A DNA stretch of 64,000 bases from Nitratidesulfovibrio termitidis HI1. Lineage in GTDB: Bacteria; Desulfobacterota; Desulfovibrionia; Desulfovibrionales; Desulfovibrionaceae. Position 1 is the first letter of the stretch; every line of letters begins with the position of its first letter. A program made the position numbers and the translations under genes. This document shows positions 1 to 64,000 of the stretch, piece after piece. Below the pieces are notes generated by a model. It was not told where the DNA came from, did not search any database, and worked only from the letters and a program-made list of their open reading frames with translations. The stretch covers positions 3,660,404 through 3,724,403 of the forward strand of contig NZ_KI632512.1 in the NCBI RefSeq assembly GCF_000504305.1, read 5' to 3'.

Positions 1-160
1 GCTCGCCTAACGGCTAAGGCTCGGTCGAATACGATAAGGGCGCGCTGCGGTCGCCATCCGTAATGCTCGAAGACTCGCATAACGGCTGCCGCACTCCCTC
101 ATGGCAGGCTCGTTTTCCTTGCCAACGAACGAAAATCTTGCGTTATAAACAGCCCCTAGG
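1..160. repeat. Palindromic 3'-end element, copy A (right part only)
   Basis: This is the right-hand part of the dispersed palindrome family described at 61929-62245; the left part lies outside the window. It holds one complete core hairpin at 58-85 (CCGTA, stem ATGC/GCAT, AACGG), the end of another core at 1-13, and the family's right arm, including CTCATGGCAGGC and GAAAATC. It runs into the ribosome-binding site of the next gene. The family assignment rests on direct comparison with the copies at 39096, 40142 and 61929. Confidence 0.75.
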
Positions 161-167
161 AGGCACC

Positions 168-2189
168 ATGGGGGGAACTCTCGCGCGTTCGCTCAGCCTG
201 CGCACCTCGCTTCTGGTGACGGTCATCGCCGTCAGCGTGTTCGCGGTCATCATCGGCACCGGGGCGTGGCGCCAGCGCCACGCGGCCCTGGAGGAGCTTG
301 AAACCGTGGTCCGCCGCGAGTCGGGCATGATCAAGACGGCCATCGACCGCCCCATGCTGCTCGGCAACGACGCGGGCACCCGCGCCGAATTCGCCGAACT
401 GGCCCGCCATTACGCGGATACCACCGTGCACCTGGCCAGCTTCAACGGCAACATCACCTATTCCACCCGGCCAGAGGCGGAACGGCGCGACCTTTCCGAG
501 GTGCTGACCGACCCCGGCCTGCGCGACCTGACCGGCCGCGCCCGGCGCGAAGCGCTGGAAGCGTCGCTGCTTCTGGAGCGGGACGGCAGGTCGGTGTTCG
601 CGCATGTCGTGGGCATCCGCAACGAACCGTCATGCCATCACTGCCATGGCGCTTCGCAACCATTGCTGGGGCAACTGGTGGTGATGCAGGACGTCACGCC
701 CATTCTGGCCGGGGTGAACGGGCGCATCCTGGAAAGCGCGGGCATCTCGGCAGCGGGGCTGGTGGCCCTGCTGGCCGGGGTCATCCTGTTCATCCGGCGG
801 GCCATCGTGGCCCGGGTGCAGCGCCTTGCCGACGCCAGCACGGCCATTGCCGGGGGCGACCTGAACGCCGACCTTGCCGTGGGCGGCCATGACGAACTGG
901 CGCGCCTGGCCGCCAACCTGCACGGCATGGTGGGCGGTCTGAAGAAGGAACTGGGCTTTTCCAAGGGCATCCTGAGCGGCATGACCCTGCCCTTTCTGGT
1001 GGCGGGCACGGATGGCCGCGTCAGCTACTGCAACGCGGCCCTGTTGCGCATGCTGGGGCTGGACGGCACGCCGGAAGCCCAGGCTGGCAAGACCGTGGGC
1101 GACCTGATGTTCGGCGAACCGCAGCGCGACACCGTGACCGACCGCGTGCTGCGCGAACGCAGCGCGCACACCGGCCAGCGCGTCGACCTGGACAGCCGCA
1201 AGGGCGGGCAGGTGCACGTGGTGGTGGATTCGGCGCCGTTGCTGGATCTGGACGGCAACCTCATCGGCGCCTTCAGCGTGTACACCGACATTACCGAAAT
1301 GCAGCGCCAGCAGGCCCGCATAGAAGAACAGCACGCCCGCATCGCCCGCGCGGCGGAGGCGGCGCGGCAGGTTTCCGCGCGGGTGTCCTCCGCGTCGGGC
1401 GAATTGTCGGAGCAGGTGGAAGAGGCCAGCAGCGGTGCGGACGAGCAGCGCGGGCTGGCCGTGGAAAGCGCCTCTGCCATGGAGCAGATGAACGCCTCCG
1501 TCATGGAGGTGGCCAGCAATGCCGGTTCCGCCGCCGATCTGGCTGGTTCCGCCCACGAGCAGGCCCGGCAGGGCTCGGCCGTGGTGGAAGAGGCCGTGGC
1601 GTGCATCAATCGTGTGGCCGAGCAGGCCCGCGTGCTGGAACACGACATGGGCGAGCTGGGCATCCAGGCCGAGGGGGTAGGGCGCATCATCGGCGTCATC
1701 GAGGACATCGCGGACCAGACCAACCTGCTGGCGCTGAACGCGGCCATCGAGGCGGCGCGTGCCGGTGACGCCGGGCGCGGTTTTGCCGTGGTGGCCGACG
1801 AGGTGCGCAAGCTGGCCGAAAAGACCATGCAGGCCACGCGAGAGGTGGTGGGCTTTGTGGAGGCCATCCGCGCCGGCGTTGGCCGCAGCCGTGCCGCCAC
1901 CGACGAGGCCGTGCGGCTGGTGGAGCAGTCCACAGGGCTGGCCGGGCGCAGTGGCGAGGCCTTGCTGGCCATCGTGGGCACCGTGGACCGCACGGCGGAG
2001 CAGGTGCGGGCCATCGCCACGGCGGCGGAGCAGCAGTCCGCCGCCAGCGAGCAGATTACCCGCGCGGTGGACCGCATCAGCACCATCTCCGGCCATACGG
2101 CCGATTCCATGCGTCATTCCGCAGGTGCCGTGAGCGATCTTGCCCGGCTGGCGCAGGAGTTGGATGGGATTATCGACGACATGCGCTGA
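168..2189 (+). CDS. Methyl-accepting chemotaxis protein with periplasmic c-type heme site (DcrA-like)
   Basis: This is a 673-residue transmembrane chemoreceptor. A first membrane segment lies at about residues 12-32, followed by a periplasmic domain with a CHHCH (CxxCH) heme-attachment motif at 156-160. A second membrane segment is near 194-211, then a HAMP region at about 208-256, a PAS domain at about 269-375, and the MCP signalling coiled coil with its conserved tip near 509-545. The start at 168 follows the GGAGG at 159-163; an in-frame start at 63 would lie inside the upstream repeat. DcrA of D. vulgaris, a heme-containing sensor of oxygen or redox state, has the same architecture and motif. 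Calling this one a redox/oxygen sensor is inference from that family. It is transcribed alone and followed by a terminator. Confidence 0.93.
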
Positions 2190-2219
2190 CGCCCGGCAGG
2201 GCGAGCGGAGAGATGTCAT

Positions 2220-2254
2220 CATGGCCGTCGGGAGTCCGGCGGCCATGTTGTTTT
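2220..2254 (+). terminator. Rho-independent terminator of the chemoreceptor gene
   Basis: An inverted repeat with CATGGCCG/CGGCCATG arms (2220-2227 and 2240-2247) and inner pairing is followed by TTGTTTT. It lies 30 bp after the chemoreceptor stop codon. Confidence 0.8.
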
Positions 2255-2327
2255 GCGGGCGAGGCTGGAAGAAGACGGGGCCGTGCAGTGGGCTTGGGTA
2301 TGGCAGCCGCTACGGGGGTGAACTCCG

Positions 2328-4082
2328 CTATTCGGTGAAACCGGGCGGAAGGTCGCCGGATTGTGGCATTCCGTCGGATGGCGGCATCCCGCCGTTGTCA
2401 GGGGATGGCGGACCCTCTGCATCGTGCGCCTCGCCGGGCTTTTTGGGCGTGAACACCAGACGCAGGCCGCGCGCTTCCGCTGCTGTGCGCATGCTGCCGG
2501 TGGCTATGCGCAGGGCGTCGCGCGGGCGAATGACGATGGCCTTCTGGCCGGTGGCCTGTATGGTTTCCGGACAGTGCCTTTCGCAAAAGCCGCATCCGGC
2601 GCAACGGGCCGGGTCCACGTGCGGCACGCCCACGGGGTAGCCGGGCTCCGGCTTCAGGGCGATGGCGTCGTAGGGGCACACCTCGTCGCAGACCAGGCAG
2701 CGCTTTTTCTTGGCCCAGGCCAGGCAGTGGTCGCGCAGCACTTCTGCCGTGCCAATCTTGGCGAAGGTGCGTTCGTCGGCCAGCCGCCGGATGGCCGTGG
2801 TGGGGCAGGAGTGGGCGCAGGCGTGGCAGGCCGGGTCGCAGAAGCCGCGCGCCGGGGTGACCACCGGGCTGAACATGCCCAGCGCGCCGCTGGCCAGCCA
2901 TGCGGGTTGCAGGGTGTTGGTGGGGCAGGCGGCGGCGCACAGTCCGCAGCGTACGCAGCGGGCCAGAAAGTCCGGCTCGGGCAGGGCGCCCGGCGGGCGC
3001 AGCACCCCTTCCGGCCTGCCCAGCGCCGGGGCGGCGTGGCCCAGCGCGGCGGCGCAGGTGCCCATGGCCAGCCCCGCCAGCAACGCACGGCGTTGCGACC
3101 GGGCATGGGGCGGCAGTTCCGCCGTGGCCTCCGCCGTACGTGCTGCGTCCCTGCCGGGAACATCCCGGAAGGCGAAGCGGACCGCGTCCACCGGGCAGAC
3201 ATCCGCGCAGCGCAGGCATTTCAGGCATTCGGCGTGGTCCGTTGCGCGTGGGGCCGCCACCGGGATGGCCCCGGCAGGGCATTGCCGTGCACAGGTACCG
3301 CAGGCGGTACAGGCATGCTCCACCCGTCGCCGCCACGGGGCCGCACGGCCCGCAAGGCCCATGGCGGCGCCCGCAGGGCAGAGCATGCGGCACCACAGGC
3401 GCGGGGCCAGCACGCCACCCGCCAGCACCACCGCGAAGAACCCGACGATGTAGCCGGTGGCCGCGTAACCGGGCACTGCCACTTCCGCGAAGGCCAGGCC
3501 GGTGGCCCCCACCTGGCGGGCCAGAGGCGCGGCCAGCGACAGGCCCCATTCGGCCAGCCGGGCCACGGGCGGCCAGGCCGCCAGGGTCCAGAACCGCGCG
3601 GCCAGCGGTAGCGGCGCGGCCCAGAACACCAGGTCCAGCCCGGCCAGCGCCGCCGCCAGCACGGCGGCCAGCACCGCGTACTTGGGCAGGCGCGGCACGG
3701 CGGGCAAGCGTATGTCGGCGCTCTGGCTGGATACCCGTCGCCCGGATGTGCGTCGCCTCCGTCCTTTTGCCAGGCGTTTCCATACGGCGTCACTGGCGTC
3801 CACCATGGCCCCGAACGGGCACACCCAACCGCAGAACGCCCGGCCCAGCAGCAGGGACAGGGCCAGCACCACCAACCCCGGCACCGCCGCGCCGATGACG
3901 GCGCGCCCCGCGATGCTGGCGGCCAGGGCCATGGACGGATCCAGCCGTACCAGCAGGTCACGCGGCAGATCACGGGGCAGGATTGCGTTGTCGGGCAGAA
4001 CCTGCCCCGCGCCCCACGCCAGCAGCACGAAGGCCGCAAGGCACAGCCAGCGGCTGACCAGCCGCGCGCGTTGGCGGTTCAT
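2328..4082 (-). CDS. NapH-NapG-like fused membrane polyferredoxin
   Basis: This 584-residue protein probably moves electrons across or along the inner membrane. Residues 1-320 resemble NapH/MauN. They contain hydrophobic segments, two CxxxCP motifs at 84-88 and 231-235 on the cytoplasmic side of membrane helices, and two ferredoxin clusters (258-268 and 286-296). At 329-350 there is an RR followed by a hydrophobic stretch, like a Tat signal. Four further Cys motifs follow (376-386, 415-426, 462-469, 494-504), as in NapG. The protein thus looks like a NapH and a NapG fused end to end, although no nitrate reductase is nearby. It starts 16 bp after the DUF362 gene and forms an operon with it. 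The chosen start is the Met before RQRAR; an upstream in-frame start would overlap the preceding gene. The electron donor and acceptor are unknown. Confidence 0.88.
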   Translation of the reverse strand: MNRQRARLVSRWLCLAAFVLLAWGAGQVLPDNAILPRDLPRDLLVRLDPSMALAASIAGRAVIGAAVPGLVVLALSLLLGRAFCGWVCPFGAMVDASDAVWKRLAKGRRRRTSGRRVSSQSADIRLPAVPRLPKYAVLAAVLAAALAGLDLVFWAAPLPLAARFWTLAAWPPVARLAEWGLSLAAPLARQVGATGLAFAEVAVPGYAATGYIVGFFAVVLAGGVLAPRLWCRMLCPAGAAMGLAGRAAPWRRRVEHACTACGTCARQCPAGAIPVAAPRATDHAECLKCLRCADVCPVDAVRFAFRDVPGRDAARTAEATAELPPHARSQRRALLAGLAMGTCAAALGHAAPALGRPEGVLRPPGALPEPDFLARCVRCGLCAAACPTNTLQPAWLASGALGMFSPVVTPARGFCDPACHACAHSCPTTAIRRLADERTFAKIGTAEVLRDHCLAWAKKKRCLVCDEVCPYDAIALKPEPGYPVGVPHVDPARCAGCGFCERHCPETIQATGQKAIVIRPRDALRIATGSMRTAAEARGLRLVFTPKKPGEAHDAEGPPSPDNGGMPPSDGMPQSGDLPPGFTE

Positions 4083-4098
4083 GCCGTGCGGCTCCGGC

Positions 4099-5079
4099 CT
4101 ACAGGGTGATCCGCGTGACGGTGCGCGCGGCAAGATCCATGGAACCCAGGCCCCGTTCATGGGCCAGCCTGATGTGGCTGACCTGCCGCGCGGCAAAGCG
4201 CCGCCCGTACCATTCGAACGATTCCACGGCGCAGGCGTCGGCGGATACCGGGTCGGCGGAGGCGATCACCGTGTTTTCCTGCAGCACCTTGCCGGGGCCG
4301 CCGGGTCCGCCGGTGGACAGCACGTAGGTGCCGTCGATGACCGTGAGTGCGGCGCGCAGCCTGGTGTTCAGGTCCACGATGGCGGTGTCGAGATCGTAGC
4401 GCGAATGCATCACCCCGCGCTGGCGGATCAGTCCCATCATGCCCTTGAGCCCCAGCGAGACGCCGGTGGAACTGTGCGACTTGGCCGTGGGCGCGGCGAT
4501 CAGCACGTCTGCGTCCAGCGCGTCGCGCAGGAAGGTGTTGGCGGTCATCTGCTGCGCACCGTCGATGTCCAGTTCGCGGTAGAAGCGTTCCGCCGTGGGG
4601 GCCTGCACGATGTCGCCGAACTCCGCGCACGCGGTGCGGATGCCCGAACGCTCGATGCACTGCTCCGCCGGGGCCAGCGGGTTGTCCAGCACCAGTACGG
4701 ACGCGGCCCCCGCATCGCGGCACATGCGTACCAACGCCGCCACCACTTCCGGGTGGGTGTTGGTGCCCAGGCTGGCGGCAGAGGCAAAGGACATGTTGGG
4801 TTTGATGACCACCTTCTGCCCGGTCTTCACGAAGCGCCCCATGCCGCCCAGCATGCCCACGCAGGCATGGGTGGCGGCGGCGGGTGCACCCTTGACCACG
4901 GCGACATCGGGGGTGGTGCCGGACGCTGAGGTGGCGGACTGGGCAGCCTGGGCCACTCCTGGGCCGGACGGCAGCGGGAAAAGGGGCGCATGCATTGACG
5001 ACACACCGGGCAGGGGTGCCCCGGCGGCCAGCCACAGCGCGCCGGACAATTGCCATTTCAGGAAGTCCCTGCGACGCAT
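4099..5079 (-). CDS. DUF362 domain protein with Tat signal
   Basis: This 326-residue exported protein begins with a twin-arginine signal (RRRDFLKWQ followed by a hydrophobic stretch). The rest is a DUF362 domain, with IKPNMS near residue 109, AKSHSSTGVSLGLKG near 215 and ASADPVSADA near 280. The start at 5079 has an AGGAGG six bases upstream. DUF362 proteins often occur beside ferredoxins and are thought to handle Fe-S clusters or electron transfer, but the reaction is not established. It is the first gene of a two-gene operon with the membrane polyferredoxin, so a periplasmic redox role coupled to that protein is a reasonable inference. Confidence 0.88.
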   Translation of the reverse strand: MRRRDFLKWQLSGALWLAAGAPLPGVSSMHAPLFPLPSGPGVAQAAQSATSASGTTPDVAVVKGAPAAATHACVGMLGGMGRFVKTGQKVVIKPNMSFASAASLGTNTHPEVVAALVRMCRDAGAASVLVLDNPLAPAEQCIERSGIRTACAEFGDIVQAPTAERFYRELDIDGAQQMTANTFLRDALDADVLIAAPTAKSHSSTGVSLGLKGMMGLIRQRGVMHSRYDLDTAIVDLNTRLRAALTVIDGTYVLSTGGPGGPGKVLQENTVIASADPVSADACAVESFEWYGRRFAARQVSHIRLAHERGLGSMDLAARTVTRITL

Positions 5080-5351
5080 GTTGCCTCCTTGCGCCGGGCG
5101 GCGCGGCTGCGGGCGGGGTGGGGAGCTGTCTTGTCGGGTGGGATGCCGGTGCGCGGGAACCGGGAAGCGACGGGATCTGCCGATTTCATGCCCAGAACAT
5201 GTGGGGGGCTGGGCACATGATCCCGCAGCCCGAACGGTCCGGAAAATCCGAAAGGCCCGGAAGGCGGCGCACCGTGAGCCGACATATACCACCGTTGCCG
5301 GACGGGGAGCAATGGCTGACGAAAGGCCGCTGCGTGACGGTCTCGTGTCTG

Positions 5352-5602
5352 CTTGCGCGCCCCTGCCGATGGCGGGCGCGGCAGGTTGTTGACAAAGTCT
5401 GCTTTTGTACGCCTCCGGCGGCCAAGGGGCTGCCGCCCCTTGGAACCCCATGTTTTGTGCTTTCGTAATGCCCAGGAACCACAAACGAAAGTTTTGGGGG
5501 GAGGGGGTGCAGGGGAGGAGACCCTTTTCCAAAAGGGTCCCTCCCCCGCAAGAATTTGGGTTTGTCAGCAGTCTTGCGCGCCCCTGCCGATGGCGGGCGC
5601 GG
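5352..5602. repeat. Pair of perfect 30-bp direct repeats bracketing a dispersed repeat
   Basis: An identical 30-bp sequence beginning CTTGCGCGCCCCTGCCGATG occurs at 5352-5381 and 5573-5602. The 191 bp between them contain the dispersed hairpin repeat at 5397-5562. The repeats are too long for an ordinary insertion-sequence target duplication. The 5080-5736 gap holds these repeats and a terminator but no credible gene. Confidence 0.85.
5397..5562 (-). repeat. Dispersed G-rich hairpin repeat, copy 1
   Basis: On the minus strand this reads as a GGGGGAGG-type stem enclosing GACCCTTTT/AAAAGGGTC (5520-5539), then a C-rich strand, CAAAAC, and a tail ending ACAAAAGCAGAC. A second perfect hairpin, CCAAGGGGC/GCCCCTTGG, is at 5422-5443. 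A copy in the same sense lies on the plus strand at 59412-59575 downstream of valS. It has no coding capacity; the ORFs crossing it are low-complexity artefacts. Confidence 0.85.
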
Positions 5603-5632
5603 ATCGGGGGTGTCCGTTGGCCCGCAACGCAA

Positions 5633-5656
5633 CGCGCCCCCGGTAAGGGGGGCGCG
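5633..5656 (-). terminator. Hairpin terminator for the first Met/His-rich protein gene
   Basis: Perfect 9-bp arms (CGCGCCCCC/GGGGGCGCG) enclose a 6-base loop about 80 bp past the stop of the 6042-5737 gene. The following minus-strand sequence is only weakly T-rich (TTGCGTTGC), so termination may be partial. Confidence 0.55.
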
Positions 5657-5736
5657 CAGGCAGGGGCGGAACCGCCGTAGTGGCGGTGGACGGTATGGTT
5701 GCGGCGTGTGCCGCTGGCCGTACCGCCCGAAGATTG

Positions 5737-6042
5737 CTAGTGCCCCTCGCCCAGGCCGGGCAGGGCGTCGGAGGTCAGGCCGGGCGCGCTGGATGAACCG
5801 GCGGCGGGGGCAGACATGGCGCCGGACATCATGTGCTGGCCGTTGCCCATCATGTGGCGGCCATTCTGCATCATTTTGCCCATATTGGCGCCCATGTTGG
5901 CATGGCGGCTCTGCATGGTGGCGTAGCCGGGGCAGGACTGCATGCCCATGGCGGGGGTGGAAACGTTCTGGGCGGCCAGTGCGGCGCCGGCGGTGAGGGC
6001 TACCAGGGCCAGGGCGGCGGGAAGGATGCGGGTAATCTTCAT
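5737..6042 (-). CDS. Small secreted Met/His-rich protein, paralogue 1
   Basis: A 101-residue protein with a Sec signal peptide (MKITRILPAALALVALTAGA then ALA|A). The mature part is small and rich in Met and His, with runs such as NMGKMM, RHMM and QHMM and a single Cys. Such composition is typical of periplasmic proteins that bind copper or other soft metals, but no named domain is visible and the metal is unknown. The signal peptide is nearly the same as in the protein encoded at 6847-6521, so the two are paralogues. AGGAG precedes the start, and a sigma-54 promoter lies about 50 bp upstream. By analogy with sigma-54-controlled ZraP it may be a stress-induced metal buffer; this is inference. 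Confidence 0.85.
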   Translation of the reverse strand: MKITRILPAALALVALTAGAALAAQNVSTPAMGMQSCPGYATMQSRHANMGANMGKMMQNGRHMMGNGQHMMSGAMSAPAAGSSSAPGLTSDALPGLGEGH

Positions 6043-6090
6043 GATGATCTCCTGTGGGTGATTTCCGTTGCCGGATGATGTCTCTGCTAA

Positions 6091-6107
6091 AGCATGCGGC
6101 GTGCCAA
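6091..6107 (-). promoter_or_regulatory. Sigma-54 promoter of Met/His-rich gene 1
   Basis: On the minus strand this reads TTGGCACG-N4-ATGCT, one base away from the sigma-54 consensus TTGGCACG-N4-TTGCT, with exact spacing. The predicted start point is about 40 bases before the 6042 start codon. The spacing and position match a similar site in front of the paralogue at 6897-6913. Confidence 0.75.
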
Positions 6108-6201
6108 GCGGGTATCTTGCTGAAATAGATGTGATTATAAGGAGGAAGTGCGTGGGGTGTTGTCAGGGCGGATGATTCTTGGGCAGTCTGTCGGTGTCTG
6201 C

Positions 6202-6220
6202 CTGTCCAATCTTCGGACAG
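6202..6220. promoter_or_regulatory. Upstream activator palindrome CTGTCC-N7-GGACAG (gene 1)
   Basis: A perfect 6-bp inverted repeat with a 7-base spacer lies about 100 bp upstream of the sigma-54 promoter at 6091-6107, the usual distance for an enhancer-binding protein. The same half-sites with the same spacer lie upstream of the paralogous gene (7052-7070). The regulator that binds it is not identified. Confidence 0.7.
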
Positions 6221-6359
6221 TTGTATGAATTTTGTACAGCAATCAGGAGGGTAGTTGCGATGGTGGGGTTTCGCAGAGTGATTGCGATGACGTGTACACT
6301 GAAGGCATTTCCGAAATATTGGTGGGATGCAGGCGCACATGTCGTGCCCGTATAACGCA

Positions 6360-6385
6360 ACACGCCCCCTTTGCAGGGGGCGTGT
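6360..6385. terminator. GC-rich hairpin between the two Met/His-rich genes
   Basis: Perfect 10-bp arms (ACACGCCCCC/GGGGGCGTGT) enclose a 6-base loop. On the minus strand the hairpin is followed by TGCGTTAT. It may be a second terminator for the 6847-6521 gene or an insulator upstream of the activator site of gene 1. Confidence 0.5.
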
Positions 6386-6465
6386 ATGCCGCAAGGCGGA
6401 ATGGTGGAACCGTCGAGGATGAGGTGTCGGTTCAGCCGGTGGAGATACTGCTGTCTGTAGCGGAA

Positions 6466-6510
6466 ATAAAGGCGGCCCCGGCGCAGCTTGTCGCATGACG
6501 CAGGGGCCGC
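6466..6510 (-). terminator. Terminator of Met/His-rich gene 2
   Basis: GCGGCCCC/GGGGCCGC arms (6472-6479 and 6503-6510) with a 23-base loop are followed on the minus strand by CTTTATTTCC. It begins about 10 bp after the stop codon. Confidence 0.6.
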
Positions 6511-6520
6511 TTTGCGCGGT

Positions 6521-6847
6521 CTAGCTGTTGCGGATGGGGGCCTTGCCGTCCATGCCGGGCATCACGTGCCCGGCCCCGCCCGGCTTGGCGTCCATGTTCC
6601 CCATGTTCCCCATGTTGCCCATGTTCCCCATGTTGCCGTGCCCGTCCTTCATCATCTGGCAGCAGCCGCAGCCCTGCATGGGGGCGGCGTCGCCACCGGG
6701 AGCCTTGTCCGCCGGTGCGGCAGCGGCCGGGGGCGTGGCGTGGGTATTGTGGTCGCCAGTGCTGCCCGCCGCAAGGGCCGAGCCTGCGGTGATGGCCAGA
6801 ACGGCAAGGGCGGCCAGAGCGGCGGGGAGAATGCGGGTGATCTTCAT
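6521..6847 (-). CDS. Small secreted Met/His-rich protein, paralogue 2
   Basis: A 108-residue protein with a signal peptide almost identical to that of the 6042-5737 product (MKITRILPAALA..., ending SALA|A). The mature part has an Ala/Pro-rich stretch, a GCGCC cluster and then five GNM units (NMGNMGNMG...), with further Met and His residues. The GNM units are encoded by a 9-bp tandem repeat. Metal binding, probably of a thiophilic metal, is the likely role but cannot be proved from sequence. AGGAG precedes the start. A perfect sigma-54 promoter at 6897-6913 and an activator palindrome at 7050-7072 indicate co-regulation with the paralogue. Confidence 0.85.
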   Translation of the reverse strand: MKITRILPAALAALAVLAITAGSALAAGSTGDHNTHATPPAAAAPADKAPGGDAAPMQGCGCCQMMKDGHGNMGNMGNMGNMGNMDAKPGGAGHVMPGMDGKAPIRNS

Positions 6848-6896
6848 GAAAGGCTCCTGCAAGTGGTTTCCGTTTCCGGGTGTGTACTGCGCATAA

Positions 6897-6913
6897 GGCA
6901 AAGGGCGTGCCAT
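6897..6913 (-). promoter_or_regulatory. Sigma-54 promoter of Met/His-rich gene 2
   Basis: The minus strand carries TGGCAC-N5-TTGC, an exact match to the -24/-12 consensus with correct spacing. It is about 50 bp upstream of the 6847 start codon and pairs with an upstream palindrome at the expected enhancer distance. Confidence 0.82.
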
Positions 6914-7049
6914 GGCGCGCGTGGCAGGGGAATTTGCCTGCAATGCGTTGCGGCGCTTGGGTTGGCGGCGACATGCCCACCCTGGTATTGCCATACGGGG
7001 TGTATGATTTCTGGACGGTTTTTTGTGCAGGATGTGCAAACCGGACTGT

Positions 7050-7072
7050 GACTGTCCGATTTTTGGACAGTC
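7050..7072. promoter_or_regulatory. Upstream activator palindrome (gene 2)
   Basis: A perfect 8-bp inverted repeat GACTGTCC/GGACAGTC with a 7-base spacer, centred about 150 bp upstream of the sigma-54 promoter. Its core CTGTCC-N7-GGACAG matches the site at 6202-6220. Further half-site-like copies (GAACAGTC, GGAGAGTC) follow at 11-bp steps. Confidence 0.72.
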
Positions 7073-7171
7073 GCCGAACAGTCTTCGGAGAGTCCCGGAC
7101 ATGCCCCGGGTAGACCCGGAACATGCCCGGAACATGCCCAGAACATGCCCAGAATATGCCGGAACAGGTGC
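7065..7171. repeat. 11-bp periodic array merging into GGAACATGCCC tandem repeats
   Basis: Units at 7065, 7076 and 7087 (GGACAGTCGCC, GAACAGTCTTC, GGAGAGTCCCG) keep an 11-bp step. After a short break come GGAACATGCCC at 7118 and 7129, AGAACATGCCC at 7140, AGAATATGCC at 7151 and GGAACAGGTGC at 7161. The step is close to one helical turn, so the units lie on one face of the DNA. The array lies between Met/His-rich gene 2 and the divergent lepA. Confidence 0.8.
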
Positions 7172-7443
7172 GGCGTGTGCTCGGCAATCGGAAGCAGCGT
7201 TGCACCCGCCCGCATCGCCCATGCGCGGTTTCGGCGCATCGCCGGGGTCACGGCTGGCCCGCCCCGGCCCGGATGCCGCCCGCACCGTGCGCTGCGGGGC
7301 GGTTGGACTTCCGACCCCGAATGCAGTATGAAACCCGATTCGAATGGTACGGCGACGCGCGCCGGGCCGAGACGCCACCCCGTGGCCGGTCGGCGCGCAT
7401 GGCTCCACAGCGCCCGTACCCACCCCATGCCCCCATACATTTC

Positions 7444-7468
7444 AGGAGGCGCGCCGCCGCAGGGCGGC
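7444..7468 (+). promoter_or_regulatory. Distant Shine-Dalgarno and hairpin in the lepA leader
   Basis: AGGAGG at 7444-7449 lies 28 bases before the lepA start codon, too far to act directly. Between them a perfect hairpin, GCCGCC-GCAG-GGCGGC (7453-7468), could fold out 16 bases and bring the effective spacing to about 12. No closer ribosome-binding site is visible. Confidence 0.5.
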
Positions 7469-7477
7469 ACCCACACT

Positions 7478-9283
7478 ATGCCCAGACAGGAACACATCCG
7501 CAATTTCAGCATCATCGCGCATATCGACCATGGCAAATCCACCCTGGCCGACCGTATCCTTGAGGTTACCGGGCTGGTCAGCGACCGCGAAAAGCGCGAC
7601 CAGTATCTGGACCGCATGGAGCTTGAGCGCGAGCGCGGCATCACCATCAAGGCCCAGTCGGTGCGCATCCCGTACACGGCCAAGGATGGCCGCAAGTACG
7701 TGCTGAACCTCATCGACACGCCCGGCCACGTGGACTTCAACTACGAGGTCTCGCGCTCGCTCGCCGCGTGCGAAGGGGCGCTGCTGGTTGTGGACGCCTC
7801 GCAGGGCGTGGAAGCCCAGACCCTGGCCAACGTGTATCTTGCGCTGGACCACAATCTGGAAGTCATTCCGGTCCTGAACAAGGTGGACCTGCCCAGCGCC
7901 GATGCAGACCGCGTGAAGCACGAGATCGAGGAAAGCATCGGCCTCGACTGCTCCGACGCCGTGGCCGTCAGCGCCAAGACCGGCCTGAACGTGGACAAGG
8001 TGCTGGAAGCCATCGTCGCGCGTCTGCCCGCGCCCGAAGGCAACCTGAACGCCCCGCTGAAGGCCCTGATCTTCGATTCCTGGTACGATTCGTATCAGGG
8101 CGTGGTGGTGCTGTTCCGCATCGTGGACGGCGTGCTGCGCAAGGGCGACCGCATCAAGCTGTTCGCCACCGAGCGCAGCTACGAAGTGATCCGCCTTGGG
8201 GTGTTCTCGCCCGAAATCGTGGACATGACCGAACTGGGTGCTGGCGAAGTGGGCTTTCTGTGCGCCAACATCAAGGAACTGGGCGACGCCAAGGTGGGCG
8301 ACACCATCACTCATGTGGACCGCCCCGCCGAAATACCCGTGGAAGGCTTCAAGGAAGTGCAGCCCATGGTGTTCTGCGGGCTGTACCCCACCGATTCCGC
8401 CGACTACGAACAGCTCAAGTACGCGCTGGAAAAGCTGCAGCTCAACGACGCGGCCTTCTCGTACGAGCCGGAAACCTCGCAGGCGCTGGGCTTCGGCTAC
8501 CGTTGCGGGTTCCTTGGCCTGTTGCACATGGAGATCATCCAGGAGCGGCTGGAGCGCGAATTTCAGGTGGAACTCATCGCCACCGCACCCTCGGTGATCT
8601 ACAAGATCGACACCGTGGACGGGAAGAAGAGCGACATCGACAACCCCTCCAAGCTCCCAGACCCCACCAAGATCGCCGCGCTGTACGAACCCTACGTGCG
8701 CATGGACATCCACGTGCCCAACGATTACGTGGGCAACGTGCTGAAGCTGTGCGAGGAAAAGCGCGGCATTCAGAAGAACATGGGGTACATCGCCTCCAAC
8801 CGCGTGGTCATCACCTACGAACTGCCGTTCGCCGAAATCGTGTTCGACTTCTTCGACCGGCTGAAGTCGGGCACCAAGGGGTACGCCTCGATGGACTACG
8901 AGTTCATCGACTACCGGCAGTCGGCCCTGGTGAAGCTGGACATCCTGATCAACGCCGAAGCCGTGGACGCGCTGGCCGTCATCGTGCACCGCGACAAGGC
9001 CTACCACTACGGCCGCGCGCTGGCGCTGAAGCTGAAGCGCACCATCCCGCGCCAGATGTTCGAGGTGGCCATCCAGGCGGCCATCGGGCAGAAGATCATT
9101 GCCCGCGAATCCATTTCCGCGCTGCGCAAGAACGTGACCGCAAAGTGCTACGGCGGGGATATTACCCGTAAGCGCAAGCTGTTGGAAAAGCAGAAGGAAG
9201 GCAAGAAGCGCATGAAGCGTATGGGCAACGTGGAGTTGCCGCAGGAGGCCTTCCTTGCCGCTCTCCAGGTCGGCGACGAATAA
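7478..9283 (+). CDS. lepA: Elongation factor 4 (LepA) GTPase
   Basis: A 601-residue translational GTPase that acts on the ribosome and is thought to help with back-translocation, stalled ribosomes or subunit biogenesis. The G motifs are all present: HIDHGKST near residue 14, DTPGHVDF near 80, NKVD near 134 and SAKTG near 168. Domains II and III and the LepA-specific C-terminal domain with its basic tail ([17 protein letters not shown]) follow. The start at 7478 gives the family's usual length; longer in-frame readings run into low-complexity DNA. The stop codon forms the beginning of a large palindrome. Confidence 0.97.
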
Positions 9284-9408
9284 TTTTGCGCCATGGGGGC
9301 AATGACTGCGTCAAACGGAGGAGCCGCTCGGGTCACGTACCAAAGAGTACGCTCCCCTCGCGGACTCCACCGTTTTCCTTGTCCTTGCCGCCCCTGCCGC
9401 AAAATTAT
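9280..9408. repeat. Palindromic 3'-end element, copy B (lepA)
   Basis: A 129-bp imperfect palindrome includes the lepA stop codon. The ends are ATAATTTTGCG (9280-9290) and CGCAAAATTAT (9398-9408). About 60 bp of each arm pair with occasional mismatches down to GTAC/GTAC around a CAAAGA loop. It lacks the CCGTA...AACGG core of the other copies. It probably folds as a very long 3' hairpin and may end lepA transcription. No gene is visible from here to 9810. Confidence 0.8.
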
Positions 9409-9810
9409 CGGGAGACAGCAGTCTGTTCCTGCCGTCCGTGCGCACCGCTACGGGCGCGTGCGCGTGAAGATACGTGAGCGAAACCCTTGCCACCCCTGTC
9501 GCGAAATTGCGGCGGGTGAGGCGAGGGAATGAGTCCCGCGTGGCGCCTGTGCGCGCCAGCGGTTTGAAAAGAGAATGACGTGAACGATGCCGGGCGGCAG
9601 GCGCAGGATGTGCGGCAGCCCGGCGGTTTCAGCGCGCCGTTCCCGGCATTCCCCACAATGCGGGCGCGGCGCAGGGCATGCCCCTGCGGCCACTGCATCA
9701 GCGGTGGCGCGCACCGGCCCCGCCTTGGGCGACAGCCTTTGGCGGGTTTTCGATGAACCGTAAATCCCCTTCCTTTCACGGGCGAGTGAACGGACGGTGG
9801 AGGCACCCGC

Positions 9811-10407
9811 ATGCAACAGAAAAGCCTGCTGTTGGAATACGTGGAGGCGCTTGTCGTCGCCTTTGCGCTGGCCATGCTCATTCGCACCTTCGTGGTGCAG
9901 GCGTACAAGATTCCTTCCGGTTCCATGCTCGAAACCCTGCAGATCGGCGACCATCTGCTGGTCAACAAGTTCAGCTACGGCATCAAGCTGCCCTTCACCC
10001 ACAAGGTGGTGGTGCCCGTGGGCGACCCGCAGCGCGGCGACATCATCGTGTTCGAGTACCCCGGCGATCCGTCCATCGACTACATCAAGCGCATCGTGGG
10101 CCAGCCCGGCGACGTGATAGAAGTGCGCAACAAGCAGCTGTACCGCAATGGCGAGGCAGTGCAGGAGGCGTACATCCGCCATTCGCAGCCCGGCATCGTC
10201 ATGCCCGTGCGCGACAACTTCGGCCCGGTCACCGTGCCCGAGGGCCACTATTTCGCCATGGGCGACAACCGGGACGATTCGCAGGATTCCCGCTTCTGGG
10301 GCTTTGTCCCGCGCGGGGCCATCCGGGGCAAGGCCTGGGTCATCTACTGGTCATGGGAAGGCTTGGGCAACGTGCGCTGGGACCGCATCGGCACGGTTCT
10401 GCACTGA
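9811..10407 (+). CDS. lepB: Signal peptidase I
   Basis: A 198-residue membrane-bound serine protease that removes signal peptides from Sec and Tat substrates. One N-terminal membrane helix (about 10-30) is followed by the catalytic Ser38 in PSGSM and the general-base Lys93 in YIKRIVGQPGD. The C-terminal MGDNRDDSQDSRFWG box completes the family signature. GGAGG precedes the start. It follows lepA, as in many bacteria, but a 500-bp gap with a palindrome separates the two, so they are probably transcribed separately. Confidence 0.97.
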   Translation: MQQKSLLLEYVEALVVAFALAMLIRTFVVQAYKIPSGSMLETLQIGDHLLVNKFSYGIKLPFTHKVVVPVGDPQRGDIIVFEYPGDPSIDYIKRIVGQPGDVIEVRNKQLYRNGEAVQEAYIRHSQPGIVMPVRDNFGPVTVPEGHYFAMGDNRDDSQDSRFWGFVPRGAIRGKAWVIYWSWEGLGNVRWDRIGTVLH

Positions 10408-10484
10408 TCCCGCGCGGCGCCCTGGGTGCCGATGTGGTGATCAGGCCCTGCCGCCCGGTCTGCCCGCCCGCATTGCAACATATC

Positions 10485-10522
10485 CGTCCCGTCCCGCGCG
10501 TCATTGCGGGGCGGGACGTTTT
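10485..10522 (+). terminator. Terminator of lepB
   Basis: A 13-bp stem (10485-10497 with 10506-10518, CGTCCCGTCCCGC paired with its complement except for one T-G pair) has an 8-base loop and is followed by TTTTGC. Nothing else is visible between lepB and the next gene. Confidence 0.88.
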
Positions 10523-10707
10523 GCTTTAGTGGTTGTGCGGTATCGCAGGGTGCATGCAGTGGCACTATGGCGCAGCACGGCAGTTGGAGGCGCGTGCTTC
10601 CTCATGGCCGAATTGGCCGCCTTCGCGCCAGCCCTGCCCGGACGAGCCCTATCGGACCTGTCGTTTCCGCTTCGCCCGCTCCTCACTCTTTTTGCGCAGG
10701 GGGCTCA

Positions 10708-12321
10708 ATGATCGTTCGCGTGGCCTGTGCCGCCCTGCACGGGGTGGACGCCTTCCGGGTGGACCTGGAGGTGGACCTTGCCCGGCAGGGCATGCCCGCC
10801 TTCGTCATGGTGGGTCTGGCCGAAGGGGCCCTGCGCGAATCGCGCGAACGCGTCTTTGCCGCCATGCGCGCCTGCAACCTGCGTCTGCCCCCCGCCCGCA
10901 TCACCGTCAATCTCGCCCCCGCCGACCGCCGCAAGAGCGGCAGCGGCTTCGATCTGCCTCTTGCCATCGGTCTTTTGGCCGCCGCAGAAATCCTGCCCCA
11001 GGGCTGTACCGACGGATGGTTTCTGCTGGGCGAACTTTCCCTTACCGGCGAACTGAAGCCCGTGCCGGGCGTGCTGCCCGTGGCCGTGCGCGCCCGTGCC
11101 GAAGGGGCGCGCGGCATGCTGGTGGCGGCGGACAACGCCGCCGAGGCCGCCGTGGTGGAAGGGCTGCCGGTCTACCCGGTCCGTTCGCTGGGCGAGGCCG
11201 CCGCCTTTCTGGCCGGGCAGGCGGACATTGCCGCCGTGCCCTCCGGCGGGCGCGCCGCGTGGGAACGCGGCCCGGACTGGCCCGTGGACTTCGCCGAGGT
11301 GAAGGGGCAGGAGCACGCCAAGCGGGCCATCGAAATCGCGGCGGCGGGCGCGCACAACCTGCTGTTCATCGGCCCGCCCGGCAGCGGCAAGACCATGCTG
11401 GCCCAGCGCATTCCCACGGTGCTGCCGCCGCTCTCCTTCGAGGAGGCGCTGGAGGTGACCACCATCTACAGCGTGGCGGGCCAACTGGACGGGCAGGGGC
11501 TGATCACCCGCCGCCCCTTCCGCGCACCGCACCACACCGTGTCCGACTACGGGTTGGTGGGTGGCGGGGCCAACCCGCGCCCCGGGGAGATTTCGCTGGC
11601 GCATCGCGGGGTGCTGTTTCTGGACGAATTGCCCGAATTCAGGAAGACCGCGCTGGAAGTGATGCGCCAGCCGCTGGAAGACGGCGTGGTGACCATTGCC
11701 CGCGCCGCCGTCTCATTGACCTATCCTGCGGACAGCATGCTGGTGGCGGCCATGAACCCCTGCCCCTGCGGGTACAGGACCGACGACAGGCATACCTGCA
11801 CCTGCCTTGGCCCGGCGGTGCAGCGGTATCGGGCGCGGCTTTCCGGCCCGCTGCTGGACCGCATCGACCTGCACGTGGAGGTGCCTGCCGTGCCCTACAA
11901 GGATTTGCGCGGCGGGTTGACGGGCAGCACCTCCGCCGAAATGCGGGACCGCATCGCGGCGGCGCGGGGCGTGCAATCGGCGCGCTACGCGGATACCCCG
12001 TGCCGCACCAACGCGGACCTGACCGGCAAGCTGCTGGAGGAACACTGCGCCCTCGGCCCGGACGAGCACGCCTTTCTGGAAGGCGCGGTGCATGCCTTGG
12101 CCCTGTCGGCGCGGGCGTACACGCGCATCCTGCGCATTGCGCGGACCATCGCGGATCTGGAGCATGCGGAGCGGGTGCTGGCCGCCGGGCAGGCAGCGGG
12201 ACAAGAGGCCGGGCGTGATGGCGCGGACCCGGCAGTTCCTGTTGCCGCTGCCGGTCCCATCCGGGTGGAACATCTGGCGGAGGCCATCAACTGCCGCGCG
12301 CTGGATCGCGAACGGCTGTAG
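10708..12321 (+). CDS. comM: YifB/ComM family Mg-chelatase-like AAA ATPase
   Basis: A 537-residue ATPase. The N-terminal third is the Lon-protease-like ChlI domain, followed by an AAA module with Walker A GPPGSGKT near residue 226, LFLDELPEF near 310, and a PCPCGY Cys segment near 352. The C-terminal Mg_chelatase_C helical domain is also present. ComM is a hexameric helicase that drives branch migration of incoming DNA in natural transformation; many YifB members are unstudied. The start at 10708 begins MIVRVACAALHG as in the family; a longer reading frame runs back through the lepB terminator. No chelatase partner subunits are nearby, which argues against a real Mg chelatase. Confidence 0.9.
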   Translation: MIVRVACAALHGVDAFRVDLEVDLARQGMPAFVMVGLAEGALRESRERVFAAMRACNLRLPPARITVNLAPADRRKSGSGFDLPLAIGLLAAAEILPQGCTDGWFLLGELSLTGELKPVPGVLPVAVRARAEGARGMLVAADNAAEAAVVEGLPVYPVRSLGEAAAFLAGQADIAAVPSGGRAAWERGPDWPVDFAEVKGQEHAKRAIEIAAAGAHNLLFIGPPGSGKTMLAQRIPTVLPPLSFEEALEVTTIYSVAGQLDGQGLITRRPFRAPHHTVSDYGLVGGGANPRPGEISLAHRGVLFLDELPEFRKTALEVMRQPLEDGVVTIARAAVSLTYPADSMLVAAMNPCPCGYRTDDRHTCTCLGPAVQRYRARLSGPLLDRIDLHVEVPAVPYKDLRGGLTGSTSAEMRDRIAAARGVQSARYADTPCRTNADLTGKLLEEHCALGPDEHAFLEGAVHALALSARAYTRILRIARTIADLEHAERVLAAGQAAGQEAGRDGADPAVPVAAAGPIRVEHLAEAINCRALDRERL

Positions 12322-12404
12322 ACAGGGAATGCAGGGCCGCGCAACGGCGCGGCGGTACGGGACACACACATACCACGGCACCGGTCCGTATCCTGGGGGG
12401 ATAC

Positions 12405-13070
12405 ATGGACGAAAAACGGTATTGCGTGCATGCCGCTTTGGGAACGCGCGGCGAACGGCTGCGGCTGGTGCGGGTACGGCCCGAGCACTGCCAGCGTGAC
12501 GGGCAGGAACCGTCGGAACTGCCGCAGGGCTCAGTGGAACAGGCGCAAGGCTCCGCCGTATCGCCCGGCATGGTCGGCGCTTCCCTCGTGGATTCCTTTT
12601 CGCATGGCGAGCCCCACCCGCTGCCACTGCCCGGCGCGCGCCCGGTGGTGCTGGCCGAAGGGCTGACCGCCCGGCAGGCCGAGCGTCTGGCCGCCTTGCT
12701 GTCCGGCCTGGTGGATGCTGATGTGTCGCAGGCTGGCGGAACCACGGGTATGCAATCGGGGGCAGGTAACGGCGGGATGCCGTGCGCCGCCCCCGCGCGA
12801 GTCGGGGACAAGGGCATTGCCGTGCCCGAAGGGGCGCAACGCAAGGCCCGGGCCGGGCTGGACCTGCTGCGCGAGGCGCTGCTTTCCGTCATGGCCTGCA
12901 ACCCCAGGGGGCTTACCGGCCCGGAGTTGTTGCTGGCGCTTGGGCTGCCAGGACTGCCGACCAAGCCGGGCGGGCGGGGCGAACGCCCCGGCGGTGAGGA
13001 ACTTCTGGTGCAGGCACTGCTGGCGTTGCTGCGCGAAGCGGGCGCGGTGCGCGGGGGGGAAGGGCACTGA
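12405..13070 (+). CDS. Hypothetical protein after comM
   Basis: A 221-residue protein of unknown function that I do not recognise. It lacks a signal peptide and membrane segments. The N-terminal 40 residues are charged, the middle is Gly/Ala/Ser-rich and low in complexity, and the C-terminal 70 residues are predicted helical (LDLLREALLSVMACNP..., LLVQALLALLREAG). A GGGGGA ribosome-binding site precedes the ATG. It lies 83 bp after comM on the same strand without a visible terminator, so co-transcription is likely. The reading frame keeps the GC-rich third positions of its neighbours. Confidence 0.6.
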   Translation: MDEKRYCVHAALGTRGERLRLVRVRPEHCQRDGQEPSELPQGSVEQAQGSAVSPGMVGASLVDSFSHGEPHPLPLPGARPVVLAEGLTARQAERLAALLSGLVDADVSQAGGTTGMQSGAGNGGMPCAAPARVGDKGIAVPEGAQRKARAGLDLLREALLSVMACNPRGLTGPELLLALGLPGLPTKPGGRGERPGGEELLVQALLALLREAGAVRGGEGH

Positions 13071-13096
13071 ACTTTACCCGCGCGTTATGGGTGGTG

Positions 13097-13720
13097 CTAC
13101 AACCTGCTGCAATATATACAGAGCACGCTTTCAATATCTCGGGGATCAAGGGTGTTGAGGGGGGCAGGGAAAGCACTGACGGGCAGCTTGTCCCCTTGGA
13201 ATTTTTTCATGAGGTTTTTCTTAACAAGCACATTGGCGCCTTCCAGCGCTCCACAGTGCAAATGTACCATCTGCGGATGTGACATGTAGTAATGGCCAAA
13301 TCTTTCGGAAAAATCGTAGTAAAAAAGTGTACCTACACCTGCCAATCCGGAAAGAACCTCCTGTGTGGTCATGTGAAGCTTGTCGAATCCTATCCGCGCG
13401 GCTTCGTCCAGGCGCGCGGCTGCGGGGAGCAAGCATTGTTCAATGGCAGCCTCTAGCTTAAGCCTTCCTATCCTGCGTTGGTGACCGCACATTTTCCCTT
13501 CGTGTCCGATGGAACGAGCCGCCTTTCGTATGCGGTTTTCAAGTGTGTCATCGGCTGCGTAATGAGCCCTCTCCCTGTCGTGGTACGGCTTGTCGCAATG
13601 AATGAAGGTGGCAACTATGCCCGCAAGGGTTCCGTCAAGGTGCCATTGCTGGCATTTTTCGTAATCATCTTCAGGGGGCCTGCATCTGTTTATGCGTTTT
13701 TTAGGCCGGCATGTCGTCAT
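13097..13720 (-). CDS. Orphan protein in an AT-richer segment
   Basis: A 207-residue protein I do not recognise. The N-terminus is basic with several Cys (MTTCRPKKRINRC). The middle has many His and charged residues (HCDKPYHDRERAHYAADD, HEGKMCGHQRRIGR), and the C-terminus contains FYYDFSERFGHYYMSHPQ and ends CIYCSRL. No signal peptide or membrane helix is present. AGGAC lies upstream of the start. Base composition is clearly lower in GC than all the neighbours, with AAA, TTT and ATA-type codons that are rare elsewhere in the window. Recent transfer is therefore likely. It sits alone between the comM group and the tad locus, at a natural insertion point. Confidence 0.65.
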   Translation of the reverse strand: MTTCRPKKRINRCRPPEDDYEKCQQWHLDGTLAGIVATFIHCDKPYHDRERAHYAADDTLENRIRKAARSIGHEGKMCGHQRRIGRLKLEAAIEQCLLPAAARLDEAARIGFDKLHMTTQEVLSGLAGVGTLFYYDFSERFGHYYMSHPQMVHLHCGALEGANVLVKKNLMKKFQGDKLPVSAFPAPLNTLDPRDIESVLCIYCSRL

Positions 13721-13807
13721 GTGTTGTCCTGTGCGATGGCTTGGGGGGGCGGCGTTTCAAAGCTGCCGTATTGAGTAATGGGACAGTTTTCTGGCGGGTA
13801 AGGTGCA

Positions 13808-16276
13808 TTACCCCTTCCCGTTCTCCAGCCCCAGCTCTGACAGGGCGGCGGCAAGGTCTGCCCGCAGCAGGGGTTTGGCCAGCATCATGCTGACGCCTGC
13901 CTCCATGGCCGCATCGTGGCCCAGCCCCTCGCTGAAGCCGGAACACAGCACCACCGGCAGGTCGGGCCGCAGGGCGCGGATCTGGCGGGTCAGTTCGGTG
14001 CCGGTCATGCCGGGCATGGTCTGGTCGGTGACCACCAGCCGCCAGCTTGCCGGGTCCGCCCGAAAGCGGTCCAGCGCATCAAGGGGATTTGCGGTCACCA
14101 CGGCCCGGTAGCCCAGCTTTTCCAGCATGGCCCCCATGATGGCCGCCAACGGTGCCTCGTCGTCCACCACCAGCGCAAGGCCGCTGCCGCTGTGGGCGGA
14201 ATCGGGCCCCGTGGTGGCTTCTTCGCCCGCCTGCGGCGCCAGGGGCAGCAGCACCTCGAACTCCGTGCCCACCCCCACGGTGGACTGCACCGCAACGGCC
14301 CCGCCGTGGGCGGTGACGATGCCGTGCACCAGCGCAAGGCCCATGCCCGTGCCCTCGTCCGGCTTCTTGGTGGTGAAGAACGGATCGAAGATGTTCTCCA
14401 GGATGTCCGACGGGATGCCGTGCCCCGTGTCGCGCACGCGCAACCGGGCATAGCCGCCTGGGACGGGCAGGGAACGGGCGGCGGCCTCGTCTTCGTCCAG
14501 TTCCACCGCGTCCAGCGCAAGATGCAGTACGCCGCCATGGTCCTTCATGGCGTGGGCCGCGTTGCCGCACAGGTTCATGATCACCTGCTGCAACTGGCTC
14601 AGGTTGGCCAGCAGCGGTCCGGTATCGGCCAGGTCCAGGCGGATGTCCACGTTGGCGGGCAGGGTGGCCCGCAGCAGGCGCACCGTTTCCTTGATGGGCG
14701 ACAGCGGGGGCAGCGGCAGGCGCGAGGGTTCCTCCTGCCTGCTGAAGGTCAGGATCTGGCGGATCAGGTCGCGCGCGCGGCGTCCGGCGGCCAGCACTTC
14801 TGTCAGTCGGCGGTGCTGGCCGTCGCCGTTTTCGGTCTGGTCCAGGCTCATTTCCGTGTAGCCCATCATTACGCCCAGGATGTTGTTGAAATCGTGGGCT
14901 ATGCCCCCGGCCAGCGTGCCGATGGCCTCCATTTTCTGGGCCTGGCGCAACCGGGCTTCCAACTGCTTGCGGCTGCTGATGTCGTGGGCCACCAGCACCG
15001 TGCCGGGTGCGGCCCCTTCGCGGCCCGGTGCCCCGTCGAACTGGCCTTCGGCAAGGAAGGGCGACAGGGTGACCAGAAAGTGCCCGCCAAGGCTGGGCAG
15101 GTACAATTCCTCGGTGCGGCTTTCACCCCAGGGCATGGCCCGGACAGTCACGGACAGGTCATCGGGCATGACGGCCGCGCACACGTCGTCGGCCATGACG
15201 GATGCCCCCAGCACGTCGTTGCAGTGGCGGCCCACAAGATCCTTGGGGTGCAGGCCCAGCAGCCTGCCCAAGGCCATGTTGCTGCGACGCACCCGCTGGT
15301 CCGCGTCCATGATCATGATGATGTCGGGCACGCTGTCGAAGGTTTTTTCCCATTCCTGCTTGGCACGGATGATCATGTTTTCCACGGCCTTGCGGCGGTC
15401 GATGTCTTCCACCGTGCCTTCGATGCCGGAAATTTCGCCGGTGGTGCCGCGCTGAACGCGGGCGTTCACCGAAATCCAGAAGGTGGACCCGTCGGCCCGG
15501 CGGGCCGTGGTTTCGAAGTCGCGCACCTCGCCCGTATCGCGCAGGGTGTTCAGCATGCGGTCCAGGGTGGCCCGGTCCAGAAAGCCGCCGGGCAGCCAGC
15601 CGTCGGGCATGGTGGAGCCGGGGGCGACACCGGCGGCGCCGCCGGACCGGATGGCCGCAAACAGCGCGTCAGGCGAGGGATAGCCGAACATGTCGGCAAA
15701 GGCGGGGTTGGCGCTGATCAGTTCGCCCCACGGGCGGCAGCGAAAGATGCCGAGCACGGTGCCTTCCACCATGCCGCGCCACTGGCGGGCGTCGCGGTTT
15801 ATCTCGCGCCAGTGCACGGACAGGGTGCGCCGCCGCTCCGCCTCGCGCACCAGGCGCATGAAGGCCGGGCCAAGGTGCCAGTCGTCGGCGCAGAGCACTT
15901 CGTCCGCGCCTTCGCGCACGGCCTCCAGGGCCAGCCCTTCGTCGGCGGTGGGGGCCACCAGCACGAAGGGCACGTCCTCGCGCACCCCGCGCACCAGCAG
16001 CAGCACTTCCTGCCAGGTCATGCCGGGGGCCTCGGATTCGGCCACCACCATGTCCCACGGCTCTTCGGTGATCAGGCGCGAAAGCTCGGACGGCGTTTCG
16101 GCCAGCATGTACGAAGGTTCCAGCCCGCAGGCGGCAAGCCGCGTGACCAGCCCGCGCGCGAACTCCTCGAACTCGGAGACGATGAGCAGGCTGAGTCGCG
16201 CCGCGCGCGTTGCCGTGGCGTCCTGACCGGAAGTGTGGCCGGACGTGCTGACGGTGGGGGGCGGCGGTGCGGACAT
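13808..16276 (-). CDS. Hybrid sensor histidine kinase at the end of the tad locus
   Basis: An 822-residue soluble hybrid kinase. It has a degenerate N-terminal receiver-like domain (about 26-150, with Glu/Ser where the phospho-Asp should be), a PAS domain at about 165-295 and a second at 305-435. A HisKA domain carries His461 (GIAHDFNN), followed by a HATPase domain with N-box near 568, DTGHGI near 617 and GTGMGLAL near 642. The C-terminal receiver has Asp751. The start at 16276 has AGGGAAG upstream. It is on the same strand as the tad genes but separated by 570 bp of repeats. With the NtrC-type regulator at the other end of the locus it may form the signalling pair for the pilus; this is inferred from position only. 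Confidence 0.9.
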   Translation of the reverse strand: MSAPPPPTVSTSGHTSGQDATATRAARLSLLIVSEFEEFARGLVTRLAACGLEPSYMLAETPSELSRLITEEPWDMVVAESEAPGMTWQEVLLLVRGVREDVPFVLVAPTADEGLALEAVREGADEVLCADDWHLGPAFMRLVREAERRRTLSVHWREINRDARQWRGMVEGTVLGIFRCRPWGELISANPAFADMFGYPSPDALFAAIRSGGAAGVAPGSTMPDGWLPGGFLDRATLDRMLNTLRDTGEVRDFETTARRADGSTFWISVNARVQRGTTGEISGIEGTVEDIDRRKAVENMIIRAKQEWEKTFDSVPDIIMIMDADQRVRRSNMALGRLLGLHPKDLVGRHCNDVLGASVMADDVCAAVMPDDLSVTVRAMPWGESRTEELYLPSLGGHFLVTLSPFLAEGQFDGAPGREGAAPGTVLVAHDISSRKQLEARLRQAQKMEAIGTLAGGIAHDFNNILGVMMGYTEMSLDQTENGDGQHRRLTEVLAAGRRARDLIRQILTFSRQEEPSRLPLPPLSPIKETVRLLRATLPANVDIRLDLADTGPLLANLSQLQQVIMNLCGNAAHAMKDHGGVLHLALDAVELDEDEAAARSLPVPGGYARLRVRDTGHGIPSDILENIFDPFFTTKKPDEGTGMGLALVHGIVTAHGGAVAVQSTVGVGTEFEVLLPLAPQAGEEATTGPDSAHSGSGLALVVDDEAPLAAIMGAMLEKLGYRAVVTANPLDALDRFRADPASWRLVVTDQTMPGMTGTELTRQIRALRPDLPVVLCSGFSEGLGHDAAMEAGVSMMLAKPLLRADLAAALSELGLENGKG

Positions 16277-16437
16277 GGCTTCCCTGTGGGTAGTGGGCGG
16301 GTGGGGCGCGGGATGGAGACCAAGCGCGGTTTCCGCAAGCAGCGCAAGGGCGGCGGACCGCCGGACCGGAAAACGGCGTGCGAATGCGGGCCATTCCGGC
16401 GCCAGGATACCCGGCATTGTCGCTGGCCTGTCCGCAG

Positions 16438-16553
16438 GACCGGCTGGTGGACCGGCTGGTGGACTGACTGGCGAACTGACCACCGGACCGGCTGCCGGAG
16501 CAGTCACCGGACCAGTTGCCAGACTGGTCCCCGGACTGGGGGACCGACTGTCC
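16438..16553. repeat. Degenerate 12-bp minisatellite
   Basis: About nine units based on GACCGGCTGGTG run head to tail, the first two identical, with one shortened unit at 16534-16541. It lies upstream of the hybrid kinase. The 12-bp step would preserve any reading frame, but no credible gene covers it. The rest of 16277-16845 shows only this array and the 15-bp repeat at 16656. Confidence 0.75.
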
Positions 16554-16655
16554 GACGGACACCCGCGAACCGCCGTACTCCTCATGATAGCAGAACGGGC
16601 CACGCCCGCAAACCGGGGTGGCCCGCCGTGCGTCGGCATGGACACCGGTCCGCCT

Positions 16656-16700
16656 GGTTCCGGTCCATGTGATTCCGGTCCATGTGATTCCGGCCCGAAC
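16656..16700. repeat. 15-bp tandem repeat, three units
   Basis: GATTCCGGTCCATGT occurs at 16671-16685, with a one-mismatch copy at 16656 and a diverged copy at 16686. It is intergenic, between the second TadE-like gene and the hybrid kinase. Confidence 0.7.
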
Positions 16701-16845
16701 GGGTGTTGGGCAAGCCCCCCCGCGTGCCGGGCCCCCGGTTCCGGCAGGCCGGAAAGTCCTGGCGCAGACTCTCCGGGCCAGCCGGAACCGGCGACGATGT
16801 CGTGTGCCTCGGGCACGCAGTGCAGCGAAAGCCCCAGGCGGCGGG

Positions 16846-17334
16846 TCATTTGCAGATCGCCCAGGGTTCGTTGACCATCCGTTCGCGCCCGCTGACGGTC
16901 ATCTGCGGCGGCAGCAGCGAACCTATCAGCGGCGTCAGCGGCGCATAGCTGTAGTCCACCTGCACCTCCACCGTCTGGCAGGGGTCTCCGCCGTTGTTTT
17001 CCACGGCGGCGGCCCCGGTGCCGTTGGGGTAACTGCGCACCAGGATGGTCACGCCCGTGCCCGTGGACCCGGACAGCACCTGGGTGAGGGGCCGGGCCGC
17101 GTCCTTGATCAGCGTCACCCGGTTGCCGGTGTCGAAGCCTTCGCCGGTGACGGCAAAGCGTGCCCCCACCTGCGCGGCCTTTTCCACGGTGGAGCGGGCA
17201 AAGAGATTGTAGCCGAATTCCACAAGGCCGAAGAGCATGGCCAGCAGCACGGGCAGCATGAACGCCACCTCCAGCGAACCGACCCCGTCCTCGCCGCGCC
17301 ACAGACGCAATGGCCATATGCGGCATGCACGCAT
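16846..17334 (-). CDS. TadE/TadF-like pseudopilin
   Basis: A 162-residue protein with the TadE-type N-terminus: a short basic leader, EDGVGSLEVAF, then a single hydrophobic helix (MLPVLLAMLFGLVEFGYNLFA) and a variable periplasmic part. TadE/TadF proteins are processed by the Tad prepilin peptidase and are needed for Flp pilus assembly. AGGGAGGA lies upstream of the start. It is the last pilus gene of the operon, 18 bp after the vWA TadG gene. Which of TadE or TadF it corresponds to cannot be decided from sequence alone. Confidence 0.85.
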   Translation of the reverse strand: MRACRIWPLRLWRGEDGVGSLEVAFMLPVLLAMLFGLVEFGYNLFARSTVEKAAQVGARFAVTGEGFDTGNRVTLIKDAARPLTQVLSGSTGTGVTILVRSYPNGTGAAAVENNGGDPCQTVEVQVDYSYAPLTPLIGSLLPPQMTVSGRERMVNEPWAICK

Positions 17335-17352
17335 GGTGTCCTCCCTGCCGCG

Positions 17353-18687
17353 CTAGCGCAGCAACCGCCAGCCAAGCTGCCGCCCGATCTTCTTGAAGAT
17401 TTCCTCAAGATCGTAGGCAGAGGGCGCGTCGTAGTAGTGGTCGTTGGTGCCCGCCTTGCTGGAGGCGATGGCCTTCATCAGGCTGATGTCCGTGGAGTCC
17501 GAAGCGCCGTAGCGGATGGCGAAGATCTCTATGCCCTTGTCCTTGGCGATCTGCGCCTCGCTCAGCATGGCGGCGTTCAGCTTGCCGCCGTTCTCGCAGT
17601 GGGTGTTCATGTCGAACATCCCGTAGTAGGCGTTGGTCCAGTAGGCGTTGGGCGTGTAGTTGAGGGCGTAGTTGCCGCCGCACTTGGCGTCTTCCGTGTC
17701 GCCATCGGTCAGCACGATCATCACCTTGCGCATGTCCTTGTTGGACGAGCCCTGGGTGAACGGCGCTTCCGGGGTGAGCACGTGGCGTCCCCACTTGATG
17801 CCTTCGGAGATGACGGTGCCCGAGGCATCGCCCAGGGCGTCCTGCTCGGCGATGGCGCTGACGATGGTGGCGCGGTTGCCGGTCAGGGCCTGCACGCGCG
17901 GAATGCTGTCGCAGGTGCCCTTGGGCACGTTGAGCGACGAGCCCACGGGGTAGCGGTACTTGGACAGCTTGTACTCTTCCAGTATCCACGAGGGCGCCAG
18001 GGTGCCGTCGGCGTTGCGGCAGCCGTCGGCCAGGCCGTCCACGCCCGCGGGAATGTGCACCTTGCCGCGGAACGGCACCAGCCCCACCTTGACCGAGGTT
18101 TCCATGCCTTCGGGCATGATCAGCTCGGCAAGCTGGGTGGCGGCCGCGTTGGCCTGCTGGATGGCCGTGCCCTTCATGGAGCCGGTGTTGTCGATGACGA
18201 AGACCACTTCCAGGTTGTTGTACCCGGCGGTGGCCTGGGCGCGCACCGTGGTGGAACCGATGCCCAGGGCGCCCATGAAGATGGTGTCCACGGTGGCCTC
18301 GGCCTTCACGATGACGCTGCGTTCCTCGGTGCCGGGGGTCACGCCCTTCAGCACGGCGGCGGGGTAGTTGGCGGCCATGTATTCGTTCACGGCCCCCCGC
18401 ACCAGCCCCTTGTCCAGTTGCGGGTCGTAGGGAAGTTGCAGGCTGCCCGCCAGGGCCGCCGCATCCACGGCGCCTTGCAGGCGGTTGTGCGCGAGGTAGA
18501 GCATGCCCGAATCGATGCCAAGGCCGGCAAGGCCCAGCACCACGGGCAGCAGCACGGCCATCAGCATGGCCATGGAACCCCGCGTGCCACGCCACAGGCC
18601 GCGCGCGAGGGCGCGAAAACCGGCAGGCCGGGCCGCGTTACGGCGTGGGCATGCTGGTGCTTGCGGAAAACGTGTAGAGCGCGTCAT
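17353..18687 (-). CDS. tadG: TadG-like protein with von Willebrand A domain
   Basis: A 444-residue protein. A basic N-terminal tail and one membrane helix (about 38-60, MAMLMAVLLPVVLGLAGLG) open a TadE_N/Flp-type segment. From about residue 158 a vWA domain follows with MIDAS motif DNTGS at 166-170 and a later TDGDTE. TadG proteins are membrane-anchored and exported, and are thought to be minor or tip components of Flp pili; the MIDAS site suggests metal-dependent adhesion. The start at 18687 (GGAGA upstream) overlaps the end of tadE by 50 bp; a longer in-frame reading from 18735 is less likely. Confidence 0.88.
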   Translation of the reverse strand: MTRSTRFPQAPACPRRNAARPAGFRALARGLWRGTRGSMAMLMAVLLPVVLGLAGLGIDSGMLYLAHNRLQGAVDAAALAGSLQLPYDPQLDKGLVRGAVNEYMAANYPAAVLKGVTPGTEERSVIVKAEATVDTIFMGALGIGSTTVRAQATAGYNNLEVVFVIDNTGSMKGTAIQQANAAATQLAELIMPEGMETSVKVGLVPFRGKVHIPAGVDGLADGCRNADGTLAPSWILEEYKLSKYRYPVGSSLNVPKGTCDSIPRVQALTGNRATIVSAIAEQDALGDASGTVISEGIKWGRHVLTPEAPFTQGSSNKDMRKVMIVLTDGDTEDAKCGGNYALNYTPNAYWTNAYYGMFDMNTHCENGGKLNAAMLSEAQIAKDKGIEIFAIRYGASDSTDISLMKAIASSKAGTNDHYYDAPSAYDLEEIFKKIGRQLGWRLLR

Positions 18688-19096
18688 GGGGGTCTCCGTT
18701 GTAGGGATTGCTCGTGAATACCGACTTGTAGGCATACTGCACGGTTACCGTGACCATTTGCTTGCCCGTGTCCTTGACGGCGGTGGCCGTCAGGGCGTTG
18801 GGGTCAAGCGTGGTGGCCAGCGAGCGGACAAAAGGCTGCACGCCCGCCACGTCGTCGTTCATGACCACGTGGCGCGCGCCCGCGCGGCTGGCCTCGGTCA
18901 GGGCGGAGTAGGCGCGGATGGTGTTGCCTCCCTCCACCAGCACGTAGATCAGTGCTGCAATGACCGGCAGCATCAGGGCCACTTCCAGCGCGGCCAGGCC
19001 GCGCTGGGCCAGCGCCCGCGACGACGGAAGGTGGCGCAGCCCCCTGCGCGTTCCGCCGGACGGGGCCGGTGGCATGGTGTTGCGTGTTTCGAACAT
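18638..19096 (-). CDS. tadE: TadE-like pseudopilin
   Basis: A 152-residue TadE family protein: basic leader, QRGLAALEVALMLP and one hydrophobic helix (IAALIYVLVEGG), then a periplasmic domain. The start at 19096 is chosen because AAGGAG is eight bases upstream. The GTG three codons earlier would leave only one base between the ribosome-binding site and the start. It lies between tadD and tadG and overlaps tadG. Confidence 0.88.
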   Translation of the reverse strand: MFETRNTMPPAPSGGTRRGLRHLPSSRALAQRGLAALEVALMLPVIAALIYVLVEGGNTIRAYSALTEASRAGARHVVMNDDVAGVQPFVRSLATTLDPNALTATAVKDTGKQMVTVTVQYAYKSVFTSNPYNGDPHDALYTFSASTSMPTP

Positions 19097-19201
19097 GGTG
19101 TTCACTCCTTGCGATGGGCCGCCCCCCGGCGAACTCCATCTGCGTTGCCCCCAACGGACAATGGTGGGCGCGCGTGACGCGCCCGAAATTCCTCGCGGCG
19201 G

Positions 19202-20383
19202 CTACTTGCCGTCGCGCAGTTCGCCCTCGCGCACGGTGGCCGAAGCGCCACGGGCCTTCAGCGGGGTGGATGCCGGAGGCAGCGTGACCGGGGTGGCGAT
19301 ACCGGGCGCGCCCTGTACCGGCCCCATGCCTGCGGCCCTTGCGGCCCTTGAGGCCCCTGAGGCCCCTGAGGCCCCTGAGTAGGGACCGGCCATGGGCAGC
19401 GGCGCGGCGGTGGCCGCAGCCGGGCCCTGACCCTGCGCGATGCGCGCGGCCAGGCGGGCGCGCTTCAGGTTTTCGGCGGCGCGGGCGTAGTAGCGCGGTT
19501 CCACTTCCAGGGCGCGTTGCAGGTGGTACAGGGCCAGGGCATGCTCGCCCTGCTGCGAAAGATACACGCCCAGGTTGTTGTGCGCGGCGGCCTCGCCCCC
19601 GGCGTTGCGGAACGCCTCGAAGGCTTCGTCGTAGCGGCCCAGACGGCACAGCGACAGGCCCATGTTGTTCCACACCCGGTTGCCGGGCGCACCGTAGGTG
19701 ATGGCCGCGCGGAAGTGGTCCACGGCGGCGGCGTCGTTGCCCAGCATGGCCTGCGCGATGCCCGCGTTGTTGTGCAGTTCGCCCGAGCGGGGCATCTGTT
19801 CCAATGCCCGCAGGTACACGGCCAGGGCCTTGTCCGGCTGCCCCTGGTAATTGTGGATGGCGCCCAGGTGACTGGCCGCCCCGACAAGGCGCGGATCCAG
19901 CGCCAGCGCCCGTTCGAAACGGCTGCGGGCCTCGGTCAGGTTGCCTTCGGCAAAGCTGAGCATGCCCGCCGTTTCCCAGGCCCGGGCGTTGTCCGGGGTC
20001 AGGGCGATGGCGGCGTCGATGTCGGGCCGCGCATCCGTGGTGGCGCCCCGCGCCACCAGCAGCGCGCCGCGCTGGTAGCGGGCCTCGGCCAGTTTGGGAT
20101 CGAGCTGGCAGGCCCGGCTGAACTGTTCGAAGGCCAGTTCCGGGCGATCCTGCGAAAGGAAGACCAGACCGCGCTGCAAGTGTTCCTGGGCGTTCATGGC
20201 ATCCGCCTGGGGCGTGGGTTCCACCCCCTCGCCATCATGCAGCAGGTCCTTGCCGCTGTGGTAGCGTTCCATCAGCGAAAGGTTGGAGCCGCGCGTGGGC
20301 TGCTGCGCGCCGCAACCGGCAAGCAGCAGGGCGCAGAGCGCCAGCAGGGCAAGGGCGGGACGGGTGGCGGTGCGGGCGGTCAT
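19202..20383 (-). CDS. tadD: TadD-like TPR lipoprotein
   Basis: A 393-residue lipoprotein with lipobox LLAGC (Cys24), followed by tetratricopeptide repeats over about residues 70-310 (for example AFEQFSRACQLDPKLAEARYQRGAL and AVDHFRAAITYGAPGNRVWNNMG). TadD is an outer-membrane pilotin-like factor for the Tad secretin. The C-terminal 80 residues are low-complexity, with a GASGASGAS run encoded by GAGGCCCCT repeats. AAGGAAA precedes the start. It is co-directional with tadC (73 bp upstream) and tadE. Confidence 0.88.
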   Translation of the reverse strand: MTARTATRPALALLALCALLLAGCGAQQPTRGSNLSLMERYHSGKDLLHDGEGVEPTPQADAMNAQEHLQRGLVFLSQDRPELAFEQFSRACQLDPKLAEARYQRGALLVARGATTDARPDIDAAIALTPDNARAWETAGMLSFAEGNLTEARSRFERALALDPRLVGAASHLGAIHNYQGQPDKALAVYLRALEQMPRSGELHNNAGIAQAMLGNDAAAVDHFRAAITYGAPGNRVWNNMGLSLCRLGRYDEAFEAFRNAGGEAAAHNNLGVYLSQQGEHALALYHLQRALEVEPRYYARAAENLKRARLAARIAQGQGPAAATAAPLPMAGPYSGASGASGASRAARAAGMGPVQGAPGIATPVTLPPASTPLKARGASATVREGELRDGK

Positions 20384-20456
20384 GGCGTTTTCCTTGATGG
20401 TTGCAAACCGGGCGATTTTCTCTTTGTGCCCCGGCTGGGGATTTCGTTCGCTGTGA

Positions 20457-21437
20457 TCACTGCCCCATCTGGGCGAAAACCTGCATCAGCTTGATGAACG
20501 CGGGCCCCATGATGGTCACGAACAGGGCCGGAAGAATGCAGAACACCAGCGGGAACAGCAGTTTCACCGGCATCTTGGCGGCGATTTCCTCGGCCCGCTG
20601 GAAGCGCGTGGTGCGCATGGTGTCGGAATAGACGCGCAGGGTGCTGGAAATGCTGGTGCCGAAGGCATCCGCCTGCACGATGAGCGTGACAAGGCTGTTC
20701 ACGTCTTCCAGCGCCACGCGCGCGGCCAGGTTCTTCAGGGCCTCCGCGCGCGACTTGCCCGCGCGCAGTTCCAGAATGACCAGGTTCAGTTCCTCGGCCA
20801 GCACCGGGTTGGTGGCCGCCATTTCGCGGGCCACGCGCGAGAACGCCTGGTCAAGGCCCATGCCCGCTTCCACGCAGACCACCAGCAGGTCCAGCGCGTC
20901 GGGCAGGGAGTGGATGATGTCCAGCCTGCGGGCCTTGATGCGCCGCGACAGCCACACGTTGGGCGCGTACAGGCCCACCACCGCGGGGCAGATGAACAGC
21001 AGCGCCACCATGCCGACGGGAATGTCGTTGCCCGCCAGCAGGCGGACCACCAGGCCCAGCAGCAGGCCGCACAGGGTCAGCCCGGCCTTGACGCCCCAGA
21101 ACACCACCGGGGCGCGGCGGTTGCGGTAGCCCGCGCGCACCAGGGCCAGACCCGCCTCGTTCACTTCCTCACCGTCGTCCTTGACCACCTTCTGCCCCAC
21201 CCGTTCGGCCATGGCGTTCAGCGCGGCCTTCAGGGAGGAAAGCGGGGATTCCGGCAGGGCCGGGGCGGCCACGGCCACGGCACGGGCGCCCGCCGCATGC
21301 CGGGTAAGGCGGCCATGCATGCGCTGCACCCGCTGGCGGTTGCCGAACACGTCGCGCAGGGCATGCGCCACCAGCAACACCGCGCCGGAGGCCAGCAGGG
21401 CGACCAGGAAGGGGATCATGGTTTCGTCGAACGTCAT
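20457..21437 (-). CDS. tadC: TadC, Flp pilus inner-membrane platform protein
   Basis: A 326-residue protein of the type II secretion F family. It has an N-terminal membrane helix, a central pair of helices ([20 protein letters not shown] and [17 protein letters not shown]), a cytoplasmic T2SSF helical bundle ([23 protein letters not shown]) and a C-terminal helix near [20 protein letters not shown]. With TadB it forms the platform that couples the TadA ATPase to pilin assembly. It starts 12 bp after tadB. Confidence 0.93.
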
Positions 21438-21449
21438 GGCGGTGTCCCC

Positions 21450-22415
21450 CTATACCCTGATGGTGGTCATGCGCTTCAGCGCAATGCCGCCGATGGCCAT
21501 CTGGAACAGCGATCCGGTGAGCAGCATGTTGCCTTCGGGCGTGGCGTACAGGGCGCTCATGAAGTCGGGGTTCAGCAGGTTGATGATGAACCCGATGCCG
21601 AAGGGCAGCACGAACAGGATCCACGCGGTCAGGCGGCCTTCCGCCGAGAGCACGCGCACCCGTCCGGCAAGCTTGAACCGCTCGCGGATCAGCCGGGCGA
21701 TGTTGGTGACGATTTCCGCCAGGTTGCCGCCGGTTTCCCGCTGGATGTTCACCGACACCACGAAGAACTTCAGGTCCGGGCAGTCCACGCGGCGGGTCAG
21801 GTTGTACAGGGCCGCGTCCGCCGGGATGCCGAAGTTGATTTCGTCCAGGGTCTTCTGGAATTCCGGGCCGATGGGGTCGGCAAATTCGTCGGCCACCATG
21901 CGCATGCCCTGATTGAAGGCATGCCCCGCCTTCAGCGCGCGGGCGATGAGGTCCAGTGCGTCGGGCAGCTGGCGCTGGAAGCGGCCCATGCGGGCATTGC
22001 GCTTGCGCTGCACCCACAGGAAGGGCGCGTAGCCCAGCGCCAGCGGCGGGGCCACCAGCAGGAACAGGTTGTCCACCAGCAGGTGCATGACCAGAAAGCA
22101 CGAGGCCGCGCCCAGCACCGAGGCCAGCAGCAGCACGCCCAGAGTGGCCCGTACCTGTGCCTGCTCCAGCGCCAGGTCCATTTTTTTCGTCCACGACTGG
22201 GCGGCCAGCATCCGGTGCAGCCAGTCCACGTCGGACAGGGCGCGGCGGCGTTCCAGGTCCACCCGGTCCTGCTCGGTGCGGGCGCGCAGCAGGTTTTCCA
22301 TGCGCTGCCCCACGCGCTGCGCGGTGGCGCGGCGGCGGCCGTAGACAAGGTCCAGCATGCCCATGACGAACACGAACATGGCGATGACCGAGAGTACGGC
22401 GATGACGAGCATCAT
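21450..22415 (-). CDS. tadB: TadB, Flp pilus inner-membrane platform protein
   Basis: A 321-residue T2SSF family protein, paralogous to TadC. The N-terminal helix is [21 protein letters not shown] central helix pair follows, then the T2SSF motif ([22 protein letters not shown]) and a C-terminal helix. AAGGGG lies before the start. It is located between tadA (32 bp) and tadC (12 bp), the standard order. Confidence 0.93.
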
Positions 22416-22447
22416 GGCGAAACCCCTTTGCGTTCAGGCTGCCGCGC

Positions 22448-24373
22448 TTACTGCGACAGGCCGGGATCGAACAGTGCGCCGCCAAGCTCGATGCCCATGG
22501 CGGCCAGACGCGGGGCGAAGCGGGGCCGGATGCCGCCGGGGCGGAACCGCCCCTGCACCTTGCCGTTTTCGTCCACGCCGGTCTGTTCGAAGGTGAAGAT
22601 GTCCTGCATGGTGATGGCGTCGCCTTCCATGCCGGTGAGTTCGGAAAGGCTGGTCATCTTGCGCGAGCCGTCGGCCAGGCGCGAAACCTGGATGATCACG
22701 TCCACGGCGGACGAGATGTACCGCTTCAGCGACAGGGTGCCGATGTTCAGCCCGGCCATGGCCACCATGGTTTCAAGGCGCATCAGGCAGTCGCGCGGGG
22801 TGTTGGCGTGGATGGTGGTCAGCGAGCCGTCGTGGCCGGTGTTCATGGCCTGGAGCATGTCCAGCACCTCGCCACTGCGCACTTCGCCCACGATGATGCG
22901 GTCGGGCCGCATGCGCAGGCAGTTCTTGACCAGGTCGCGCGCGGTGACCTGCCCGTGCCCTTCGATGTTGGCGGGCCGGGTTTCCAGCCGCACCACGTGG
23001 TCCTGCTTCAGTTGCAGTTCCGCCGCGTCCTCGATGGTCACTATGCGTTCGTCGTGCGGCACGAAGCGCGACAGGCAGTTGAGCATGGTAGTCTTGCCCG
23101 AGCCGGTGCCGCCGGAAACGATGATGTTCAGCCGCGCCTTGACGATGCCGCGCAGCACCTCGCCCATTTCCGGGGTCAGCGCGCCGAAGCGGATCAGGTC
23201 TTCCAGTTCCAGCGGGTCCTTGGAAAAGCGGCGAATGGACAGGCTGGGGCCGTCCAGGGCCAGCGGCGGGATGATGGCGTTGACGCGCGAACCGTCGGCC
23301 AGGCGGGCGTCCACCATGGGCGATGCCTCGTCCACGCGGCGGCCGATGCGGGCCACGATGCGGTCGATGATCTTGCGCAGGTGGTCATCGTCCAGGAAAC
23401 GGGTGTTGACCCGGATCAGCTTGCCGCGCCGTTCCACGTAGACCATGCGATGGTTGTTCACCAGGATGTCGTTGACCGTGGGGTCGCGCAGCAGCGGTTC
23501 CAGCGGGCCAAGGCCCATGACCTCGTCGCGGATGTCCTCGACCAGTTGGCGCTGTTCCTGCGCATTGAGGGGGGCCTGCCGGAACTCCTCGCGCAGCAGT
23601 TTTTCCACCAGACGCGAAATTTCTGCGGCCAGCCTGTCGGGCGGCAGCGATTCTGCGGCGGCGAGGTCCATCATCTCCAGCAGGCGGTCCTGCAGGCGGG
23701 CGCGGATTTCGTAATAGTGGTCGCCGTGCAGGGTCAGCGTGGTCACGTCGCACACCTGCTCTGCGCTGGCGGGGCGGGCGGCGGGGCGGGCCATGGGACG
23801 AGATTTGCCTGTCTGGGAGGTCTGGGAAGACTGCCCGTCCGCGTGCTGTGCGTTTGCAGGCTGCGCTTCCGGTGCGTCGGCGCGGGGCGAGGTGGTCGCC
23901 GCGGGTTCGGACGCCGATGCGGATTCGGTGCGCGGCGCGCGGAACAGGGTGGCGTCGTTGACCGGCACGCGCGGGATGGGTGCGTTGTCGGTCTCGTTGT
24001 CGGGCGCATCGTCGTCCCCGTCGTACCCCAGATCAAGGGGCACATTCAGGGCCCCGTTGAGGGCCCCGTTGAGGGCCCCATTGAGGGTAGAGAGCGGCGC
24101 GGAAGATACGGAGGCTTCCTGCGCGTCCCGCAGGTTGGCGGCGGTTCCGTTGCCGGAAAGGTGGCTGAGGGCGTTGAGGCCGGAAGCGCCCAGACGAGGC
24201 ACTGGCCGCGACGGTGCGGATTCGGGGGAGCGATCCAGGCTGTCCGGTTCACTCTGGATATGCCCGTAGATGTCGGCGTCCGCGTTGGCGGATGTCGGGA
24301 TCACGGATTCCGGCGTCAGCGCGGGGGCGGGTTGCCGCCGCGTGGTGCGCATCAGGCGTTCGGCCAGTCTCAT
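22448..24373 (-). CDS. tadA: TadA/CpaF secretion ATPase
   Basis: A 641-residue hexameric ATPase that powers Flp pilin assembly. The C-terminal 400 residues are the conserved motor, with Walker [13 protein letters not shown], a GEVRSGEV Walker B region and [17 protein letters not shown]. The N-terminal 230 residues are longer than in typical CpaF and are a low-complexity Ser/Ala/Asp linker containing a (NGAL)n run encoded by a 12-bp repeat at about 24052-24090. The start at 24373 follows the tadZ stop by two bases, consistent with translational coupling. Confidence 0.93.
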
Positions 24374-24375
24374 GG

Positions 24376-25818
24376 CTATCCCCTTGCGCCCTGCAGCAGG
24401 GCGCCGTGCGGCAGCAGGCCGCCCCGTTCGTGTTCGGGGTCGCGTTCCATGCCGCGCCGATTGGGTTCGTGCGTATCGTCGCCCTTGCGGTGCAGCAGCC
24501 GGGCGAACAGGCTGCCCGCCTTCATGCCGGGGGCGGCGCCGCCGTTGCCGGGCGTTGCGGGGGCGGGGGCCAGTCGTTCCGCCAGCTTGGCCAGCGAGCG
24601 CGCGGCCACCGAGCGGGGGGCCGCCTCGCACAGGGGTACGCCCTGATTGATGGCCGACACGGCCGCGCCGTAGTCGTCGCCCACGGTGGCGAACACCTTG
24701 CGTTCCAGCAGCCGTTCGGCCTCGCTCAGGTCCACCCCGGCCTGGGGCGACATGCGGTTGACCACCAGTTGGATGCGTGCGGCCACGGACGGCGCGGCGG
24801 CGGCCACGTCGTCCAGCAGGCGGCGGGCTCCGGCCAGTGCGGGCAGGGCCAGGTCGGTGACCAGCAGGATGGTTTCCGCCTCCTGCATGGAAACAAGGGC
24901 CAGTTCGTCGGCATACGGGCCGCCGTCCACCACGGTGACGGAGTACAGGGCGCGGGCCAGATCCAGCACGGCCTTCACCGCGCGGGGGCTGATGGCGTCC
25001 AGGTCGTCGCCGGTGTCGGGCGAGGCGAACACCTCAAGGCCGCTGGCGTGCCGTTCGGCCAGGCTGCGCAGGAAGGTGGCGTCCAGGCGGCCCAGGTTGC
25101 GCGCGCCGTCGGCCCAGGTGCGGGAATATTCCATGTCCAGGAACAGCGGCACGTCGCCCTGGGGCAGGCGCATGTCCATCAGCGCTGCCAGGGGCAGCGC
25201 GGCAGGCGCAATGGCGGGGCCGCCCGTGGCAAGGGCCATGCCGCCCATGGCCTGCATGTCGCGCGCGGCGTTGGCGTTGCGCCCGGTCAGATTTCTGCCC
25301 GCTTTCTTCGCATCGGACGCGGGGGCGGTGCCGGTCAGGGCCCGTGCGGCCAGCACGGCCAGGTTCACGGCCACGGTGGTCGCGCCCACGCCGCCCTTGG
25401 CGCCCATGATGTGGATGATCCGACCACCCGGAGTGGTCGGCACCGTCGAGGGGGCTGCGGCACGGGCGGTACGGCGGCGGCGGGCGTAGCCTTCCAGCGC
25501 GGCCAGCACCTCGTCCGAACGGAACGGCTGGGACAGGAATTCGCTGACCCCGGCGCGCATGGCCCGGATGATCAGGTCCGGGTCCTTCTGGCGCGAGGCC
25601 ACGAACACTTCCCCCACGCGGGGGTCGGTCACCAGCGAGGCGATGGATTCGAAATCGTCTTCAAGGTCGTCGCTGAATTCAAGGATGACGAGACCGAGGT
25701 CGTCGGCTTCACCGGGGGAGACCAGGCGGAAACCATCCTGACGGGCGAGGACGCGGGTGAGTTCCTCGCGCGTGGCGAGGCGCTTGGTGAGCAGGCATAC
25801 GGGATGGGTGATGTTCAT
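24376..25818 (-). CDS. tadZ: TadZ/CpaE pilus localisation ATPase
   Basis: A 480-residue protein with a receiver-like N-terminal domain (about 1-120, without a convincing phospho-Asp) and a ParA/MinD-type ATPase domain with deviant Walker [12 protein letters not shown] near residue 138. TadZ/CpaE places the pilus machine at the cell pole. It lies between the lipoprotein gene (12 bp) and tadA (2 bp). Confidence 0.9.
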
Positions 25819-25830
25819 GGCGGCCTCTTG

Positions 25831-26157
25831 CTATTTCGAGCCGATCTTGAGGCGAAGGGTGTTGCTTTCGTCGGTTTTCTTTTCGCCCTCGCGCATGTTC
25901 TTCATGACGCGCTCGCCCACCCGGCCGTCCAGGCCGATGACGGGGTCGTCATCCGCCGGGCCGGGGTTCAGGCGCTGGGCGTCGCGCTGGGCGCGAAATG
26001 CCTCGCCCTGGGTGAAGGTCCATTCGGAGATGGGCGAATCCTTGGACGGCCCGGCGCAGCCCGTCAGGACGGACAGGCCAGACAGGACGGACAGGGCGAT
26101 GACGGTCGCAAGCAGGGGCCGCAGGACAGGAGAGATGATCCGGTTGCGGGCGCTCAT
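25831..26157 (-). CDS. Small lipoprotein of the tad locus
   Basis: A 108-residue lipoprotein with signal peptide and lipobox LTGC (Cys34). The mature part is short and hydrophilic, with NPGPADDDPVIGLDGRVGERV. I recognise no named domain; by position, between secretin and TadZ, it could fill the CpaD/RcpB role. Its start overlaps the secretin stop by 4 bp, so it is translationally coupled. Confidence 0.8.
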   Translation of the reverse strand: MSARNRIISPVLRPLLATVIALSVLSGLSVLTGCAGPSKDSPISEWTFTQGEAFRAQRDAQRLNPGPADDDPVIGLDGRVGERVMKNMREGEKKTDESNTLRLKIGSK

Positions 26158-27638
26158 TTCGTGCCTCCCTGGGCATGGCCGGGCAGCACGTGCCCGAACT
26201 CGCCTTCCATGCCCGAGGGGGCATCGGCGGTGTTGCGGGGATCGGCATAGGCGGCGGGTGCGGTAATGGCCGGGGCCGCGCCTTCCATCTTGCCCTGCAG
26301 GAAGAATTCGAATTCCGAGGGTTCGCGGAAGCCGTCCGTGGGCAGCTTGGCCGTGGCGCCGTCCAACGGCTTGGCCAGGCGCGGCGTGACGATGATGACC
26401 AGTTCGGTTTCGTTCTTCTGCCAGTTGCTGGAGCGGAACAGCGTGCCCAGCAGGGGCAGGTCGCCCAGCACCGGGTATTTCCTGATGCTCTCGCGCACTT
26501 CGTCGCGCAGCAGGCCCGCCACGGCAAAGCTCTGGCCGTCGGCCAGCTCCACGGTGGTGGCGGCCCGCCGGGTGGAGATGGCGGGAATGGTGAACCCGTT
26601 GATTTCGATGACGTTGGCGTAGTCCAGCTCGGAAACTTCGGGGCTTACGCGCATGCTGATCAGCTTGTCCGAGACCACCGTGGGGGTGAAGCCCAGGGTC
26701 ACGCCGTACTTCTTGAATTCGATGGCCACGGTGCCCAGACCCTGCGGCACGGGGATGGGGATCTCGCCCCCGGCCAGGAATTCGGCGTTTTCGCCGCTGC
26801 GGCAGATCAGCGTGGGCTCGGCCAGCACCTTGACCAAGCCGTTCTGCTTCAGCACGTCCAGAAAGCCCATCAGGCTCGCCCGGCCCGAGGTGGCGCGGAA
26901 CATGCCGGTGACGTTGGGGCTGAGCACGGCCCCTGTGCCGCCCATGCCCACCACGCCCTTCTGGCTGTCCAGGGTGAACAGCTGGTTCAGCATGCCGAAG
27001 GCGAAATCGTTGTTCCAGGCGTAGGTCAGGTCAATGCCCAGACGTTCCAGCACCGTCTTGCGCATCTCGGCCACCTTCACTTCCAGCATCACCTGGTGCA
27101 CGCCGCCCACCTGCATGAGGTTGGTCACCTTGTCCGGGGCGTACATCTTGGCCACGTCCAGGGCGGTGGTCATGCCCGCGCTGCTGCGCACGGTGCCCGC
27201 CAGGGTGACGGATTCACCCACGGCCATGACCATGATGTCCTTTTCGTCGGGCAGCACGCGGTGCAGCATTTCCTTCAACTGGGCCAGATCCGGGGTGACC
27301 TGGATGTCGTAGACCTGGGTGATGGCCCCGGCCCCGTTCCACAGGGTGAGCGTGGTGCCGCCCGGCTTCTTGCCGGTGACGTAGACCTGCTGGGGCGACA
27401 GCACGACCACGCCCGCGATGGCTTCGTCGGCCACGGACACGCGGGCAGCAGGCTGCGCGGTGCGCACCACCGTGGACTTGCCCACGGCCAGCGGCACGGC
27501 CTGTGGCGTGGCGTCGGCCCGGGCCTGCGTGGCGGCCAGAAGCAGCACGAATGCCAGGGCGGCGCAGGCTACGCTGACGGCGCGCAGGGAACCGACGGCA
27601 TGAACCGCCGCGCGGGTGAGGGGGGCGGGGCGGCTCAT
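26154..27638 (-). CDS. rcpA: RcpA/CpaC outer-membrane secretin
   Basis: A 494-residue secretin that forms the outer-membrane channel for Flp pili. It has a signal peptide at about 1-41 (CAALAFVLLLAATQARA), the pilus/secretin N-terminal domain at 45-115, a BON-like segment (LAGTVRSSAGMTTALDVAKM), and the secretin core from about 175 to 420 with GGEIPIPVP and VELADGQSFAVAGLLRDEV. It overlaps the flanking genes by 4 bp on each side. Confidence 0.93.
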   Translation of the reverse strand: MSRPAPLTRAAVHAVGSLRAVSVACAALAFVLLLAATQARADATPQAVPLAVGKSTVVRTAQPAARVSVADEAIAGVVVLSPQQVYVTGKKPGGTTLTLWNGAGAITQVYDIQVTPDLAQLKEMLHRVLPDEKDIMVMAVGESVTLAGTVRSSAGMTTALDVAKMYAPDKVTNLMQVGGVHQVMLEVKVAEMRKTVLERLGIDLTYAWNNDFAFGMLNQLFTLDSQKGVVGMGGTGAVLSPNVTGMFRATSGRASLMGFLDVLKQNGLVKVLAEPTLICRSGENAEFLAGGEIPIPVPQGLGTVAIEFKKYGVTLGFTPTVVSDKLISMRVSPEVSELDYANVIEINGFTIPAISTRRAATTVELADGQSFAVAGLLRDEVRESIRKYPVLGDLPLLGTLFRSSNWQKNETELVIIVTPRLAKPLDGATAKLPTDGFREPSEFEFFLQGKMEGAAPAITAPAAYADPRNTADAPSGMEGEFGHVLPGHAQGGTK

Positions 27639-28459
27639 TGCGGGAACCTCAGCGTTGAACGTTCGGTGCCGGAGATCATCTCCACCTTGGTTTCGCGCAC
27701 CTTGGGGACCGGCTTGCCTTCGGGGGTGCTGGTCAGCAGGGCCAGGGTGCCGGGCACGTCGGTGCCGGGGGTCAGCACCTTGCCGTCGTCGGCCGGGTTG
27801 CGCAGGGCGAAGTGCAGTTCGCCGCGCGAGGCGGCAAGGGCCAGCGGTTCGGCCTGCGGGGGCGAAATTTCCAGGGTGTACACGTCCACCGAAGAGGTGG
27901 AGGTGTCGTCGCCTTCCTGCTTCAGTTCGGTGCCGGTGGCCAGCACACGCACGTTTTCCAGCACCAGCTTGGTGCGCGACTTGGACTTTTCGCGGGTTTC
28001 GTCGTCCAGGGTCACCAGCACGTCCACATGGTTGCCGGGGCGGATGAACCCGGAAAGGCCCAGCACCTTGTTGCCCTTGACCGCCACGGCGCGCATGCCG
28101 GGGGCGATCAGCGTGCTGACGCCGCCGTGCGCCTCGCCGTCCTGCAGCAGGCGGGCTTCGGTGATGGGTTCACCAGCGGCCACGGCGGATGACAGCACCC
28201 GGCCCACGGGCATGGTGTCCTTGGTGAACGCGCCGGAGGGCGCGCTGGACTTCAGGAAGGGGGCCAGCTTGATCTGCTCGGCCTGCAGCTTGGCGCCGCG
28301 CGGCACGTCGGCGGCGGCCACCGCCAGTTCGACCTGTTCGGGGGCGGCCATCTGGGGGGCTGCGGCGCGGTTCACCTGCATGAACCGGAACACCAGCACC
28401 CCGGCCACCAGGGCCAGCACCAGCGCGAGGGAAATCTGGATCAGGGAGGAGGCGCGCAT
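27635..28459 (-). CDS. rcpC: RcpC/CpaB pilus assembly protein
   Basis: A 274-residue protein anchored by one N-terminal helix (LIQISLALVLALVAGVLVF). A SAF domain follows (AAADVPRGAKLQAEQIKLA, VLSSAVAAGEPITEARLL) and then the CpaB C-terminal region with FIRPGNHVDVLVTLDD. It is a periplasmic partner of the secretin. Its stop overlaps the secretin start by 4 bp. Confidence 0.92.
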   Translation of the reverse strand: MRASSLIQISLALVLALVAGVLVFRFMQVNRAAAPQMAAPEQVELAVAAADVPRGAKLQAEQIKLAPFLKSSAPSGAFTKDTMPVGRVLSSAVAAGEPITEARLLQDGEAHGGVSTLIAPGMRAVAVKGNKVLGLSGFIRPGNHVDVLVTLDDETREKSKSRTKLVLENVRVLATGTELKQEGDDTSTSSVDVYTLEISPPQAEPLALAASRGELHFALRNPADDGKVLTPGTDVPGTLALLTSTPEGKPVPKVRETKVEMISGTERSTLRFPQ

Positions 28460-28471
28460 GACGGCAGCCCC

Positions 28472-29062
28472 CTACAGGATGGCGGCCCAGGCGGGCAGCA
28501 GGGCGGACATGGCCGTGGGGAAGGCGGCCTGCGCCATGGCCAGGCCCGTGCCCAGCGCGATGGCCACGCCGTAGCACAGCCGGGGCAGGCGGGCGCTGGC
28601 GGTGGCGGGCACGTAGTCGAAGCGGCCGGTGACGGCCAGCAGTTCGACGGACACCCGCAGCGAGCGCAGCACGGCGCGCAGTTGCGGCAGGTGGAAGGCC
28701 AGCACGCCCAGCGCGTACACGCCGCCGGCCAGGCTGGTCCAGATGAAGGCGCGGAACACGGTCTCGGCGCCCAGGAAAGCACCGGCGGCGGCCAGCAGCT
28801 TCACGTCGCCCGCGCCCATGACCCGCAGCAGGAAGGGGATCAGCATCAGGCCGAGGCCCAGGCCGAAACCGGACAGGGAGAAGAGCAGGCCGTCCCAGGC
28901 GCCGGAAAGGCCGCCGGTCCATGCGCCCAGTGCCGCGTTGGCCACCACGCCCGCCAGCATGGCCGGAAAGGTGAGCCAGTTGGGGATGCGCATGGCGCGC
29001 AGGTCGGTGGTCACGGCCACCAGCAATACGGCGGCAAGGGGGGCGGCAAGGATGGGGTTCAT
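28472..29062 (-). CDS. tadV: TadV/CpaA prepilin peptidase
   Basis: A 196-residue polytopic aspartic protease that cleaves Flp prepilins and TadE/F-type pseudopilins. The two catalytic aspartates are visible in TTDLRAMRIPNW near residue 19 and in GAGDVKLL near 82; at least five hydrophobic segments are present. It is short, like other TadV proteins without the methylase domain. GGAGAG precedes the start. It follows the flp genes after a 200-bp gap with a strong hairpin. Confidence 0.92.
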   Translation of the reverse strand: MNPILAAPLAAVLLVAVTTDLRAMRIPNWLTFPAMLAGVVANAALGAWTGGLSGAWDGLLFSLSGFGLGLGLMLIPFLLRVMGAGDVKLLAAAGAFLGAETVFRAFIWTSLAGGVYALGVLAFHLPQLRAVLRSLRVSVELLAVTGRFDYVPATASARLPRLCYGVAIALGTGLAMAQAAFPTAMSALLPAWAAIL

Positions 29063-29188
29063 GGGGCTCTCCTCTTGTAACCGGGGTGACCGGGGAACGG
29101 GGTGTCGCCGTTTCCGGGCGGACGGCCCTGTCGGCAAGTGCCGGTTCGGGCGGGTTCTCCATCGCAAGGTCCGCGCTTTCGATGGCGA

Positions 29189-29217
29189 AGGGGCCGGGGG
29201 TTTTCGCCCCGGCCCCT
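29189..29217 (-). terminator. Intra-operon hairpin between the flp genes and tadV
   Basis: Perfect 11-bp arms (AGGGGCCGGGG/CCCCGGCCCCT) enclose a 7-base loop. No T-tract follows on the minus strand. It may partly stop transcription or protect the 3' end of the pilin message, giving more pilin than assembly machinery. This role is inferred. Confidence 0.6.
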
Positions 29218-29260
29218 CCGAGTGCAGCGTGGCGTGAAGCCGAGTCGCCGTCGCGGGGTG

Positions 29261-29437
29261 CTACGAGCCGGGGGTGGGCATCTTGGAATCGATGTACGAG
29301 AAGGTGGAGCTGACCTTGGTGCCGAGCGCGGTGACGGCGGCAACGATGACGGCGGCGATGAGGGCGGCGATGAGGCCGTATTCCAGGGCGGTGGCGCCTT
29401 CTTCGTCACGGATCAGGGCGGTGATGGACTTCAGCAT
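29261..29437 (-). CDS. flp: Flp major pilin, copy nearest tadV
   Basis: A 58-residue Flp prepilin. The leader MLKSITALIRDEEG is cleaved before ATALEYGLIAALIAAVIVAA, the class IVb pilin signature with Glu and Tyr at the usual places; the mature pilin has 44 residues ending MPTPGS. AAAGGAG lies before the start. It is the third of three tandem pilin genes in transcription order. The mature sequence matches that of the middle copy, and the leader differs. Confidence 0.93.
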   Translation of the reverse strand: MLKSITALIRDEEGATALEYGLIAALIAAVIVAAVTALGTKVSSTFSYIDSKMPTPGS

Positions 29438-29478
29438 GATCCTACTCCTTTCGGGAATTTGTGCGATTATAAACGGGC

Positions 29479-29655
29479 CTACGAACCGGGGGTGGGCATC
29501 TTGGAATCGATGTACGAGAAGGTGGAGCTGACCTTGGTGCCGAGCGCGGTGACGGCGGCGACGATGACGGCGGCGATGAGGGCGGCGATGAGGCCGTATT
29601 CCAGGGCGGTAGCGCCTTCTTCATCATTGATCAGGCGGGCGACGATCTTCGACAT
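29479..29655 (-). CDS. flp: Flp major pilin, middle copy
   Basis: A 58-residue Flp prepilin with leader MSKIVARLINDEEG and mature sequence from ATALEYGL to MPTPGS, the same as in the copy at 29261-29437. AGGAG precedes the start. A longer in-frame reading to 29961 runs through the upstream pilin in a wrong frame and is not credible. Confidence 0.93.
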   Translation of the reverse strand: MSKIVARLINDEEGATALEYGLIAALIAAVIVAAVTALGTKVSSTFSYIDSKMPTPGS

Positions 29656-29707
29656 GGCTGTTCTCCTGTGATTCGTTCGTTGATGTTTGCTGCGGTCGCG
29701 CCGTGGG

Positions 29708-29884
29708 CTACGAGCCGGGGGTGGGCATCTTGGAATCGATGTACGAGAAGGTGGCGCTGACCTTGGTGCCGAGTGCGGTGACGGCGGCGACGATGACGGC
29801 GGCGATGAGGGCGGCGATGAGGCCGTATTCCAGGGCGGTGGCGCCTTCTTCGTCACGGAACAGGGTGGTGATGCGTTCAAACAT
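29708..29884 (-). CDS. flp: Flp major pilin, promoter-proximal copy
   Basis: A 58-residue Flp prepilin with leader MFERITTLFRDEEG and the same mature pilin as the other two except KVSA in place of KVSS. AGGAGAG precedes the start. It is the first gene behind the sigma-54 promoter at 29944-29961 and therefore probably the first gene of the whole tad transcript. Confidence 0.93.
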   Translation of the reverse strand: MFERITTLFRDEEGATALEYGLIAALIAAVIVAAVTALGTKVSATFSYIDSKMPTPGS

Positions 29885-29943
29885 GGTGTCTCTCCTGCGT
29901 GGGGGCTTTGGGGTTGGCCGGGGGGCCGTTGTTGCCTCCCATT

Positions 29944-29961
29944 CAGCAACCCGCGTGCCAA
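29944..29961 (-). promoter_or_regulatory. Sigma-54 promoter of the tad operon
   Basis: The minus strand reads TTGGCACG-N4-TTGCTG, an exact match to the full sigma-54 consensus. The predicted start point is about 50 bases before the first flp start codon. A sigma-54 activator gene lies immediately upstream, in the same orientation. Confidence 0.9.
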
Positions 29962-29972
29962 GGCGCGTCATG

Positions 29973-30093
29973 CAGAACGTAATACGCGTTAACATTCTGA
30001 AACAGTGCGAAATATTTTTTTACATGAGCCAGAAGGGGCTGTTAGAGCGGATGATATGGGGGCGGATGGGGCGGGGCACGGGTGCATGCCGTG
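29973..30093. promoter_or_regulatory. Candidate activator-binding palindromes upstream of flp
   Basis: An imperfect palindrome CAGAACGT...ACATTCTG spans 29973-29999. A CACGG-N7-CCGTG inverted repeat at 30077-30093 is centred about 150 bp upstream of the predicted start, a normal enhancer distance. Either could bind the NtrC-type regulator encoded next door; neither is confirmed. The rest of 30094-30381 shows no gene. Confidence 0.4.
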
Positions 30094-30381
30094 GGGAGGA
30101 AATCCACAAATCTTGGAGTGGCGATGGCAAAAGGGCGGGTGCAGAGGGGGCAGGACAGGGAAGGCGGGGCAGAAGGTCAATGGCGCAAGCGGGCTGCACG
30201 CGAATCTAGGATTTTTGGAGCAGCCCTTGGCAGGGAATGCTGGCGGGGCTGGGGCGCGGCGTCGGGGCTGGGCACGCGGCCATGCCGAAGGGGATTGCGG
30301 CAACGCCGTGAAGCGTGGCGGGGAGATGGAATGCGGGGGGGGGAGGGGAGCGGCTCCCGTGCAGGCGCGGCGGAAGGGAAT

Positions 30382-32001
30382 CTAGGATTCCTGGATCAGG
30401 GGCAGTCCGTTGCGCGGCTTGATGCCGTGCTTCTGCAATTTGGCCCACAGGTTCTTGGCCGTCAGTCCCAGCAGCACGGCGGCTTCGGTCTGGCGGCCTT
30501 CGGCGCGGCGCAGGGCATCCAGCAGCAGGTTGCGTTCGACCATGCGCATGGTTTCGCGCAGGTCGATGGGGCCGGTAAGGGCCGCCGCCGCGAAGGCGTG
30601 GCTGGAGGCAGCACCCGCAGAGGTGCTGGCGGGGGGCGTGCTGGTGGACGACATGCTGCCGGACGCCGGGGTGTCGGCTGCGTGATCGCCGTCAGCGTTG
30701 TGGGCACCGCCCGGCGCGGGGGCTGTGCCGCAGGCTGCGTTGTCCGTTCCTGACGGGTCAACCGCTGCGGACGGGGAGAAGGCGTACCCTGCTCCATGCC
30801 CGGATGCCGTCCCCTCGGACGCGGCGCCGGGCACGCGGCCCAGGGCGCGGTCCACGTCGGGGGCGTCGATGGGGCCGTCGGCGGCGATGGCGGCGCGCTC
30901 GATGACGTTGGCCAACTGGCGCACGTTGCCCGGCCAGTCATAGGCGCACAGGGCGGCAACGCCCGCCGGGGTCAGCCCGTGCACGGGCAGGCCCAGGGTG
31001 CCTTGCAGCCGCCGCACCACGTGCTGTGCCAGCAGGGGGATGTCTTCCTTGCGGCTGCGCAGCGGGGGCAGATGCACCACGGCCACGCCCAGGCGGTAGT
31101 ACAGGTCCTCGCGGAAGGCCTTTTCGCGCACCCGGTCGGCCAGGTTCTGGTTGGTGGCGGCAATCAGCCGCACGTCCAGCGATATGGGCTTGCGTCCGCC
31201 CAGGCGTTCCACCTGCTTCTGCTCCACGACCCGCAGCAGCTTGGGCTGGATGGCCAGGGGCATGTCGCCTATTTCGTCCAGCATCAGCGTACCGCCCTGG
31301 GCCAGTTCGAACTTGCCGGGCTGTGCGTTGGCCGCGCCGGTGAAGGCCCCCTTTTCGTGGCCGAAGAGCTCGTTTTCGAAAAGATGCTCGGGAATGGCCG
31401 CGCAGTTCACCTTGACGAAGGGTGCAGCCGCGCGGGGCGACAACGCCCGGATGGTGTCCGAGGCCAGTTCCTTGCCGGTGCCCGATTCACCCATGATCAG
31501 CACGGTGGTGTCCAGCGGGGCCACCTTTTCGATGAGCGCCTTTACCTCCATGATGGCCCGGCTTTCGCCGATGATGCGGCTGGCCGGGCCGTCGCGGCGC
31601 AGCGAATCGCGCAGGGCGGCGATTTCCGCCTGCAGGCCGCGTTTTTCCATGGCCCGGCGGATGACGATGTCCATTTCCTTCAGGCTGAAGGGCTTGGAGA
31701 ACACGTCGTAGGCGCCCAGCTTCACCGCTTCCAGCGCCAGTTCGCGCGTGGAGTAGGCGGTCATGACGATGATGTCGGTGCCGGGTGCTGCGGAGCGCAG
31801 GTGGGGAATGGCTTCCACCCCGGACATGCCGGGCAGCATGACGTCGGACAGCACCAGATCGAAGCCGCCGCCCCGCAACAGGGCGATGCCGTCCTCGGCG
31901 CGTCCGGCAGTGGTGACGCGGTGGCCGCGTTCCTCCAGCGCCTCGCGCAGCATGGACTGGAAGGCGGTGTCGTCTTCGATCAGCAGGATGTGGCCGCTCA
32001 T
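30382..32001 (-). CDS. NtrC-family sigma-54-dependent response regulator
   Basis: A 539-residue activator. The receiver domain has phospho-Asp53 (LVLSDVMLPG) and Lys103. The AAA+ domain has Walker A GESGTGKE at 171-178 and the sigma-54-contacting GAFTGA at 218-223. A long Ala/Ser/Pro/Thr-rich linker (about 395-480) leads to a Fis-type helix-turn-helix at the C-terminus (EAAVLLGLTAKNLWAKLQKHGI). The linker is unusually long for this family. No histidine kinase is adjacent; the nearest is the hybrid kinase beyond the tad operon. Its location directly upstream of a consensus sigma-54 promoter makes it the probable activator of the Flp pilus genes. The ribosome-binding site at the chosen start is weak. 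Confidence 0.92.
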   Translation of the reverse strand: MSGHILLIEDDTAFQSMLREALEERGHRVTTAGRAEDGIALLRGGGFDLVLSDVMLPGMSGVEAIPHLRSAAPGTDIIVMTAYSTRELALEAVKLGAYDVFSKPFSLKEMDIVIRRAMEKRGLQAEIAALRDSLRRDGPASRIIGESRAIMEVKALIEKVAPLDTTVLIMGESGTGKELASDTIRALSPRAAAPFVKVNCAAIPEHLFENELFGHEKGAFTGAANAQPGKFELAQGGTLMLDEIGDMPLAIQPKLLRVVEQKQVERLGGRKPISLDVRLIAATNQNLADRVREKAFREDLYYRLGVAVVHLPPLRSRKEDIPLLAQHVVRRLQGTLGLPVHGLTPAGVAALCAYDWPGNVRQLANVIERAAIAADGPIDAPDVDRALGRVPGAASEGTASGHGAGYAFSPSAAVDPSGTDNAACGTAPAPGGAHNADGDHAADTPASGSMSSTSTPPASTSAGAASSHAFAAAALTGPIDLRETMRMVERNLLLDALRRAEGRQTEAAVLLGLTAKNLWAKLQKHGIKPRNGLPLIQES

Positions 32002-32417
32002 GCGTTGCCGTGTGTCCGGATGCCGGTGGATGGGGCGGGCATGTGCCGTGGCAGCGCCATGGCGCGGTGTGCCGGGGTATTGCCCGGGACAGGCCGCAGG
32101 GAGACATGCCGCAGGGGCGCGGCGGCGCGGCGGCGAGGCCGGACGTCGCGCGGACCCCGCAAGGGTACAACGGACCGGTGGGGAGGGCAAATGGTTAGAT
32201 TTGCACACCTGTCCGTCCCGTCGGGTTCTGGCCACAGGGATATGCCCTTGTGTATGAGGGGGTTGCGCACGGAGGCCGTTGGGGCAGGGCGGCCAAACGT
32301 CGTGCGAACGTTGTGCTGGCGTCGCGCAGGTATCGCACAAGCGTCGCGCGGTGGCAGGGCGGACGCCTGGCGACCGGAGGTGCCGGGCGTCCGCGCCGGG
32401 TGCCCGGCGGGGCCGGG

Positions 32418-32453
32418 GTGACTGGAGTGACTGGGGTGACTGGAGTGACTGGG
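32418..32453. repeat. 9-bp tandem repeat GTGACTGGR, four units
   Basis: GTGACTGGA and GTGACTGGG alternate twice, directly after the 3' end of the Sel1 protein gene. The remaining 32002-32417 stretch has no supported feature. Confidence 0.8.
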
Positions 32454-32463
32454 GTTATCGGGA

Positions 32464-33567
32464 CTAATTACCGGTCTGCGTCACACGCGGGGGCAGGGGC
32501 GATTTCACCAGCCGTGCGTTGAACTTCTTGCGCTGGTCGGGCGAAAGCTGGCGCAGCAGGGGCGGCAGGTCCTTCATGGCCCGCGGTTCGCCCAGCGCGT
32601 CGGCACAGGTCAACCAGTAGGCGGCCTGGGGCCAGTCCTTATGGGTGCCCCGGCCTTCGCGCAGCATCAGGCCCAGGTTGTAGGCGGCAAGGCCGTTGCC
32701 CTTTTCGGCGGCCCTGCGGAACAGGCGCACCGCCTCGCCAAGGTTGGTGGTGCTGGCCCTGCCGCTGTCGATGAGCACGGCCAACTGGTTCATGGCGTTG
32801 ACGTACCCTTTGGAAACGGCCTGCCGGTACAATGTTTCTGCGCGGCGCAGGTCCTGCGGAACGCCCAGCCCTTGCTCGTGCAGCACGCCCAGGTTGTAGG
32901 CGCACCGCGCGTCGCCAAGGGTGGCTCCCTTTTCCAGCCAGCGCGCGGCTTCCATCGGGTCGTAGCTGGGCATGATGGGAGAAAGCAGCATGTCAGCCAT
33001 GAAGTGCGCGGATGCAACATACCCTCCGGCCAGCGCGGCATCCATGTGTTGCCGGGCCTTGTCCTTGTCCTCGGGCACGCCCTGCCCGAAGAAGTACATC
33101 AGGCCCAGCAGGTGGTGCGGCAACGGATCCTTGCCCTGAGTGGCCAGTTGCAGCCAGTGCGCGGCCCGCGTCAGGTCCTTGGGGACGAGCGGGTCGGTGC
33201 CGTCGGAATACAGCATGCCGAGAAGCAGTTGGGCGCGCGCATTGCCTGATTCCGCATCATGGGCAAGCCGGGCAAGTTGCCCGCTGGTCAAGGGGGTTCT
33301 AGGGGGTGTCCTGGCTGTGGAGGCGGACTGCCCCGGCGTGTCTTGCTTGCCCTTGGTGTCTGGCCGGGGCGTTGCCTGTTCGGTTGTTGCCCATGCGTTG
33401 CCGACCAGCGGAAGCGGGGCCAGCAACACGGCGGCCACGAGCAGCGCAACCGGCCCGATCGGCGACATGGCGGCGGGCACGGCGCGGGGCGCGTCCATTC
33501 GGAGAAGGTGGCGGGGAAGCGGGGCGAGGAACTGGCGGAGCGTGGCGAGCGGGCGAAGAGAGGACAT
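32464..33567 (-). CDS. Exported Sel1-repeat protein
   Basis: A 367-residue protein with an N-terminal hydrophobic signal or anchor (about 35-60, VALLVAAVLLAPLPLVGNAWA), a Pro/Thr-rich stretch and then about six Sel1-like repeats, each with AxxLGxxYxxGxGVPxDxxxA-type spacing (for example HHLLGLMYFFGQGVPEDKDKA and AYNLGVLHEQGLGVPQDLRRA). Sel1 repeats mediate protein contacts; the partner is unknown. GGAGG lies seven bases upstream of 33567, which sets the start; a longer in-frame reading would cross the upstream repeat. It is transcribed away from the hypothetical gene at 33884. Confidence 0.85.
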   Translation of the reverse strand: MSSLRPLATLRQFLAPLPRHLLRMDAPRAVPAAMSPIGPVALLVAAVLLAPLPLVGNAWATTEQATPRPDTKGKQDTPGQSASTARTPPRTPLTSGQLARLAHDAESGNARAQLLLGMLYSDGTDPLVPKDLTRAAHWLQLATQGKDPLPHHLLGLMYFFGQGVPEDKDKARQHMDAALAGGYVASAHFMADMLLSPIMPSYDPMEAARWLEKGATLGDARCAYNLGVLHEQGLGVPQDLRRAETLYRQAVSKGYVNAMNQLAVLIDSGRASTTNLGEAVRLFRRAAEKGNGLAAYNLGLMLREGRGTHKDWPQAAYWLTCADALGEPRAMKDLPPLLRQLSPDQRKKFNARLVKSPLPPRVTQTGN

Positions 33568-33660
33568 GCGGGCCTCCGAAGCTGTTTCATGGGGCATGGC
33601 ATACCGGTGCGCCGCAGGGCAAGGGGTTGCCGCACCTCGGGACGGTGAGGTAGGTGTGTG

Positions 33661-33710
33661 ATCCGATCCTATCCGATCCGATCCGATCCGGTCCGATCCG
33701 ATCCGGTCCG
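33661..33710. repeat. 5-bp microsatellite (ATCCG)n between divergent genes
   Basis: Ten consecutive 5-bp units, seven of them exact ATCCG, lie between the divergent Sel1 gene and the 33884 gene, about 95 bp upstream of the former. A change in unit number would alter promoter spacing. Confidence 0.85.
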
Positions 33711-33883
33711 GTCGGGCCTGATCCGGCCCGGCTGGCCGGTGGGGGAGGGGCGGCGTTGCATGCCGCCTTCGGCATCGCCCGGCCCTGACTGTTTTCGTCC
33801 GGCCTACCCCCGGTTTCGGCCAGTTCCGGTAGCCGTTCGCCAACTGGCGCATGGCCCACAACCGCCTTTCGCAGGAGTTTCGC

Positions 33884-34507
33884 ATGCAGCTTGGCCGCAT
33901 GGCGCGCAGCGCCCTTCGTCCCATGATCGTCGGCGCCGACATAGAGGTCTTTCGCCAGCACTGCGGCGGCAGCCTTGGCGGGCTGTTCCACTGCATGCGC
34001 TACCTTGGGCCGCGCCTGCTGTGGGATGGCGGGACGCAGGAGTTCGTGGATGAGGCGGGCGCAGTTATGGGGGACGTGGGGGACGTGGTGGCCGTGGCGG
34101 GCCTGGATGCACTGGCCGGGGAACTGGCCGTGTTGCGCGATGCCGTGGGCGCGGCGCTGGCGGGCAGCGCGTCCGCCGCCGTTCCCGTGTCCATGGACGG
34201 CACCCTGCTGCGCGGGCAGGACGGCTCTGCCCATTATCGCATCTGCGACCTGATCCATCCGGACCTGCCGGTGTGGCGGCAGGTGAACCTGCTGGCGGAC
34301 CTGTTCTGCCAGCTGGAACAGCGGGTACCCCACGTACGCCCGGTGCCGCACGAGCATACCCCGGCCATGAAGACGGAAACCCGCGTGGCCCGCTGGCTGG
34401 CCACCTGGAAACGCCCCGGATGCGGCGGCGTGCTGCTGAAACGCCCCGAACTGGTCTATGCACCCGGACGGGAGACGCCAGACGCGTGCGGCGTCGTCAT
34501 GCGTTGA
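33884..34507 (+). CDS. Conserved-looking hypothetical protein
   Basis: A 207-residue protein I do not recognise, with no signal peptide or clear membrane helix. It contains MRYLGPRLLWDGGTQEFVDE, a helical middle, and an ICDLIHPDLPVWRQVNLLADLFCQLEQRVPHVRPVPHEH segment with clustered His and Trp. The start at 33884 has AGGAG six bases upstream; the ATG at 33851 has none. The last eight codons and the stop lie inside the first unit of a 26-bp tandem repeat, so the C-terminus may have been replaced by repeat sequence. Confidence 0.68.
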   Translation: MQLGRMARSALRPMIVGADIEVFRQHCGGSLGGLFHCMRYLGPRLLWDGGTQEFVDEAGAVMGDVGDVVAVAGLDALAGELAVLRDAVGAALAGSASAAVPVSMDGTLLRGQDGSAHYRICDLIHPDLPVWRQVNLLADLFCQLEQRVPHVRPVPHEHTPAMKTETRVARWLATWKRPGCGGVLLKRPELVYAPGRETPDACGVVMR

Positions 34508-34612
34508 CCGCGTGTAGCGTCGTCATGCGGTAATCGCGTGTAGCGTCGTCATGCGGTAATCGCGTGTAGCGTCGTCATGCGGTAATCGCGTGCGGCGTCG
34601 TCATGTGTTGAA
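34483..34612. repeat. 26-bp tandem repeat, five units
   Basis: Units begin at 34483, 34509, 34535, 34561 and 34587, each starting CGCGTG. The middle three are identical and the outer two share changes (GCGGC, GTTGA). There are no spacers, so it is not CRISPR. It starts inside the 3' end of the preceding gene. The 34613-35015 stretch beyond it, upstream of livJ, shows no gene and no clear promoter. Confidence 0.9.
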
Positions 34613-35015
34613 CGCCGCCCCGGCCTGCCCGGCAACTACATATTTCCTGATGCGTCCTGTCGGCACCTCTTCCGTACTCCCAATTCCTGCCAGACCCATG
34701 TCCGCCGTGCACCGGACCTGTTCCGGCCTGGCCCCGGCCCCTCGCCCGTCTGTCCCGTTCATTGGCATGACGTACAGTTATCGTGTCAGAGGGATTGCTT
34801 TTCTTCGGCTTTTTCCGCAAAATGTCGTTTAGCGGCCCGCATCAGGCGCGGCCCGGTCATTTGTGTTGACAATAACGTCGACAAACATGTCCACCCACAG
34901 GGACGGTACCACGACGGGCCTGCCGCCCGCCGTGTCGCACCATGCGAAGAGGCGAGGAAAAGGTATCGGGGAAACAGTCTAGCGAGGGATCCGCGGGTTC
35001 CCGGGAGGTTTCGAC

Positions 35016-36143
35016 ATGAAACACGTTGTAAAGGCGCTGACGCTCGCACTTGCCGCTTCGCTGCTGATGGCCGCCACGGCCTTTGCGGCACCGGTAAAGA
35101 TCGGCCTGATGTGCCCCCTGACCGGCAAGTGGGCCAGCGAAGGGCAGGACATGCGCAACATCGTCACCCTGCTCGCCGATGAACTGAACAAGGCTGGCGG
35201 CATCAACGGCAACAAGATCGACCTTGTCGTCGAAGACGACGGCGGCGACCCGCGCACCGCGGCCCTGGCCGCGCAGAAGCTGACCACCTCGGGCGTCATT
35301 GCCGCCATCGGCACTTACGGCTCGGCGGTTACCGAAGCCTCCCAAAGCATCTACGACGAAGCGGGCGTGGTGCAGATCGCCACCGGCTCCACCGCCGTGC
35401 GCCTGACCGAAAAGGGCCTGAAGCGCTTCCTGCGCACCGCCCCCCGTGACGACGAACAGGGCATGGTTGCCGCCAAGCTGATCAAGGCCAAGGGCTACAA
35501 GGCCGTGGCGCTGCTGCACGACAACTCGTCCTACGCCAAGGGCCTGGCCGACGAGACCAAGGCGCTGCTGGACAAGGCCGGTACCAAGATCGTGTTCTAC
35601 GACGCCCTGACCCCGGGCGAACGCGACTACACCGCCATCCTCACCAAGCTGAAGGCCGCCAACCCCGACATCATCTTCTGCACCGGCTACTACCCCGAAG
35701 TGGGCATGCTGCTGCGCCAGAAGATGGAAATGAAGTGGAACGTGCCCATGATGGGTGGCGACGCCGCCAACCATGTCGACCTGGTGAAGATTTCCGGCAA
35801 GGAAGCGGCCAAGGGCTACTTCTTCCTCAGCCCTCCCGGACCGCAGGACCTGGACGCCCCGGCGGCCAAGGCCATGCTGACCGCCTACAAGGCCAAGTAC
35901 AACGGCGTGCCCGGTTCCGTGTGGTCCGTGCTGGCCGGTGACGCGTTCAACGTCATCGTCGAGGCCGTGAAGGCCACCGGCAAGGCCGATTCGGGCGCCG
36001 TTGCCGACTACCTGAAGACCAAGCTGAAGAACTACCCCGGCTTCACCGGCCAGATCTCGTTCAACGAGAAGGGCGACCGCGTGGGTGACCTGTACCGGGT
36101 GTACGAAGTGAACGCCAACGGCGAATTCATTCTCCAGCCCTAG
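35016..36143 (+). CDS. livJ: Branched-chain amino acid ABC transporter, periplasmic binding protein
   Basis: A 375-residue periplasmic solute-binding protein of the Leu/Ile/Val family. A Sec signal peptide (about 1-24, ending AFA|A) precedes a type I periplasmic fold: VKIGLMCPLTGKWASEGQ near residue 28, GTYGSAVTEAS near 98 and GDAANHVDL near 249. It delivers substrate to LivHM. GGGAGG precedes the start. The first gene of the liv cluster, it is followed by a strong hairpin that should make it more abundant than the membrane components. Confidence 0.94.
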   Translation: MKHVVKALTLALAASLLMAATAFAAPVKIGLMCPLTGKWASEGQDMRNIVTLLADELNKAGGINGNKIDLVVEDDGGDPRTAALAAQKLTTSGVIAAIGTYGSAVTEASQSIYDEAGVVQIATGSTAVRLTEKGLKRFLRTAPRDDEQGMVAAKLIKAKGYKAVALLHDNSSYAKGLADETKALLDKAGTKIVFYDALTPGERDYTAILTKLKAANPDIIFCTGYYPEVGMLLRQKMEMKWNVPMMGGDAANHVDLVKISGKEAAKGYFFLSPPGPQDLDAPAAKAMLTAYKAKYNGVPGSVWSVLAGDAFNVIVEAVKATGKADSGAVADYLKTKLKNYPGFTGQISFNEKGDRVGDLYRVYEVNANGEFILQP

Positions 36144-36174
36144 CAGCCTTGCGCAGCCGGATACGGCTTGCACG

Positions 36175-36204
36175 ACGGGGCGGGCGCTGCCGCCCGCCCC
36201 GTTT
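36175..36204 (+). terminator. Terminator/attenuator between livJ and livH
   Basis: Perfect 12-bp arms (ACGGGGCGGGCG/CGCCCGCCCCGT) with a CTGC loop are followed by TT. The short T-run suggests partial termination, letting some transcripts continue into livHMGF. Confidence 0.8.
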
Positions 36205-36437
36205 CCACCGCCCCTGCGGCAGCCGGAAACGTCCGTGCCTTCCGGCAGCATGTGGACACGGCGCAGCCGGCAACGGCGCCGGGCGGCGGATCGACGAAAC
36301 AGATGGCCACGGGGCCGTACCGGGGCGCATGACGCCCCATCCGCAGGCGGACCCTCACCGGGGTCCGCGTTTCGCGCCGCCGCGTTCCGGCCATCCGCCG
36401 GGGCATGGCGCGCGGGGGAAGCAGCACAGGAACGCCT

Positions 36438-37343
36438 ATGGAAGAATTCTTTCAGCAGTTGACCAACGGTCTTGCGGTGGGGGGCATCTACGCGCTCATC
36501 GCGCTGGGCTACACCATGGTCTATGGTGTGCTCAAACTCATAAATTTCGCGCATGGTGACCTGTTCACCATCGGGGCCTATCTCGGCTTCACGCTGTTCA
36601 CCGCGTTTGGCCTGTCGGGCGTGCTGTCCGGGCCGGCGGGCGTGGTGCTGGTGCTGGTCATGGTCGTGGGGCTGGTGGCGCTGATCGGCTACCTGCTCGA
36701 ACGCGTGGCCTACCGCCCCCTGCGCTCTTCCAGCCGCCTGTCCGCCGTGGTTTCGGCGCTGGGCGCCTCCATTTTCTTCCAGAACGCGGTAATGCTCATC
36801 TACGGGGCCAAAATCCAGGTTTACCCCAACGACATCCGGCCCAGCTATGTGCTGTCCTTCATGGGCATCGACGTGCCGCTGGTGCGCATCCTGATGATCG
36901 CCGCCTCGCTGGGCCTGATGCTGGCCCTGTACTGGTTCACCCAGCGCACCCGCATCGGCGCGGCCATGCGGGCCACGGCCATCGACCAGGGCGCGGCCAA
37001 GCTCATGGGCATCGACGTCAACCGGGTGATCTCGCTGGTGTTCATGATCGGCCCGGCCCTTGGCGGCGTGGCCGGGGTGATGGTGGGCCTGTACTACGGT
37101 CAGGTGGACTTCACCATGGGCTGGGTCTACGGGCTGAAGGCCTTCACCGCCGCCATCCTGGGCGGCATCGGCAACATTCCCGGGGCCATGGTGGGCGGCC
37201 TGCTGCTGGGCGTCATCGAGGCGCTGGGCGCGGCCTACATCTCCATCGCCTGGAAGGACGCCATCGCGTTCCTGGTGCTCATCCTCATCCTGATCATCCG
37301 GCCCACGGGCCTGCTCGGCGAACGGGTGGCCGACAAGATATGA
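36438..37343 (+). CDS. livH: Branched-chain amino acid ABC permease LivH
   Basis: A 301-residue inner-membrane permease with about eight hydrophobic segments and the family motif GGIYALIALGYTMVYGVLKL near residue 14, plus the cytoplasmic ATPase-contact region TAIDQGAAKLMGIDVNRVI near 180. The start at 36438 has AGGAA six bases upstream. It overlaps livM by 4 bp (ATGA). Confidence 0.94.
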   Translation: MEEFFQQLTNGLAVGGIYALIALGYTMVYGVLKLINFAHGDLFTIGAYLGFTLFTAFGLSGVLSGPAGVVLVLVMVVGLVALIGYLLERVAYRPLRSSSRLSAVVSALGASIFFQNAVMLIYGAKIQVYPNDIRPSYVLSFMGIDVPLVRILMIAASLGLMLALYWFTQRTRIGAAMRATAIDQGAAKLMGIDVNRVISLVFMIGPALGGVAGVMVGLYYGQVDFTMGWVYGLKAFTAAILGGIGNIPGAMVGGLLLGVIEALGAAYISIAWKDAIAFLVLILILIIRPTGLLGERVADKI

Positions 37344-38332
37344 CCGTGTCGCGCACCACGAGCTACGCGGGCATCGCGGTGGTGGTGGCGGTGCTGCCCC
37401 TGCTGCTGAACCCCTACTGGACCGACGTGTTCGTCAGCATCGGCCTGTATTCCGTGCTGGCCCTTTCGCTGAACATCATCCTGGGCCAGGCCGGGCTGTT
37501 CCACATGGGCCACGCGGCGTTCTACGCCGTGGGCGCCTACGTGACGGCCATCGCCAACACCATGTGGGGCGTGCCGGTGCTGTGGGCCATGCCCTTTGCC
37601 GGGCTGGCCGCCGCGCTGTTCGCCATGGTGGTGGCGCGGCCCATCATCCACCTGCGCGGCGACTACCTGCTCATCGTGACCATCGGCATCGTCGAGATCG
37701 TGCGTATTGCGCTGATCAACAACGTGTTCGGGCTTACCGGCGGGGCCAACGGCATCTTCGGCATTTCGCGCCCGATGCTGTTCGGGTTCAAGATCGCCAA
37801 GCCCATGCACTTCTATTATCTGGTCTGGGCATACGTGGCGTTCTCCATCCTGCTGTTCCGCAGGCTGGAGAATTCGCGCTTCGGCCGCGCGCTGAACTAC
37901 ATCAAGGAAGACGACACCGCCGCCGAGGGCAGCGGGGTGAACACCGCTTCGTACAAGCTGTGGGCCTTCGTGCTGGGCGCGTTCTGGGCAGGCATGACCG
38001 GCACCATCTACGCGGCCAAGATGACCATCATCTCTCCGGAATCGTTTTCGTTCTGGGAGTCGGTGGTGCTTTTCGCCATCGTCATCCTGGGCGGCGGCTC
38101 CAACCGGGGCGTGCTGCTGGGGGCGTTTCTGCTCATCGGGCTGCCGGAATTCTTCCGTGAATTCGCCAGCGCCCGCATGCTGGCCTTTGGCCTGGCCATG
38201 GTGGTGATGATGATCTTCCGTCCGCAGGGCATGCTGCCGCCCAGGCCGCGAGCCTACACGCTGCCCGAGCGCATCCGCTGCATCACCGGCAAGGGCGGCG
38301 ACGCCGCCGCACAGGCGGGGGGTGGGGTATGA
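37340..38332 (+). CDS. livM: Branched-chain amino acid ABC permease LivM
   Basis: A 330-residue inner-membrane permease, partner of LivH. It has many hydrophobic segments, the family signature GLYSVLALSLNIILGQAGLFHMGHAAFYAVGAY near residue 33 and an EAA-like loop (RALNYIKEDDTAAEGSGVN). It starts in an ATGA overlap with livH and ends in an ATGA overlap with livG. Confidence 0.94.
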   Translation: MTVSRTTSYAGIAVVVAVLPLLLNPYWTDVFVSIGLYSVLALSLNIILGQAGLFHMGHAAFYAVGAYVTAIANTMWGVPVLWAMPFAGLAAALFAMVVARPIIHLRGDYLLIVTIGIVEIVRIALINNVFGLTGGANGIFGISRPMLFGFKIAKPMHFYYLVWAYVAFSILLFRRLENSRFGRALNYIKEDDTAAEGSGVNTASYKLWAFVLGAFWAGMTGTIYAAKMTIISPESFSFWESVVLFAIVILGGGSNRGVLLGAFLLIGLPEFFREFASARMLAFGLAMVVMMIFRPQGMLPPRPRAYTLPERIRCITGKGGDAAAQAGGGV

Positions 38333-39096
38333 GCCTGCTTGCGCTGCGCAACCTGACCAAGACCTTCGGCGGCCTGGTGGCCGTGAACAACGTGACCTTC
38401 GACGTGGCCGAAGGGGCCATCGTCGGGCTCATCGGCCCCAACGGGGCGGGCAAGACCACGGTGTTCAACCTGATCACCGGCAACTACAAGCCCGATTCCG
38501 GCGACATCTTCTTCGATGGCCGCACCATCAAGGGGTTGCCCACCCATCGCATCGTGCAGCAGGGCATTGCCCGCACCTTCCAGACCATCCGGCTGTTCCA
38601 GAACATGTCGGTCATCGAGAACGTGCTGGCGGGCTGCCACTGTCGCATGCAGTCGGGCATGCTGACGGCCATGCTGCGTACCCCGGCCCAGCGCGCGGAA
38701 GAAAGCCGCGCCCTTTTGCGCGCCACGCGCGAACTGGAGTTCGTGGGGCTGGCCGACGAGCACGCCAACCTGGCCAGGAACCTGTCCTATGGCAACCAGC
38801 GCCTGCTGGAGATCGCCCGCGCTCTCGCCACCGACCCGCGCTTCATCATTCTGGATGAACCCGCCGGTGGCATGAACGACCAGGAAACGGCGGCGCTCAT
38901 CGACACCATTCGCGCCATCCGCGACCGGGGCATCACCGTGCTGCTCATCGAGCACGACATGAGCCTGGTCATGAAGGTGTGCGAGAAACTGGTGGTGCTG
39001 GAATACGGGGCGCTGCTGGCCGAGGGCGTGCCAGCGGCCATCAAGGATGATCCGAGGGTGATCGAGGCGTATCTCGGCGTCGATACCGACGATTAG
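38329..39096 (+). CDS. livG: Branched-chain amino acid ABC transporter ATPase LivG
   Basis: A 255-residue ATPase with Walker A GPNGAGKT near residue 36, the LivG-type signature LSYGNQRLLEIARAL, Walker B FIILDEPAGG and the switch His in LLIEHDMSLV. It overlaps livM by 4 bp. Its stop codon is the first base of a palindromic element that separates it from livF. Confidence 0.95.
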   Translation: MSLLALRNLTKTFGGLVAVNNVTFDVAEGAIVGLIGPNGAGKTTVFNLITGNYKPDSGDIFFDGRTIKGLPTHRIVQQGIARTFQTIRLFQNMSVIENVLAGCHCRMQSGMLTAMLRTPAQRAEESRALLRATRELEFVGLADEHANLARNLSYGNQRLLEIARALATDPRFIILDEPAGGMNDQETAALIDTIRAIRDRGITVLLIEHDMSLVMKVCEKLVVLEYGALLAEGVPAAIKDDPRVIEAYLGVDTDD

Positions 39097-39293
39097 AATC
39101 CGCCCCCGAAAGGTCCTTTTGCCCTCTGGCTGCGTCAGGCTCGTCCCGTGCGAAGGTCGAATATGAAAGAATACGCGTTGCGGTCGCCATCCGTAGGACT
39201 CATGAAGCATTCGTCCAACGGCTGCCGCACTCCCTCCGCCCGGAACTCGCCTTCCTTGCCAGAGAACAAAAATCCTCTTTCGGGAACGGATTC
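39096..39293. repeat. Palindromic 3'-end element, copy C (livG)
   Basis: A 198-bp imperfect palindrome begins at the last base of the livG stop codon. The ends are GAATCCG (39096-39102) and CGGATTC (39287-39293), and about 60 bp of each arm match. The core hairpin at 39191-39221 is CCGTA, stem GGAC/GTCC, TC/TC internal loop, ATG/CAT, AACGG. It interrupts the livJHMGF cluster before livF. The remainder of the 330-bp gap holds no gene. Confidence 0.85.
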
Positions 39294-39426
39294 GCGGGCG
39301 GTCAGGCGACACGGTCACCAGCCCGGACATGGCGGTTGCAGCCATACCGGGCAGATGAACGACAACAGTATTGCCGGAACATGCCACCCCTGCGAGCCTT
39401 GGCTTTAACGGGTACCTGGAGAGACG

Positions 39427-40141
<715 letters not shown>

Positions 40142-40143
<2 letters not shown>

Positions 40144-40341
40144 GGGCATGCCTTCAAATTGTCTTTTCGCCCGTTGGCGTCGTCAAACTTCGCCTGCCAT
40201 GGCTTTGCTGTCCTTATCCGTAGGGTTCGCTTCGCTCACCAACGGCTAAGGCTCGGTCGAATACGAGAAGAGTATACTCCCTCATGGCAGGCTCGTTTTC
40301 CTCGCCAACGAGCGAAAATCCTAATTTGAAGCCACGCCCCT
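40142..40341. repeat. Palindromic 3'-end element, copy D (livF)
   Basis: A 200-bp imperfect palindrome begins inside the livF stop codon. The ends are AGGGGC/GCCCCT; each arm of about 60 bp includes TTCAAATT, GTTGGCG and GCCTGCCATG with their complements on the other side. The core at 40218-40245 has CCGTA, GGT/ACC, TC/TC, GC-TTC-GC and AACGG. About 80 bp of the centre are nearly identical to copy E. Confidence 0.88.
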
Positions 40342-40382
40342 GAAAGTGCTCGCCGCTGAAAATCGCCCCATGTATAAGCAAA

Positions 40383-40412
40383 CAAAAAGGCGCTCCGGAA
40401 ACGGGGCGCCTT
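40383..40412 (-). terminator. Terminator of the receiver-domain gene
   Basis: AAGGCGC/GCGCCTT arms (40387-40393 and 40406-40412) are followed on the minus strand by TTTTTGTTTG. It lies about 30 bp after the stop of the 40847-40443 gene. Confidence 0.85.
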
Positions 40413-40442
40413 GCACTTTTGGGGTGGCCGGGCGGGGAAGGT

Positions 40443-40847
40443 TCACCCCGCCAGATGGGCGGCGATGGTGGCCATGAGTTCCTGGCGGGTGATGGGTTTG
40501 GTGAGCACCCCGTTGCAGCCCGCGTCGATGCAGCGGCGCAGGTCCTCGTGCCTGTCGTGGGCGGTCAGGGCCACAACGGGTACCGGGCGGCGGCCCAGCA
40601 GGCGTTCTTCCTCGCGCATGGCGCGCACGGTGTCCGTGCCGTCCATGTCCGGCATCACCACGTCCATCAGCACGAGGTCCACGGGATGCTCGCGGAAGAT
40701 GCGCAGTGCCGCGCGACCGGAATCGGCCTCCAGGCAGCGCAGCGGCGTGTCGCGCAGCAGAAGCAGCAGCAAGGCCCGGTTGGGGGTGGCGTCATCGACG
40801 ATGAGCACCGTGGCGGGGGGCAGCGGGTGGTCGGTGGCGGTGGTCAT
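40443..40847 (-). CDS. Stand-alone receiver-domain response regulator
   Basis: A 134-residue CheY-like protein with no output domain: acidic pair in VLIVDDATPN near residue 17, phospho-Asp near 61 (DLVLMDVVMPDMDG), Thr near 92 (VALTAHD) and Lys near 116 (LTKPI). Such proteins act in phosphorelays or by protein contact. No kinase is adjacent, so its partner is unknown. GGAGTCC lies before the start. It is divergent from purT; the 400-bp gap between them (40848-41255) shows no further feature. Confidence 0.85.
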   Translation of the reverse strand: MTTATDHPLPPATVLIVDDATPNRALLLLLLRDTPLRCLEADSGRAALRIFREHPVDLVLMDVVMPDMDGTDTVRAMREEERLLGRRPVPVVALTAHDRHEDLRRCIDAGCNGVLTKPITRQELMATIAAHLAG

Positions 40848-41255
40848 CCAGGACTCCGGAAAGCGGCCTTGTGCTCGGCGCGCTGGTGAGGGGTGCCGGA
40901 CGGCGTGCGGCGGACGGGCGATGCAGTGGCGGAGGTCGCTCCTCCATGTGTCCTGCTTAGCCCAAGACTGCCCGTAGCCGCAAGGTGGGGTGAAGTGGCG
41001 CACCATGTACCGGCGGGGGTGCGGGGGCATGCATCCTTGGGGCCTTGTGGCGCAGTGGAGTGCATGGGCGCGGCGGCCCTTTTGCGGCCCGGCTGCTGCC
41101 GCGATGCAGGCCGCAGGGGCAGATCCGCTGGCCCGTGGTCGCCGTGCGATTCTCCGCGCGCCTCTTGCGCGGTGCGGGCGGGCATGGCACACCCGTGCGG
41201 TCGGCACGGCCTTTCCCTTCATCCTCAGCATGCCCACGCGGCGCAGGAGCAGCAC

Positions 41256-42437
<1,182 letters not shown>

Positions 42438-42480
42438 CCCCTGTAGCCACTGACGGACACGCATCCCGACGCATTGCATG

Positions 42481-42512
42481 CGCCCGTTCCGGGGAACCGG
42501 AGCGGGCGTTTT
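42481..42512 (+). terminator. Terminator of purT
   Basis: CGCCCG..CCGG/CCGG..CGGGCG stem with a short loop (42481-42508) is followed by TTTTGCG, about 45 bp after the purT stop codon. Confidence 0.88.
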
Positions 42513-42561
42513 GCGTTGATGGCGGGGGCGAGGAGCAGATGCACTGCGTGATGGTTGACGC

Positions 42562-42633
42562 AAGCCGCGACAGGCGGGACAGCCGCGACATGTGGGACAT
42601 GTGGGACATGTGGGACAGGCGGGACAGGCGGCA
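42562..42633. repeat. 9-bp tandem repeat CATGTGGGA/CAGGCGGGA
   Basis: Eight consecutive 9-bp units, the three central ones identical (CATGTGGGA at 42589, 42598 and 42607). They lie between purT and tgt, outside any supported gene. Confidence 0.85.
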
Positions 42634-42772
42634 GGCGACGCGGGCGTGACGGGTTACGCAGGTGAGGGCGTGGAACTGTTGCGAAGGGCGGGTGGGCTGC
42701 CGCGCGTTGCCCCGGCATTCGGTGCGCCGCCCCCCCTTTTCAAACGTGCGACGCGCCGCTATGGTGCGCGCC

Positions 42773-44011
42773 ATGCCGAACCAGACCGAAATTTCCACCG
42801 CCATGACCCCGGCCGAAGCCCCGGCTTCCGCGCCTGTTGCCGAGTCCGCCTCCGCGCCCTTCTCCGCATCCGGCCCCATCCACGCCGAGGCCCCCGGCAC
42901 CTTCCGCATCCACGCCACAGACGGCGCGGCCCGCACCGGCGTGCTGCACACCGCGCACGGCCCGGTGCGCACGCCCATCTTCATGCCCGTGGGCACCGTG
43001 GGCAGCGTGAAGGCCGTGGCCCCCGACGATCTGGACGCCATCGGGGCCGAGATCATCCTCGGCAACACCTACCATCTGTACCTGCGCCCCGGCGACGAAC
43101 TGGTGGCCCGGCGCGGCGGGCTGCACGGCTTCAATGCCTGGAAGAAGCCCATCCTGACCGACAGCGGCGGCTTTCAGGTGTTCAGCCTGTCGGCCCTGCG
43201 CAAGATCACCGAGCAGGGGGTGGAGTTCCGCTCGCACCTCGACGGCTCCAAGCACCTGTTCACGCCCGAGAAGGTGGTGTCCATCCAGCGCAACCTGAAC
43301 TCGGACATCATGATGGTGCTGGACGAATGCGTGCCCTACGGCGCGGACAAGCCGTACACCGAAAAGTCGCTGGCCCTCACCACCCGTTGGGCGCAGCGCT
43401 GCCGCGACGCCTACCCCAGGGGCTCGGCGGGCAACCTGTTGTTCGGCATCACCCAGGGCGGGTTCTTCAAGGACCTGCGCGAACGCTCCATCGGCGAACT
43501 GACGCAGATCGATTTCGACGGCTTTGCGCTGGGCGGGCTTTCGGTGGGCGAATCCAAGCCGGAAATGATGGACATCCTGTACCACAGCGCGCCCCTGCTG
43601 CCCGTGGACAAGCCGCGCTACCTGATGGGCGTGGGCACCCCGCTGGACATCATCAACGGCATCGCCGCCGGGGTGGACATGTTCGACTGCGTGCTGCCCA
43701 CCCGCAACGCACGCAACGGCACGCTGTACACCTCGCTGGGCAAGATCAACATCAAGCGCAAGGAATTCGCCGAGGACGACGGCCCGCTGGACCCGGCGTG
43801 CAACTGCTACGCCTGCCGCACCTTCTCGCGCGCCTACCTGCGCCACCTGTACGTGGCCAAGGAGTTGCTGGCCTTCCGCCTGAACTCCGTGCACAACCTG
43901 ACCTACTTCCTGGACGTGGTGCGCGGCGCGCGTGCCGCCATCGCAGAAGGGCGCTTTGCCGCGTACAAGGCGGGGTTCGAGGCGATCTATCCCGAGGAAG
44001 TGGTGGCGTAG
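42773..44011 (+). CDS. tgt: Queuine tRNA-ribosyltransferase (Tgt)
   Basis: A 412-residue enzyme that exchanges guanine-34 of Asp, Asn, His and Tyr tRNAs for preQ1. Catalytic motifs [10 protein letters not shown] and [12 protein letters not shown], the substrate loop GGLSVGE, and the zinc site [22 protein letters not shown] are intact. The catalytic part starts near residue 43; the preceding Ala/Pro/Ser-rich extension is unusual, and no start has a good ribosome-binding site. ATGs at 42761, 42773 and 42803 are all possible, so the exact N-terminus is uncertain. Confidence 0.93.
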
Positions 44012-44054
44012 GCCCAGGCCGCGCAGCAACCACGAATCAGTCCGAAATGACACG

Positions 44055-44084
44055 GGGCCGTCACGACAACGTGGCGGCCCTTTT
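44055..44084 (+). terminator. Terminator of tgt
   Basis: A GGGCCGTCACG/CGTGGCGGCCC stem with an ACAA loop is followed by TTTTCGTTTC. It sits between convergent genes and may also serve the minus-strand diguanylate cyclase. Confidence 0.85.
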
Positions 44085-44195
44085 CGTTTCTGCATGCGAC
44101 GGTTGGTGTTGCCCCGCCCGGTCCCGCCCGGTCCCGTCAGGTCTCGTCCCGTCTGTCATGCCAGGTCATGTCATGCCATGCCAGGTCAGGTCTGG

Positions 44196-46292
44196 TCAGG
44201 CCGCGTCCTGCCCGTTTCCGGCAGCGCCTTCCTTGCTCGTGCCGTCCGTAAAGGTGGGCGTGGCCCGCTGGGCGCATACCCGATTGCGGCCCCCTTCCTT
44301 GGCGCGCATCAGCATCTGGTCGGCACGGCGGATCAGGTCGTCCAGCGAATCGTTGGCCCCCCGGTATTCCGCGGCCCCCACGCTGACGGTGCAGCCCACC
44401 CACGCATCGCGCACGGCCACCGGGGCGTCCTCCACGGCGGCGCGGATGCGTTCCGCCGTGCGCAGCGCGCGTTCCAGCGCCGTTTCCGGCAGCAGCACGC
44501 CGAATTCCTCGCCCCCCAGGCGACCGATAAGGTCGTTTTCGCGCAGTGACAGCCCCATCACGTCGGTGATGTGGCGCAGCACCATGTCGCCCGCCTCGTG
44601 CCCCCAGGTATCGTTGACGGCCTTGAAGTGGTCGGCGTCCAGCAGCAGCACCGAAAGCGGGCGACCATAGCGCAGGGCGCGCGCCGCCTCGTCCTCCAGC
44701 CGGGCCATGAAGTGGCGGCGGTTGGCCACGCCGGTCAGTTCGTCCGTGGTGGCCAGTTGCTCCAGGCGCAGGGTGTCTTCCACCTGGTCGGTCACGTCCA
44801 GGAAGAAGCTTTCCACCTCCTGCGCCTCGGGCGTGCCGGTGCGCCGGGCATACAGCGATATCCAGATGGCCTCTCCGCCGCGTCGGTACCAGCGCAGCCG
44901 CTGGCCGGTCACCACCTCTCCGGCGGTCAGGTCGTCCAGCATGGCCAGGCGGTCCATGGGTTCGGCGTAGAGGGGAATGATGGAATCATCCAGCACGGCA
45001 CGGGCGTGGGCCACGTCGCGAAAGCCCAGCAGGGCCGCACCGTGCTGGTTCAGAACGTTGATGGTGCCGTCCCGGGTGGTGCGAAAGATGCCGATGGGCG
45101 CGTTTTCCACCAGTTCGCGGTGCTGGCGTTCGGCGTCGCGCAGGGCGGCTTCCGCATCGCGGCGGGCCGTGACCAGTTCGTTCAGGTGGCGGTTCAGTGC
45201 GCCGAATTCGTCGCGGCCGGTAAACAGGTTGCGCACGGTAAAGTCGCCCCGCGCAACGCTGCGCATGTATTCGGCAAGCTGGCCCACCCGGCCGGATGCC
45301 CCCGCGGTTGCCACCGCAAACAGCACGGCGAACAGGATGAGCATGCCGCCGATGGCCAGGATGGTGCCGTAGCGGATGGGTGCCACGGCGCGCAGCAGTT
45401 CTTCCTGCGGCACCAGCAGCACCAGCCGCCAGCCGGGGCCGGGCACCGCGCGCACGGCGGCCAGCACCCGTTCGCCGTCCACGTCCAGATAGGTGGCGCC
45501 ATTGCCCGCGTTGTCGTCAAGCGTGCCGCCGATGGTGCGGCCGCTTTGGGCGGGCGCGTGGGCGGTATAGGTGCCGCGCGCCAGGTTGCGCAGGGGCGTG
45601 GTGTCCACGCGGTCGGCCAGTGCGGCCCCAAGCCCCGTGGCGGTGACGGAGTGCCCGTCGGCGGTAAGCACCAGCAGTCCGCTGCCCGAGGGCAGGGCCA
45701 CGCCGGAAAGAATGGTGCGCAGCCCGTCGGTGGTGATGTCCAGTCCGAGCACGCCCAGCGGCTTGCCGCCCGCCGGATCGTCCACGGTGGCCACGGTGCT
45801 GACCACGGTCTTGCCGGTGATGAATTCGGTATACGGATCGGACCAGCCCACCACGCCGGGGTGCTCCATGGCCCTGCGGAACCACGGACGCGTCCTGGCG
45901 TCGAAGTCGGGTGGCAGTTCGCGCAGGGGCTGGATGGCATGGACCCGCCCCGACATGTCCGCGAAATAGACGAAGTAGGCTTCGGAACGCAACCGCAGGA
46001 AGCTGGACCAACTGGCCATCAGCCCCTGGTGATCGTAGGGCCGCCCGGAAAGGCAGGCCACCACGCGCGGGTCCTGGCGCAGGCTGGCCACGGCGCGGGC
46101 GTATTCACCCGCGTACTGGCTGACGATGGCATTGGCCAGGGTGTCGGCCTGCAGTGCCATGGCCGACTCGGCCCCGCGCAGCATGGCGTCCCTGGCGCGT
46201 ACGTAGGAGAACGTCCCGAGCGCGACCAACGCAAGGGACGAAAGGATGGCAAGAAGCAGCAACAGGCGTTGCCGTAGGGAAATGACCCGCAT
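44196..46292 (-). CDS. Membrane diguanylate cyclase with Cache, HAMP and PAS domains
   Basis: A 698-residue enzyme that makes cyclic-di-GMP. Membrane helix at about 9-29; periplasmic double-Cache sensor at 40-300 (YFVYFADMSGRVHAIQP, PWFRRAMEHPGVVGWSDPY); second helix at 309-331; HAMP at 333-385; PAS at 390-505; GGDEF domain with active-site GGEEF at 593-597. The inhibitory site R584xxD587 is five residues before it, so product feedback is expected. Cache domains bind small metabolites; the ligand here is not predictable. Confidence 0.93.
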   Translation of the reverse strand: MRVISLRQRLLLLLAILSSLALVALGTFSYVRARDAMLRGAESAMALQADTLANAIVSQYAGEYARAVASLRQDPRVVACLSGRPYDHQGLMASWSSFLRLRSEAYFVYFADMSGRVHAIQPLRELPPDFDARTRPWFRRAMEHPGVVGWSDPYTEFITGKTVVSTVATVDDPAGGKPLGVLGLDITTDGLRTILSGVALPSGSGLLVLTADGHSVTATGLGAALADRVDTTPLRNLARGTYTAHAPAQSGRTIGGTLDDNAGNGATYLDVDGERVLAAVRAVPGPGWRLVLLVPQEELLRAVAPIRYGTILAIGGMLILFAVLFAVATAGASGRVGQLAEYMRSVARGDFTVRNLFTGRDEFGALNRHLNELVTARRDAEAALRDAERQHRELVENAPIGIFRTTRDGTINVLNQHGAALLGFRDVAHARAVLDDSIIPLYAEPMDRLAMLDDLTAGEVVTGQRLRWYRRGGEAIWISLYARRTGTPEAQEVESFFLDVTDQVEDTLRLEQLATTDELTGVANRRHFMARLEDEAARALRYGRPLSVLLLDADHFKAVNDTWGHEAGDMVLRHITDVMGLSLRENDLIGRLGGEEFGVLLPETALERALRTAERIRAAVEDAPVAVRDAWVGCTVSVGAAEYRGANDSLDDLIRRADQMLMRAKEGGRNRVCAQRATPTFTDGTSKEGAAGNGQDAA

Positions 46293-46952
46293 GTCGGTCC
46301 TCGCGCCGGGGGAAGGGGCGCACGGTCAGGAGGCATGGCCGGAAGGCATGGTTTGGGGCGCATGGCTGTGGGCATGGCCAAACGTTGCGGAAACCTACAG
46401 GATGCGGCGCCGTGTCGCAAGCATTCCTCAAGGGCGGGCGCCGGTTGGCGGGCAGGGCGCGCCCTGGCTCGGACACACGGCCCTTTTGCCCCGGGCCCGC
46501 ATTTTCCGTGTCGTTTCGTCCGCCGTCGCACGATAGCCGCACTGCCGCCATGCCCGGCCTTGCCGTCCTGCCGCCCGGTCCTGCCGCCTGGCCCTGTCTG
46601 CCCAGTCCTGTCCGTCCAGCTCTGTCCGTCCGTTCGGCCTGGCCGTTCGGCCTGGCTGTTCGGCCCGGCTTCCTGTCGCTTCCTCTGCCCCTTTGCCCAC
46701 TTGACGAGCCGTGGTGCGGGCCTTTTCTTTTTTTGCAGCCACGTTGCCCGCATGGCGCGAGTCTGATAGGGCATGCATAAGGTCGGGTACATCCATTCGC
46801 CTGCTGCCGCGAGCATGGACCCCCGGCCAGTGCGCGCCGTCGGGAGGGGAACGGGCGTCCGCGCGGCGGACGGCCCGGCACCGGGGCCGTGCACCGTCAC
46901 GGCCGTTCAACGCCCGCGACACCACAGGGCAAAGGGGCAAGGGGGATATGCC
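46293..46952. other. Non-coding gap with degenerate C/T-rich repeats
   Basis: The 660 bp between the divergent diguanylate cyclase and DUF255 genes contain no credible gene. At about 46560-46680 there is a degenerate run of 10-14-bp units such as CCTGTCCGTCC and CGGCCTGGCCGTT. No promoter could be assigned with confidence. Confidence 0.55.
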
Positions 46953-49367
<2,415 letters not shown>

Positions 49368-49578
49368 CAGGCGGAATTGCCCTGACGGCATCTGCCGCAG
49401 GGACAATGCGGTACGGGCGGGGCAGGTGGGCTTTGCTGGTTATGTGGCCGTGCGGAATGGGAGCGGACTGTTTGCGCGAACGGTGTATTTTTTATTTGAT
49501 GTTAACGTGTTACGACACCGCTTGCGTTTCCTCCGGCAACCGGATACACCCCCAGTCACGCTTGGTTTCGGATGACGA

Positions 49579-49762
49579 CAGCAGGAGAGACCCCAGCCGG
49601 CGGCAAACGGCATGGGGCGCCGACGAAGTGAATCTTTCAGGCGAAAGGACTGCTGCCCGACGAACCTCTGGAGAGCCTCCATCCGTGGAGCACCGAAGGA
49701 GCAAACCGCCCGTGTCCTCGCAGGGAACCGGGGCGGCGAAACTCTCAGGTAAAAGGACAGAG
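49579..49762 (+). promoter_or_regulatory. Tandem glycine riboswitch
   Basis: Two consecutive glycine aptamers. Aptamer 1 (49579-49655) is closed by CAGCAG/CTGCTG and contains GGAGAGA and TCTTTCAGGCGAAAGGAC. Aptamer 2 (49666-49762) is closed by CTCTG/CAGAG and contains GGAGAG, GCACCGAAGGAGCAA and ACTCTCAGGTAAAAGGACAGAG-type sequence. These are the conserved gcvT-motif segments. A ten-base linker joins the aptamers, as in cooperative versions. A possible promoter (TTGCGC at 49472, TTTGAT at 49495) lies upstream. No plus-strand gene follows. Confidence 0.9.
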
Positions 49763-50201
49763 TGCCACGCGTGACTCCGGCAGGCATGCGCCCGCCGCGC
49801 CCCGTGCGCAGCGGCTCCCGCCCGCGACCCGGCTGACTGGCCGATCCCTTGCGATCGTGCCCGGCGCCGGGGTGCCGCCGGAACCCACCGTGCCCCAGGC
49901 AGTCCCGCCCCGTGCGGACTGCCGTCCTCCGCTTCCACACCGGCTTTCCCGGCAGGCGAATCCGCCATGCTTTCCGACACCCTGGTGCCCGTACACCCGT
50001 GCCGGAAACGTGCGCATTCGTTCCGCCGCATGGGGTCGTCACAAATGCGTGCCGGAACCTTGCGTGGCGGAACGTGCGCGCGGCGGCCCAATTGCCGCCG
50101 CGCGGCACGGCCGCAACGCGAAGTTGGCAACGCCCTGTCTCCTGGGCGAGTCATGTGGTCGCAGGCCGGAGGGGCGGTCCCTTCGGCCTGTCGCCGTTTT
50201 T
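49763..50201 (+). ncRNA. Non-coding RNA region behind the glycine riboswitch
   Basis: About 440 bp follow the riboswitch before a hairpin with T-run. I find no ORF with a ribosome-binding site and protein-like composition in any plus-strand frame; the frames that stay open are Arg/Pro/Ala-rich shadows. The region is also not a known glycine-cleavage or glycine-transport gene. It is therefore either a riboswitch-controlled RNA, or the scar of a deleted gene. Confidence 0.45.
50163..50201 (+). terminator. Hairpin and T-run ending the riboswitch transcript
   Basis: An AGGCCG.AGGG/CCCT.CGGCCT stem (50163-50189) is followed seven bases later by TTTTT (50197-50201). On the minus strand no T-run follows, so it points to plus-strand transcription. 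A second perfect palindrome, TGGGCCTGCACAGGCCCA, follows it at 50201-50218. Confidence 0.55.
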
Positions 50202-50259
50202 GGGCCTGCACAGGCCCAGGGAGAGGGGAAGGGACGAAAGGCGCACCGCCGCCGGTGGG

Positions 50260-51318
50260 TCAGCGTGGTGCGGCAGGCAGGTGGTACAGCACGAAGTGGG
50301 GCAGGGGCGTCCACACTGGGGTGCGCGCCCCGGCTGCCGCCAGCGCGTCGGCTGCCCAGGTGTTGCAGGTGCGAAAGGGGCTGAAGCGCCCGGTGGCTTC
50401 AAAGAACAGGCTGCCGGGCCCGTAGCCCGTGCCGCCGTTTTCCGCAGAGGCCCCGTTTTCCTGCGCGGCATTGCTTTCCTGCGTAGTCCCGATGCGCACG
50501 GGGCGTCCCTCGGCGTCGCGGTGCAGGCTGCCCGCCACGAAGGCCACAAGGTTCCGGTAGCCCTGTCGCGGCAGGTGCAGGATGCGGGTATCCGCGTCGG
50601 GCAGCGGCGGGCCGGACATCACCTCCACGTGCAGGGCCGCAGGCGCCAGGGCCAGAGCCTTCAGGGCCGCGCCGGGGCGCATCCTGTCCCAGGTGGGCGT
50701 GGCCAGGTAGAATTCCCGCGCACCCCAGCCTATGGCCAGGTGGGCGTTGTCCGGCAAGGCTGCCCGATCAGCCTGGCCAGCCAGAGTCGGCGGGCTGTCC
50801 CTTCCGCCGTCCGGCGTCTTTTCCGGTCCGTCGCCCGCCCTGTGACCCAACCTTCGCACGTCCGTCAGCCCCAGCACGTCCGCAACCCCCGGTTCCCCCG
50901 CCACCCGCGCGGGCAGCACGATGTCCGCATGCACCCCGTTGCTGATCACATGGATGGTCACCGGCGGAGCGTTGCGCGTTGGGGCTTCCGCCAATCCCGT
51001 ATTTTCGCCGCCCGGAGTGCCCGATGTGCCCGATGTGTCGATAACGCCCGGCAGAGCGGACACGGGCGCACCGTTCAGCTGTTCCGTGGCGTTGCGCGCC
51101 GCGCCCCCAGGCAGGCAGCAAGCGGGCGACAGCAGTCCGTCAGTCGGACGCGGCATGGCGCCCAGCACGGCCACGGTCAGCAGATACCCCAGCGGCAACA
51201 AGGCCAGGCCGCGCACTGCCCATGCCAGGGCACGGAACAGGGCACGGAACAGGGCGTGGCGCAGGGGGCGGTGCGGCGGTTTCGGCGGCTGGTCGGGATG
51301 TGGAGGGGGGGACGGCAT
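50260..51318 (-). CDS. DUF2459 family membrane-anchored protein
   Basis: A 352-residue protein with one N-terminal membrane helix (about 30-55, WAVRGLALLPLGYLLTVAVLG) and a DUF2459 domain: IHVISNGVHADIVLPA near residue 122, then AIGWGAREFYLATPTW and, at the end, RTCNTWAADALAAAGARTPVW. Function is unknown; family members are periplasmic. A low-complexity Ser/Thr/Gly insert lies at 80-115. The start at 51318 has AGGAAA upstream; a TTG 33 bases earlier is less likely. Its 3' end faces the riboswitch transcript, which would become antisense to it on read-through. Confidence 0.85.
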   Translation of the reverse strand: MPSPPPHPDQPPKPPHRPLRHALFRALFRALAWAVRGLALLPLGYLLTVAVLGAMPRPTDGLLSPACCLPGGAARNATEQLNGAPVSALPGVIDTSGTSGTPGGENTGLAEAPTRNAPPVTIHVISNGVHADIVLPARVAGEPGVADVLGLTDVRRLGHRAGDGPEKTPDGGRDSPPTLAGQADRAALPDNAHLAIGWGAREFYLATPTWDRMRPGAALKALALAPAALHVEVMSGPPLPDADTRILHLPRQGYRNLVAFVAGSLHRDAEGRPVRIGTTQESNAAQENGASAENGGTGYGPGSLFFEATGRFSPFRTCNTWAADALAAAGARTPVWTPLPHFVLYHLPAAPR

Positions 51319-51579
51319 GCGTTTTCCTGCGGCGGCACGGGGGAAGGGCAAGCAATGGCCATGGTATGCGTAACCCGGTGGATTGCCAAGGCATCGGGTT
51401 ATGGTGCGTGATATCGATGATAATGCATGGGGGTTTTTCGGAAAATCATTTCACACAGACGTTCGTTTCAGTGTACGCTGGCGACAGGATTCTCTCCTCC
51501 CGTCCGAGCCCGGCATCCTGCCGGGGCGCGGCGGGCTTGCGGTCACCCCCCTTCACCCTCCAACCGCAGGAGTGGCACC

Positions 51580-51981
51580 ATGCAGGAAGTCAGACTGCAC
51601 CGTAACGGACGCGAAGACCTCGTTTTCAGCGGCGAACATCTGGCCACGGTGGATGACCGCGAATGGATGGGCATAGCCCCCAACTGGTGGGAACTGGCCC
51701 TGTACCGGTCCGAGGCGGGGGGCTTCGTGCTCTCCTCCGTGTTCTACCTGAATTTTCCCCGTCACCGCGTACTGCGCGGAGCCGTGGTGTTCCAGAGCAT
51801 CGCCGACGTGCGCGACTACGTGGTCAACGCGTGCAACGGCCCCTCCATGATCGCCGACGGCCTGCTGGGCCGGGCGCGCAGGCGCATCCGCCAGTTGGAC
51901 GATCCCATTCCGCCGTTGCCGCAGTTCGCGCCGGTATCCGACTACGAATCCTTCGGAGAACGCGAGATTCCCTATGCATGA
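51580..51981 (+). CDS. Small conserved-looking hypothetical protein
   Basis: A 133-residue cytosolic protein I do not recognise. It opens MQEVRLHRNGREDLVFSGE and continues with WWELALYRSEAGGFVLSSVFY and VVFQSIADVRDYVVNACNG, suggesting a compact alpha/beta fold, and ends with an acidic tail. AGGAG lies eight bases upstream of the start, and a strong terminator follows, so it is a well-formed single-gene unit. It is flanked by DUF2459 and a diguanylate cyclase, neither suggesting a role. Confidence 0.8.
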   Translation: MQEVRLHRNGREDLVFSGEHLATVDDREWMGIAPNWWELALYRSEAGGFVLSSVFYLNFPRHRVLRGAVVFQSIADVRDYVVNACNGPSMIADGLLGRARRRIRQLDDPIPPLPQFAPVSDYESFGEREIPYA

Positions 51982-52034
51982 CGCAGGATGCACGATGAAA
52001 ATCCCCCTGCCGTTCGTGGTGAGGGGATGCCATG

Positions 52035-52061
52035 AAACGGCGGCCAGGGCCGCCGTTTTTT
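52035..52061 (+). terminator. Terminator of the 51580 gene
   Basis: AAACGGCGGC/GCCGCCGTTT arms with a CAGG loop run into TTTTTT. It lies between convergent genes and may work in both directions. Confidence 0.92.
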
Positions 52062-52105
52062 GCAGGAGGAGGGCGGAAGTCGGTGCCTCCAGAAGGCCCG
52101 GTGCC

Positions 52106-53962
52106 TTACGCGGTGTGCCGGGGTACGTACGGATGGAACTTGAAGTCGTCCTTCAGCATGTGCCTCATGACCACTTCGCGCGTGACGATGCCGATCACAT
52201 CGCCAAGGGGCGTCTGGGAGCGTTCGTACTGCGCCTTCAGGTCGTGGGCGGCGCCGAGGAGAGCGGCGTGTATCAGGGCGTGCTCGTCGGCTTCGGGGTA
52301 GCCGATCCTGCGCTGGAAAAGCTCTTCGTCCCGGAAGTGGATGGCCAGATCGTCGACCAGGTCGTGGAGCAAGGCCAGGCAGTCGGCGTGCGGGGTATCG
52401 TGCAGGAAGGCGGTCAGCAACTGGTTGCCAAGTTCGAGCAGATGGCGGTGCTGGCCGTCGATGTGCTGGTCGCCGCATTCGTAAAACGGGCTCCACACGA
52501 AGCGCACCAGTTCGCCCCGAGGCGGCAAGCTTTCGTGCGCGGCCAGTGGCGGCGCGGCGACTACCCTGTCCCGGCCCTCCGTCTTGGACTGGTACAGGGC
52601 GCGGTCGGCCATGTTGATGACCTGGCGCGGCGTTACGTCCATCCCCCCCCGCACGGTGGTCACGCCCACGCTGATGGTGAGGTGCCCCACAGGCGAGCCG
52701 GAATGGGCGGTGTTCAGGTCGGCCACGGCCCGGCGGATACTCTCGGCCACCTTGAATGCGCCCTGTTCCGGCGTGTTCGGCAACACGCAGGCGAATTCCT
52801 CGCCGCCGTAGCGGGCCACCATGTCCGGCGCGCGGTGCACTATGGCGCTCAGGGTACGGGCCACGACCTGCAGGCAGGAGTCGCCCGCGGGATGTCCATA
52901 GGTGTCGTTGTAGGCCTTGAAGTGATCCACGTCGATCATGAGCAGCGACAGCACGTCCTCGGTCCGCTGCATCCGGCGCAGTTCCATGTCCAGCACCGTA
53001 TCGAAGCGGCTTCTGTTGAAGATGCCTGTCAGCGGGTCGCACATGGCCTTCTGCTGCCACATCAGGCTGCAACTGTCCGCGTTCAGCAACTGGCTGTTGT
53101 GCAGGCTCACCGCCAACGCCACCAGCGTGGTACTGCACAGGAACGTCGCGAGCATGAAGGTGGCTTCGCCCGTGGTGGGCATCTGGAATGGGCCGAATCC
53201 CCAGGTGGCCATGTAGGTCACCGCCATCATGCTGACCGTGAGCACCAGCGTCAATCCGTTCAGGCGCACATGGTAAGCCAGCAGCAGCAGCAGCGGCAGG
53301 ATAAGATAGACGAGCCCGCCGAACCCGTTGAACGCCGGGAACAGGCACAGCAGGATGCCGCACAATCCCCCCGCGATCCAGCGGCATTCGGCACGGGTGG
53401 GGAGAGGGTACGTGGTCCAGTTCCGGTATAGGGGGTAGACCAGCAACGGGCCGAGGGAGAGTCCCATAACCAGGGTGGCGAACAGGTTCATGGCCTCGGG
53501 CCGGGAAATGCGCTCGCCAAGGAGTTGCTGCGACGTGATGATGCCGGCCCCCACGAGGGCGGCGGGCATGAAGACGTAGCCCATGACCCGGAACAGGTCG
53601 GGCACGCTGGTGGGCGGCTTGGTGAAGACACGCCGCATGAGCCACGCGGCTATGCCCCCGGCCATGGCTTCGGCCAGGGCTTCGGCCAGGGTGAAGTCGA
53701 AGGGCTGGGCCGAGTTTGTCAGCAGCGATACGGCCAGCGACAGCAGCATGACGAGGGGAACACCCAGCCAGCCGACACGCAGGCAGATCACCATGGCGAC
53801 ACCTGAGCCCAGGCTTAGCGGGGTCTGCCTGCTGAGCGGGAAGGGAAAGGCGACAATGTCCACCCACACGGCACAGCAATAGATGCTGAGCGCCTTGAAA
53901 AGCCATGCTTTGCCTGGCAGGCCGGGAAGCGGGAAGGCTTCATTGGATGCATCGTCGTTCAT
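52106..53962 (-). CDS. Diguanylate cyclase with MASE1-like membrane domain and C-terminal hemerythrin
   Basis: A 618-residue protein. Residues 20-290 form eight or so membrane helices of MASE1 type. The GGDEF domain (about 300-465) has active-site GGEEF at 386-390 and inhibitory site R377xxD380. The C-terminal bacteriohemerythrin domain (488-614) keeps the expected diiron ligands: His504 (DGQHRHL), His542 and Glu546 (IHFRDEE), His561 and His565 (EHALIH), and His601 with Asp605/606 (RHMLKDD). A di-iron site binding O2 next to a cyclase suggests that oxygen controls cyclic-di-GMP output, as reported for a Vibrio hemerythrin cyclase. This is inferred for this protein. Confidence 0.93.
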   Translation of the reverse strand: MNDDASNEAFPLPGLPGKAWLFKALSIYCCAVWVDIVAFPFPLSRQTPLSLGSGVAMVICLRVGWLGVPLVMLLSLAVSLLTNSAQPFDFTLAEALAEAMAGGIAAWLMRRVFTKPPTSVPDLFRVMGYVFMPAALVGAGIITSQQLLGERISRPEAMNLFATLVMGLSLGPLLVYPLYRNWTTYPLPTRAECRWIAGGLCGILLCLFPAFNGFGGLVYLILPLLLLLAYHVRLNGLTLVLTVSMMAVTYMATWGFGPFQMPTTGEATFMLATFLCSTTLVALAVSLHNSQLLNADSCSLMWQQKAMCDPLTGIFNRSRFDTVLDMELRRMQRTEDVLSLLMIDVDHFKAYNDTYGHPAGDSCLQVVARTLSAIVHRAPDMVARYGGEEFACVLPNTPEQGAFKVAESIRRAVADLNTAHSGSPVGHLTISVGVTTVRGGMDVTPRQVINMADRALYQSKTEGRDRVVAAPPLAAHESLPPRGELVRFVWSPFYECGDQHIDGQHRHLLELGNQLLTAFLHDTPHADCLALLHDLVDDLAIHFRDEELFQRRIGYPEADEHALIHAALLGAAHDLKAQYERSQTPLGDVIGIVTREVVMRHMLKDDFKFHPYVPRHTA

Positions 53963-54240
53963 ACTATATGGCTATACGCGATTCCCGACCGTGGGCAAGG
54001 TGGTGGAATGCCCACCCCAGCGCGGCCCGGGTAGGCCCATGTCGGCCCGGAACGGTCGGAAGCGCCTCGGATGCTGTGCTGCGGGGGCGGGTGCGCGCTG
54101 TGTTTCGTGGAAGTAGCAGTGCCGGATGTGCAGATTGAACAGCCAGCCCGAAAAATGGACTGCAATGGAGGCCGGTTGGGCGTGCATGCAGGGATATGGG
54201 GGAAAGCCCCCATGCGAGGTGTCGTTGCCCCCGTGCAGGG

Positions 54241-54933
54241 TTAGGGGACGCCCGATTCGCCAAGGTACACCGACGACACGTCGGGGATGGTCCGTACCAT
54301 TTGCACCAGGGCGTGCCAGTCCAGGTCCTCGTCGGTGGCGATACGCACCACCAGTCGGCAGCGGTCCGTGGCGGCGTCGCATTCGTAGACCGAAATCTGC
54401 ACGTCTTCACACCCGAAGCCGTGCAAGGCGGCCACCACCGCGTCGAAGGGGGCGGACCCACCCGGAGAGGACACGGTGAGCGTGTAGTAGCGTTGCGCAT
54501 GGGCCGACACGCGGTGCATCTGCGGTGACAGGTAGACGATGGCCGTCACCACCAGCGCCGTGCACAGGGCGGGCACGTACATGCCGACGCCAACGGAAAG
54601 CCCCACCCCGGTCACCACCCACAGCATGGTGGCCGTGGTCAGGCCGCGTACCCGGCTCTTGCCTTTGAGGATGGCCCCGCCGCCGATGAACCCGATGCCC
54701 GACACGGCGTACGAGGCCACGCGGGCGGCATCGGCATGGGCGATGGCGGAGATGTACAGCGAAAGCTGGCCCAGCAGACAGGCGGCCACGGCCACCAGCA
54801 TGTTGGTGCGGAAACCGGCGGCCTGTCCCTTGCGTTCCCGCTCGTAGCCCACCAGCGCGCCAAAGACGGCGGAGGCGGCAAGGCGGGCGATGTCGGGCAG
54901 CAGGTCGTGGAGTTGGGTGACGAATTCGTTCAT
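54241..54933 (-). CDS. MgtC/SapB family membrane protein
   Basis: A 230-residue protein with four to five membrane helices and the MgtC core (ARLAASAVFGALVGYERERKG, AAGFRTNMLVAVAACLLGQLS, VSGIGFIGGGAILKGKSRVRGLTTA). A C-terminal cytosolic ACT-like domain follows (YYTLTVSSPGG...). MgtC proteins are linked to magnesium limitation and membrane potential, and several act as regulators and not transporters. It appears to be a single gene. Confidence 0.9.
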   Translation of the reverse strand: MNEFVTQLHDLLPDIARLAASAVFGALVGYERERKGQAAGFRTNMLVAVAACLLGQLSLYISAIAHADAARVASYAVSGIGFIGGGAILKGKSRVRGLTTATMLWVVTGVGLSVGVGMYVPALCTALVVTAIVYLSPQMHRVSAHAQRYYTLTVSSPGGSAPFDAVVAALHGFGCEDVQISVYECDAATDRCRLVVRIATDEDLDWHALVQMVRTIPDVSSVYLGESGVP

Positions 54934-55152
54934 GGCGTGTGGCCCTGTGGCACGCGCCCTCGTGACCGGGCATGCGGAGAGGAGGTGCGGATGCCGGGAA
55001 CGGCTGCGGGTGGCGGGGACGATGGGGAAGTCCGCCCATGCAGCCTACGCCCGGCTGGGGACGCTGTCCATCCGGTATCGGCCGGTATCGGAGGGATGAC
55101 CGGGCGTGGCGGAAGGCGGCACGCCGCGCCGCCGCCACGCCATCCTGCCGCG

Positions 55153-56451
55153 CTACCCGTGCAGTTGCAAAAACACCAGCCGGTCCAGCACGTCCAGCAG
55201 TTCCGCGTACAGGCCGCCGCTGGCCATGGGCGGGCCGAACAGGGCGGCGCGCTGTTCCTTCAGGCTCTGGCGCGAGACTGTTTCCGGAAAGGTCTTGGAC
55301 AGGGTCATGGCCAGCCGTTCGGCCAGCAGGTAGCCGGTGACGCCCTTGTGGAACAGGGCCAGCCGGTTCAGGAAGTCCGCCTTGCGCTCGTGCCAGTAGT
55401 CTTCGGCGGCGGGGGTGGGCGGGGTGGATACGGCGGTGCACACCGCCGCGTGCAGGTTGTTCAGGTTGGCGCCGGGAATGCCCGCGCGCCAGCCGATGAG
55501 CCATGAATTGCGGCGAAAGAACAGGCAGTGGTTGATGCCGATGGTCACGATGTCGTCGAACAGCGCGCGGGCGCGCAGCAGGCCGTCGTCGTGCCAGCGG
55601 GCGGGCAGGGCGTCCAGTTCCCATGCGGGCACCAGCGGGTTTGCGGCGCGCAGACCGCCGGAGGGGGGGGCGGTGTTACCGGGGGGAGCCGGGCAGCCGG
55701 AAGCAGATGGGCTTTCGGTCAGGCGTTCCACCAGATGCGCCAGCCACAGGTTGGCCTGGGGCGATTCCGGCGTTTCGAGGTGGGTGTAGCTGAGGGTGTA
55801 GCTGCCCGCGCCGTACCTGCCGTGCAGGATGCACGGCTGCCCGGCCAGAAAGGTGGGCCGCAGGCGGATGCCGTACAGGTCCTCCCATTCCGTGAAGGTG
55901 CCGGGGGGCAGGGTGTCCAGCGGCAGGTCCGCCACCCAGAAGTCGCTGCCCGGTTCGGTGTAGCGGGCCAGGATTTCCACGTCGTGGCCGTCTTCCGGGG
56001 CAAAGCGGCCCGGCCACCACACCGGCAGGGCCGGTTCCGGCGGCAGGGCGTGGGGGACAAGAGGGTGCCCCGCGCTGACCGTGGCATGTATGTGGCCGGA
56101 CACGAAATGCTGCATGCGGTCGGTGAACGACGCGCGCGACCACGGGCACAGCCCAAGGCCGTGTTCTCCGGTAAGGCCAAGGCCCGCGCCGCCGCAGAAG
56201 CCAAGGTAGCGGCCGCCACCGGCCACGTAGTCGCGCACGGCCCGCATGCCCGTGTCGCCCAGTGCGTCGGCCTTGAGGCGGGCGGTGCCGCCGGGCACCA
56301 GCAGCAGGGCGGGGGGATTGCGGGAAAGCAGGCCGTCGGCTATCTCTTGCGCCCGCACCAGCCGGTACGGCAGGCCCATGCTTTCCACCGCACGCCAGGC
56401 CAGCAGCCCCCAGACGTGGGATTCGTCCCAAAGTATGTGAAGGGTTGACAT
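55153..56451 (-). CDS. BPL_N domain protein (glutamine-amidotransferase-like)
   Basis: A 432-residue protein with an N-terminal domain of the biotin-protein-ligase-N / class I glutamine-amidotransferase-like fold: LLVPGGTARLKADALG near residue 54, and YVAGGGRYLGFCGGAGLGL near 82 with Cys at the position of the nucleophile elbow. The catalytic His is near HGRYGAGSYTLSYTHLETP. The C-terminal 180 residues are helical and specific to these bacteria. Its reaction is unknown. The start at 56451 is preferred (AGAGAG upstream) over an ATG five codons earlier. Confidence 0.8.
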   Translation of the reverse strand: MSTLHILWDESHVWGLLAWRAVESMGLPYRLVRAQEIADGLLSRNPPALLLVPGGTARLKADALGDTGMRAVRDYVAGGGRYLGFCGGAGLGLTGEHGLGLCPWSRASFTDRMQHFVSGHIHATVSAGHPLVPHALPPEPALPVWWPGRFAPEDGHDVEILARYTEPGSDFWVADLPLDTLPPGTFTEWEDLYGIRLRPTFLAGQPCILHGRYGAGSYTLSYTHLETPESPQANLWLAHLVERLTESPSASGCPAPPGNTAPPSGGLRAANPLVPAWELDALPARWHDDGLLRARALFDDIVTIGINHCLFFRRNSWLIGWRAGIPGANLNNLHAAVCTAVSTPPTPAAEDYWHERKADFLNRLALFHKGVTGYLLAERLAMTLSKTFPETVSRQSLKEQRAALFGPPMASGGLYAELLDVLDRLVFLQLHG

Positions 56452-56646
56452 CTCTCTGCCGCTCATTAGGGTGGGGAAGCCGTTTTACCGGGGCATCGCC
56501 GGGCCTTGCCGTCATGACGAAACGTCCGCGCGGCATGCCCGGCGCGGCGTTTCGCCCGTGATCGGGAACACGTTGCCGGGCATACGCTGCCGGGCGCATC
56601 GCCCGCCGGTGCGGCACCCTACATCATCTTTTCCGGAGATTACAAC

Positions 56647-59331
56647 ATGTCGGACAACGCGCTGCCCAAGGGCTACGAGCCTCGGGACGTCGAATCCCGC
56701 TGGCGTGCCCACTGGGAGGGGAACAATACCTTCACCCCCGATCTGGACGCCCCCGGCGAACCTTTCTCCATCGTCATACCGCCGCCCAACGTCACCGGGG
56801 CCCTGCACATGGGCCACGCCCTCAACCTGACCATTCAGGACATCCTGTGTCGTCATGCCCGCCAGAAGGGCAAGAAGGTGCTGTGGGTGCCGGGCACCGA
56901 CCACGCGGGCATCGCCACCCAGAACGTGGTGGAACGCGGGCTGGCCAAGGAAGGCAAGGGCCGCCACGACCTGGGCCGCGAGAAGTTCATCGAGCGGGTA
57001 TGGGAATGGCGCGAGGAATACGGCACCCGTATCCTGAACCAGATCCGCGCCATGGGCGCCTCCGTGGACTGGACGCGCGAGCGCTTCACCATGGACGAAG
57101 GCCTTTCGCGCGCCGTGCGTCAGGTGTTCGTGAAGCTGTACGACGACGGCCTGATCTACAAGGGCGACTACATCATCAACTGGTGCAACCGCTGCCACAC
57201 CGCCCTTGCCGATGACGAAGTGGATCACCTGCCGCGCAAGGACCACCTGTGGCAGTTGCGCTACCCGCTGGCCGACGGCAGCGGTGAACTGGTCATCGCC
57301 ACCACTCGCCCGGAGACCATGTTCGGCGACACCGCCGTGTGCGTGCACCCCGAGGACGAGCGCTACACCGCCTTCATCGGCAAGATGGTGAAGCTGCCCC
57401 TGACGGACCGCGAGATTCCGGTCATCGCCGACAACTACGTGGACCGCGAATTCGGCACCGGCGCGCTGAAGGTCACCCCCTCGCACGACCACAACGACTG
57501 GGAACTGGGCCACCGCCACAAGCTGGAATTCCTTCAGGTCATCGACGAGAACGGCGTGATGAACGAACACGCCGGCATCTACGCGGGCCTGACCAAGGAA
57601 GAATGCCGCAAGCGCGTGGTGGCCGACCTTGCCGACCAGGGCATCCTGGTCAAGGAAGAGGAACTGGACCACAGCGTGGGCCATTGCTACCGCTGCAAGT
57701 CGGTCATCGAGCCGCACGTGTCCACCCAGTGGTTCGTGGCGGCCAGCAAGATGGCCCCGCGCGCCCGCGCCGCCGTGCCCGCCAGCACGCAGATTTTCCC
57801 CGACAACTGGGAGAAGACCTACTACAACTGGCTGGACAACATCCGCGACTGGTGCATCAGCCGCCAGATATGGTGGGGCCACCGCATTCCCGCGTGGACC
57901 TGCGGCGACTGCGGCAAGCTGATAGTGGCCGTGGACGCGCCGGAACGCTGCTCCTGCGGCAGCGGCAACCTGACGCAGGACGAGGACGTGCTGGACACGT
58001 GGTTCTCGTCCGCGCTGTGGCCGTTCTCGACCATGGGATGGCCGGACGACACGCGCGAACTGAAGACCTTCTACCCCACTTCGGTGCTGGTCACCGGCTT
58101 CGACATCCTGTTCTTCTGGGTGGCCCGCATGATGATGATGGGGCTGCACTTCATGGACGAGGTGCCGTTCCGCCACGTGTACATCCACGCCCTGGTGCGC
58201 GATGCCGAAGGCCGCAAGATGTCCAAGTCCACGGGCAACGTCATCGACCCGCTGGAAATGATCGACAAGTACGGCACCGATTCGCTGCGCTTCACCCTGG
58301 CGGCCTTCGCGGCCATGGGGCGCGACATCAAGCTGAGCGAGGAACGCATCGAGGGGTACCGCCACTTCGTCAACAAGCTGTGGAACGCCGCGCGGTTCGC
58401 GCTGATGAACCTGCCCGACGACGAAGCGCCCGCCCCGGTGGACCTGGACACCGTGCAGGGGCTGCACCACCGCTGGATCCTGCACCGGCTGGAAGAGATG
58501 AAGGAATCCACCGACGCCGCCATCGTGGGCTACCGCTTCAACGATGCGGCGCAGGGGCTGTACCGGTTCATCTGGAACGAGTTCTGCGACTGGTACCTGG
58601 AACTCATCAAGCCAGACATGCAAAGCAATGGGCCAGACATGCAGAGCAATGGGCAGGCCGGGGGCGAACGCAAGGCCGCGGCGCAGCACGTGCTGCTTAC
58701 CGTGCTGCGCGAAACCCTGACCCTGCTGCACCCCATCATGCCGTTCATCACCTGCGAAATCTGGGCGGCTCTGCCCGGCAACGCAGGCGCCGACCTTGCC
58801 GTGCAGCCCTTCCCCGCCGCGCGCCCCGGCTGCGTCCGGACAGAGGACGCCGCGCGCATGGAGCTGGTGCAGGGCGTCATCGGCGCGGTGCGCACCATCC
58901 GGGCGGAACTGAACATCGCGCCTTCGCTGCGCCTGACCGCGCTGGTGCGCACGGCCAACGAGCACGACCGGCAGGTGCTGGAAGAAAACCGCCAGATGCT
59001 GCTGGTGCTGGCCCGGCTGGAAAACGCCGAGTTCGGCCCCGCCATCGAGGCTCCGCGGGCTTCGGCCAGCAACGTGGTGTCCGGCAACGAGGTCATCGTG
59101 CCGCTGACCGGCGCCGTGGACTTCGAGGCGGAGCTTGCCCGCCTGGACAAGGAACTGGGCAAGATCGAAAAGGATCTGGTGCAGGTGAACAAGAAGCTGG
59201 CCAACGAGAGCTTCGTGGACAAGGCCCCCGCCGAGGTGGTGGCCAAGGAACGCGCCCGCGCCAGTGAACTGGCCGATGCCAAGGCCAAGCTGGAGGCGTT
59301 GCAGCAACGGTTCCGCGAGGCCATCAGCTAG
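56647..59331 (+). CDS. valS: Valyl-tRNA synthetase
   Basis: An 894-residue class Ia synthetase. It has the HIGH-type motif HMGH near residue 55, the CP1 editing domain at about 190-340, KMSKS near 525, the anticodon-binding domain (about 600-760) and the C-terminal coiled coil (LARLDKELGKIEKDLVQVNKKL). A 21-bp in-frame duplication (58612-58653) gives repeated PDMQSNG units in the anticodon-binding domain. The start is preceded by TCCGGAGA. It is transcribed singly and ends at a strong terminator. Confidence 0.97.
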   Translation: MSDNALPKGYEPRDVESRWRAHWEGNNTFTPDLDAPGEPFSIVIPPPNVTGALHMGHALNLTIQDILCRHARQKGKKVLWVPGTDHAGIATQNVVERGLAKEGKGRHDLGREKFIERVWEWREEYGTRILNQIRAMGASVDWTRERFTMDEGLSRAVRQVFVKLYDDGLIYKGDYIINWCNRCHTALADDEVDHLPRKDHLWQLRYPLADGSGELVIATTRPETMFGDTAVCVHPEDERYTAFIGKMVKLPLTDREIPVIADNYVDREFGTGALKVTPSHDHNDWELGHRHKLEFLQVIDENGVMNEHAGIYAGLTKEECRKRVVADLADQGILVKEEELDHSVGHCYRCKSVIEPHVSTQWFVAASKMAPRARAAVPASTQIFPDNWEKTYYNWLDNIRDWCISRQIWWGHRIPAWTCGDCGKLIVAVDAPERCSCGSGNLTQDEDVLDTWFSSALWPFSTMGWPDDTRELKTFYPTSVLVTGFDILFFWVARMMMMGLHFMDEVPFRHVYIHALVRDAEGRKMSKSTGNVIDPLEMIDKYGTDSLRFTLAAFAAMGRDIKLSEERIEGYRHFVNKLWNAARFALMNLPDDEAPAPVDLDTVQGLHHRWILHRLEEMKESTDAAIVGYRFNDAAQGLYRFIWNEFCDWYLELIKPDMQSNGPDMQSNGQAGGERKAAAQHVLLTVLRETLTLLHPIMPFITCEIWAALPGNAGADLAVQPFPAARPGCVRTEDAARMELVQGVIGAVRTIRAELNIAPSLRLTALVRTANEHDRQVLEENRQMLLVLARLENAEFGPAIEAPRASASNVVSGNEVIVPLTGAVDFEAELARLDKELGKIEKDLVQVNKKLANESFVDKAPAEVVAKERARASELADAKAKLEALQQRFREAIS
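58612..58653 (+). repeat. 21-bp in-frame tandem duplication in valS
   Basis: Two copies of CCAGACATGCARAGCAATGGG differ at one base. They add seven residues (PDMQSNG twice) to a loop in the anticodon-binding region. Confidence 0.95.
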
Positions 59332-59373
59332 GGTCGTTTCCAAAAGGTCTTTCATCTGTTGAGATGAAATGAC

Positions 59374-59405
59374 AACGCCGCGCCGGGCAACCGGCGCGGC
59401 GTTTT
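59374..59405 (+). terminator. Terminator of valS
   Basis: Perfect 13-bp arms (AACGCCGCGCCGG and its complement) with a GCAA loop are followed by TTTGCGTT, about 40 bp after the valS stop codon. Confidence 0.93.
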
Positions 59406-59411
59406 GCGTTG

Positions 59412-59575
59412 TGGCAAATTTGAATTCTTGCGGGGGAGGGACCCTTTTGGAAAAGGGTCTCCTCCCCCGCACCCCCACCCCCCAAAACGTTCATTTGTGT
59501 TTCTCGTATGATCCGGAAATACAAGGTATGGGGGCAAAGGGCCTGATCCGCCGAAGGCGTACCAAAAGCAAACTA
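59412..59575 (+). repeat. Dispersed G-rich hairpin repeat, copy 2
   Basis: Plus-strand copy of the repeat at 5397-5562. A 40-bp hairpin at 59431-59470 has arms CGGGGGAGG..GACCCTTTT and complement. It is followed by a C-rich tract, CAAAAC, and a tail ending ACCAAAAGCAAAC. The first 65 bp are nearly identical to copy 1 and the tail is diverged. It stands directly behind the valS terminator; the rest of 59332-59744 holds no gene. Confidence 0.85.
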
Positions 59576-59744
59576 CGACAGTAAGCCGAACTCCGCACGG
59601 GCGTCGCACCTTGCCACCCCGGCATGAATCCGCCATACCGGACATGCGCGTTTCGTGATGGCGCGGCCATGTCCCCTCTCCATAACGTTCGCCCGGTTCC
59701 CGTGCGCATCACCTCCATCCCCGTGAAGGCTCTCCGAGGCCCCC

Positions 59745-60197
59745 ATGACCGACACCGCTCCCCTGCATCTCGTCGCCCCGTGCGGACTGGACTGTTCGCG
59801 TTGCGTGAACTGTAGCGAAGGGCAGGTGGCCGCCCATGCCACGGCCATCCGCGACATCCTCGGCCCAAACTTCGGCCCGTTTGCCGAGCGGCTTGCAGCC
59901 ATGAACCCGGCCCTGGCCGAGTATCCGGCCTTTGCCCGCGTGCTGGACGCACTGGCGGAAGGCACCTGTCCCGGCTGCAAGACCGAGCGCCGCACCTGCC
60001 TGCCCTCTTGCAAGGTGGCCGGGTGCGCCGCCGCGCGCGGGCTGGACTTCTGTGCCGACTGTGCGGACTACCCCTGCGCCGACACCGGCCTGCCGCCCCG
60101 GCTGGAACAGAAGTGGCGCGCCAGCAACGACCACATTCGTGCTGCGGGGCGCGACGCCTTCCTGCGCGCCCTTGCCGAAACGCCCCGCTACCTGTAG
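59745..60197 (+). CDS. DUF3795 cysteine-rich protein
   Basis: A 150-residue small protein with 12 Cys in pairs: APCGLDCSRCVNC at the start, then CPGCKTERRTCLPSCKVAGCAAARGLDFCADCADYPC. This is the DUF3795 pattern and probably binds zinc or Fe-S clusters; the function is unknown. GAGG lies before the start. It is upstream of cobA-hemD by 220 bp on the same strand, and a link is not shown. Confidence 0.85.
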   Translation: MTDTAPLHLVAPCGLDCSRCVNCSEGQVAAHATAIRDILGPNFGPFAERLAAMNPALAEYPAFARVLDALAEGTCPGCKTERRTCLPSCKVAGCAAARGLDFCADCADYPCADTGLPPRLEQKWRASNDHIRAAGRDAFLRALAETPRYL

Positions 60198-60418
60198 GCT
60201 GCGGCGGTCGAAAAAGCCCGGCACACGCCCTGCGTTACGTTCGGTCTGAACGGGCGGCAGGGCTGGCTGCGACCAATGGCCAACGCGGCGTCCATTCGGA
60301 CGGTCGGTGCGCCATGCCAGCGTTCGTGCCCCGTACTGTCCAAATACACAGACGCAATTCCGTGCAGGTTCGCGCCCCATGCGCGCCCACGCGCGGCGCG
60401 ACACATACCGGAGGAAGG

Positions 60419-61930
60419 ATGAAGGTCTATCTCATCGGCGCGGGGCCCGGCGACCCCGGCCTGCTCACGCTCAAGGGCAAGCGCATCCTCGAATCGGCGG
60501 ACGTCATCGTCTACGACTACCTCGCCAACGACGCGTTCCTCGCCTACGCCAAGCCCGGCGCGGAAATCATCTACGTGGGCAAGAAGGGCGGCGACCACAC
60601 CCTGTCGCAGGACGGCATCAACCGCCTGATCGTGGACAAGGCCAAGGAAGGCAAGACCGTGGCCCGCCTGAAGGGCGGCGATCCGTACATGTTCGGGCGC
60701 GGCGGCGAAGAGGCCGAAGAACTTCTGGACGCGGGCGTTCCCTTCGAGGAAGTGCCCGGCGTCACCAGCGCCGTGGCCGGTCCCGCCTACGCGGGCATCC
60801 CGCTGACGCACCGCTCCTACTCCTCGTCCGTGTCGTTCATCACCGGGCACGAAGACCCCACCAAGCCCGGCTCGGTGCACAACTGGAAGGCCCTGGCCGA
60901 CAGCGCCAGCACCCTGGTCTTCTTCATGGGCATGAAGAACCTGCCCGAAATCTCGCGCAAGCTCATCGAGGCGGGCATGCCCGCCGACACCCCGGCGGCA
61001 CTGGTGCACTGGGGCACCACCGCCCGGCACCGCAGTCTGGTGGCCACCATCGCCACCCTGCCGCAAGAAGGGCCCAAGCACGGCTTCACCAATCCCTCGC
61101 TCATCGTGGTGGGGGGGGTGGTCAACCTGCACGACCGCCTGAACTGGTTCGAGCAGAAGCCCCTGCTGGGCAAGGGCGTGGTGGTCACCCGCGCGCGCGA
61201 GCAGGCCAGCGGCCTGGCCGAGGCCCTGCGCGAACTGGGCGCCGACGTGGTGCAGTTTCCCACCATCGAGATCATTCCCCTTGCCGACTACGCCCCGGTG
61301 GATGCGGCCATCCGCGACCTGCCCGGCTATGACTGGGTGGTGTTCACCTCGGTCAACGGCGTGAAGCACTTCTGGAGCCGCCTTGCCGCGTGCGGGCAGG
61401 ATTCGCGCGCGTTGGCCGGGCGCAAGGTGGCCGCCATCGGCCCCGCCACCGCCGATGTGCTGCGTACCAAGGGCATCGAACCGGACTTCATCCCCGAAAA
61501 GTACGTGGCCGAAGGCGTGGTGGAAGGCATGCTGGCGCGCGGCATGGGCGGCAAGCGCGTGTTGCTGCCCCGCGCCCGCGAGGCGCGCGAGGTGCTGCCC
61601 GACGAACTGCGCAAGGCCGGGGCCGTGGTGGACGTGCTGCCGGTGTACGAAACCGTGCCCAGCACCGCCCGCAAGGACGACGTGCTGGCCCGCATGCAGG
61701 AAGGGCGCATCCATTGCGTCACTTTCGGTTCGTCGTCCACGGTGGACAACTTCTTTGCGCTGGTGCCCGTGGACATGGTGAAGGCTCACCCCGAGATGAA
61801 GCTGGCCTGCATCGGTCCCGTTACCCGCAAGACGCTGGAAGGCTACGGTCTGACCTGCCACATCCAGCCGGAGGATTTCACCATTCCTGCGCTGGTTGAC
61901 GAGTTGGTCAGGCGTCTGCCCGAGATGTAG
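60419..61930 (+). CDS. cobA-hemD: Bifunctional uroporphyrinogen-III methyltransferase / uroporphyrinogen-III synthase
   Basis: A 503-residue fusion. Residues 1-245 are the SAM-dependent uroporphyrinogen-III methyltransferase (GAGPGDPGLLTLKG, VARLKGGDPYMFGRGGEE, GVTSAVAGPAYAGIPLTHR), which makes precorrin-2. Residues 255-503 are the uroporphyrinogen-III synthase (GVVVTRAREQASGLAEAL, WVVFTSVNGVKHFW, VTFGSSSTVDNFF). Such fusions are characteristic of Desulfovibrio and feed siroheme for sulfite reductase, cobalamin and the alternative heme pathway. GGAGGA precedes the start. The stop codon opens a palindromic element. Confidence 0.96.
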   Translation: MKVYLIGAGPGDPGLLTLKGKRILESADVIVYDYLANDAFLAYAKPGAEIIYVGKKGGDHTLSQDGINRLIVDKAKEGKTVARLKGGDPYMFGRGGEEAEELLDAGVPFEEVPGVTSAVAGPAYAGIPLTHRSYSSSVSFITGHEDPTKPGSVHNWKALADSASTLVFFMGMKNLPEISRKLIEAGMPADTPAALVHWGTTARHRSLVATIATLPQEGPKHGFTNPSLIVVGGVVNLHDRLNWFEQKPLLGKGVVVTRAREQASGLAEALRELGADVVQFPTIEIIPLADYAPVDAAIRDLPGYDWVVFTSVNGVKHFWSRLAACGQDSRALAGRKVAAIGPATADVLRTKGIEPDFIPEKYVAEGVVEGMLARGMGGKRVLLPRAREAREVLPDELRKAGAVVDVLPVYETVPSTARKDDVLARMQEGRIHCVTFGSSSTVDNFFALVPVDMVKAHPEMKLACIGPVTRKTLEGYGLTCHIQPEDFTIPALVDELVRRLPEM

Positions 61931-62245
61931 GGCTGTCCCTAAATTGTCCTTTCGCCCGTTGGCGTCCGACCCGAAGGGCGCGAAGCGTGGCCGTTGGGCG
62001 AGCTTGCGAGCCCTACGGACATCGTGCGCAACGAGGTCAAACTTCGCCTGCCATGGCTTTGCTGTCCTTATCCGTAGGGTTCGCTTCGCTCACCAACGGC
62101 TAAGGCTCGGTCAAATACGAGAAGAGCGCGCTGCGGTCCTCATCCGTAAGATTCGCTTCGCTCACCTAACGGCTGAGGCATATTCCCTCATGGCAGGCTT
62201 GTTTTCCTTGCCAACGAACGAAAATCCTAATTTAGAGACAGCCCT
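61929..62245. repeat. Palindromic 3'-end element, copy E (cobA-hemD), longest copy
   Basis: A 317-bp imperfect palindrome begins in the cobA-hemD stop codon. The ends are AGGGCTGTC..CTAAATT and AATTTAG..GACAGCCCT. It holds three core hairpins: 61991-62018 on the minus strand (stem GGGC/GCCC), 62072-62098 (GGT/ACC) and 62144-62172 (AGAT/ACCT). Compared with copy D it has an extra module of about 75 bp inserted after GTTGGCGT and another core near the end. It shows the family to be modular. No gene lies between it and 62450. Confidence 0.9.
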
Positions 62246-62450
62246 TGGCCGCGCCAGGCGTCACAGCGTGGAATTGTGGCTCAGCAGTTAGCTTTGGTCC
62301 GGTGCCGGACCGAGCGCCAGTGCGACGCTATTTGACAGGCGGAACGTCCCGTGTTGTGAGGAATGCGTGACCGGAGTGATTCGGTCCGCAATTCCGCCCG
62401 GCCCCGTGCCGGGCGCGGCATCCTTACGACATTCAAGGGAGGGGCACCGC

Positions 62451-62885
62451 ATGGGCATCGTACGTGCCGTCTGCATCAGCGAGCGGAAAGGCGAGCGCAA
62501 GCGGGTGGTGGATTTCATCACCCTGCGCGAGGACTACGGCGTGGAAGAAGACGTCCACGCGGGCAGCGGCAGGCAGGTCAGCCTGCTGGCCGTGGAAAGC
62601 GTGGACATCATGCGCCCGCGCATGCCGGAACTGGCCGCGGGTGACTTTGCGGAAAACATCCTGGTGGAAGGGTTGCCCCTTACCCGCTGCAAGGTGGGCG
62701 ACAGGCTCACCGCCGGGCCGGGCATCCTTCTGGAAATCACCCAGATCGGCAAGACCTGCCATTCCAAGTGCAACATCCACAAGACCGTGGGCTTCTGCAT
62801 CATGCCCACCGAAGGGGTGTTCGCAAAGGTGCTGCGCGGCGGCGCGCTGCGCGCCGGGGATGCCATCGACATGACGGAAGGGTAG
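62451..62885 (+). CDS. MOSC domain protein
   Basis: A 144-residue stand-alone MOSC domain (molybdenum cofactor sulfurase C-terminal type): DVHAGSGRQVSLLAVES near residue 37, FAENILVEGLPL near 65, and GKTCHSKCNIHKTVG near 102 with the Cys that typifies the family. MOSC proteins bind molybdenum cofactor or transfer sulfur to it. GGGAGGGG precedes the start, which fixes it downstream of an in-frame GTG-type opening. It is upstream of purN by 72 bp. Confidence 0.9.
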   Translation: MGIVRAVCISERKGERKRVVDFITLREDYGVEEDVHAGSGRQVSLLAVESVDIMRPRMPELAAGDFAENILVEGLPLTRCKVGDRLTAGPGILLEITQIGKTCHSKCNIHKTVGFCIMPTEGVFAKVLRGGALRAGDAIDMTEG

Positions 62886-62957
62886 CCTGCGTGCGGACAC
62901 CCGCCGCCGGATGACATCCCGCCGTAACCCTCAATCCCCCCGCCCCCAGGGAGTCTC

Positions 62958-63641
62958 ATGACGCTGCAACTGGCCGTGCTGGCCTCCGGCAACGGGTCGA
63001 ACCTGCAAGCCATTCTGGACCGTATCGCCAGCGGCGCGCTGGATGCCAGGGTGTGCCTTGTGCTGTGCAACAAGCCAGAGGCCCGCGCTCTGGAGCGTGC
63101 CCGCGCGGCGGGTGTTGCGCACATGGCTCTTTCCCCGGCGGACCATCCAGACCGGGTGGCCTTTGATGCGGCCATGGTGGCGGCCATCAGGGCGCACGGC
63201 GCGGATACCGTGGCGCTGGCCGGGTACATGCGGCTGCTCACGCCGGGGTTTCTGGCCGCGTTCGCGGGGCGGGTGGTGAACATCCACCCCGCGCTGCTGC
63301 CGAGCTTTCCGGGCTTGCGCGGTGCGGCGGATGCGCAGGCGTATGGGGTGACCCTGGCGGGGTGTACCGTGCATTTCGTGGACGAGCAGATGGACCATGG
63401 CTCGGTCATCGTGCAGGCGGCGGTGCCGGTGAACGCGGGTGAGCCGCTGGATGACCTGAAGGCACGAATTCACGCCATGGAGCATCGCGTCTACCCGCAG
63501 GCCTTGCAGTGGCTGGCCGAGGGGCGGTTGCGCGTGGAGGGGCGGGTGGTGCGGGTATTGCCTCGAAGGGATGGTGGCGTTTTGCAAGGCATCCCCGATG
63601 GCCCGTGGCTGGTGTGGCCGCCGCTGGAACAGGGATTTTAG
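62958..63641 (+). CDS. purN: Phosphoribosylglycinamide formyltransferase (PurN)
   Basis: A 227-residue enzyme that formylates GAR with 10-formyl-tetrahydrofolate. Motifs: LASGNGSNLQAILD at the N-terminus, catalytic NIHPALLPSFPGL near residue 107 (Asn, His), and VHFVDEQMDHGSVIVQ near 139 (Asp). The last 30 residues extend beyond the typical length. AGGGAG precedes the start. Its presence together with PurT gives two routes for the same step. Confidence 0.96.
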   Translation: MTLQLAVLASGNGSNLQAILDRIASGALDARVCLVLCNKPEARALERARAAGVAHMALSPADHPDRVAFDAAMVAAIRAHGADTVALAGYMRLLTPGFLAAFAGRVVNIHPALLPSFPGLRGAADAQAYGVTLAGCTVHFVDEQMDHGSVIVQAAVPVNAGEPLDDLKARIHAMEHRVYPQALQWLAEGRLRVEGRVVRVLPRRDGGVLQGIPDGPWLVWPPLEQGF

Positions 63642-63910
63642 ATGGGCCTGATGTCGCTTTGCTTGCGGTAGCGCGTACACGCTGCCGGCAGAATCCGAGC
63701 TCTGCTGTCGCTATCCGTAAGGTTCGCGCTCTGCGCTCACCTAACGGCTACCGCTCTTTTGCCGCCGGGCGGCGTTGAATTGGCGTTTTTGATGCTCACG
63801 TACAAAAGTACAGCTCTGCTTTCGCCCGCTGTAAGACTCGCGCTTCGCGCTTGCCTAACAGCGGGCGATCTGCGCTCAAAAACGCCAATTCGCCTTGCCC
63901 GGTCGACAAA
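63642..63910. repeat. Palindromic elements, copy F (behind purN)
   Basis: Two related structures. A core hairpin at 63715-63747 has CCGTA, AGGT/ACCT, TC/TC internal loop, GCGC-TCT-GCGC and AACGG. A nested palindrome at 63777-63891 has perfect 16-bp ends GAATTGGCGTTTTTGA/TCAAAAACGCCAATTC, extending outward with mismatches to CCGGGC/GCCCGG. Its inner hairpin GCCCGCTGT/ACAGCGGGC is at 63824-63866. No gene is supported from 63642 to the window end. Confidence 0.8.
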
Positions 63911-64000
63911 ACCCGTAATTCTTCGCATCGTGTCCGCACCAGCCATCCGCGCCGGAAAGACCGGCGCGGAGTATAAGGAAGAAAGGCAGGCCCACGACAA

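Follow-up and report, generated by a model that had tools for sequence, protein, structure and literature searches.

A family of mobile hairpin repeats lying flush behind stop codons in Nitratidesulfovibrio and other genomes of its phylum

The long palindromes that stand behind several genes of the window (the whole 64,000-nt stretch of DNA analysed) are confirmed as members of one dispersed repeat family, which is larger than first noted. At least 104 copies are present in the 4.26 Mb genome to which the window belongs (merged BLAST and covariance-model matches with recognizable cores). The description of these elements as mobile hairpins lying flush with stop codons is well supported. As an explanation, we tentatively favor, with a little less than even confidence, non-coding mobile hairpin repeats of ~130-320 bp that settle directly after pre-existing stop codons, almost always in the sense direction, and whose outer arms are made complementary on copying.

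Anatomy and anchoring of the hairpin family

A preliminary description made from the letters of the window had placed palindromes behind lepA, livG, livF and cobA-hemD, and arm alignment confirmed all four there. The gene names livG and livF are taken from that description. Pfam identifies the host genes as lepA, two ABC-transporter ATPases (one with a branched-chain amino-acid domain) and a methylase-HemD fusion. The features of the window are as follows.

60419-61930, + strand: cobA-hemD fusion gene (Pfam TP_methylase and HEM4)
61928-61930, + strand: TAG stop codon of the cobA-hemD fusion, anchor of the element (open reading frame and Pfam)
61929-61945, + strand: cobA-hemD copy, 5' outer arm (inverted repeat, 94% complementary to the 3' arm)
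61946-61963, + strand: cobA-hemD copy, 5' core GTCC-TTTCG-CC-CGTTGGC
61964-62209, + strand: cobA-hemD copy, apical part, which holds nested hairpin modules as well as the inner hairpin
62210-62228, + strand: cobA-hemD copy, 3' core GCCAACG-AA-CGAAA-ATCCT
62229-62245, + strand: cobA-hemD copy, 3' outer arm (inverted repeat)
40142-40341, + strand: livF copy (stop TAG 40141-40143; arms 40142-40160 and 40323-40341; core 40161-40322)
39096-39293, + strand: livG copy (stop TAG 39094-39096; arms 39096-39112 and 39277-39293; core 39113-39276)
9280-9408, + strand: lepA copy (stop TAA 9281-9283; arms 9280-9297 and 9391-9408)
1-158, + strand: fifth copy, incomplete because the window starts inside it (genome positions 3660331-3660542 for the core, then the 3' arm)
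40387-40412, + strand: distinct hairpin beyond the livF element, with T-rich DNA after it, interpreted as an ordinary terminator

The 5' end and the stop codon of the fifth copy fall outside the window, and the lepA copy represents a short divergent subfamily that was left out of the 104-copy set. The arms are 17 nt long at cobA-hemD (94% complementary), 19 nt at livF (89%), 17 nt at livG (88%) and 18 nt at lepA (89%). Each element forms one long hairpin of about 130-320 bp in total, with core-to-core length classes of ~111, 162, 181, 212-218, 230 and 282 among the 104 copies, and the longer classes hold nested hairpin modules in their apical part. Palindromic modules of the form ATCCGTA..AACGGCT, nested within longer copies (window ~40201-40251 and 62050-62165), resemble another repeated hairpin, one with its own variable arms.

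The copies were collected genome-wide with BLAST and with a covariance model trained on 14 minimal copies. The model search, proposed in the preliminary description, recovered the family across its own genome and in other genomes. At least 99 model matches were found in the own genome at E <= 0.1 (best 150 of 1568 candidates scored), along with at least 84 BLAST pieces (best 40 of 115 candidates scored). The figure of 104 is a lower bound, since ten model matches without anchors were omitted and scans with the core halves show at least six further copies.

Inward from the arms, the core consists of a loop GTCC/ATCCT, a helix TTTYG/CRAAA, a 2x2 loop CC/AA, a second helix and the inner hairpin. 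The second helix takes the forms CGTTGGC/GCCAACG (52), CGCTGGC/GCCAGCG (12), CTCTGCC/GGCAGAG (11) and CTCCGGC/GCCGGAG (6), plus rarer ones, and the inner hairpin has a conserved GGTC..AAGAG..CTCC tip with TTCCTTG on its 3' side. Over the 104 copies, Watson-Crick pairing at the twelve pairs of the core helices runs to 94-99%, and G.T cells number six altogether; these percentages are inflated because the copies were selected by scores rewarding core likeness and pairing. The core helices vary almost solely among Watson-Crick pairs and specific mismatched loops are kept, the CC/AA positions being unpaired in 86 and 91 of the 104 copies. A process that merely perfected palindromes would erase such loops, and they are thus either selected or required for spread. 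The covariation check that had been suggested for the family gave changes on both sides in 40 of 44 predicted pairs in an alignment across the phylum (copies found by the model, alignment fitted to it).

A small gene finder, applied around the copies of the own genome, placed a same-strand gene ahead of 98 of the 104 copies, with its stop codon 9-25 nt before the core in 95; nine copies are not at a same-strand stop. The stop ends 16-18 nt before the core in 61 of the 95 anchored copies and 9-11 nt before it in 19. Pairing follows this border closely: it is 0.52-0.69 within the stop and 0.83-0.91 at the next seven letters, against ~0.43-0.58 upstream of the stop, the last being the background of the gapped measure used (104 copies). 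The sequence upstream of the anchored stops showed codon periodicity and no motif. Outside the own genome, a same-strand open reading frame of at least 100 codons ends at the start of the element in 77 of the 112 matches used, compared with 11 of 112 at the other end of the element and 39 of 829 in shifted windows (26-nt window). In other families of the phylum, under a looser test (61-nt window, at least 80 codons), a reading frame ends at the element start in 21 of 38 copies, at the far end in 14 of 38 and in 27 of 207 shifted windows. The stop-codon anchoring proposed earlier is thereby upheld both within and outside the own genome, and the copies are not scattered regardless of stops. One locus from another genus of the bacterial family (L443, G203:C1 14611-15377) holds a head-to-tail array behind one stop codon, with five model matches at a period of ~152 nt, three of which were re-found in a second search.

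Distribution and turnover among genomes and phages

All eight genomes of the genus that were searched have matches, at least 49-73 each (up to 78 candidates scored). The distribution outside the genus is patchy, as the same search, over 39 genomes in all, gave matches in 15 and none in 24. In a shallow sample of the phylum (best seven candidates of each genome), at least 38 of 395 genomes match at E <= 1e-6, the own genome included, and one MAG has 116 matches. Named loci come from Nitratidesulfovibrio liaohensis, N. oxamicus, Desulfovibrio sp. A2 and other Desulfovibrio MAGs. The few matches in MAGs labelled Betaproteobacteria and Clostridia may reflect mis-binning. The family also has matches on two viral contigs. 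One of them carries portal, head and connector genes, and there a copy lies directly behind the TAG of a major-head-protein gene.

Comparison of 24 sites of the own genome (numbered here as blocks) with five relatives gave 99 orthologous places. The element was recognized by its anchors at 45 of them, and the 54 unrecognized places comprise empty sites, stubs with a deleted interior (blocks 3, 9 and 16) and variants missed by the anchors (blocks 7 and 19). Among co-occupied pairs, 66 of 104 differ in arms or arm length and 38 have the same arms; the livF site alone has three arm types among seven genomes. These empty, filled and differently filled orthologous sites, with gain and loss unpolarized by an outgroup, support the earlier suggestion that the element is a mobile module, and the stubs indicate that losses occur. 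Filled and empty alleles terminate at the same codon (empty alleles in blocks 2, 13 and 18), so the element brings no new stop. As a rule, both arms are absent at aligned empty sites, and in block 6 the downstream terminator is intact. The further proposal that the modules insert into terminator loops found no example among the aligned sites. In block 9 (G006 compared with G000), a deletion remnant is the reverse complement of the left arm and looks as if the hairpin had flipped before its interior was lost.

Target-site duplications showed no excess in the own copies, where direct repeats of at least 7 nt occur in 16 of 95, against 13.7% of shuffled pairs. The corresponding figure for copies from other families is 19 of 38 against 23.7% in shuffles, and direct repeats of 7-11 nt lie at the element borders, judged post hoc, in 6 of these 38 copies, three of them with TAG. 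In several other families (3' flanks of L424-L463), another palindrome stands after the element, together with direct repeats of the 5' border (for instance CTAAATAG in L425 and TATTTAG in L446), an arrangement that suggests a longer ancestral mobile unit. A search for a transposase or an autonomous parent between paired core halves of the own genome found none among the listed pairs, all of which lie at most ~310 bp apart; several 5' halves had no listed partner.

Paired arms and relation to known elements

The outer arms pair preferentially with their own partners, with a mean score of 13.2 compared with 5.8 after random swaps and 3.9 after swaps between dissimilar copies (104 copies). Arms are shared among many copies, and for this reason the 3' arm of the same copy ranks best of 104 in just 31 cases and among the top three in 47. 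An ungapped stretch of at least six positions with at least 70% Watson-Crick pairing between the arms is present in 91 of the 104 own copies. The view that the far end complements the near end in every copy accordingly holds for these 91, while chimeric or decayed orthologues also occur (block 22). Similarly, the arms had been called unrelated between copies; the 260 distinct elements from all genomes do fall into 109 arm clusters, but in 37 of the 104 copies both arms agree with the consensus GGGGCTGTTTCCAAATT and its complement at 12 or more of 17 letters (at least one arm in 52).

The preliminary description offered two sources for this pairing, selection on structure and a process that copies one flank as an inverted repeat. 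The latter fits a few sites. In lepA of G001, the right arm equals a sequence found further downstream in other species and the left arm matches this right arm up to the stop, which is TAG there and TAA in seven other genomes. Block 20 shows the same kind of exchange between two arm types and the downstream flank, and at livG the alleles of G003 and G004 retain CGGATTC, making flank-copying possible there. At the other aligned empty sites both arms are missing, and flank-copying was rejected as the general origin of the arms, being confined to lepA of G001, block 20 and possibly livG among the sites aligned.

The absence of both arms at most aligned empty sites suggests instead that a copy would arrive as a hairpin. 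In the mechanism we favor, an enzyme or process would recognize the folded single strand through the core loops, and the hairpin would be joined directly 3' of a pre-existing stop codon. The arms would be laid down, or later rewritten, by template switching, becoming complementary as one is copied from the other, and would afterwards decay one side at a time. According to one study, template switching can make and repair perfect RNA stems in a single step, explaining compensatory changes without wobble intermediates (PMC8794818). The study describes such hairpins for rRNA and microRNA genes, not for mobile bacterial repeats (Monttinen and Loytynoja 2022).

Unlikely, and still the alternative that survives best, is a REP- or MITE-like element whose transposase target or foot contains TAG, with the anchoring produced by this motif together with purifying selection. 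In keeping with it, TAG accounts for 81 of the 95 anchored stops (TAA 9, TGA 5), compared with 117 of 230 among other genes in the fetched stretches (TGA 71, TAA 42). The TAG-containing border repeats of other families, the presence/absence variation and the nested inserts, which recall Correia elements, are also compatible with such an element. On the other hand, 14 of the 95 anchored stops are TAA or TGA, the type of stop can shift along with the arms within one gene (lepA, livG, block 24), and filled and empty alleles share their stop codon, so that no new stop is supplied. Moreover, just nine of the 104 copies lie away from a same-strand stop, the own genome is without Y1_Tnp, and the base preceding the 81 TAG stops varies (C 41, G 25, T 11, A 4).

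The nearest precedent for this alternative is found among the GTAG REPs, dispersed imperfect palindromes near or downstream of genes, whose GTAG end often supplies the TAG stop of the flanking open reading frame; in the same account, cleavage of the folded REP single strand by RAYT depends on mismatches near the loop (PMC3733652). REP/BIME systems with RAYT thus share with the present family a TAG at the repeat edge serving as a stop. In size, REP palindromes are given there as 20-40 bp, whereas the present elements measure 110-290 bp from core to core plus arms (104 copies). The REP foot is given as GTAG, whereas here there is no fixed G before TAG and stops of the other two types occur. The present family also differs from REPs in that empty alleles stop at the same codon and in its single orientation. 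The RAYT domain (Y1_Tnp, PF01797) had no match in the own genome (G000), and one partial match each in two of the seven other genomes of the genus. On these three features (size, GTAG foot and RAYT in the own genome), membership in the REP/RAYT class was rejected. The hairpin family is a variant of the kind known from GTAG REPs, and the precedent for TAG stops slightly lowers our confidence both in the favored reading and in the stop-codon-targeting reading considered below.

Other palindromic repeats offer a looser match. One account of ERIC/IRU, YPAL/RU-2, Correia/NEMIS and RUP gives lengths of ~107-168 bp, a 50 bp internal insert in Correia, co-expression of ERIC and YPAL with upstream genes and both empty and filled sites for YPAL (PMC2229807). 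ERIC, YPAL, Correia and RUP resemble the present family, by that account, as MITE-like palindromic repeats, and YPAL also in its empty and filled sites; the account mostly gives TA termini and does not describe stop-codon anchoring, and the own copies here show no excess of duplications. Of four traits of a classical MITE (terminal inverted repeats, mobility, target-site duplication and an autonomous parent), the first two are present. Integron attC sites, for their part, carry R boxes (RYYYAAC/GTTRRRY) at their ends. Literature searches, with most subscription journals outside their scope, showed no published description of this family among the entries listed.

Ranked next, and likewise improbable, is a cis-acting 3'-UTR RNA hairpin, serving mRNA stability or ribosome release, with structure selected on the sense strand and arms kept by compensatory mutation. 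The sense orientation, the exact start at the stop, the conserved unpaired letters and the widespread changes on both sides of helices would all be expected of such a motif. Selection at the RNA level is weakened by the composition of the mismatches and by the course of change in the arms. No preference for wobble pairs of the sense strand was seen, as G.T and A.C cells number 30 and 73 in the own arms, 55 and 124 over all genomes (24.6 and 32.9 when weighted by cluster), and 64 and 60 in all 55 phylum rows (52 and 60 in the 52 distinct rows); the power of this test is limited, since terminator hairpins used as a control gave just 22 versus 17. Orthologues with the same arms differ by 56 one-sided and 3 two-sided cell changes (pairwise, non-independent counts), and one of the three two-sided changes retains a pair. 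Given the lack of a G.T preference and the predominance of one-sided changes, arm pairing seems to be set at copying or rewriting and to decay afterwards. The absence of the element from many orthologous sites also argues against such a motif.

Like Rfam RNA families, the hairpins are structured and covarying, with conserved loop letters. At the Rfam gathering score, the window gave glycine riboswitches only, and two copies of the element gave just weak, chance-like matches below threshold. The riboswitch region (49572-49762) consists of two adjoining glycine aptamers. Elsewhere in the window, a 198-nt unit is repeated three times in tandem with 87-90% identity (29252-29896), each copy overlapping a short predicted open reading frame on the - strand, and about five 26-nt units (CGCGTGTAGCGTCGTCATGCGGTAAT) are arranged in tandem at 34483-34612.

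A further reading, which we consider quite improbable, is that the element targets the translational stop itself, in frame and whichever of the three codons is used, with insertion coupled to the mRNA or the terminating ribosome. The element would travel as a hairpin and have its copy-specific arms written at insertion. Insertion could then act on RNA, for instance, or on DNA exposed in the wake of coupled transcription and translation.

Probable effects on transcripts and meaning

The preliminary interpretation is supported in its anchoring and mobility; inserts in terminator loops were not seen at the aligned sites, and giant terminators are not supported. The last explanation is very improbable, even with the location 3' of genes and the GC-rich inner hairpin followed by TTGTTTTCC in its favor. 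An intrinsic terminator (a GC-rich stem followed directly by a T tract) was found in none of 94 elements under the rule used, and identity with this class was rejected. The next gene is on the same strand in 70 cases and convergent in 24, equal to the window background of 35 to 12. A separate terminator-like hairpin lies within 240 nt downstream of 10 of the 94 elements (3 of 70 with a same-strand next gene, 7 of 24 with a convergent one), compared with 7 of 154 and 21 of 59, respectively, for genes without an element. Copies also occur between adjoining same-strand genes of the liv and phage head clusters, positions that appear to speak against termination.

Chance palindromes or an assembly artefact can practically be dismissed: we found nothing in their support, the same family recurs in independent assemblies (all eight genomes searched in the genus, at least 38 of 395 in the phylum), the cobA-hemD copy folds better than each of 100 dinucleotide shuffles (z -5.8), and control patterns for the core halves gave 2+1 matches compared with 53+46 for the real pattern.

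Rather than terminating transcription, the hairpin would likely act on ribosome release or on 3' trimming of the mRNA. A hairpin that starts at the stop codon must be opened by the terminating ribosome. In the mRNA, the start of the present hairpin would coincide with the position of that ribosome, and release and trimming are for this reason the steps likely to be affected. According to a 2015 report, ribosomes stall at REP hairpins that lie at most about 15 nt from a stop codon.

If the favored reading is true, a hairpin repeat without a name, present in up to more than 100 copies per genome, marks gene ends to the nucleotide in one phylum. Full and empty stops in sister species would then provide a natural experiment on translation termination and mRNA 3' ends, and the question would arise of how a mobile element distinguishes stop codons from other trinucleotides. 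Covariation that arises by palindrome copying rather than by selection on RNA would, in addition, call for caution in the discovery of RNA motifs.
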